29,558 nt of DNA from a virus, in IMG/VR virus record IMGVR_UViG_3300037042_001297, positions 1 to 29,558 of that record, one strand, 5' to 3'. This document shows, piece by piece, positions 1 through 29,558 of this stretch. Made by a program: the position numbers and the translations under genes. The stretch's first letter is position 1. Each line of letters opens with the position of its first letter. The notes below the pieces were generated by a model, which did no database searches, was not told the origin of the DNA, and saw only the letters and a list, made by a program, of their open reading frames with translations.

Positions 1-252
1 GTGTTTTTGTTTTCGGCCACTGGCGCAATATAGCTGCTGGCAACGGTAGCCGCACTGTTGACTTGTACCAAGAGCCATCTGACCGGAAGATGGTGGTAGC
101 GATAGCTGGCAGGTCGGCGGCGGGGGTATGGGGGGGGTCGCGCTGTCAAAAGGACTACGCGATCTCTGCCCGCTTCGCCACGTTTGCCACTGTCAACCGC
201 CGCCACGAGCAGCCCGCAGCCCGCCCGCTCGCTCTCGCCGCCTTGTACACCC

Positions 253-265
253 TGACAACTTGTCA
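253..265. promoter_or_regulatory. Palindrome TGACAA-c-TTGTCA, possible operator
   Basis: The sequence TGACAA, one base, TTGTCA is a perfect inverted repeat. Arms of nearly the same sequence, in the opposite order, occur at 4770-4787 over the -35 of a putative promoter. A protein-binding site is possible. No promoter -10 box is placed near this copy, so the role is uncertain. Confidence 0.3.
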
Positions 266-483
266 ACGGTTACTGTCAAATAGAACGCGCACGGGGCACC
301 GCGACACCGACAGCCCCACGGTGTGCAATCCCAAACCGCCCCGATGTGTAAAGCGCCCACGTTTCAGCGCCTTTGCCAAGCCTTCTATATGTGCGCTTTG
401 CCAAGTCAAACGCTGGCAAGCGGCGAAAGGCCGACAGCAGATTTGTGATGCTTCCCCTCGCAATCTCGCCAACCCCTTGATCT

Positions 484-506
484 AAGTCGTTGTCTCACAG
501 CGACTT
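484..506. other. 10-bp perfect hairpin
   Basis: The arms AAGTCGTTGT and ACAGCGACTT pair over ten positions (one T-G wobble) around a CTC loop. On the plus strand it is followed by AAAAATACTTTTG rather than a T-run, and on the minus strand no T-run follows. It is therefore not a standard intrinsic terminator. It sits about 30 bases upstream of a weak sigma70-like promoter. Confidence 0.5.
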
Positions 507-538
507 AAAAATACTTTTGACAATCTTTCAAAGAGCCC

Positions 539-566
539 TTGACGGTGCTTGTCAACCCTTTAGACT
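539..566 (+). promoter_or_regulatory. Weak sigma70-like promoter candidate for rightward operon
   Basis: TTGACG (539-544), a 16-base spacer and TAGACT (561-566) match the sigma70 boxes at 5/6 and 4/6 positions. Transcription would start near 573 and give a leader of about 360 bases through the hairpin cluster before the first gene. This is the best rightward candidate I found in the left kilobase, but it is not strong. Confidence 0.33.
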
Positions 567-599
567 TGTCCTCAGTTGTTGCGGTTGCCAAGAACGTCA

Positions 600-664
600 C
601 GCTGTGAAGCGTTGCGGAACGGCGACGAAGTGCCAGAGGATGAAACGGCTCCCGCTGTGAAGCG
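600..664 (+). repeat. Two copies of CGCTGTGAAGCG mini-hairpin
   Basis: The 12-mer CGCTGTGAAGCG occurs at 600-611 and again at 653-664, 53 bases apart. Each copy can fold as a 4-bp stem with a GTGA loop, a GNRA-type tetraloop if transcribed. Exact repetition of a short stem-loop suggests a function in the leader, but chance cannot be excluded. Confidence 0.4.
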
Positions 665-697
665 CCCCCGATGCCTCAGACCGCAACACCGCCCGTG

Positions 698-887
698 CCA
701 AGTGTGGCCGCTTGGTGAAATCGTTCGACACGATGACGGCAACGGCTCTTTGACAATTGCAAAGCACCACCAGACTTCCGAAAACTCGGAACTATCCCCT
801 GCGGAGTCTGGTGCCGTCACTCTCTGACACAGAGTGAACGAGTCCGAAAGGCAGCACTCCCGCTGCCCTCTCGCCGTTGTGCGGCGA
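698..887 (+). other. Cluster of consecutive perfect hairpins (possible structured leader RNA or origin)
   Basis: Six stems follow one another with little spacing. They are 698-715 (7 bp, one G-T pair, TGGC loop), 720-734 (5 bp), 748-764 (5 bp), 768-813 (12 bp with one bulge), 817-837 (TCACTCT/AGAGTGA), 850-867 (GGCAGC/GCTGCC) and, as a seventh, 871-887 (TCGCCG/CGGCGA). The 768-813 stem also contains an alternative inner hairpin TTCCGA/TCGGAA. None is followed by a T-run. The array lies directly upstream of the rightward operon and downstream of the 539-566 promoter candidate, which fits a structured 5' leader. A replication origin is the other possibility. Confidence 0.5.
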
Positions 888-933
888 CTGATGATGGACT
901 GTCAGACCCCTACCCTAGACCGGAGCGTTCCAG

Positions 934-1026
934 ATGTCCGCAGATATGTCAGGTACGAAAGCTTTCTGCATTATCGCACTGTACGCCGTCTGTGCCTTAT
1001 CCGCGTTCCACTTCGTCGTTCGCTAG
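934..1026 (+). CDS. Small single-span membrane peptide (30 aa)
   Basis: A 30-residue frame reads MSADMSGTKAFCIIALYAVC and then ALSAFHFVVR. Residues 10-28 form one hydrophobic segment, so it is probably a tiny inner-membrane protein. A CGGAG ribosome binding site lies nine bases before the ATG. It ends 32 bases before the AAA+ gene start, so it would be the first gene of the rightward operon. Phages often carry such peptides, with roles ranging from lysis control to host takeover, but nothing here identifies a specific one. The evidence is the start signal, the hydrophobic pattern and the operon position. The short length leaves real doubt that it is translated. Confidence 0.42.
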   Translation: MSADMSGTKAFCIIALYAVCALSAFHFVVR

Positions 1027-1058
1027 TCGTTCACCTACCCTCTTGCTGAGATACCGCC

Positions 1059-2579
1059 ATGTCAAAGCCGTTGCCGCTCTCCAAGTACACCGATACCAAG
1101 ACGTTCTACGTTGGTCGCCGTCTCAAGTCGAACCCCTACGAAAGCGGGTTAGTCGGTGTGCCTCATGCCGTTCATGGCTGCAAGAAGACCACTGGAGCCG
1201 ATGCCGTTGCCGCTGGCTGGAAGGGCAATCCTGCCGATGCCGAACCGTGGGACTTCGGGACCGATGGGCGTTTTCCTATGGGCACATGGGGCATCGTGAC
1301 GGCCATGATCGACGATTATCACGTTGACGCGCTGTTCCTCTGGAAATCACCCCGTGGCATTGCCACCGTCACATTCACGGGGCTGCACTGCTCCAACTTC
1401 GTGACTTCCCGTGGTGGGCCGCCGCTGGCTGGCGAGAGCGAATCGCTGGCTGGCGTTCACACCGCCCCGAAGGTCGCCGCTCCCGTTGCTGCCCCTGTCG
1501 TTGCCACCGATGCCGATGCCGCACTCGACGCGATTCGCAAGCTGATCGGCGGCGGTGCCGCCCCGATGGACGAAGAAGCCTTGAAGCGAGCCGTGAAGGA
1601 CCAGTTGGACCCGTTCCGCGAAGCGATGCAGCCCGTCATGGACATTCTCGCCAGTCTCAAGTCGGAGCCGATTGCCAAGGCGCGCATCATCACCGCTGTC
1701 GCTGCGTCGAAGAACCCCGTCGTTGCCTACTTAGCGCAGTACTACACCGTGGGACACGAAGCGATCAACGACATCTGCTTAGCCGCACCGCCAAGCATCG
1801 GCAAGACGTACGCTTTCCGAGAGCTTGGCAAGGCGTACGATGTGTACTTGGAACACGGCTGCACCGCCGACAGCGAAGAGATCAACACGCTGTTGGGCAG
1901 CACCGCACCGGACGGGAAGGGCGGCTTCGTGGTGTTTGACGGGGTGCTGGCTCAAGCGGTGCGAACCGCCAGCACGGGCAAAAATGTCCTGCTCTTGCTC
2001 GACGAAGTGTTCCGGTTGTCAGAGCAAGGCCAAGTCTGGCTGCTGACGTTCTTGACCGGAGTCAAGACGCCAGACGGCAAGAAGTACCGTCTCCGTACTC
2101 GCCGTGTCATGGCCGATGGGACGCTGGAAGTGATCGAGTGCAGCGCGGCGCACTTGCACATCGGAGCCGCTGTCAACCTTGGCGCTCGCTCTCCCAACGA
2201 CGCCTTCTGGTCCCGCTGGCACCACCACCGCTTAGCGTTCGACACCGCGACGGTGAAGACCACCGCGATGGCGTTCGCGGCCAGCTTCGGCATGACCGCC
2301 GCCGATGACTTGTCAGAGAAGTTCACCGCCGCCGTGGTCGCTTCCCGTGCCGGTGTCGCCGATGGGTCGCTGAAATACCCGCTCGACTTCCGCTCGCTGG
2401 AGAACGCGCTCAAGATGGCTGAGCGGACTGGCTTGCGACTGAACGCCGATGTGGTCTGCACGTTGCTGGCTGAAAATGTCGAGTCACACTGCGCTCACTG
2501 GGGCATCGACAGCGGTGAAACGGACCCTGCCTCTGCCACTTCGGTGGCGCTTGTCAAACTCGCTCTCGGAGTGCGCTAA
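1059..2579 (+). CDS. AAA+ ATPase, MoxR/CobS-like
   Basis: A 506-residue protein whose C-terminal half is an AAA+ module. It has a Walker A-like APPSIGKT (residues 243-250), Walker B LLLLDE (311-316), a sensor-1 asparagine in AAVNLGA (about 373) and a possible arginine finger in the FWSRW segment (384-388). The best fit is the MoxR/CobS branch, whose members work as hexamers with a VWA-domain partner to remodel a client protein or insert a metal. The first 120 residues form a separate unrecognised domain, joined by an Ala/Pro/Val-rich linker (136-155). The stop is one base before the next ATG, and the next two genes supply HExxH and VWA domains, which supports the AAA+/VWA reading. Phage homologues are often labelled cobalt chelatase CobS, but no cobalamin genes are here, so that label should not be taken literally. 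Confidence 0.8.
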   Translation: MSKPLPLSKYTDTKTFYVGRRLKSNPYESGLVGVPHAVHGCKKTTGADAVAAGWKGNPADAEPWDFGTDGRFPMGTWGIVTAMIDDYHVDALFLWKSPRGIATVTFTGLHCSNFVTSRGGPPLAGESESLAGVHTAPKVAAPVAAPVVATDADAALDAIRKLIGGGAAPMDEEALKRAVKDQLDPFREAMQPVMDILASLKSEPIAKARIITAVAASKNPVVAYLAQYYTVGHEAINDICLAAPPSIGKTYAFRELGKAYDVYLEHGCTADSEEINTLLGSTAPDGKGGFVVFDGVLAQAVRTASTGKNVLLLLDEVFRLSEQGQVWLLTFLTGVKTPDGKKYRLRTRRVMADGTLEVIECSAAHLHIGAAVNLGARSPNDAFWSRWHHHRLAFDTATVKTTAMAFAASFGMTAADDLSEKFTAAVVASRAGVADGSLKYPLDFRSLENALKMAERTGLRLNADVVCTLLAENVESHCAHWGIDSGETDPASATSVALVKLALGVR

Positions 2580-2580
2580 C

Positions 2581-3474
2581 ATGACGATCACCTATCTCTC
2601 GACTGGCGACAAGCTCGCCGCCCGTGCCCTTCGCTCTGCTCGCCGCTCGACGGGGCACCTTGGACAGCTTGCCAAGATGACCGGAGCCGCTGTCAAAAGC
2701 GAAGTGAGCGCCAGCAACACCGGAGACTGGCGCTTCGACGGCACCCATGTGGTGCGCCTTGGCAACCGCTTCCACACCAACATTGAAAAGCCAGCGGGTT
2801 GGAGCCGTCGCGGTTCGGCACTGCACCGCAACGACCGACACGCCGTCGCCTTCGCCGCACAGATTCTCCGACACGAGAAGTGGCATGGGCTGGTGACGGT
2901 GCGCGATGTGCGAGCGTTGGCCGCTGCGTGTCACTGTGACGCTGTGCCCTTCGCGGTGTTCAACATCTTGGAAGACATTCGCATTGAGTGGAAAGCGAAG
3001 AGCGTCGAAGGGGCATGGTTCGAGTGGGTGCGCTGGGTGGCGATCAATCCTGCCGCCAACGCCATTCACGCCATCCTGAATATGAAAATGGCAGAGACGA
3101 GCGGTTGGGGTTCACGGTGGACCACTTCCGACGAGAACGAGCGGGACTTGGAATTGTTCTTCACTCGCTCTCGCAACGCTGTCGATTCATGGGAAGTTGT
3201 CAAGCTGGCAAAAGAGTTCGTCGAGCGGTTCGGCACCGATGCTCCGCCGCCCGACACGGTGGCGAAAGGCCAACTGCACGATGACATCGGTGATGACAAC
3301 GACGGCAGCGCAGGTGGGACGGCCACTCGGAGCGGTGCGATTCCCGATGCGCCGTCAGCCGAAGCCGATGCTCACATCGAAGTCGATGACAACGGCGAAA
3401 TCGTGATGCCGAAGGGCACACCGAAGACCAACACCGCGCAGGTTCACTGGACCGAATTCACCGGAGCGCTCTGA
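2581..3474 (+). CDS. CobT N-terminal/metallopeptidase-like protein with HExxH
   Basis: A 297-residue protein starting at the ATG one base after the AAA+ stop. An upstream in-frame start at 2449 would overlap the AAA+ gene by 130 bases and is not preferred. It has a zinc-protease-type HEKWH motif (98-102) and, about 26 residues later, NILEDIRIE (128-136). That arrangement is seen in CobT-like and VWA-associated metallopeptidase-like proteins, where the second acidic segment can supply a third metal ligand. The C-terminal third (about 225-297) is acidic and Asp/Gly-rich, like the linker before the VWA domain in CobT. The VWA domain itself is in the next gene, so the pair looks like a split CobT. 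Whether it cleaves peptides is unknown. Confidence 0.68.
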   Translation: MTITYLSTGDKLAARALRSARRSTGHLGQLAKMTGAAVKSEVSASNTGDWRFDGTHVVRLGNRFHTNIEKPAGWSRRGSALHRNDRHAVAFAAQILRHEKWHGLVTVRDVRALAAACHCDAVPFAVFNILEDIRIEWKAKSVEGAWFEWVRWVAINPAANAIHAILNMKMAETSGWGSRWTTSDENERDLELFFTRSRNAVDSWEVVKLAKEFVERFGTDAPPPDTVAKGQLHDDIGDDNDGSAGGTATRSGAIPDAPSAEADAHIEVDDNGEIVMPKGTPKTNTAQVHWTEFTGAL

Positions 3475-3475
3475 C

Positions 3476-4132
3476 ATGGTTGATAAGACACAAGCCGACA
3501 GCATCGCACGAAAGCTGCGCGAGACGATGGTCGCCGCCAGCAACGACAACGAACGCCGCTTCGTCTCGACTGGCTTTCGACTGCACGTTGGCAACGCCGC
3601 CAGCGGCGACGACCGACCGTTCACCAAGGCCGTCGAAGTGGGCGGCGCGCCAAACATGGTGCTAGTGGTTGATATGTCCGGCTCGATGGGCGGCGACTTC
3701 GTGAAACACGCACAAGTATTCATCGCCGCCTTTCTCCGCTTGCTTCGGAGCGGTGATGTCACGGGCTCGGTGTGGCTGACGGGCGGCAACAAACACGCAC
3801 ACATTCCCGCCAACACCACCGACGCCGCGCTCGGATACTTGGCCGCGATGAAAGAGTGCGAGTCAGTCGCCGACACGCTCGACGCACTCAAGCCGTACCT
3901 GCTCGACGCCGATGTCACGGTGGTCTACACCGACGCCGACTTGACAGACCGCGCCGTCGATGCGGCGGCATGGCGAGCGAAGGGTGTCGATCTGATCGGT
4001 GCGGTGGTTGGCGGTCCCTACCGCGCCCAAGCCATGAAGCGCCACTTCGGACGCTCGGTGGTTGGCTCCTCTGGCCTCGACTTGGCAACCAAGCTGGTGG
4101 CCTATCTCGCAACGCGCACGGCAACACGGTAA
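3476..4132 (+). CDS. VWA-domain protein with MIDAS motif (CobT C-terminal-like)
   Basis: A 218-residue von Willebrand factor A domain protein. The metal-ion-dependent adhesion site is visible as DMSGS (residues 66-70, DxSxS) after the hydrophobic strand MVLVV. A later strand, VTVVYTDADLTD (about 147-158), carries the usual TD element, and a final strand is VDLIGAVVGG. About 50 residues precede the domain. VWA proteins bind partners through a coordinated divalent metal and pair with MoxR/CobS ATPases. The gene begins one base after the stop of the HExxH gene and is the third part of the AAA+/HExxH/VWA set. The target of the complex is not evident from the sequence. Confidence 0.83.
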   Translation: MVDKTQADSIARKLRETMVAASNDNERRFVSTGFRLHVGNAASGDDRPFTKAVEVGGAPNMVLVVDMSGSMGGDFVKHAQVFIAAFLRLLRSGDVTGSVWLTGGNKHAHIPANTTDAALGYLAAMKECESVADTLDALKPYLLDADVTVVYTDADLTDRAVDAAAWRAKGVDLIGAVVGGPYRAQAMKRHFGRSVVGSSGLDLATKLVAYLATRTATR

Positions 4133-4140
4133 CACACAAC

Positions 4141-4163
4141 GGGGGCGGCACACCGTCGCCCCC
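4141..4163 (+). other. Strong intercistronic hairpin after VWA gene
   Basis: GGGGGCGGC and GTCGCCCCC pair over nine positions (one G-T) around the loop ACACC. It lies eight bases after the VWA stop and 24 bases before the next start. No T-run follows, so it is more likely a 3'-end stabiliser, processing site or attenuator than a full terminator. Confidence 0.45.
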
Positions 4164-4187
4164 ACCACCGACACCGGAGAACACACC

Positions 4188-4448
4188 ATGCCCAAGACAC
4201 GCCGCCCCGCTCGCTGGGAACTGCACACCATCCCCGCCGACATCGTTCACCGTCTGCCGTATGAACTTGAAGAGTTTGTCCTTGAGACGCTGCGCCATCG
4301 GGCTATGATGGCAAAGCAGACCACCGAGGCTGGCCGTGCAGAAGCCGCCAAGTATCTCACCGCTCTGCTTGTTCTAAACCCTTTGGAGGGACGCTTCGGC
4401 CCACCCTTGATCTTGACCCGACGTTCATCAAGTGAGGAACTGCCATGA
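4188..4448 (+). CDS. Hypothetical phage protein (86 aa)
   Basis: An 86-residue basic, helical protein that I do not recognise. The start chosen is the ATG at 4188 because CGGAG lies nine bases upstream; longer in-frame starts run back through the hairpin and the VWA gene. The segment around LEEFVLETLRHRAMMAKQTT is amphipathic and probably helical. Its stop overlaps the next start by four bases (ATGA), so it is translated with the 67-residue protein that follows. It belongs to the rightward operon with the AAA+/VWA genes, and nothing shows a direct role in that system. Confidence 0.6.
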   Translation: MPKTRRPARWELHTIPADIVHRLPYELEEFVLETLRHRAMMAKQTTEAGRAEAAKYLTALLVLNPLEGRFGPPLILTRRSSSEELP

Positions 4449-4648
4449 CTGTTTACTGGGTGTATCTTCGCGTAGCAAACGATCCATACGGCTCTTGCTC
4501 CTTCTATGTGCGAGCAGGGTCCAAGCAATCGGCTATTAACAAGGCGCGCATTAGTGCCCAAAAAGCTGGGTACACACATGAGAAGTGTGGACCGCACACG
4601 TTCACTGCCAAGCGTGAAACGCCCTTCGCTCTGAGGTCTGCCCGATGA
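4445..4648 (+). CDS. Hypothetical small phage protein (67 aa)
   Basis: A 67-residue protein with a beta-rich start (MTVYWVYLRV, SFYVRAG) followed by a helix-like KQSAINKARISAQKAG. This order recalls small phage proteins that convert or modify a single host target, but I recognise no family. Start and stop each share an ATGA overlap with the neighbouring genes, which supports real translation as part of the operon. Confidence 0.55.
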   Translation: MTVYWVYLRVANDPYGSCSFYVRAGSKQSAINKARISAQKAGYTHEKCGPHTFTAKRETPFALRSAR

Positions 4649-4746
4649 ACCGCCCCTCGTTCCTCGACCGTCACCCTGCGCTCGTCGTTGCCTTTCTGTT
4701 CGCCCTCTGGCTCGGCCTCGGTATCGCGGAGGGCATGGGCTACTGA
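4645..4746 (+). CDS. Small membrane peptide (33 aa)
   Basis: A 33-residue frame: MNRPSFLDRHP, then a hydrophobic run ALVVAFLFALWLGLGIA, then EGMGY. It has one membrane span, and the charged N-terminus suggests an N-in topology. The start overlaps the previous stop as ATGA, which argues for coupled translation. It is the last gene of the rightward operon before the 4847-4882 terminator. The function is unknown. Confidence 0.55.
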   Translation: MNRPSFLDRHPALVVAFLFALWLGLGIAEGMGY

Positions 4747-4769
4747 CTGGCAACACGGGAGCGGTAGCT

Positions 4770-4807
4770 CTTGTCAACCGTGACAAGCTGGCAAGTCACG
4801 GTATATT
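4770..4807 (+). promoter_or_regulatory. Sigma70-like promoter overlapped by two nested palindromes
   Basis: GTGACA (4780-4785), 16 bases and TATATT (4802-4807) give a good plus-strand promoter. CTTGTCA-ACCG-TGACAAG (4770-4787) is a perfect 7-bp inverted repeat covering the -35. ACCGTGAC and GTCACGGT (4777-4784 and 4795-4802) form a second perfect repeat spanning the spacer. The overlap suggests an operator for a repressor or activator. The only thing downstream before the terminator is the short RNA at 4813-4882. Confidence 0.6.
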
Positions 4808-4812
4808 GTGGA

Positions 4813-4882
4813 CATCGGTTCTGGCGGGGACTGATGCTCACAACAGAAAGGGACATCTCCGGAAACGGAGGTGTCCCTTTTT
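4813..4882 (+). ncRNA. Candidate phage small RNA (about 70 nt)
   Basis: Transcription from the promoter at 4780-4807 should start near 4812-4814, between the last operon gene and the terminator. The predicted RNA opens with a 9-bp stem (4813-4821 with 4828-4836, two G-U pairs, loop UGGCGG). A short single-stranded CUCACAACAG (4837-4846) follows, then the terminator hairpin with its U-run. No credible reading frame fits. Promoter, 5' stem, linker and terminator in 100 bases is the typical layout of a bacterial regulatory RNA. The identity is inferred from structure only, and I know of no family that it matches. Confidence 0.5.
4847..4882. terminator. Bidirectional intrinsic terminator between convergent operons
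   Basis: GGGACATCTCCG and CGGAGGTGTCCC pair over twelve positions (one T-G) around a GAAA tetraloop, flanked by AAA on the left and TTTTT on the right. It stops the rightward operon and the small RNA. On the minus strand it lies five bases after the stop of the last leftward gene and is followed by TTTCTG, so it probably also ends that operon. Confidence 0.88.
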
Positions 4883-4887
4883 GTGCG

Positions 4888-5205
4888 TTATGGCTTTGCT
4901 GTTTGATACGGATGCCGCCACGGGGGAGGTGAGGCAGAGCCACTGTCCCACCGCTCCTTCCGATCCTTCGCGCCCTTCCCTTTGTGCATATCGCGGAAGC
5001 AGTCGCCAAGCGAGGTCCATGCAATCGTCTTCCCGCTCGGCGTCATCGGTGAGACATCGCGGATGGAGGCAGTGACGATGATCCGATTCCCCCGCAGCCC
5101 TTTGACAACGAACCGCAGAGTGCTGTCATCCCAACGGCACGAGACGGTGGAGTTGTCGGAGAGGCGAACACGGTAGCGGTCGTTGTGGGTCAGGTACAGT
5201 CTCAT
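4888..5205 (-). CDS. Hypothetical phage protein (105 aa)
   Basis: A 105-residue protein, last gene of the leftward operon. The start at 5205 is chosen because it overlaps the upstream stop as ATGA; a longer in-frame start would overlap the neighbour by over 100 bases. The first 55 residues look like alternating beta strands (MRLYLTHNDRYRVRL, TVSCRWDDSTLRFVVKG, RIIVTASI), and the tail is basic and Pro/Ser-rich. I recognise no family. Confidence 0.55.
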   Translation of the reverse strand: MRLYLTHNDRYRVRLSDNSTVSCRWDDSTLRFVVKGLRGNRIIVTASIRDVSPMTPSGKTIAWTSLGDCFRDMHKGKGAKDRKERWDSGSASPPPWRHPYQTAKP

Positions 5206-5465
5206 GGCTGCACCTTCGGCAGCGCGTTGTACGCTTCCGTTAGCTCGGCAAAGTCTTTCAGCGCTTCTGGCGTAGGCACCCCGTTGCGTGGGCAGTACTT
5301 CTTGACCCATCGACCGGAGACGAACACAAACGTCCGCAGCGTGTCTCGCTCGGCGCGGAGTGCGTGAATCTCTTTCAGCAGAGACTCAACGGCATCATCA
5401 ATCTCTGTATCTGCTGCGGTAACTTCAGCGTATATAACGTCCAGTGCATCACTTTCTTTTGTCAT
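5202..5465 (-). CDS. Hypothetical phage protein with short coiled coil (87 aa)
   Basis: An 87-residue acidic protein. Residues about 12-45 (VTAADTEIDDAVESLLKEIH and on through LRAERDTLRTF) have a heptad-like pattern and could form a coiled coil. The start and stop share ATGA overlaps with the neighbouring genes, so it is one of a chain of coupled small genes downstream of the RusA-like gene. No family is recognised. Confidence 0.55.
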   Translation of the reverse strand: MTKESDALDVIYAEVTAADTEIDDAVESLLKEIHALRAERDTLRTFVFVSGRWVKKYCPRNGVPTPEALKDFAELTEAYNALPKVQP

Positions 5466-5668
5466 GGCTTCACTCCGATTAAGGCAGCGGCTTGGGTGAA
5501 TCGTACTTCGATGTCTTTGATATTCGCGTCGAGCTTCTTCTGTGGCACGGGCACCCCGAACATCTCGCCCTTGGTCAGCGCCTCTTCAACCGCTCGGCAC
5601 CGCACCGCAATCGTCTCCGCGTGTTGCGCGAGGGTGCGGACGTACTTGCGGAGTTGCGCGGGAGTCAT
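5462..5668 (-). CDS. Hypothetical phage protein (68 aa)
   Basis: A 68-residue, probably all-helical protein beginning MTPAQLRKYVRTLAQHAE. The ATG at 5668 is preferred over the much longer open frame to 5941. It overlaps the stop of the 38-residue gene as ATGA, and the extra N-terminus is low-complexity and runs antiparallel through other small genes. The sequence resembles the many small phage proteins of unknown role found behind replication genes. Confidence 0.55.
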   Translation of the reverse strand: MTPAQLRKYVRTLAQHAETIAVRCRAVEEALTKGEMFGVPVPQKKLDANIKDIEVRFTQAAALIGVKP

Positions 5669-5781
5669 CGGAGTTTCTGCATGATCTTGTGCACCACCTC
5701 TTCGATGGCAAACACCGCATGAACTAACCCGATCATCGCTAGGCACCCCAGCGGCCAGAGGTACGGGGTAGGGATCGTCAT
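5665..5781 (-). CDS. Small single-span membrane protein (38 aa)
   Basis: A 38-residue frame: MTIPTPYLWPLGCLAMIGLV followed by HAVFAIEEVVHKIMQKLR. Residues 8-26 are hydrophobic and the C-terminus is a charged amphipathic helix. Its start forms an ATGA overlap with the upstream stop (5781-5778), and its stop forms another with the next start (5668-5665). It therefore fills exactly what would otherwise be a gap in the operon. The function is unknown; a one-span membrane protein in the early operon could act on the host envelope. Confidence 0.6.
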   Translation of the reverse strand: MTIPTPYLWPLGCLAMIGLVHAVFAIEEVVHKIMQKLR

Positions 5782-5951
5782 GCCTCTTCCTCTTCTTCTG
5801 CGCCGAACTCAGGCAGCGGGTCAAGCTGCTCCCCCGTGTCTCGGTCTTCTTGCCACTGTGCTTTGGCATGACGTTTGACAGCGGAATCATACGCTCGTTC
5901 GTAGTCCAGCCCGTCGTCCTCGGTGCGAATGTCCCAGTCATCGAATGTCAT
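5778..5951 (-). CDS. Hypothetical acidic small protein (57 aa)
   Basis: A 57-residue, strongly acidic protein that starts MTFDDWDIRTEDDGLDYERA and ends in a run of five glutamates and alanine. The start at 5951 overlaps the RusA-like gene stop as ATGA. Very acidic small phage proteins sometimes mimic DNA and bind host DNA-binding proteins. That idea is only suggested by composition here. Confidence 0.55.
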   Translation of the reverse strand: MTFDDWDIRTEDDGLDYERAYDSAVKRHAKAQWQEDRDTGEQLDPLPEFGAEEEEEA

Positions 5952-6313
5952 CGCTCCTCCAGTATCCAAATGTGAATCGTTGCCCCAGCGGTGTGCTTGT
6001 CCGGTTTGACAAACTGCCACTGTTCTTCTCTGACCTGACTGTCGTCGAGCCACACCCCACCGCCTTCGGTGATCCCGTCCTTTAGGTTCTTGCTCCAGTT
6101 GAAATCGCGGCGGCGTCGGTCAGGCTCACGCACGATCACGCGCAGCCCGACATCACACCCAACGACAGGCCACTGCTGCGCCGTCGCTGCCTCCACCGAC
6201 ATCTGTGCGATCAACACCTTGCTTGCGCGGTATGGCTTTGACAAAATAAATCGCGTCACGTACTTCCGGTTATCACTGCACAAAGCAAGCCACGGGACAT
6301 CAAACGTCAGCAT
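5948..6313 (-). CDS. RusA-like Holliday junction resolvase
   Basis: A 121-residue protein, the usual RusA size (about 120). The diagnostic stretch is PDRRRRDFNWSKNLKDGI (residues 64-81), followed by GVWLDDSQV (86-94). These match the RusA pattern of a basic PDxRRRD, a following N and K, then D and a DDSQ turn, which supplies the acidic metal ligands. RusA dimers cut four-way DNA junctions, and phages use them to resolve recombination or replication intermediates before packaging. The start at 6313 has AGGAG eight bases upstream and overlaps the primase-helicase stop by one base (TAATG); an ATG 18 bases further up is less likely. Confidence 0.87.
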   Translation of the reverse strand: MLTFDVPWLALCSDNRKYVTRFILSKPYRASKVLIAQMSVEAATAQQWPVVGCDVGLRVIVREPDRRRRDFNWSKNLKDGITEGGGVWLDDSQVREEQWQFVKPDKHTAGATIHIWILEER

Positions 6314-8061
6314 TAGTTTCGCTCCTTCCACCGCGGCAGCATCGTGCCGTGTATCTCTTCTTCTTCGCGGATACTTGGCACTCGTTGCGTCAGACGTAGC
6401 GTTCTAAAATCCCACTGCACGGGGATGTCACACATCCCACCGATCCGGTTCTTATCCACAATCAACCATGTATCTGCCAACTGTCCACTGCGCGTGAAGC
6501 GCGAATGATCGAAGAGCAGCACTTGGTGTGAGTCGTTCTCAATGGCACTGCCACCCATCAAGCCTTGACTGATCGGTCGTTCGCTTCGTGCCGCGCTAGT
6601 CTGTCGATTGAACTGCGACAGGGCGACCATGCGAATGTTGAATCGCTGCGTGAGTTCGCGTAGCTCATGCGACACCGCTTCAATGCGGTCGTGGATGTGA
6701 CTGGCGTGTGCGACCGATGCCAGTTGCAAGTAGTCCATGATGAAGTAGCTGGAGCCGTGCGTCTCCGCGTGATACTTGATACACGCGGACACATCTGCCA
6801 TGCGTGACAACGGGCGACGATTGACAAGCACATGACCCCCGGTGCGCTCCCGGATGTGATCCAGTGCGTGTGCTGCTTTTTGATAGGCGTGTTTGTCAAA
6901 CGACGGACCCTGCTCCAGCAACGACACACTCTCATTGCCGACCACCGACAGCAGTCGCGTTGCCAACTCGCTGCGCCCCATCTCCAACGAGATGAACGTG
7001 ACCGTCTCACCGTACTCGATGGCCTTGGCAGCTAAGTTGATACCTACCAACGACTTACCAGTCCCCGTGTTGGCCCCGATGGTGACCATCCACCCCCGTG
7101 CAAGGCCGACCCCGCCGCCACCAGACCCACACACTTTGTTCCACTTGTCCAGTGGCGTCGGCACGGCATCCACCGGCGCAAGTTTCTCATCCAACATCTG
7201 CGTTAACACATCACCACTAATGCTGTCGAACATCACAGCAGGTGGCTCTGCCCCAATCGGTGTGGTCGTGCCGATGATCGACTGCCACACCGTGTCCCAG
7301 TCATCGCCGTGCGCTTGCACCGACTGGTGTAGATCGCACAAGTCTTTGACAATGTGATCGTGGTACTTCACATCACGCAGGATGCGAGCCTTGGGTAATG
7401 ACGCAGAGATCGCGGCCACCATCGTTGCGCCTCCCTCGTCAGGCTCCTGCCACACAATCACTTCACGCCCTGACACCAGCGAAGCGTAGTCAGCCTTCCA
7501 CTGTGATGCCCCTGACAAGCCGATGACGGTGACGCCCCGCTGCCACCCTGCATGACAGTCTGATTCGCCTTCCACGATGACGACAGGCCCACTGGTGGAT
7601 GCCGCCAACACATCCAGTCCGTACAGCGGGACGCCTTCACCGTCCTTATCCCAGAACGTCCCCTTCCGAGTGCGACACTTCGTGCGGATCGTGGTGCCAT
7701 CAGCGCGACGGTATGGGATCGCAACGAGCGACTGCCCGTACTTGCCGATGCGCTCCTCGACGCCAGCCTTTGCCAAGCCAGCCAGTGCCAAGCCTTTGCG
7801 CTCGGCATATTCATGCAGCGTCAGCCCCGTGCTACTGGACTGCTCTTCTGGTAGTGTCACACCAAGGATGTCGGCCAGCGTCGCAAACGGTTCCGTAAAC
7901 CCACACGCCGCACAGCCCCACGCATGATCGCCGATCCATGCGCTCGCCTTGCCATCGTCATGCCGTGGGCACCGGAACGAGAGCGTCTTGCCAGACCGCT
8001 TCGCCCCGTGCCCACGCATCAGTGACGCCACAAGAACGCCCCGTGCGTCGAGGGTGTTCAC
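6313..8061 (-). CDS. DNA primase-helicase (T7 gp4-like)
   Basis: A 582-residue fusion of primase and replicative helicase. Residues C31, H34, C50 and C53 form the primase zinc site. TOPRIM carries VIVEGESD (about 161-168). The RecA/DnaB-type helicase has Walker A GANTGTGKS (329-337), a Walker B region YFIMDYLQL, and LSQFNR, typical of the DnaB family. It primes and unwinds DNA at the phage fork. The start is placed at the GTG at 8061, which overlaps the preceding stop as GTGA with GGAG upstream; residues before it overlap the neighbour in another frame. No DNA polymerase gene is in the window, so its partner lies elsewhere or is the host enzyme. Confidence 0.93.
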   Translation of the reverse strand: MNTLDARGVLVASLMRGHGAKRSGKTLSFRCPRHDDGKASAWIGDHAWGCAACGFTEPFATLADILGVTLPEEQSSSTGLTLHEYAERKGLALAGLAKAGVEERIGKYGQSLVAIPYRRADGTTIRTKCRTRKGTFWDKDGEGVPLYGLDVLAASTSGPVVIVEGESDCHAGWQRGVTVIGLSGASQWKADYASLVSGREVIVWQEPDEGGATMVAAISASLPKARILRDVKYHDHIVKDLCDLHQSVQAHGDDWDTVWQSIIGTTTPIGAEPPAVMFDSISGDVLTQMLDEKLAPVDAVPTPLDKWNKVCGSGGGGVGLARGWMVTIGANTGTGKSLVGINLAAKAIEYGETVTFISLEMGRSELATRLLSVVGNESVSLLEQGPSFDKHAYQKAAHALDHIRERTGGHVLVNRRPLSRMADVSACIKYHAETHGSSYFIMDYLQLASVAHASHIHDRIEAVSHELRELTQRFNIRMVALSQFNRQTSAARSERPISQGLMGGSAIENDSHQVLLFDHSRFTRSGQLADTWLIVDKNRIGGMCDIPVQWDFRTLRLTQRVPSIREEEEIHGTMLPRWKERN

Positions 8062-8615
8062 TCCGCACTCCAAATCACCGACTGTCTTTTGATAGGCGGG
8101 ATGCCGTCGATGTGAGTGAAGCTGAGTTCCTCGACCAGCACACGGTCCTGCGGCAGCAGCATCAGTGCCCCGTCCCGCTCCCGCTCCACGATCCATAAAT
8201 GCTTGTGCTGAGATGGCTCAAGCGAGAAACCGTCGTTCGTATGGTCGAGGCAGAACCACATCGTGCCCTTGTCCAGCACCTCTTTGTGATTCTCGCTCAG
8301 GATGCCACAGGAAAGCCCTGACAAATACGCTGGCTCCCATGCCTCGGCGCTCCAGCCGTAGCAATCCCATGACACGATCTCCTTCAGGTCCAGCGGCTCC
8401 CACGCATCGAACGAGCCACGCAGCGCATGAAGCGGGAGATCAACGACGATGGCTCCGTTCTCCAACAGTAGGTGGCAACCGATAGAGCGGCCAGCGGTGA
8501 CGCTCACCCCAATCCACACGGCAGGGACCAGTGCAGTCCGCAGCGGATCGCGCAGGACGAAGCTGGGGATGACGTAGACGTAGCGGTGGGTAGGCAAGCT
8601 GACATTGTGGCTCAT
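8058..8615 (-). CDS. Hypothetical phage protein in replication operon (185 aa)
   Basis: A 185-residue protein that I do not recognise. It is rich in alternating hydrophobic strands (RYVYVIPSFVLRD, VWIGVSV, AIVVDLPLH) and aromatic residues (WFCLDH, HKHLWIVERE), suggesting a mostly beta, soluble fold. It lies between the second nuclease-like gene and the primase-helicase, with ATGA and GTGA overlaps on both sides, so a role in DNA metabolism is plausible by position only. Confidence 0.6.
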   Translation of the reverse strand: MSHNVSLPTHRYVYVIPSFVLRDPLRTALVPAVWIGVSVTAGRSIGCHLLLENGAIVVDLPLHALRGSFDAWEPLDLKEIVSWDCYGWSAEAWEPAYLSGLSCGILSENHKEVLDKGTMWFCLDHTNDGFSLEPSQHKHLWIVERERDGALMLLPQDRVLVEELSFTHIDGIPPIKRQSVIWSAE

Positions 8616-9103
8616 CGGTTCCTCAGAAGAAGAGATAGCGGGCGAAGCGGGAACGACTCGGCGGCGCTAAAATCAAGGAAGGCGTTCTCTCGCACGGCCA
8701 CTCCCCCTTCGCATGTATTTTGTGTCGCGGTCTTGCGTTGTTCCCACGACCCCGCATCGGTGATGTGCCAGAGGTAGCACACGTCATCGGGGAGCAAGAG
8801 CGCCGCGACATAGAAGGGCACCGAAAGCAATCGGCTCACGGCAAGGCCATCAGTCAGCTTTTGTGCGGTGATCAGGTAGGTGTCACCCCATGCGCGCATC
8901 TGCTTTCGCGAATGCGTCCGCACCTTATGTTCGCTGCACCCCACGCACACCCCTTTCCGTTCCCAAATGGCATCAACGGGGGTCCGGTCTGACCCCGTAG
9001 CGAGCAGCGTAGCGGCAAAGCGTCTGCCCACCGCAGCGCGAAGCATCCGCTCTGCGTTGTTGAACGGCTTCGCGGCTTCGCTATGGACGGCAAGTGCGCT
9101 CAT
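8612..9103 (-). CDS. PD-(D/E)XK nuclease-like protein (163 aa)
   Basis: A 163-residue protein with a possible PD-(D/E)XK core. E18 in an N-terminal helix is followed by TPVDAIWERKG (D44) and GCSEHKVRT (E58-x-K60). The spacing from D to ExK, about 14 residues with hydrophobic strands, is right for the fold. It could be a Holliday-junction-type or restriction-type nuclease, or a nuclease relative without activity. It lies between a replication-initiator-like gene and the unknown 8058-8615 gene, with ATGA overlaps to both. The assignment rests on a short motif and needs profile confirmation. Confidence 0.45.
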   Translation of the reverse strand: MSALAVHSEAAKPFNNAERMLRAAVGRRFAATLLATGSDRTPVDAIWERKGVCVGCSEHKVRTHSRKQMRAWGDTYLITAQKLTDGLAVSRLLSVPFYVAALLLPDDVCYLWHITDAGSWEQRKTATQNTCEGGVAVRENAFLDFSAAESFPLRPLSLLLRNR

Positions 9104-9792
9104 ACTGCCGCCATTTTGTCAAACTCCTCGACATCTTGCCCAGACCGTGCCCATTCGTCGCGAGTCCGACCGCCCACGGTCTGCTCACAAAACGCCTTCC
9201 ACGAATCGTCTGCGAAGAACCGATGGATCGTCTTGATATACTTCTGCTCCGTGCCGTTCTTTGTCACATACGCAGCGTAGCTATGTGCCGCCTTCGCGAT
9301 GTCGTCGCACGATACACCCGCCGTGCGGAGATCGCGATAGGCGACGACAAACAACGGATACGGGCTGGGTACGTCACGCTTCGGGAAGGTACTCCAGCAG
9401 TACGACATACACTGCGTGTCATCACCCGTTAAAACATATCGTTCCTTAACTCGTTTGGGTGACTGCACTGACTGGGGTGGGGTGACAGCCGTGACGGGGG
9501 TGGGTGACTCAGTAGACACCCCAGACACCCCGTCCAACATCACATCGTACAGGTTCGTGCGTCCCATCCGTTCCGTCTTGCGTATGTATCCTGCCTCAAT
9601 CAGTGCAGACAACGACCGCTGCACGGTACGCTCGGACAGGTTGCTCTCTTTTGCCAGCGTTGCTACCGATGCCCAGACGTTCCCGCCCAAGCGGTTGGTG
9701 TGCGTCCCAATGGCACACAGGACGCGAACATGGACATCAGTCAGGCGAGGATCAGCAACGGCGGCGGCGGGGATGATGCTCAGGTTTGGCAT
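9100..9792 (-). CDS. Winged-helix replication initiator-like protein
   Basis: A 230-residue protein. Residues about 17-85 form a winged helix-turn-helix: LTDVHVRVLCAIGTHTNR, then WASVATLAKESNLSERTVQR, then the wing region GYIRKTERMGRTNLYDV. This is the pattern of phage replication initiators (lambda O type, helix-turn-helix PF13730 family). A Pro/Thr/Val linker (about 90-115) joins a C-terminal domain ending with IKTIHRFFADDSWKAF, also common in these proteins. It probably binds the phage origin and brings in the primase-helicase encoded downstream. A transcription regulator is the alternative. Confidence 0.72.
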   Translation of the reverse strand: MPNLSIIPAAAVADPRLTDVHVRVLCAIGTHTNRLGGNVWASVATLAKESNLSERTVQRSLSALIEAGYIRKTERMGRTNLYDVMLDGVSGVSTESPTPVTAVTPPQSVQSPKRVKERYVLTGDDTQCMSYCWSTFPKRDVPSPYPLFVVAYRDLRTAGVSCDDIAKAAHSYAAYVTKNGTEQKYIKTIHRFFADDSWKAFCEQTVGGRTRDEWARSGQDVEEFDKMAAV

Positions 9793-9801
9793 GGCTCTCT
9801 C

Positions 9802-10020
9802 TTATTTTTTGGCGTGTCGGCTGTGGCTTCCGGTATTCCCACCGCGCATCCGTCGTGGGTGACCTGCTCTCCAGAGCATCCGGTGGATGGCTTGGTGCGA
9901 GACGCCCATCACCGAAGCGACGGCTCGCATCGTCATGCCAGAGTCATACAGATCAATCACCTTCTCGCGCTTGGCAATGTTCGGCTTGTTCCCGCAGTGT
10001 CGATCCTCTTCATCACGCAT
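9802..10020 (-). CDS. Small helix-turn-helix DNA-binding protein (72 aa)
   Basis: A 72-residue basic protein. Residues 12-55 match a resolvase/Hin-type helix-turn-helix: KPNIAKREKVIDLYDSGMTM, then RAVASVMGVSHQAIHRMLWR. The tail is rich in Arg, Gly and His. There is no catalytic recombinase domain, so it is a stand-alone DNA binder, perhaps a regulator of the operon or a helper of replication. Its start overlaps the upstream nuclease by eight bases. It is one candidate for recognising the decamer shared by the two minus-strand promoters, by proximity only. Confidence 0.7.
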   Translation of the reverse strand: MRDEEDRHCGNKPNIAKREKVIDLYDSGMTMRAVASVMGVSHQAIHRMLWRAGHPRRMRGGNTGSHSRHAKK

Positions 10021-10852
10021 CGTCCCCTCCCGTCAGTCGCTGTTGGCAAAACGCAGATACGTCGCAGTATCGCTCGCATCGCTTGAACTCTCCCTTCCGC
10101 TCGACAATGCTCTGCCCCTCGGTCGGGACACCAAGCCCCTCGCGGGTGTCAGACAAACGCACCGCTCGCTTGTTGCCGTCTTTCATCAAGGCAAACTTGG
10201 TCGGGCTGGCCCACCGCTCTTCGTCAGAGCAGGGGATATGAACGCCATTCGCCGCCGCTTGGTGCAGCGATACACGGTCAGCCACATAGTCTTCCGTGTC
10301 TTGAATGTCCCAGACAGGGATGCGGAGCGACAGGATCGGAGACTGCGGGTAGTCGCTACTCCGCATCGCCTCCGACTTTCGCCAGTCACGGAAGATGGCG
10401 ATGACCTCTAGGCGGTCCACCGTATGACCGTTTTTGACAGCAAGCCAGCGCAACACGTTCAGTTGGCGCGTCCAACTGTCAGACCCCCTCGCCTTGTAGA
10501 CCGTCGTGACCTTGTAGTCAGAAATCAGCTTCGCCTCTAGGTCCATCGAGTCGTACTGTCCGCTCACTTGCCAGCCCAGCATGGTGGCGTATAGGCGCTC
10601 CTCCACCACCATTCCTTCACGGCGCAGCCCAGCCCTCTCTAGCAAACTGTGAATAGCCTGACCGAACAGGGACCACACTCTGTCGCTGACATCTACCGTA
10701 ATCTGGTCTTTGTGTTGACGGGTCAACTGCATGATCTGTGGTGCGTCTATCAACTTGGTGACCGATACATCACCTCCCCCGACGTAGGGATCGTTGGCAA
10801 CCGCATCAACGATGGACTGCGGTAACCCGTGCTTGTTCGTGATCGTTGTCAT
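10013..10852 (-). CDS. Cas4/RecB-like PD-(D/E)XK nuclease with probable Fe-S cluster
   Basis: A 279-residue protein with RecB-family features: FGQAIHSLLE (H68), E85, GQYD (D101) and LISDYKV (D112-x-K114), the last serving as the (D/E)XK pair. Four cysteines, C208 and then C259, C263 and C269, have the one-plus-three spacing that holds a 4Fe-4S cluster in Cas4/AddB-type nucleases. There are no cas genes around, so this is a phage exonuclease, probably for recombination or DNA end processing in the replication module. Its ATG overlaps the upstream stop by one base (TGATG). Confidence 0.75.
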   Translation of the reverse strand: MTTITNKHGLPQSIVDAVANDPYVGGGDVSVTKLIDAPQIMQLTRQHKDQITVDVSDRVWSLFGQAIHSLLERAGLRREGMVVEERLYATMLGWQVSGQYDSMDLEAKLISDYKVTTVYKARGSDSWTRQLNVLRWLAVKNGHTVDRLEVIAIFRDWRKSEAMRSSDYPQSPILSLRIPVWDIQDTEDYVADRVSLHQAAANGVHIPCSDEERWASPTKFALMKDGNKRAVRLSDTREGLGVPTEGQSIVERKGEFKRCERYCDVSAFCQQRLTGGDDA

Positions 10853-11100
10853 CAGCTGACGATCTGGATTTTGGGAGACGGGACAGAGCCAGACTGCCCG
10901 TCCATGACATCGCGGGTGATGGACTGGAGGAGGTCGATGATCTCCTTTGCCACGGGTTCCATCTCAGGGTCAGACAACATGGTGGCAAACCCCTGCGCGA
11001 TTTCCTGATCGTTTTGCATGACCGCCACGGCGAGGCCAGTCAGCCCCGTCAACACGGCAAACATTTCGGGACTCAAGTTGATCGTGATGTGCTTGTCCAT
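10852..11100 (-). CDS. Hypothetical small protein (82 aa)
   Basis: An 82-residue acidic protein starting MDKHITINLSPEMFAVLTGL. Most of it is probably helical. A hydrophobic stretch (about 11-27) may be a buried helix rather than a membrane span. The start at 11100 overlaps the upstream stop as TAATG. It lies between the OB-like protein and the Cas4-like nuclease and is the second gene after the 11614-11642 promoter. I recognise no family. Confidence 0.58.
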   Translation of the reverse strand: MDKHITINLSPEMFAVLTGLTGLAVAVMQNDQEIAQGFATMLSDPEMEPVAKEIIDLLQSITRDVMDGQSGSVPSPKIQIVS

Positions 11101-11564
11101 TACTTGTTCGCCTGAATAAAGATGGTCGCCGCTGCCGCCTGAATACTGGTGGCGTCGAACGGAATCTCGGCAGCTTCCAGCTTCATGCCCAGCGACATCA
11201 TGGCCGCATCCACGCACTCGGCGTACAGGACACCTAACTCGGCCACCGACCGCTGGACACGGGCAACAGGGGCAGGACGGGCCGCGACCGGAGCAGCCGC
11301 TTCGCCAGCCACCGCACGGTCGAGGTTCGTGAACTTCGTCCCGTTCTTAATCACGCGGGAGAAGCGGATCGTCTCGCCAATGCAGGTCGTCGTGTCCAGC
11401 CCAAGGCGCTCCAGCCCACGCAGGGTGGACTGTTCGCTGACGTACAGGCGGGAGTCATCCACGCCGATGAAGAGCCACTGAGGGCCAAACTTGCCCAGCG
11501 ATGCTTCGGTGCTGGCGATGGTGATGGTGACAGGTGCGCCTTCTTCCAGTTTCATGATCGGCAT
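11100..11564 (-). CDS. Possible OB-fold/single-strand DNA-binding-like protein (154 aa)
   Basis: A 154-residue protein and first gene of the replication operon. The N-terminal 80 residues alternate strands and turns (APVTITIAST, QWLFIGVDDSRLYVSE, ETIRFSRVIKNGTKFTNLD), which could be an OB fold. An Ala/Pro/Val linker (about 85-103) joins a helical C-terminus. A single-strand DNA-binding role fits both the shape and the position, but no signature residue proves it. The ATG at 11564 is used; an in-frame ATG three codons later is equally possible, and no clear ribosome binding site distinguishes them. Confidence 0.5.
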   Translation of the reverse strand: MPIMKLEEGAPVTITIASTEASLGKFGPQWLFIGVDDSRLYVSEQSTLRGLERLGLDTTTCIGETIRFSRVIKNGTKFTNLDRAVAGEAAAPVAARPAPVARVQRSVAELGVLYAECVDAAMMSLGMKLEAAEIPFDATSIQAAAATIFIQANK

Positions 11565-11613
11565 AGCGGGTCCGGTTGGTGTTGTCTATCGGTTGACTAC
11601 TTGGTGAGAAGCA

Positions 11614-11642
11614 ATGATACCTATGGTTGACTGCACCCGCAA
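11614..11642 (-). promoter_or_regulatory. Promoter of the replication operon
   Basis: Read on the minus strand, TTGCGG (11642-11637), a 17-base spacer and TATCAT (11619-11614) form a sigma70-type promoter. It lies between the glycosyltransferase terminator and the 11564 start. Its spacer holds the decamer CAGTCAACCA (11633-11624), also present in the spacer of the glycosyltransferase promoter. A further AGTCAACC lies at 11598-11591, just downstream of the start site. Confidence 0.6.
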
Positions 11643-11650
11643 GAGGGAGG

Positions 11651-11686
11651 CAAAAGAAAATCCCCCGCAGGTTATGGCAGGGGATT
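11651..11686 (-). terminator. Intrinsic terminator after glycosyltransferase gene
   Basis: On the minus strand AATCCCCTGC and GCGGGGGATT pair over ten positions (one T-G) around the loop CATAACCT, followed by TTCTTTTG. It lies ten bases after the glycosyltransferase stop and just upstream of the replication promoter, so it separates the two units. Confidence 0.82.
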
Positions 11687-11695
11687 CACAACTCG

Positions 11696-12658
11696 TTAGA
11701 CGGTTTGCAGTCGTCGTGCGCGGTCGTGGTCAATCGTTCTATTGATGTAGTCTACGCCACTTGCCGCTGCATAGTCGGCCAGCGACCGCACCGTCCCAAG
11801 GCCGTAGGCCCCGCAGGATGACGGCACCTCGCACAGACTCCGCTGCCGAAGGTAGGACCGCGCATCTCTCTCCCACCACTTAACCTCTCTCTTGGCGTCT
11901 GGACCCTTATCCCAATGGAGGGGGCGTGTCCCGCCAGCATTATAGAGGTGTCCAATGGGCATCCCGATTGGGTGCCAAATGTCCCACCCGTGGGTAAAGA
12001 GCCGCAACGCCAAGCTCTGTTCTTCCCCATAAAAGTAGATCGAGGGGTCGTTCAGGAAACATTCCGCGAACCGACCCGGCGCAATAATCACCGCCGCTGA
12101 GACATGATACCCACGCAGAGCGGGGGTGTTGTCTATCAAACGGCCCTCGTATATCAGCACCATCCCCTTCTCATCGGAGAAGGTCGCTTCAAGGCGCGGG
12201 GCATGGTGAACGGTGGACTTGTCTGACCACGATTCAATCTCTGGCACCCCGTCTTTCATGGCAAAGCCGGGAGGGTAGCTTGACAGGACACTGTTCCCGT
12301 TGAGGGCCAGCTTCTCAAACAGGGAAGACTCTGCCCATTCGTCCCACCCTTTCTTGAACGCCATGTGCGCGTCAAACTGGACGTATATCTCTTCGCCTTC
12401 CCAGAGAGACTGCGCCACGTTCCTCGCCCAGCATACCCCGCGAGCGAAGGAGGCATCCACCGCACAGTAGGTGACCGACTTGGCAACGTCACCTTGGAGG
12501 GTAGGCCATCGGTACTGCTGTTCGCACTGGTCAACGATGCCGAACCGAATCCGCTCTGGGTACGTTGCCATCTCAATGGCATGGAGTACCGTCTGGACAA
12601 GCACCGGATCGCGGTACGAGGCGATAGCAACAAAAATGCGCGGTCTTTTCAGTCCCAT
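11696..12658 (-). CDS. Glycosyltransferase (GlcNAc-transferase-like, moron cassette)
   Basis: A 320-residue GT-A type glycosyltransferase. The N-terminus IFVAIASYRDP (8-18) and GIVDQ (40-44) are the nucleotide-sugar strands. ARNVAQ (78-83) comes before EIYVQFDAHM (90-99), where DAH (96-98) replaces the usual DxD. The later PIGHLYNAGG segment is also conserved-looking. The overall pattern resembles the GlcNAc-transferase family PF11397 (Skp1-hydroxyproline type). The start is the ATG at 12658, with GAGG seven bases upstream; an earlier ATG at 12691 falls inside the promoter and would not be transcribed. It may modify phage DNA, phage proteins or host surface sugars; the acceptor is unknown. 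It is flanked by its own promoter and terminator. Confidence 0.8.
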   Translation of the reverse strand: MGLKRPRIFVAIASYRDPVLVQTVLHAIEMATYPERIRFGIVDQCEQQYRWPTLQGDVAKSVTYCAVDASFARGVCWARNVAQSLWEGEEIYVQFDAHMAFKKGWDEWAESSLFEKLALNGNSVLSSYPPGFAMKDGVPEIESWSDKSTVHHAPRLEATFSDEKGMVLIYEGRLIDNTPALRGYHVSAAVIIAPGRFAECFLNDPSIYFYGEEQSLALRLFTHGWDIWHPIGMPIGHLYNAGGTRPLHWDKGPDAKREVKWWERDARSYLRQRSLCEVPSSCGAYGLGTVRSLADYAAASGVDYINRTIDHDRARRLQTV

Positions 12659-12681
12659 ACAACCCTCAAAGAGAGAGTTGC

Positions 12682-12710
12682 ATTGTACCATTGTGGTTGA
12701 CTGTTGTCAA
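12682..12710 (-). promoter_or_regulatory. Consensus sigma70 promoter for the glycosyltransferase
   Basis: On the minus strand TTGACA (12710-12705), exactly 17 bases and TACAAT (12687-12682) are near-perfect sigma70 boxes. The spacer holds CAGTCAACCA (12703-12694), shared with the replication promoter. The start site, near 12675, lies upstream of the 12658 ATG and downstream of the 12691 ATG, which decides the gene start. Confidence 0.88.
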
Positions 12711-12720
12711 GAATACCGCT

Positions 12721-13236
12721 TCACATCGCTGCGACGGTACTCCAGACCGCGATCAGCCCACCCTTCGTCCGCAGTTCCACGGCCCTAGCAGACGGGCTTC
12801 TGCGGGATGCACCCCATTGGATGTGTGGACGGTCAGAGAACTTCTCATCGCTAATCGACCAGTCCCCGTTCCAGTCGCCACCCCAGACCAAGCCATGCCG
12901 TCTGGCGCTGGTGCCTAGCACGTTCCAGAAGTGTGGGCCGGCGTTCCACTTGTTTCGCACACAGATGATGTCCACGGCCAAGCCATAGCCATGCCATGTG
13001 TCGTCTGCCGACTGACTGTAGGTGACGATGCCACGGCCATCATCGTGGGTGCGGCCAAAGCCGTACAGGAACGCTTGCCGTTCGTTGGTCCGCATCGTCT
13101 CAAAAACCTGCGGGGTGTAGCCCCACGCCTTCATGTCGGCAACCACCCGCTCCACCGCTTCACGGAAGAACGGGGCAAGGAGTGTCATGTCCGACTGCAC
13201 AGGGACTTCAGCGGGTGGAAGGGGCAGCGTACTCAC
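12721..13236 (-). CDS. Endolysin, M15 (VanY/L-Ala-D-Glu peptidase-like)
   Basis: A 171-residue peptidase of the M15 type that cuts peptidoglycan peptides. The motif DDTWHGYGLAVDI (78-90) provides zinc ligands H82 and D89, and DRPHIQW (135-141) provides H138. The preceding TMRTNERQAFLYGFGRT segment (47-63) is also typical of phage L-alanyl-D-glutamate peptidases. There is no signal peptide, so export depends on a holin. Its ATG overlaps the stop of the holin-like gene, making a holin-endolysin pair, and its stop lies just before the glycosyltransferase promoter. Confidence 0.88.
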   Translation of the reverse strand: MSTLPLPPAEVPVQSDMTLLAPFFREAVERVVADMKAWGYTPQVFETMRTNERQAFLYGFGRTHDDGRGIVTYSQSADDTWHGYGLAVDIICVRNKWNAGPHFWNVLGTSARRHGLVWGGDWNGDWSISDEKFSDRPHIQWGASRRSPSARAVELRTKGGLIAVWSTVAAM

Positions 13237-13502
13237 TTCTCGATCCTCCCTTCCATCTTGCTGACCCGATCACTGATGTCACGGGTCAGGTTGTAGATGT
13301 CTCGGATGTCATCCCGCATTCCCTTTACGTCACGTTCCACGACTTTGACCGTCACCCGCATCATGCCCCACGACACGGCGATGCCAATGAAGCCAGACAC
13401 CAGCGGCACCGCCATGCTCCATGCGGGGTTGGTCTGAGCAAAGGCCGTCCCAGCGGCAGAGGCAGCGCCGATCATGAGGGAGGTACTGGTTTCAGCGGTC
13501 AT
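13233..13502 (-). CDS. Holin-like membrane protein (89 aa)
   Basis: An 89-residue protein beginning MTAETSTSLMIGAASAAGTA. It has a hydrophobic N-terminal helix (about 9-24) and a clear membrane span (PLVSGFIGIAVSWGMMRVTV, about 32-51). A charged C-terminal coiled coil (about 55-89) contains DDIRDIYNLTRDISDRVSK. The membrane-plus-coil layout and the overlap with the endolysin fit a class II-like holin; a spanin-related role is less likely. The start at 13502 avoids a longer form that would run into the upstream gene. The ribosome binding site is weak, which is common in timed lysis genes. Confidence 0.68.
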   Translation of the reverse strand: MTAETSTSLMIGAASAAGTAFAQTNPAWSMAVPLVSGFIGIAVSWGMMRVTVKVVERDVKGMRDDIRDIYNLTRDISDRVSKMEGRIEK

Positions 13503-13509
13503 GGCTGCT

Positions 13510-16500
13510 CTACGGTTGGCGTGATTTGCGAAACTCTTCGACAAGGCGCTGACGCTTCTCCATCGCCTTTTTGATAAGATTGCGTCGGACCACCATGTCT
13601 CTGGCGGCTCGCAGATCGCCCTGCAACTCCGTGTTTACTTCGCGAATCTGCTGTTGCAGCTTGTAGTTTTCGGTTCTGGCTTGCTGACCACGCTTGACAG
13701 CGACAGGGCGACCACCAACCAGTCCCATCCCGCTCATTTTCGCGGCCTCTGCGTTCCCGTAATATAGGTCTTTGGCGATGTTTGGCAGGTGGTACGCCAG
13801 CGACGACGGGAGCAACAGGCTTGCCGCCAGTCCGGGACTGAATCGGCCAGCCTCGGTCGTGCCAACCGTGAACTTCTTGAGCTTGTCCATCGCATCGTCC
13901 GACTTCTTGATGAACGGCTTGCCAGAGAACGGATCGACGTTGTATCCCAAACGCGCCACAATGTCCATCAACGGCCCGCTGGGCTGGAAAAGTGCTGGCA
14001 CGTTGTCGTTGATGGCTGAGATCGTGGTGCCCGGAGCCGTAGAGCCAGTCAATGCCGTGAACGGCGTGAATCTCGCCATGTCAAACATCAGCCGCTTGCC
14101 CGCTTCGTTGGACTTCAGGCCCAGCGCCTCGGCCTGAATAAGTCCGGGCTTTAAGTACCCAAGCTTGCCAAACCGTTTGTTTGGCGGCAAGTCTTCTTCT
14201 CGTACCGCTCCAGTCTGACGACGCGAGGCTTGGTCAACCGCCGCCCACGACGCTGATGCCAACGCCCAGCGCCACGGGTGTTCGGCAATCAAGTCCAGCG
14301 CCGCAGGCAGGTATTTGGCAGGGTACATCACGAACGGGCTGATATGCTTGAGCTTTTGCAGGATCGGAGAGCGCGTGTCGTAGCCGGGAAAGACGCGCAT
14401 GATTTCTTTCAAAGCGTCTTCGTTAGTCATGCCCTGCTTTGTCAGCTTGTCAAACAGTGCCACGCGGAACATGGTGTCGCCTAACGAGTAGGCCGTCTCG
14501 ATTTTACCGCCCACCTTTCGGGCCTTCTCCTCCATCCAGCTCATCCCCTTCAGCCCCTGTGCTTCCAACGCCTCCCGTGTTTCGGGGCGGGTTGTCTTCA
14601 TCATGCTGCGAAGCACCGTCTCATCCCGTGCCAACCCCTTGATTGGCTCTTCGCCATAGGTAGGCAAAGCGCGTTCGATGACCCCCGCTTCGGTCAGGAA
14701 GCGCGTGGTGGGGCCGTACTCTTGGATGTCCTTCAGCGCACGGGGGATGGCAATGACCTGTTCTTGGATGGGCAGACCGCCCAGAATCCCCATGAACACG
14801 TTCGATGCCATGTTGGTCAAGTGCGTAGCGGGCACGTTGAACACGGTGTGCGCCGACTTCCAGATGTGCATTAGCCGGTTGTACATCCGGTTGGTGGACT
14901 GGAAGTCAGGCAAGTCGTTCAAGTACGCGGCGGCATCCTTCCGCACCACCGCCCCACGCAACACGCCAAGCTGCGGCGTGTCAGGCAGCGTGACGTACTC
15001 CTGCCCCTGCCGCTTGAACTGCTCGCTCAGTCCCTTAGCGCGAGCCTTGGCAGCGTCAGCCGCACGAAGCGCATCCTTGCCAGCCGTAGGCGAGCCGCGA
15101 TACGCCTTGGTCGGCGTCCGTGCCACTTTTGATAGGTCAGCCGCGATAGCCGCCTCCCGCACCGCACTGACATACTCGGGGTGAATGACGCCGGGGATTT
15201 CTGCCAGCGCCTCAAACAAGTGCGCCGTCGCGATGTCCTTGCTGCCCCGCCCGAAGTAGTCTGCGATGCGATAGGACGCTTCCCGAATCTCACCCAGCGC
15301 ATCCCTCTCCTCGCGAGTCAGCAAATCGTTTCTGATCTTCTCGCCGCCAATACGGAACGTCTTGCCCTTGTGCTGCACCACTACGTCGTTGACATCCTTG
15401 GCATCGTACTTGGCGTAGCGGCGAGGGAGATAGGCCGTGCCACGCTTGGCATAGGTGTCGGCTGACATGAGTCGAGCTTCCACCTTCTTCAAGCCCAGCG
15501 AGTTGTCAGCCACCTTCTGCGCCAGCGCCACGGCGATCTTCATGTCTTCAGGCGACAGCATATCGGCTTCAACCGCTTCTTTCTCCACCAAATCCGACAC
15601 CGTGCGGTCAAACACACCACCCCGTTTCTTGGCTTCAGCGGCAAGCTCACGACCGATGGCGCGGTACTTTGCCATCTCTCGCATGGCAACGTCCACGGTT
15701 TCCTTCACGCGAGGATCAACACGGATGTCCAAGCTGATCTCGTCCAGCACTTTGCGCCCGACCGGAGACTTGGCAAGCTCTTCGGCCACCGCTGCACCAG
15801 CCGCCTTGGCTCCCTGCTTGACCTTGCCATGTACCAGCGAGTAGGCGGCAAGACCCATCAGCGCATTGCCGTGGCCCTGCAACCGCTCGTCTTCTGCCTG
15901 ACTCAGGCCATAGCCGACCGCACCAAGGCCCACCTTGGCAAGCTGTGCCTTACCGCCGGGCACGTTTGACAGGGCGCGAACGCCTTCACTAAGCGCACCA
16001 CCGATGTCAAACGTTTTGCCGGCGAGCGAAGGCGCTACCCCAGACGGGACATTGCCGATACGGAGATTTAGTTCATTGCTCTTGTCTGCCTTGTAAATGT
16101 CTTCGCTGCGTAGAACACTGGTGCGATTGCTGTCGCTTTCGCGGCCTTGCACCGCGTTAACCGAACGCTCGGCCAACTTGTCCCCGCGCTCGGCCATTAG
16201 CTCCATCGCTGCTTCGGCCTCATAGCGGTTGACAAATTCGCCGTTGGTCAGCGTGTAGCCGTCTTCCAGTGCGCCCTTGTACCCTGCCCGTTGCGCGTAA
16301 TAACTTGCGCCCCTGTGGTTTGGGCCAGTGTAAATGCGTCCCGGTTTCCCCCCGCGACCGGCTGTGCGGACGGCAGCGAGTTCATTGGGGTCAAGGTTTA
16401 GCGCGAGCGTTTGGGCGTCGGGGCGGTTGAAGATGCGTCGAGCGGCGATTTGCTTTTCAGCGGTGACGGCAACGCCTCCGTAGAAGCGTTCAGCATCACT

Positions 16501-18657
16501 ACGAGCCCGTGCCCATGCACCTCTCTCCACTCCTGCGCCGTCAGCAAGCGCAGCGTACCCTCGTTCTCCAACTTCTGCGGCATTGACACGAGTTGCTCCT
16601 GATGTTTCGGTGAGAAATCCAGCAGACTGAAGGACCGCCTTAATGCGGTCTATTTCAGCCTGCGCTTGTGGTACTCCGATGCCTTCGTCGAGGGCAAGGA
16701 TGGTACGGCTGGCGTCATCCGTGAGCATCGCACCGTTCCACCCAGCGCGACCTTCACGCACCAAATCTAATACGAGGTTTGACGGGATGGGCGTTCCATC
16801 CGCGTCACGAACAATAAATGAAAGTGCAAGACGTGTGCCGTTGTCGTCTGGCTCCATAAAAAACATGGCTTTTTGCTTGGCAATGCGGCTGTACGCTGCC
16901 ACTACCGCCAACGCTTTCTTTCGGTCCACGTCCTTGCCAAACTGCAACAACACAGACGGCTGCACATCAGCGTTTACTTTTTCGCCAAACCACAGGCCGA
17001 ACGACGGCTTTGCTACTACGTCGGTTCCCATACGCAGCCCTGCCGCCTTGACCAAAGGCTCAACTGTGCCATTGACTGCGCCTAGTTGTAGCTCCAGCGC
17101 GTCTTCGCCCAAGTCTTCAACCCCAGCGAAACGCTTGTCTTTCATAGACGCCAACTCGACGTTGGCCGTTAGACCAAACTCTTCCGCTTGCTTTGCGCCC
17201 TTGCGAAGAGAGTTGACCAACGTACCAACCCCTTCGCTGGCTTTGGTCGCCGCCTGTCGCAGCTTGCCGCCCTTGCTGCCGCCAACCACTCCAGCTACCA
17301 GCGCAGCGTTACGCAGTCGCTCTTCTGCCGTTTCACCTTCTGTCCCGCCAACACCAGCGCCCAGCGCCATCCCGCTCATATTGCCAAGCACCTCATCCTG
17401 CCGCTTCAACAACCGCTCAACCTCTGCGTCATCTCCCGCCTCCAACGCACGGACGATGCGGTTGCTAAACTCCACCCGATCTATCCGTCCCTGCGTTGGC
17501 TTCTTGGGAATGGTTGGCAATACAGGGACAACAGTAGCCTTGCTAAAGTCGTCAACGCCACTCATCTGCTCCGATGCCTGCAACTTCTTGATCGCAGCCT
17601 TCGCCCCTTCAAGGTCCCCTTCTTGCGCCAACCGCCGAACTTCTGCGTAGTCCAACGCCCGTGATCCTTTACTGACCGCACCGCCAATGCCAGTAAACAA
17701 AGCGTTGGGCACAAAGTCAGACAGCAGCTCAAAGCCTACCCGCCCAGCCTTACTGTCAGCAAACGGCTCTGCTATTGCACCAAGAGCGCGAGCGCCAGAA
17801 GCCAAGACTCCTTCCTTGCCTTCTGCTTGCCGTCCCAACTCGCGGAGCCCAGACGCCGTGTTCTCAGGCGATAGGCCGTATGCCACGTTGAGTGGCGCAG
17901 TAATAGCCGCACCAGAGGCAAGCTGCCCCGCACGGTTGATCCGACCAGCCGCCGTCAGCCCAGCCTTGCCAATGGGGTTTGCCGCCGCCGCAAGCGCCCG
18001 TTGCAGCGCCGTCCCCACCTCTGCCGTGCGGGAAAGCCCAGCGGCAATCTTTGCTGGCGATGTAAACGCTTGGTACGTCCCGTACAAACTACCAGCAACT
18101 CGCCCAGCCGTGCCAAACGCCGTCTCTGGTTCGCCAACCACATCTTCTTGAATAAATCTCCGCGCTCGCCGTACTGCATCTTCGGCTGGCGTCCCCGGCA
18201 ACACCACATCGGCAATGGACCCAGCACCTTGAGCAAGACTGCCAAGCGCATCAGCGTACCCGCCAGCTCCCTGCACCCCAAACTCCCCCAGCCTATCCGC
18301 CATATACGAAGCAGCTTTTGCCCTGTCAACTTGCGCCTGCTGCTTTGGAGTAAGGCGCTTTGCCCCAAACGGGTCTGCCCCCTTATCAAGCAGTTGGCGG
18401 GCAAACACTTTCTCAATGCTGGTCGGCGCTTTTGCCTGCGTGACAAATGGCGACTTCATCCCCGTGGAGATACCCGGCGCAGCAGGAAGCTCTGCTCCAG
18501 CATCAGCAAACTGCTGGAACGACGGAGCGCCAATCTTCAGCGGAGAGAGCGTCTTTGCTGGGAGCCCCACACGGGGTGGTGGGGCAAGGTCGGCAAACGG
18601 GTCGTTCTTCTTTTGGTTAGGAGGTGCCAAGTCTGCGAACGGATCGTTCCGCGCCAT
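13510..18657 (-). CDS. Very large internal virion / polyvalent protein (1715 aa)
   Basis: A 1715-residue protein, the longest in the window, placed between other internal proteins and the lysis genes like T7-type ejection proteins. It begins with two copies of NDPFADLAPP (residues 4-13 and 18-27). Gly/Ala-rich membrane-like segments occur around 145-200 and 440-475 (for example MALGAGVGGTEGETAEERLR). The C-terminal third has SAHTVFNVPATHLTNMASN and HISPFVMYPAKYLPAALDLI, patterns I associate with large polyvalent or LPD-type phage proteins that enter the host with the DNA. No lytic transglycosylase motif was found by eye. The exact role is unknown; ejection with the genome is an inference. Confidence 0.72.
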   Translation of the reverse strand: MARNDPFADLAPPNQKKNDPFADLAPPPRVGLPAKTLSPLKIGAPSFQQFADAGAELPAAPGISTGMKSPFVTQAKAPTSIEKVFARQLLDKGADPFGAKRLTPKQQAQVDRAKAASYMADRLGEFGVQGAGGYADALGSLAQGAGSIADVVLPGTPAEDAVRRARRFIQEDVVGEPETAFGTAGRVAGSLYGTYQAFTSPAKIAAGLSRTAEVGTALQRALAAAANPIGKAGLTAAGRINRAGQLASGAAITAPLNVAYGLSPENTASGLRELGRQAEGKEGVLASGARALGAIAEPFADSKAGRVGFELLSDFVPNALFTGIGGAVSKGSRALDYAEVRRLAQEGDLEGAKAAIKKLQASEQMSGVDDFSKATVVPVLPTIPKKPTQGRIDRVEFSNRIVRALEAGDDAEVERLLKRQDEVLGNMSGMALGAGVGGTEGETAEERLRNAALVAGVVGGSKGGKLRQAATKASEGVGTLVNSLRKGAKQAEEFGLTANVELASMKDKRFAGVEDLGEDALELQLGAVNGTVEPLVKAAGLRMGTDVVAKPSFGLWFGEKVNADVQPSVLLQFGKDVDRKKALAVVAAYSRIAKQKAMFFMEPDDNGTRLALSFIVRDADGTPIPSNLVLDLVREGRAGWNGAMLTDDASRTILALDEGIGVPQAQAEIDRIKAVLQSAGFLTETSGATRVNAAEVGERGYAALADGAGVERGAWARARSDAERFYGGVAVTAEKQIAARRIFNRPDAQTLALNLDPNELAAVRTAGRGGKPGRIYTGPNHRGASYYAQRAGYKGALEDGYTLTNGEFVNRYEAEAAMELMAERGDKLAERSVNAVQGRESDSNRTSVLRSEDIYKADKSNELNLRIGNVPSGVAPSLAGKTFDIGGALSEGVRALSNVPGGKAQLAKVGLGAVGYGLSQAEDERLQGHGNALMGLAAYSLVHGKVKQGAKAAGAAVAEELAKSPVGRKVLDEISLDIRVDPRVKETVDVAMREMAKYRAIGRELAAEAKKRGGVFDRTVSDLVEKEAVEADMLSPEDMKIAVALAQKVADNSLGLKKVEARLMSADTYAKRGTAYLPRRYAKYDAKDVNDVVVQHKGKTFRIGGEKIRNDLLTREERDALGEIREASYRIADYFGRGSKDIATAHLFEALAEIPGVIHPEYVSAVREAAIAADLSKVARTPTKAYRGSPTAGKDALRAADAAKARAKGLSEQFKRQGQEYVTLPDTPQLGVLRGAVVRKDAAAYLNDLPDFQSTNRMYNRLMHIWKSAHTVFNVPATHLTNMASNVFMGILGGLPIQEQVIAIPRALKDIQEYGPTTRFLTEAGVIERALPTYGEEPIKGLARDETVLRSMMKTTRPETREALEAQGLKGMSWMEEKARKVGGKIETAYSLGDTMFRVALFDKLTKQGMTNEDALKEIMRVFPGYDTRSPILQKLKHISPFVMYPAKYLPAALDLIAEHPWRWALASASWAAVDQASRRQTGAVREEDLPPNKRFGKLGYLKPGLIQAEALGLKSNEAGKRLMFDMARFTPFTALTGSTAPGTTISAINDNVPALFQPSGPLMDIVARLGYNVDPFSGKPFIKKSDDAMDKLKKFTVGTTEAGRFSPGLAASLLLPSSLAYHLPNIAKDLYYGNAEAAKMSGMGLVGGRPVAVKRGQQARTENYKLQQQIREVNTELQGDLRAARDMVVRRNLIKKAMEKRQRLVEEFRKSRQP

Positions 18658-18658
18658 G

Positions 18659-19690
18659 CTACTTCCCTCCGCTTCTGAGCGCCCGAATCTCGTTTGCCAG
18701 CCGGTTGTTGATCTTGCTTACCGCAGCACTAATCTCTTCTTTTGGCGCACCAGACTTCATCCACTGCTGAACCATCGCGCTTGCTTGCTTTGCCAGTGCG
18801 TCTTCTTGCGTGTTAAACGGCGTTCGTGTCGGTTGCTTTGCCGGTGCAGCAGGGGCAGCAGGAGGTCCATACGCCTCGCCATACCCCGTGGTATCACGGC
18901 TGACCAGCGAATTTTCATACGTCGGGACAACGCGAGCCGTCTTGCCCTGTGCCGCCTCAAGCCGCTTCTCGGCAGCATCAACCTTCTTCTGCCATGCCGC
19001 TTCAGCCGCAGCAATCTGCTCTTCCGTTTGCCCGCTCATCTCCAATTTATAAGGGTCTGGGCGATTGCGGTCTAACGCCGCAAGCTGCGTCTCTGCCATC
19101 TTCTCTTCTGCGCGAGACGCCGCGACAATCTTGCCAGCGCCAGCAATGACGCTGCTAATGCCTGCTGATTTTGCCTTATCGCTCTGATCTCTTGGCGTAA
19201 ACCCTGCGGGGAACTTTACAAATTGTGTTTTCCCGGTCTCCGGGTTAATCAGGCTAACCCCCGTCTCCCCAACCGTACTAATAGGGGTGCGGAACTCAGG
19301 CTTAAACCTTGCCTTCAGTTGGGCATCTTCCATAGCCGCTTGTAGGGCAAGCTGCCGTGGCGTTGAGTACAAGGCAAACTCCTGCCCGTCTACCGTTTCT
19401 GTGCTGACAGGTCGGCGAGGCGTAGCCCCCGGCATATCTCTGCCGGTTGGCAAATACCCGCCTGCAAGCAAAGACTGACGCTGGCTTCGGAGGCGGTCTT
19501 TCTTCGCCTGTTCGCGGTCTTCCTTCTCCGTTGCCCGATCTTCCTTCGTCATCGCATCCATACGGCCCTGCCGTTCCAGCGCATCCGCTATCCGCTTCTT
19601 CTCGTCTTCAGCAGCCCGCTGCTGGGCTAAACCTTCTAGCCCACCAACGGCACCACTCAGCACATAGTCTAAGAATCCTCTTCGCGCCAT
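18659..19690 (-). CDS. Probable internal virion protein (343 aa)
   Basis: A 343-residue protein with a long charged helical part (about 20-75, EDEKKRIADALERQGRMDAM and on, rich in Glu, Lys and Arg). A mixed middle follows, then another helical stretch (about 205-265), a Pro/Ala linker and a helical tail. It starts MARRGFLDYVLSGAVGGLEG, a hydrophobic amphipathic opening like other short phage internal proteins. It sits one base after the 1715-residue gene start and ten bases before the next gene stop, in the ejection-protein cluster. No enzyme motif is seen. Confidence 0.6.
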   Translation of the reverse strand: MARRGFLDYVLSGAVGGLEGLAQQRAAEDEKKRIADALERQGRMDAMTKEDRATEKEDREQAKKDRLRSQRQSLLAGGYLPTGRDMPGATPRRPVSTETVDGQEFALYSTPRQLALQAAMEDAQLKARFKPEFRTPISTVGETGVSLINPETGKTQFVKFPAGFTPRDQSDKAKSAGISSVIAGAGKIVAASRAEEKMAETQLAALDRNRPDPYKLEMSGQTEEQIAAAEAAWQKKVDAAEKRLEAAQGKTARVVPTYENSLVSRDTTGYGEAYGPPAAPAAPAKQPTRTPFNTQEDALAKQASAMVQQWMKSGAPKEEISAAVSKINNRLANEIRALRSGGK

Positions 19691-19699
19691 CTATCCTCC

Positions 19700-21535
19700 T
19701 TACTTTTTGGTTGGAGGCCGATACCCAAGACGACGCAGTTCGGCTGGGCTCATCCCTGCTTGCGTAACCAACATATCCCAATCTTCCGCATCAATAATAC
19801 CGTTTGCGATGTCTCTTGCGAGATTCTGCAAATACGTTGCCTGCTCAATCTTCAACTGCCCAGTCCGCACCAACTCAGTCGCCTTGTTGTTACGGATGTT
19901 TTCATCAGAGTTCTGCTGCTGGATATCACGGATAGCCTGATCGTAGGCCGACTTGTTATCAATCTCGACACCACGCAACCTGAAGTCTTCCTTGATCTGC
20001 GCGACCTTCAGTTGCAACTCGTTCAGGCTAAGGCCAGAGGTGATGGCAAGACGATTCTGCTCCATCGTCATGTTCGCCTGTGCAATCTCTTCTCGCGAAG
20101 CAATCTCCGCATACCCTTGCTGCAACGACCCACGCTGGTATTCAGCCGTGGCCTGATCCCGTGCTTGCTGCAAGTCCATCGAACGGCCTTCCAGTGCCGC
20201 CTTCTGCTGCAATTCAGCGGCTCGATAGGAGATGTCCGCTTCGATCTGACGGGCCTTCTGGTTCGTCTCAAACTCCGCCAAGTCTTGCGAGCCAGCAAGC
20301 CCAGCCAAGTCAGACATCGTAGACAAGTACAACTCACGGTTCTTGGCTTCAGCGTCAGCTTGCTGCTGCATAATCTCTGCCTCAAACGTCGCAATCGCAC
20401 GGGCCTGCTGTCCAGCCAAGTCGCCATACCGCCCACCACCAATCGTAGACGCGCTCAACCCGCGAGCCGCAAGCTCCTCTTCCAGCTTGGACCGTTCTGC
20501 GCCGTACTGGGCCGCAAGATCGTCTGACTTAGCTTTCCGTGCCGCTTCATAGGCTTGTTTTTGAATCTCGGCTGGACCCCCTGCCAACAGGCCAAGCTGC
20601 TCTTCCAGCGAATTCCGAAGTTTCTTTGCCTGTTCGCTGCCCAGATACTTCTCATACGCTGGCAACGCAGCACGGAGAGCCTCAAGATCGGGCATCCCAG
20701 ACAACGCAGCCGGGGCGGTATACCCACTCCCCACAACAGGGATGGCGGTCTTTTTAATGTTTACGGGGTTTGTTGCGGCGAGCGTAAAGACAGGCGGTGT
20801 AAACTGCGATACGCCAGCGGTGCCCATTGGAGTGAATGGGACAACAGGGCGCGTTGATACCGGCGGTACTGATACCGGCGGTGTTGATACCGGCGGTGAT
20901 GATACGGGTGGTGTTGATACCGGCGGTGATGATACGGGTGGTGTTGATCCGGGCGGTACTGATACGGATGGTGTTGATACTGGCAGTGTGCCACCGCCAC
21001 CACCTCCACCTCCACCACCGGGACCATCACCGACACCACCGTTACCGTCACCGTCTCCGACAGGACCCGTGGTGACAGGGATTGTTGAGAATGTTTCTCC
21101 TGTGCTACCACCGCCGCCACTGGTGCCGCCACCAAGGTTACGACGCCCCTCATCGCCACTACCGCCGCCATCCCCGCCGCTGTCAATAAACTCATCGTTA
21201 AAGCCAGAGGCGGGGCTACCAGCCCCAGCAAGCTGTTGCTGAAGGTCTCCCAGCATATCATACGAAAACGCAGAAGGCGCTCCGCCAAAATCCATGCTGG
21301 GGACGCCAAGCTGTGCGGCAAGATTCTCTTGCAGCGTTGGGCCGGTAGTCTGCGGGGCCGGTCGCGCAACGCCAGCTTTCTGCAAGTCGGCAAAGGTTCC
21401 AGTAACCCCCGCTGGAGCCGTTGTTTTGGGGGGAGCTGTTTTGCCCCCGCTAAGAGCAGCCGCCGCACTCTTGTTGTTGAACAACTGCTCGTTGACCGTA
21501 GGCAGCGATCCAAACGTTGTGTCAAATGTTGCCAT
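19700..21535 (-). CDS. Low-complexity coiled-coil virion protein (611 aa)
   Basis: A 611-residue protein in three parts. Residues 1-115 are moderately complex. Residues about 115-235 are low complexity: Gly/Asp/Ser-rich runs with a ten-glycine stretch, then repeats of PPVST. From about 285 to the end it is a long Ala/Glu/Gln-rich helical, probably coiled-coil, region (RSKLEEELAARGLSASTIGG, then AEIMQQQADAEAKNRELY). Such proteins in podoviruses are internal or ejection proteins, and its position supports that. Its ATG overlaps the upstream stop as TAATG. A tail appendage is a possible alternative. Confidence 0.6.
   Translation of the reverse strand: MATFDTTFGSLPTVNEQLFNNKSAAAALSGGKTAPPKTTAPAGVTGTFADLQKAGVARPAPQTTGPTLQENLAAQLGVPSMDFGGAPSAFSYDMLGDLQQQLAGAGSPASGFNDEFIDSGGDGGGSGDEGRRNLGGGTSGGGGSTGETFSTIPVTTGPVGDGDGNGGVGDGPGGGGGGGGGGTLPVSTPSVSVPPGSTPPVSSPPVSTPPVSSPPVSTPPVSVPPVSTRPVVPFTPMGTAGVSQFTPPVFTLAATNPVNIKKTAIPVVGSGYTAPAALSGMPDLEALRAALPAYEKYLGSEQAKKLRNSLEEQLGLLAGGPAEIQKQAYEAARKAKSDDLAAQYGAERSKLEEELAARGLSASTIGGGRYGDLAGQQARAIATFEAEIMQQQADAEAKNRELYLSTMSDLAGLAGSQDLAEFETNQKARQIEADISYRAAELQQKAALEGRSMDLQQARDQATAEYQRGSLQQGYAEIASREEIAQANMTMEQNRLAITSGLSLNELQLKVAQIKEDFRLRGVEIDNKSAYDQAIRDIQQQNSDENIRNNKATELVRTGQLKIEQATYLQNLARDIANGIIDAEDWDMLVTQAGMSPAELRRLGYRPPTKK
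20851..20988. repeat. 15-bp tandem repeat encoding PPVST units
   Basis: About nine imperfect copies of a 15-base unit (plus strand GGCGGTGTTGATACC-like) lie end to end inside the 611-residue protein. On the minus strand each encodes PPVST or a variant such as PPVSS or PPVSV. A glycine-rich tract follows. Copy number probably changes by slippage without breaking the frame. Confidence 0.85.
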
Positions 21536-22251
21536 TAGGCTACCGCTCCACCCGTAAACATGGCACGATACTTCTCACGGTTTGCCAACGTCGCCGCAGC
21601 CATACGCTTCCGCTCTTCTTCCTGCGCCTCTTCTATTGTCACGCGACGGCCAGTAAAGTCGCCCTCTGCTTTGCGCTGGGCTAATCCCGCATTGAACTGA
21701 CGAGCGTCTTCTGCCCGTTGGAGTTCTGCTTGTTCGTCAGCCCGTGCCCCAGCACGTTCGCCCATGACGCCTCTGCCAATGCCAGAAAGGATAGTCTTGT
21801 TCTGCTCAATAAGCCCTTCCTTGCCAAACAGATTGCCAAGGCTGTCAAGACTGGACGATCTGTTCTTCATGTCATACGCACTTGTCAACCCGTCTGGCAT
21901 ACTTGGCAGTTTGCCTGCTGCCATGCCGGGGATACCACCGCCCGTAAACATCCCTCCCAACTTGCTGCCAGCACTCTGCAACGCGCCAATTTTAGGGACG
22001 CCAGACCCAATCTTGCCAAGAGAGTTACCCAGCTTGCCAGCCGCATAGCCGCTCAGTCCGCCCTTGGCCGCGCCCATGACATCAAGGCCGATCCCGCTCT
22101 TGCCGGGACGATCCAGCCCACCAAAGGCTGCGCCAACGGCTGCGCCAAGGGCAGGCGTTCCAAACAGCCCAGCAAGGGTCGTCGCCGCTGGTATGATGAC
22201 CTTCTTGTTTCGGTCGTAAAAGCCCGCGATCCCACCACGCTTCCGTGCCAT
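21535..22251 (-). CDS. Gly/Ala-rich internal virion protein (238 aa)
   Basis: A 238-residue protein. The ATG at 22251 is chosen because GGGGGA lies seven bases upstream; the open frame reaches 22764, but that extension is Arg/Pro-rich and overlaps two other genes. Residues about 14-60 are hydrophobic Gly/Ala-rich helices (VIIPAATTLAGLFGTPALGA then AVGAAFGG) and could insert in a membrane. The C-terminal part is charged and helical (TIEEAQEEERKRMAAATLAN). The layout, short basic start, membrane-active part and helical tail, fits a small ejection protein. The family is not identified. Confidence 0.58.
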   Translation of the reverse strand: MARKRGGIAGFYDRNKKVIIPAATTLAGLFGTPALGAAVGAAFGGLDRPGKSGIGLDVMGAAKGGLSGYAAGKLGNSLGKIGSGVPKIGALQSAGSKLGGMFTGGGIPGMAAGKLPSMPDGLTSAYDMKNRSSSLDSLGNLFGKEGLIEQNKTILSGIGRGVMGERAGARADEQAELQRAEDARQFNAGLAQRKAEGDFTGRRVTIEEAQEEERKRMAAATLANREKYRAMFTGGAVA

Positions 22252-22253
22252 GT

Positions 22254-22448
22254 CTAGTTCCCCCTTGTGCGTTGAGCCTGTTGAGTCCGCGCTACGGCGG
22301 CGTTGTCTACCAGATTCGGGTACGGTCGTCCTGCCGCCTTCGCTCGGGCCTTGGCTTGCGCCTTCTGACTGTTCGTCAGTGTGGTGGGCTTGTCCCCTTT
22401 CGGGGCAGGCTTCTTCCAAAACGCCACCTTCCGTTTCGATCCCATCAT
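22254..22448 (-). CDS. Small basic protein (64 aa)
   Basis: A 64-residue, highly basic protein (MMGSKRKVAFWKKPAPKGDK and a Lys/Ala-rich tail). The start at 22448 makes an ATGA overlap with the upstream stop; an ATG three bases later is also possible. Its charge suggests nucleic-acid or capsid-interior contact. No family is recognised. Confidence 0.5.
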   Translation of the reverse strand: MMGSKRKVAFWKKPAPKGDKPTTLTNSQKAQAKARAKAAGRPYPNLVDNAAVARTQQAQRTRGN

Positions 22449-22714
22449 AGCACCCGACTCCATGACCCGCCGGTGAAAATGTACATGAACAACGTGTCCG
22501 TCCCGACGTACACACTCCCTTCGGTGGCCGTCGCTGGTCGAAGCGCCAGCGTCCCCGACTGAATATGGATCGACGTATCGGCGTCATGCGCGTTAAAGGC
22601 GGCACCCGCGATGTTGTCGTTGGTCCGTACCGTGTTGGCATCGACCGTGCCAGTCCCGTTGAGGACGGGAGAGGCGAAGGTCTTGATCGGGTGGAGGGGA
22701 AGGAGGACGGCCAT
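22445..22714 (-). CDS. Stand-alone copy of tail-fibre N-terminal domain (89 aa)
   Basis: An 89-residue protein with clear likeness to the first 85 or so residues of the 860-residue tail fibre. FASPVLNGTGTVDANTVRTN here aligns with FTSPVNGDLLNATVVLSN there, and then HDADTSIHIQSGTLALRPAT with HDIDSGIHVQSSLLAARPAA. Both end in TDT followed by a W-rich strand. In the fibre this domain is expected to attach to the virion. Here it stands alone with its own start codon, four genes downstream. It could cap an unoccupied attachment site, act as an adaptor, or be a remnant of a second fibre. Confidence 0.7.
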   Translation of the reverse strand: MAVLLPLHPIKTFASPVLNGTGTVDANTVRTNDNIAGAAFNAHDADTSIHIQSGTLALRPATATEGSVYVGTDTLFMYIFTGGSWSRVL

Positions 22715-22717
22715 GGG

Positions 22718-23194
22718 TTACGCCTGTGGCGGGGTGGGCCACGCCGGTGGATTGAACGGGTCAATCACCGTGCCCATGTAATCCCGCAACTGCTGGCGGT
22801 AGGTCGCCCACTCCGTTCGCTTTCCGGTCGGCAACGGGACATCAGATAGCTGCGTGTAGTCGCAGGCTTGCAACTCCCCGTCACGGGTCAGCCGCAGACT
22901 GTTCACAGCGGATTGCTTGGCCGTTTCTACTTCGTCCACCGGCTTGTCCGTCACCACCCACTGCTGCGTCCACACCCCATCCACCAGCACGGCGTCTGCA
23001 TCCGTGCGGACTTGCGTGAGCGGGTTGTACGGAGGAGGCGTGACGAGCTTGAGCTTAGAGACGCCGAACGTTGTTGCCTCTGCTGGGGTCAGTTGGCTGG
23101 CTCGGACGGTGTTGTTCTCGTCCCACACCGTTGGCTCACCGTGGTCAATGACATGACGGAGGAAGGTCGTTCCGCTGGCTTGGACGTATCTCAT
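22718..23194 (-). CDS. Phage tail assembly chaperone-like protein (158 aa)
   Basis: A 158-residue protein. The C-terminal half has SLRLTRDGELQACDYTQLSD (about 99-118) and TEWATYRQQLRDYMG (about 127-141). This is the R-D-x-LL...DWTQ...D and W-x-YRQxLRD pattern of the Phage_tail_APC family (PF16778), which works in tail-fibre assembly. It lies just downstream of the fibre gene, the usual place. The N-terminus (about 1-75) is more variable. Confidence 0.75.
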   Translation of the reverse strand: MRYVQASGTTFLRHVIDHGEPTVWDENNTVRASQLTPAEATTFGVSKLKLVTPPPYNPLTQVRTDADAVLVDGVWTQQWVVTDKPVDEVETAKQSAVNSLRLTRDGELQACDYTQLSDVPLPTGKRTEWATYRQQLRDYMGTVIDPFNPPAWPTPPQA

Positions 23195-23502
23195 GCCTTC
23201 TCCTTGAGGGAAGCGGCCTCTCGGCGTTCAATGGCACGAGCAACCCCTTCCGCATACGCGATGGGATCGTCGATCTGTGCCAGCAGCGCCGCCATGGTTC
23301 TTTCCACCTGCGCCATCGTGCCGACGGTATCAGCAAGACGCTTCTCGATGTTTGTCCGGTACTCGCACTCGGGCAGGTCTTTGAGGATGTACTCAAAGTT
23401 GATGCGGTCAAAGTCGTAGTGAAAATACTCCACCTCGCGCCCGTATACCGCGTCCGCGAGGGTGTCGTATTTGTATGAGGAGGGAAGCTGTGAGTAGATC
23501 AT
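23191..23502 (-). CDS. Hypothetical tail-region protein (103 aa)
   Basis: A 103-residue protein that begins MIYSQLPSSYKYDTLADAVY. Residues about 48-100 form a long, charged helix (NIEKRLADTVGTMAQVERTM and on). It lies 14 bases after the tail fibre, and its stop overlaps the chaperone-like gene start as ATGA. It may help fibre folding or attachment. No family is recognised. Confidence 0.58.
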   Translation of the reverse strand: MIYSQLPSSYKYDTLADAVYGREVEYFHYDFDRINFEYILKDLPECEYRTNIEKRLADTVGTMAQVERTMAALLAQIDDPIAYAEGVARAIERREAASLKEKA

Positions 23503-23516
23503 GTTATGTCTCTTGG

Positions 23517-26099
23517 TTAAACTGGAGAAAAAGCTACACCACGCCCATTGCCAGTAGGGATTGTTGCAGGATTAGTATACTTCGCTCCAAATCCTGCACT
23601 ACTCCACGAATATACAGTGATTTTAGGGCTAGCAGCGTGAGCGACAGCTAGCTCTGTCCCGGGTTGGGAGAAGGCTACGCCCAAACCAGCACCTGTAGGC
23701 AGTGTTGTAGGATCAGCAAACTTCGTTCCAAATCCTGCATTACTCCACGGATAGGCACTGACATAATTTGCAAGGTCGTGAGAGAGAGCTATCTCTGGCC
23801 CGTTTGAGGAAAACGCTATGCCAGAGACATATTGGCCGGGGGGCAGTGTTGCAGGATTAGCAAACTTCGTTCCAAACCCTGAACTACTCCACGGGTAGGC
23901 ACTGACATAAGGGGAATTGTAGTGACCAACAGCCACCTCTGTTCCTGCTGGAGAAAAGGCTACGCTTACGCCCGTACTGGCAGGCAGTGTTGCAGGGTCA
24001 GAAAACTTCGTTCCAAACCCTGAACTACTCCACGGGTAGGCACTGACGCGGGGGCTGCTGGTGTGAGCAACAGCTATCTCTGTTCCTGCTGGCGAAAACG
24101 CTACACCATTACCTGCGGCAGTAGGGGGTGTTGCAGGATCAGAAAACTTCGTTCCAAATCCTGAACTACTCCACGGATATGCATTGATATAAGCGGCAGC
24201 GGTGTGAGCAACAGCTATCTCTGTTCCTCCCGGCGAAAACGCTACGGAAAGGCTATCAGTAGGCAGTGATGCAGGATTGGTATATTTTGCTCCAAATCCT
24301 GCACTGCCCCATCGGTATACACTGATGCTTGGGCTAGTGGTGTGAGCAACAGCCAGTGCTGTTCCGTTTGGGGAAAACGCTACACCATAGCCAGCACCAG
24401 TAGGCAGTGTTGCAGGATCGGCAACCTTCGTTCCAAACCCTTGACTACTCCATGGATATGCATTGATATATGGGCTTCCGTCGTGAGCAACAGCCACAGA
24501 GCGAGATTCTCTTGATGGAGTGGCAAGCCAACAGAGCCACTTCGTAGCCGCTATTTTTAACGCCGTCAGCATATTGCCAGCAGGGACGTTTTGAGTACCT
24601 GTTGTGAGCAGGGTGCTTCGCAGCGTATCGGTCGTGATTGCAACGGTTAACGGCATCGCCCCAGTTTCGTTCACAAACACCAGCACGGTGCCAATCGTGT
24701 AGGCGACGCTGGAGTTAGCGGGGATCGTGAATACCCGTGCCGCCGTATCCGACGCTGGGTGGAATATCTGATAGCCCGCGTCAGCAAGGACGAGGGTGTA
24801 GTTTGCGGATTTAATGGACTGCGGATAGTTGACAACAGAAGAAGCAGCTATCACGGGCAGTCCACTTGCTTTGGTATAGCTGCTGCAATACACCGTCGTC
24901 CCATCACTTTCGTACACCGCTCGGTCACCTACTGCGGTGGTGATGTTCGCCGCACCCGGCAAGTTGTTCGTTGTGGCGTTGTGGGTGAGGGTCAGGATGC
25001 CATCAAAGATGACCGTGCGGGGGCCACGGGTCAGCGTGACCGCCGTGATCGTGGTCGTGCCCGTGATGTGGACACGGTTACCCGTGGCGGTGTTCAAGTT
25101 AATGGTCGCGGCGGAAGCGATGGCTGTGCCGGTAGCCCATTCTTGCGCGGCGGTAAACGTGTTGGCTCCAAGAACGGCATTGCCGCCAGTTGTTAAACTG
25201 GATGCTGTTCCCGTTAGGCCCGTTCCTGCTCCTGTGAAGGAGCCTGCGGTGGCCGTCCCTGTCACGCCAAGAGACGTAAGTGTTCCTACGCTGGTTAGCG
25301 AGGACGCAAGTACGTTTGAGGCCAGCGTAGCACCAGTCAACGTTCCAGCCGCTGCCGGACCCGAAGCTGGCGCAGTCCATGTAAGTGTTCCGCTGCCGTC
25401 GTTTGTTAATATTGTAGACGCTGCGCCTTGTGACGCGGGGAACGTATACGCCACGCTCCGCACACTGACCGCGCCAGCAGACGTTGCCAGCGATGTCGTG
25501 CCACTCGTCGTCAGTGCCGTCAATGTGCCAACGCTGGTCAACGATGACGCTGTGACGCCGCTTGCCAGCGTAGCGCCAGTCAACGTGCTGGCATCAGCCG
25601 TGACCGTGATTGCCGCCGTGCCGTCAAAATTGGTACCGTTGATGGCCCGAGCTGTCTGCAACGCGGTTGCCGTAGCCGCATTGCCCGTCGTGCTGCCGCT
25701 TGATCCCGTAACGTTGCCCGTAACATTACCCGTAACGTTGCCCGTCAACGCCCCAGACACACCACCCGTTGCGGTGATAAGCCCCGTGACGGTAAGCGCA
25801 CCAGCAACAGTACCGCCAGTAGACGGGACATAGGCAATCTCCTCCCACGCTGCCCCTGTATCAAACCACAGCTTGACACTTCCCGTGTCCGTGGTCATCC
25901 ACTTCCGCCCAGCCGTCCCCGCCGCAGGACGAGCGGCTAACAGCGACGACTGCACATGGATGCCACTGTCGATGTCGTGATCGACGTAGGCACTTCTGGT
26001 GGTGTTGTCGTTGCTGAGGACGACGGTTGCGTTGAGTAGGTCGCCATTGACCGGACTGGTAAAGGCGGCAACGCCATGCTGACCGATTGTTTGCGCCAC
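23517..26099 (-). CDS. Tail fibre with C-terminal seven-repeat beta-propeller-like tip (860 aa)
   Basis: An 860-residue fibre starting at a GTG that overlaps the upstream stop (TAGTG). Residues 1-90 are the N-terminal domain shared with the 89-residue protein. Residues about 125-330 hold thin, repetitive fibre sequence (TGNVTGNVTGNVTGSSG, then several SLTSVGTLTxL units). Residues about 330-530 are a beta-rich middle. From 534 to 860 are seven repeats of 45-48 residues with the consensus EIAVAHTxSPYISAYPWSSS then GFGTKFxDPATLPTGxGxGV then AFSPxGT, as expected of a seven-bladed propeller of WD40-like type. The end is the receptor-binding candidate. No enzyme motif or autocleavage chaperone is visible. 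Confidence 0.85.
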   Translation of the reverse strand: MAQTIGQHGVAAFTSPVNGDLLNATVVLSNDNTTRSAYVDHDIDSGIHVQSSLLAARPAAGTAGRKWMTTDTGSVKLWFDTGAAWEEIAYVPSTGGTVAGALTVTGLITATGGVSGALTGNVTGNVTGNVTGSSGSTTGNAATATALQTARAINGTNFDGTAAITVTADASTLTGATLASGVTASSLTSVGTLTALTTSGTTSLATSAGAVSVRSVAYTFPASQGAASTILTNDGSGTLTWTAPASGPAAAGTLTGATLASNVLASSLTSVGTLTSLGVTGTATAGSFTGAGTGLTGTASSLTTGGNAVLGANTFTAAQEWATGTAIASAATINLNTATGNRVHITGTTTITAVTLTRGPRTVIFDGILTLTHNATTNNLPGAANITTAVGDRAVYESDGTTVYCSSYTKASGLPVIAASSVVNYPQSIKSANYTLVLADAGYQIFHPASDTAARVFTIPANSSVAYTIGTVLVFVNETGAMPLTVAITTDTLRSTLLTTGTQNVPAGNMLTALKIAATKWLCWLATPSRESRSVAVAHDGSPYINAYPWSSQGFGTKVADPATLPTGAGYGVAFSPNGTALAVAHTTSPSISVYRWGSAGFGAKYTNPASLPTDSLSVAFSPGGTEIAVAHTAAAYINAYPWSSSGFGTKFSDPATPPTAAGNGVAFSPAGTEIAVAHTSSPRVSAYPWSSSGFGTKFSDPATLPASTGVSVAFSPAGTEVAVGHYNSPYVSAYPWSSSGFGTKFANPATLPPGQYVSGIAFSSNGPEIALSHDLANYVSAYPWSNAGFGTKFADPTTLPTGAGLGVAFSQPGTELAVAHAASPKITVYSWSSAGFGAKYTNPATIPTGNGRGVAFSPV
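23520..24500. repeat. Seven tandem repeats of about 140 bp (propeller blades)
   Basis: Seven consecutive units of 135-144 bases encode the fibre tip. They are alike at DNA level: one 45-base string is identical at 23862-23906 and 24003-24047. Other copies differ by scattered substitutions. Such high identity suggests recent amplification or gene conversion among blades. Confidence 0.88.
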
Positions 26100-27628
26100 T
26101 AGCGCCTCCCAAGGGCAAAAGTTTCTATTTGAAAACGACCAAAGACAGGAATCGTTTGGCCTGCGTCGATGATAGAGACGTCGATGTAGTACCCCGTGCC
26201 GCTCAACTGCACACGGTAGTTGCTGCTATTGGCGCTCCCCCACAGCCCGTATCCCCACACGCCATTCCCCCATCTGCTAGACACAAAGGTCGTCGGGAGC
26301 GTAAACGTGTCCGTGGTGGAGTCTGTCACCCACTTAATAATGGTTGACGAAGAACTGTCGAGCGACGCCGTGAGGTAGCCAAAGCGAAGTGACTTTGCCA
26401 GCGCATCATCCCCGCAATACATCCGGTGCATCTGCACGGTCATGGTGTAGGGAGTGCCACCCGTGCCATCAGACAGTTGGTTATCAACCACCACCCCCGT
26501 CTCATCGCAGGTTGTGACATACCCATCCTCATCACCCCGAAGCAGGGCAGGCAACCCATCAGAATCAATGCTGTCAAACAGGGTGGTCGTGGCAGGGTCC
26601 AAGAAGCCCGACTCCCACGGCCCAGACCATGCCCGAAGAACCGTGTGATAGACGTACACGCCATACACGGGCACGTTGATCCACAACTCACGGGTTGCCC
26701 GGTTAAACGTTGCACTGATGTTTGCGACTTGCGCCGAGGTCAGATTCCGAATGACCGGCAAGAGGGGGTCAGGCGTTTCTACCGTACCGACCGCCGACAC
26801 TTCTGATTCGTTGCAGGAGTACAGCCCACGCTCAGACACGAAGAACCCCAGATTGCCAATGCTGACAATGGACCGTGGAGCAATGGTGCCAACGTCTGCG
26901 GTCAAACCCTGTGGGGCAACGGTGATGTCATCCTGCCCGTAGCCTGTCAAACGGGAGATACCGCGACGGTGGAAGATCAACAGCGAGGTGTTGACCGACG
27001 CCACACCAACGACCGTTTCATCGGAGAAGGTGCGGACGATAATCTGCCCACCACCCGCTGCGCCATTGGCAAACGTGTCGCCGTTGTTCAGCGCCGAATA
27101 GAAAATCGAGTCGGGGAACGCCGCGTTCCCGCATCCCCACAGCCGCTGGTTGTGGACCGCAAGGTTGGTGACATCAAGGGTGCCGACAATGTTGGTCGTC
27201 AGCGTGGTGCCGTTCCACACGTTGAGGAGGCCACCGTCCGCGATGTAGACCACATCTCCCGTGGCATCACGGAACTGCACAAACGACGGCGTGACCGTGG
27301 TCGAGAGGGCACCCGCACGGGCAGTCCATGTCCACGGGTAGGTAGACAAATAGGTGGACGTATGCAGCAGCCCGTTGCAGACAATCATCAACTCTTGCGT
27401 CCCACCATCTTTCCGCCATGTGTATCCATTGAGGACACTGGCAGCGGCAATAGGAGAGGCGGTAGTCCGCTTGGTCCCACCCCGCTTGGTGACGGCCCCA
27501 TAGTCGGTCAGCCGCGCATTGTCTGCCCTCCGCATCTGGTTGGGCAGCACACTCGCGTCATCCGACACACTATTCAGCCCCCCATCAAACTTGGGCTGCT
27601 GGTCAACAACCTTTTCACGGCCCGCCAT
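26099..27628 (-). CDS. P22 gp10-like tail/stabilisation protein (509 aa)
   Basis: A 509-residue protein with the opening QPKFDGGLNSVSDDASVLPN (about 10-29) and then DNARLTDYGAVTKRGGTKR. This is typical of phage tail hub and stabilisation proteins related to P22 gp10 (Phage_stabilise, PF11134). The rest is beta-rich with repeated short strands, consistent with a propeller-like fold. In P22 this protein extends the tail below the portal ring. Its place between the head-tail adaptor and the fibre fits. The start overlaps the adaptor stop by one base. Confidence 0.82.
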   Translation of the reverse strand: MAGREKVVDQQPKFDGGLNSVSDDASVLPNQMRRADNARLTDYGAVTKRGGTKRTTASPIAAASVLNGYTWRKDGGTQELMIVCNGLLHTSTYLSTYPWTWTARAGALSTTVTPSFVQFRDATGDVVYIADGGLLNVWNGTTLTTNIVGTLDVTNLAVHNQRLWGCGNAAFPDSIFYSALNNGDTFANGAAGGGQIIVRTFSDETVVGVASVNTSLLIFHRRGISRLTGYGQDDITVAPQGLTADVGTIAPRSIVSIGNLGFFVSERGLYSCNESEVSAVGTVETPDPLLPVIRNLTSAQVANISATFNRATRELWINVPVYGVYVYHTVLRAWSGPWESGFLDPATTTLFDSIDSDGLPALLRGDEDGYVTTCDETGVVVDNQLSDGTGGTPYTMTVQMHRMYCGDDALAKSLRFGYLTASLDSSSSTIIKWVTDSTTDTFTLPTTFVSSRWGNGVWGYGLWGSANSSNYRVQLSGTGYYIDVSIIDAGQTIPVFGRFQIETFALGRR

Positions 27629-28314
27629 CAGCCGCCACTCCAGTCATACTTCTGGTCGGGGTAGGCCATCAACGTCGGATTGATTGTCATGCGGCGGATA
27701 TCGTCCAACAAGCTCTTGCGGTCATCGTCGGCCATGGCTTTGAGGTTGGCCGCTGCCGCCGCTTCCGTCCCACCCTTAAGGAGGAGGAGCGCTGCCGCCT
27801 GCCACACCAGTACGAGATGCGCGTTGGCTGGGTAGTCGATGATACTCGCATCACCCACCAGATCAGCAATTGCCGTGGGCTTGTAGTTCACGCCAACATA
27901 CAGCCCCAAACTTGAGGACACGGGCAACACCTGTACCGACTGCCCCGCGATGTAATACAGCTTGGGGTAGGTCGGGAGATAGTTGCTCGTCGTTGCCAGC
28001 GGCACATCTTGATACCGTGTCTGTCCGTACAGGACGTTGCCGTCACTGACCGACATGATGCGGTAAAAGTTCTGTTGCGTATCGCCAGACCCACTGTTCA
28101 ACGTGGTAAACGCAAACTGGCCGTTGACATCCGTGGTGACCTGACGGATCGCAAACCGATAGTACGGCGCAGCGTTCAGGATGTTTGACCACTCGCTGTC
28201 AAAGACGTTGTTCAGGACCAGCTTGATCGTGGCGTCTGACCAGCGTGTCGAGCCAACCGCATCCATGTACTCGCGGGTATCGGTAACCAACTGCCCAAGG
28301 GTGACGGTTGCCAT
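27628..28314 (-). CDS. Head-tail adaptor-like protein (228 aa)
   Basis: A 228-residue protein. It begins MATVTLGQLVTDTREYMDAV and continues DATIKLVLNNVFDSEWSNIL, the helical opening common to podovirus head-tail connector or adaptor proteins (SU10/P22 gp4-like). A beta-rich middle and a final helix bundle (HLVLVWQAAALLLLKGGTEA) follow. It should bind beneath the portal and receive the gp10-like protein encoded next. The portal gene is not in the window. Confidence 0.72.
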   Translation of the reverse strand: MATVTLGQLVTDTREYMDAVGSTRWSDATIKLVLNNVFDSEWSNILNAAPYYRFAIRQVTTDVNGQFAFTTLNSGSGDTQQNFYRIMSVSDGNVLYGQTRYQDVPLATTSNYLPTYPKLYYIAGQSVQVLPVSSSLGLYVGVNYKPTAIADLVGDASIIDYPANAHLVLVWQAAALLLLKGGTEAAAAANLKAMADDDRKSLLDDIRRMTINPTLMAYPDQKYDWSGG

Positions 28315-28322
28315 TGTTCTCC

Positions 28323-28766
28323 TTAGCTGACTTTACGAGGGCGTCCACGGCCACGCCGCATGGTAGACGGATCGGCGCTGTCTAGCACTTCTCCAATGGC
28401 ACTGTCCATCGCCGCAGACATCATCCCCGTGTTGTAGTTCTCCACGGAGTCGGTCAACCGCTGGATGTCTTCACGCGGGAAGGTGCGGATCATCTTGCTT
28501 AAATATGACGGGGCTTCGTCGGGGCTACATCCGAGCGGCAGATAGCCAATGATGTCATAGGCCATTCGTGCGTCGTAGCTCTCGCGCTGCACCCACTCCC
28601 ATCGGCGGTCGTCGGGTTGCCACTCCATGCACACAGACCATGTAGGCACCCCTGTGTCCATCAGCCGCAACTTCAGTCCGCTATGCACCTCCCGAAGCCG
28701 CCGCTGAATCTCAGGCGACGGCTCGGGGATGCCCGCAGGATTCACCAGAATCACGGGCGCGGTCAT
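28323..28766 (-). CDS. Hypothetical structural-region protein (147 aa)
   Basis: A 147-residue protein. The start at 28766 has GGAG four bases upstream and overlaps the preceding stop region closely; an upstream start reaching 28790 is less likely. It contains several Trp-rich segments (TWSVCMEWQPDDRRWEWVQR) and a basic C-terminus, RRGRGRPRKVS, that looks like an AT-hook-style nucleic-acid contact. Comparable small proteins occur next to capsid genes in other phages with unknown roles. Confidence 0.6.
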   Translation of the reverse strand: MTAPVILVNPAGIPEPSPEIQRRLREVHSGLKLRLMDTGVPTWSVCMEWQPDDRRWEWVQRESYDARMAYDIIGYLPLGCSPDEAPSYLSKMIRTFPREDIQRLTDSVENYNTGMMSAAMDSAIGEVLDSADPSTMRRGRGRPRKVS

Positions 28767-28767
28767 G

Positions 28768-29199
28768 TTACTCCTGCACCAGCAGTTCAACAGTGACCGT
28801 CACATCGTCGGGCTGCACCGACACAGCACCCACAGTCACCATCGCCACACGAAGGCTGCTCGCCGTGGTCAGCGTCCGCTGGGCATCCGTGGTCGTGGTC
28901 AGGAACACAAACTGCAACGGCGTCTCTGCCGTCTGCGCGTTGATGTTCAGGCCATCCGTCAGGGCCACCGCCGTTGCGCCCGTCATCTCAAACAACGTGA
29001 CGACACACGACGTAGCGGCGGTCGGGTACGTCCCAGCACACAGGGTCGCCCGATTGACATACGCCTTGGCAGGGAACCCGCCAATGTTGTGGTTGTCCGT
29101 GCCCGCCGCCAGTGTGCCCGTGTTCAAGCGGCCACTGTTCAGCGGGATAGGCAGCGTCCCAAGGCGACCCGGCTTTGGAGCAAAAAAGTTATACGCCAT
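28768..29199 (-). CDS. Possible capsid decoration protein (143 aa)
   Basis: A 143-residue, beta-rich protein starting MAYNFFAPKPGRLGTLPIPL. The ATG at 29199 is preferred because GGAG is seven bases upstream. It has many Thr, Val and Ala residues in strands, no membrane span and no enzyme motif. It lies directly after the major capsid gene, as decoration or head-fibre proteins often do. The function is inferred from composition and position. Confidence 0.5.
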   Translation of the reverse strand: MAYNFFAPKPGRLGTLPIPLNSGRLNTGTLAAGTDNHNIGGFPAKAYVNRATLCAGTYPTAATSCVVTLFEMTGATAVALTDGLNINAQTAETPLQFVFLTTTTDAQRTLTTASSLRVAMVTVGAVSVQPDDVTVTVELLVQE

Positions 29200-29224
29200 C
29201 TGAAGTCTCCAAGTTGATCCCAAT

Positions 29225-29256
29225 GGGGGGCAGCAGCCGAAGTGCTACCACCCCCC
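29225..29256 (-). other. 13-bp hairpin after capsid gene
   Basis: On the minus strand GGGGGGTGGTAGC and GCTGCTGCCCCCC pair over thirteen positions (three wobbles) around ACTTCG. It lies nine bases after the capsid stop. The sequence after it, ATTGGGATC, is not a T-run, so it may reduce read-through or protect the abundant capsid message rather than fully stop transcription. Confidence 0.55.
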
Positions 29257-29265
29257 ACCGCGACT

Positions 29266-29558
29266 TTAGATGTGGCTGTAACGAGCCGTGTCCGTGTACC
29301 CCGTGATCGAGCCATGCGCATTACGCGCCAGACACGCGAGGTTACCGTACCAGCCATACGTCGTTTCGAACGCATCGCGGCCCGACAACCAACGCCACGG
29401 ACCCGCGCCCTCAAACTCCACGAAGCCCCAATCCTTCGCATCCACCCACGACAGGGACGGGATGTGCAGGAGGTAGATCGTGCCAGCGGGGACGTAGTAG
29501 TCCGTCACGCACGGGATACCACAGATTTCAATGGCCTTGTAGCCACCCTTGATCGTGG
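29266..29558 (-). CDS. Major capsid protein, C-terminal part (cut by window edge)
   Basis: The last 96 residues of a protein that runs out of the window. The visible part reads TIKGGYKAIEICGIPCVTDY, YVPAGTIYLLHIPSLSWVDA and KDWGFVEFEGAGPWRWLSGR, and ends DAFETTYGWYGNLACLARNAHGSITGYTD and a short tail. An AYGTIYLL-like strand, then a W, then a YGNL-x3-RNAHG end is the usual C-terminal domain of HK97-fold capsid proteins in podovirus-like phages. The place upstream of the adaptor genes supports it. A GTG at 29508 is an internal codon, not the start. Confidence 0.68.
   Translation of the reverse strand, partial: TIKGGYKAIEICGIPCVTDYYVPAGTIYLLHIPSLSWVDAKDWGFVEFEGAGPWRWLSGRDAFETTYGWYGNLACLARNAHGSITGYTDTARYSHI

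Follow-up and report, generated by a model that had tools for sequence, protein, structure and literature searches.

Control of replication initiators by RNA is a classic plasmid device; the antisense RNAs known from phages act on lysogeny, antirepression or genes of the host. On the plasmid side, the small self-terminating RNAII of pMV158 inhibits translation of the initiator mRNA by pairing with it (PMC4485353). In phages, P22 sar acts on ant and lambda OOP on cII as antisense RNAs (PMC12197685; for OOP also PMC3349717); lambda PreS acts on host dnaN, and VP882 VpdS, working with Hfq, targets RNAs of both host and phage (PMC12197685). Bacterial sRNAs with C-rich loops (e.g. actinobacterial 6C RNA) pair through a short GC-rich loop at ribosome-binding sites. 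In the open-licence literature searched, we found no phage sRNA acting on the phage's own replication initiator.

Here we consider a locus in a 29,558-nt stretch of viral DNA (IMG/VR record IMGVR_UViG_3300037042_001297), all of which we call 'the window'. Positions 4780–4884 are likely to be an independent, free-standing gene for a phage sRNA of ~72 nt starting at 4813–4814; its transcription is inferred from sequence, without RNA data. The predicted target is the mRNA of the phage replication initiation gene, rep. A cis antisense RNA of plasmid type would be encoded opposite its target with full complementarity; this is not the case, as the sRNA occupies 4813–4884, rep starts at 9792 and the predicted duplex has 18 bp with a bulge. 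Nor is the arrangement that of lambda OOP or P22 sar, which are antisense to cII or ant and lie in the immunity region: the RNA is complementary to rep without overlapping it and is located at an operon junction.

The predicted sRNA element and its surroundings

The element lies where two operons converge, the rightward one stopping at 4746 and the leftward one at 4888. Products of the leftward operon are a RusA-like resolvase, a primase-helicase, the lambda O-like rep, a small HTH protein and an exonuclease. The rep gene (9100–9792, minus strand) was identified as encoding a lambda O-like/HTH_36 replication initiation protein by matches to PHROG 270 (E = 9e-22) and Pfam HTH_36 (E = 5e-13). 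Among named phages the closest is an uncultured podovirus (P22-like portal, 40% identity in the helicase); in this relative, MW202627, a motif scan found no such element and the covariance model described below gave a match at chance level only. Bacterial genomes searched for a host yielded no match to the helicase and one weak Dietzia match to rep (29% over 88 residues), left unused for host assignment. The gene at 3476–4132 showed a weak von Willebrand A-like match (VVDMSGSMGG), under the Pfam cut-off.

A promoter scan placed a sigma70-like promoter, GTGACA-16-TATATT, at 4780–4807 on the plus strand; four sites of this kind were seen in 3 kb, with 0.5 expected from shuffles. Six nucleotides past the −10 box, at the predicted transcription start, begins a 5′ hairpin of 10 bp with a GGCG loop (4813–4836, plus strand), supported by folding and covariation. 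The apical loop and the 3′ side of the stem present the putative target-pairing core, UGGCGGGG (4822–4829), an invariant block among otherwise divergent hairpins. Folding and repeat search identified an intrinsic terminator at 4843–4884, a strong stem with arms of 19 nt (4843–4861 and 4866–4884) that are 89% complementary. Since the stem is flanked by a T-tract on its 3′ side and an A-tract on its 5′ side, termination is possible on both strands, and the terminator could thus provide the 3′ end of the sRNA as well as of both converging operons.

The minimum free energy of the sRNA fold was −52.9 kcal/mol, compared with −23.7 ± 2.9 kcal/mol for shuffled sequences (z = −10). No plausible protein is encoded in the element, open reading frames crossing 4780–4884 being mechanical only. 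No Rfam family reached its gathering cut-off for the element (permissive thresholds gave low scores at chance level only), and blastn of the locus against named phages gave no match. The element has what is expected of a stand-alone sRNA gene, namely its own promoter, structured RNA, an intrinsic terminator and no ORF; it also meets the requirement of covarying RNA structure, as none of 500 shuffles reached the covariation score given below.

An earlier note on this DNA, made without database searches, had claimed the promoter, the 5′ stem, the strong terminator and the absence of a fitting reading frame; all of these held, the first three within 4780–4884. Its 9-bp stem was corrected to 10 bp, and its 10-base linker to about 6 nt when pairing between the A-tract and U-tract is counted. 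The two overlapping perfect palindromes it described held in part: they are interrupted inverted repeats with perfect arms. The first, CTTGTCA-ACCG-TGACAAG (4770–4787; arms 4770–4776 and 4781–4787), overlaps the −35 box; the closest relative, L008, has an exact copy, TTGTCANNNNTGACAA, in the equivalent position at its promoter. The second, ACCGTGAC-N10-GTCACGGT (4777–4802; arms 4777–4784 and 4795–4802), covers the −35 box and spacer and was not seen in L008. Regulation through the palindromes, also suggested earlier, thus keeps partial support, only the first repeat being conserved, and in one relative. The inverted repeat TTGTCAACCGTGACAA, which the window and L008 promoters have in common over the −35 box, is a possible operator for an unidentified regulator.

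Across the whole window, this promoter repeat has 22 matches at ≤3 mismatches, with 10 expected; one of its near copies, TTGTCCGGTTTGACAA (5997–6012, one mismatch), lies inside the RusA-like gene. A long non-coding stretch at 240–600 is rich in TTGTCAA/TTGCCAA/TTGACAA half-sites (260, 373, 398, 517, 549 and 585), and the half-site is present at the sRNA promoter as well. This stretch may be an operator or origin region.

Related elements in other phages

Relatives were gathered from IMG/VR through a neighbouring gene, the helicase and rep; a search through the von Willebrand A-like gene found none. Besides the window, 14 IMG/VR loci from related P22-like podoviruses share its arrangement of a TANNTT −10 box, a hairpin that presents UGGCGGGG and an intrinsic terminator. 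The 15 RNA loci are the window, L008, L016, L022, L009, L010, L023, L012, L020, L031, L025, L017, L027, L037 and L030. Redundant entries were L003 (same record as L016), L006 (L022), L005 (L020) and the pair L011 and L014 (sequence of L012). The elements were found partly through the core, GGCGGGG, so invariance of the core partly reflects how the loci were selected; L025 and L017 came from looser searches. As read from the sequences, the TANNTT box precedes the hairpin in 15 of 15 loci, with TTGNNN at 17–18 nt in most.

The hairpin stems diverge widely between loci yet are still paired. In eight aligned hairpins 94.6% of cells were paired, and the covariation score was 0.714, compared with 0.444 in shuffles (0 of 500 as high) and ≤0.332 in slid controls. 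Within the group to which the window belongs, all cells (100%) were paired, with two compensatory pairs; being based on three sequences, this evidence is weak alone. A covariance model of the eight members recovered all eight and one left-out close relative, L030. It missed the window group, which uses another register of the tetraloop (GGCG, versus UGGC in most other loci). In L017 the core is located in the linker after the hairpin.

Position and strand of the element are variable. Mostly it is convergent with the replication operon; in L012 it is on the same strand as this operon, and in L023 it sits upstream of rep, where the genes on either side were called on a single strand. The −10 box and 5′ hairpin are kept where flanking genes and terminator sequence change. 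Such variation probably reflects an independent RNA gene rather than a fixed 3′ UTR. In a near neighbour, L002, the junction is occupied by another gene and an ordinary terminator that lacks the hairpin (the part of the contig examined excludes rep).

The earlier note's main claim, a dedicated ~70-nt phage RNA perhaps acting on phage mRNA through its loop, is supported by this comparison (transcription remaining inferred), because promoter, hairpin and terminator recur together in varied places and orientations with covarying stems. The UGGCGG loop it suggested proved to be the invariant part of the family. The covariance search in related phages that it proposed succeeded for the eight members and L030 but not for the window group. 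Its alternative, a shared terminator only, is unsupported, since conservation covers the 5′ hairpin and −10 box but not the terminator sequence. It named no target; rep is newly proposed here.

Several candidates were set aside. A covariance-model match in L032 was dropped as coding sequence. A weak hairpin variant, CCUUGGCGGGU, with −10-like box and terminator was observed on the minus strand of L033 (12250–12286) and L036 (13532–13568); it was left uncounted, as the rep start has no complement. Rep of these two phages also has no N-terminal HTH part, and several other genes begin with (A/T/C)CCCGCC-ATG. In L013 (about 3020–3121, plus strand) a promoter-like sequence, TTGACT-TAGACT, leads directly into a strong terminator; this could be another very short RNA gene. 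The reading of the element as an RNA anti-CRISPR (solitary repeat) was rejected by reasoning, as its stems vary and the apical core is constant.

Complementarity to the start of rep

The complement of the core, CCCCGCCA, was first spotted directly at start codons in a motif scan of the relatives, and rep is the gene that carries it throughout. It was present within 32 nt (about 30) of the rep start in 15 of 15 RNA loci, compared with 16 of 319 other genes (P = 7.5e-18), and was always in sense orientation (15/15 versus 0/15 reversed). Rep is the sole gene matched in every RNA-bearing phage; of the nine phages without a counted RNA, seven have no complement at rep.

Among 7-mers shared by rep starts, CCCCGCC was the commonest (14 of 15), ahead of any 7-mer that includes the start codon. 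Its position shifts between the leader and codons 7–9. The rep leader ends with CCCCGCC-ATG in L009, L010, L017, L027, L030 and L037, and so does that of a truncated rep homologue of L012; in L020, L023 and L031 the complement is a few bases further upstream of the ATG. In the window, L008, L016 and L022 the site lies within rep, at codons 7–9 (ATC CCC GCC). In L025 both partners have changed, with UGGCGGUG in the RNA and CACCGCC twice in the rep leader, the most telling case outside the window group. Separately, we observed that rep of L009, L010 and L017 begins shortly past the gene upstream, whose end is conserved and AAGAAATAA-like; the two are likely to be translationally coupled.

The window group has the more extended pairing. 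The predicted duplex in the window joins sRNA UGGCGGGGA-c-UGAUGCUCA (4822–4840, i.e. 4822–4830 and 4832–4840 with C4831 bulged) to codons 4–10 of rep mRNA, UGAGCAUCAUCCCCGCCG (9765–9782, minus strand), in 18 bp. A genome-wide scan with the whole 5′ domain was noisy for longer RNAs and was replaced by a core-based scan, in which the rep start was the best of 9805 genomic 28-nt windows of the record (−34.1 kcal/mol) and likewise came first or close to first in L008, L016, L022 and L017. Among gene starts rep ranked first in these same five phages. After opening of both partners the net hybridisation energy was −23.4 kcal/mol, a value as low as which was reached by none of 400 random windows; the rep start itself is little structured (−5.3 kcal/mol).

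The same 18 bp are predicted in L008, 20 bp in L016 and 16 bp in two blocks in L022. With the core kept, the 3′ flank beyond it paired better than shuffled flanks in the window, L008 and L016 (p = 0.003 each) and in L022 (p = 0.010). In L016 both partners are altered: GCUUAGG of the RNA matches CCUAAGC of rep, where in the window GCUCA matches UGAGC. Cognate RNA/target pairs outperformed permuted pairs (−26.8 versus −23.8, p ~ 1e-4). What characterizes a trans-encoded base-pairing RNA (partial complementarity near a distant start, with changes in both partners) is therefore met, strongly in the window group and by the core only elsewhere.

Several points limit this evidence. Outside the window group the match is mostly the 8–10-nt core, the 3′ flank adding nothing in several phages; apart from L017, rep there ranks 2nd–13th of 17–27 gene starts by duplex energy. 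The pooled P values treat related phages as independent and so are too small. In codons 7–9 CCCCGCC encodes Pro-Ala (within Ile-Pro-Ala), which is conserved by the protein; because the near-identical L028 and L029, without RNA, also carry CCCCGCC at rep, the motif there is favoured by protein sequence too. CCCCGCC-ATG is also seen at some non-rep genes of the clade, and part of the complement signal may come from a general start-site preference or local start-site habit, or from further targets. A generic 'GCC-ATG' start preference was examined and fails to explain the codon 7–9 sites and the extended pairing. L030 and L037 have four genes each, rep included, with CCCCGCC immediately before ATG; a wider set of targets is possible in these phages.

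Proposed mechanism, alternatives and known systems

Sequence supports the conserved architecture, the covariation of the stem, the paired changes and, in each phage that has the RNA, a complement at the start of rep. We consider repression of Rep synthesis by a trans-encoded antisense sRNA to be the best explanation, and a likely one; transcription, repression and physiological role are inferred, there being no transcript or regulation data and no identified host. An RNA of ~72 nt would start at 4813–4814, present UGGCGGGG on its hairpin and end at the bidirectional terminator. The core and the 3′ arm of the hairpin would pair with rep mRNA, whose gene is about 5 kb distant, in the region where translation begins; this pairing is inferred to initiate in the loop and to spread as the hairpin opens. 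The duplex would occlude the ribosome on rep mRNA, leading to less Rep and less genome replication. Codons 4–10 or the AUG fall inside the region occupied by a starting ribosome, and for this reason repression is the most likely outcome of pairing there. By analogy, the virus is likely to use the predicted sRNA to limit its own replication in the style of plasmid copy-number control. A bolder reading, which we offer only as a possibility, is that the RNA family is widespread, sets each phage's replication level and is an RNA-based determinant of incompatibility or superinfection; if so, each lineage's RNA matching its own rep, the RNA of a resident phage would block rep of a close relative and not of a distant one.

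Of the alternatives, the one that survives best, while still unlikely, is that the RNA is real and its main targets are other phage or host mRNAs, making it a general translation regulator at SD-N-CCCCGCC-AUG starts. Non-rep genes of L016, L023, L030 and L037 do have CCCCGCC-ATG, 16 of 319 other genes have the complement near the start, and other starts pair more strongly than rep in several non-window phages. However, only rep is matched in every RNA-bearing phage, the extended complementarity and paired changes involve rep, and the window has no CCCCGCC-ATG start anywhere.

We also doubt that the RNA activates rep translation, by opening structure or recruiting ribosomes. In favour of activation, rep leaders of L009, L010 and L017 have CCCCGCC in the Shine-Dalgarno place with no evident Shine-Dalgarno sequence, and phages lacking the RNA have a strong purine-rich one at rep; against it, pairing over codons 4–10 or at the AUG covers the ribosome footprint, and the window rep start offers little structure to open (−5.3 kcal/mol).

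Somewhat less credible still is a DNA-level site (e.g. Rep-binding site or origin element) shared by the element and the rep start without RNA pairing. Initiators of the lambda O type do bind to repeated sites, and their origins can sit inside the initiator gene. This reading is opposed by the hairpin covariation, the fixed-register promoter and terminator and the constant orientation (15/15 versus 0/15); the long but imperfect match, which includes a bulge and G-U pairs, also suits RNA recognition rather than DNA recognition. Finally, the element might be no more than a bidirectional terminator whose stabilising hairpin belongs to the 3′ UTR of the rightward operon, with neither its own promoter nor a trans function. 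This would suit its place at a junction of convergent operons, as seen in the window and most relatives, the stem-loop serving both strands and the hairpin-less terminator of L002. It is very improbable given the persistence of hairpin and −10 box where flanking genes and terminator sequence change, the changed orientation relative to the replication operon in L012, the location upstream of rep in L023 and the complementarity to rep, which it leaves unexplained.

Repression of rep by a trans-encoded RNA remains our preferred reading, and its parts have parallels in known systems. Compared with 6C RNA, the loop has the complementary polarity, being G-rich, and there is no Rfam match. As in PreS and VpdS, a phage-encoded sRNA is predicted to base pair in trans; unlike them, it is predicted to act on the initiator of the phage that encodes it, through a G-rich structured hairpin, with no data on Hfq dependence. 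With sar and OOP it shares the design of a short self-terminating phage RNA with its own promoter directed against a key phage mRNA (PMC12197685, PMC3349717), and it differs in having no sequence similarity to them and a replication initiator as predicted target. The sRNA and rep would make a directly testable RNA/target pair, and for short intergenic RNAs of uncultured phages a target is assignable from sequence alone.

In predicted action the closest parallel is pMV158 RNAII, also a small self-terminating RNA directed against initiator mRNA. The phage sRNA falls outside the plasmid antisense class because it is not encoded opposite its target: plasmid copy-number RNAs are encoded opposite rep and are fully complementary to it, whereas this RNA is encoded 5 kb away and is partially complementary. 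If the prediction is true, an RNA family co-evolving with rep and encoded away from it extends plasmid logic to lytic DNA phages.
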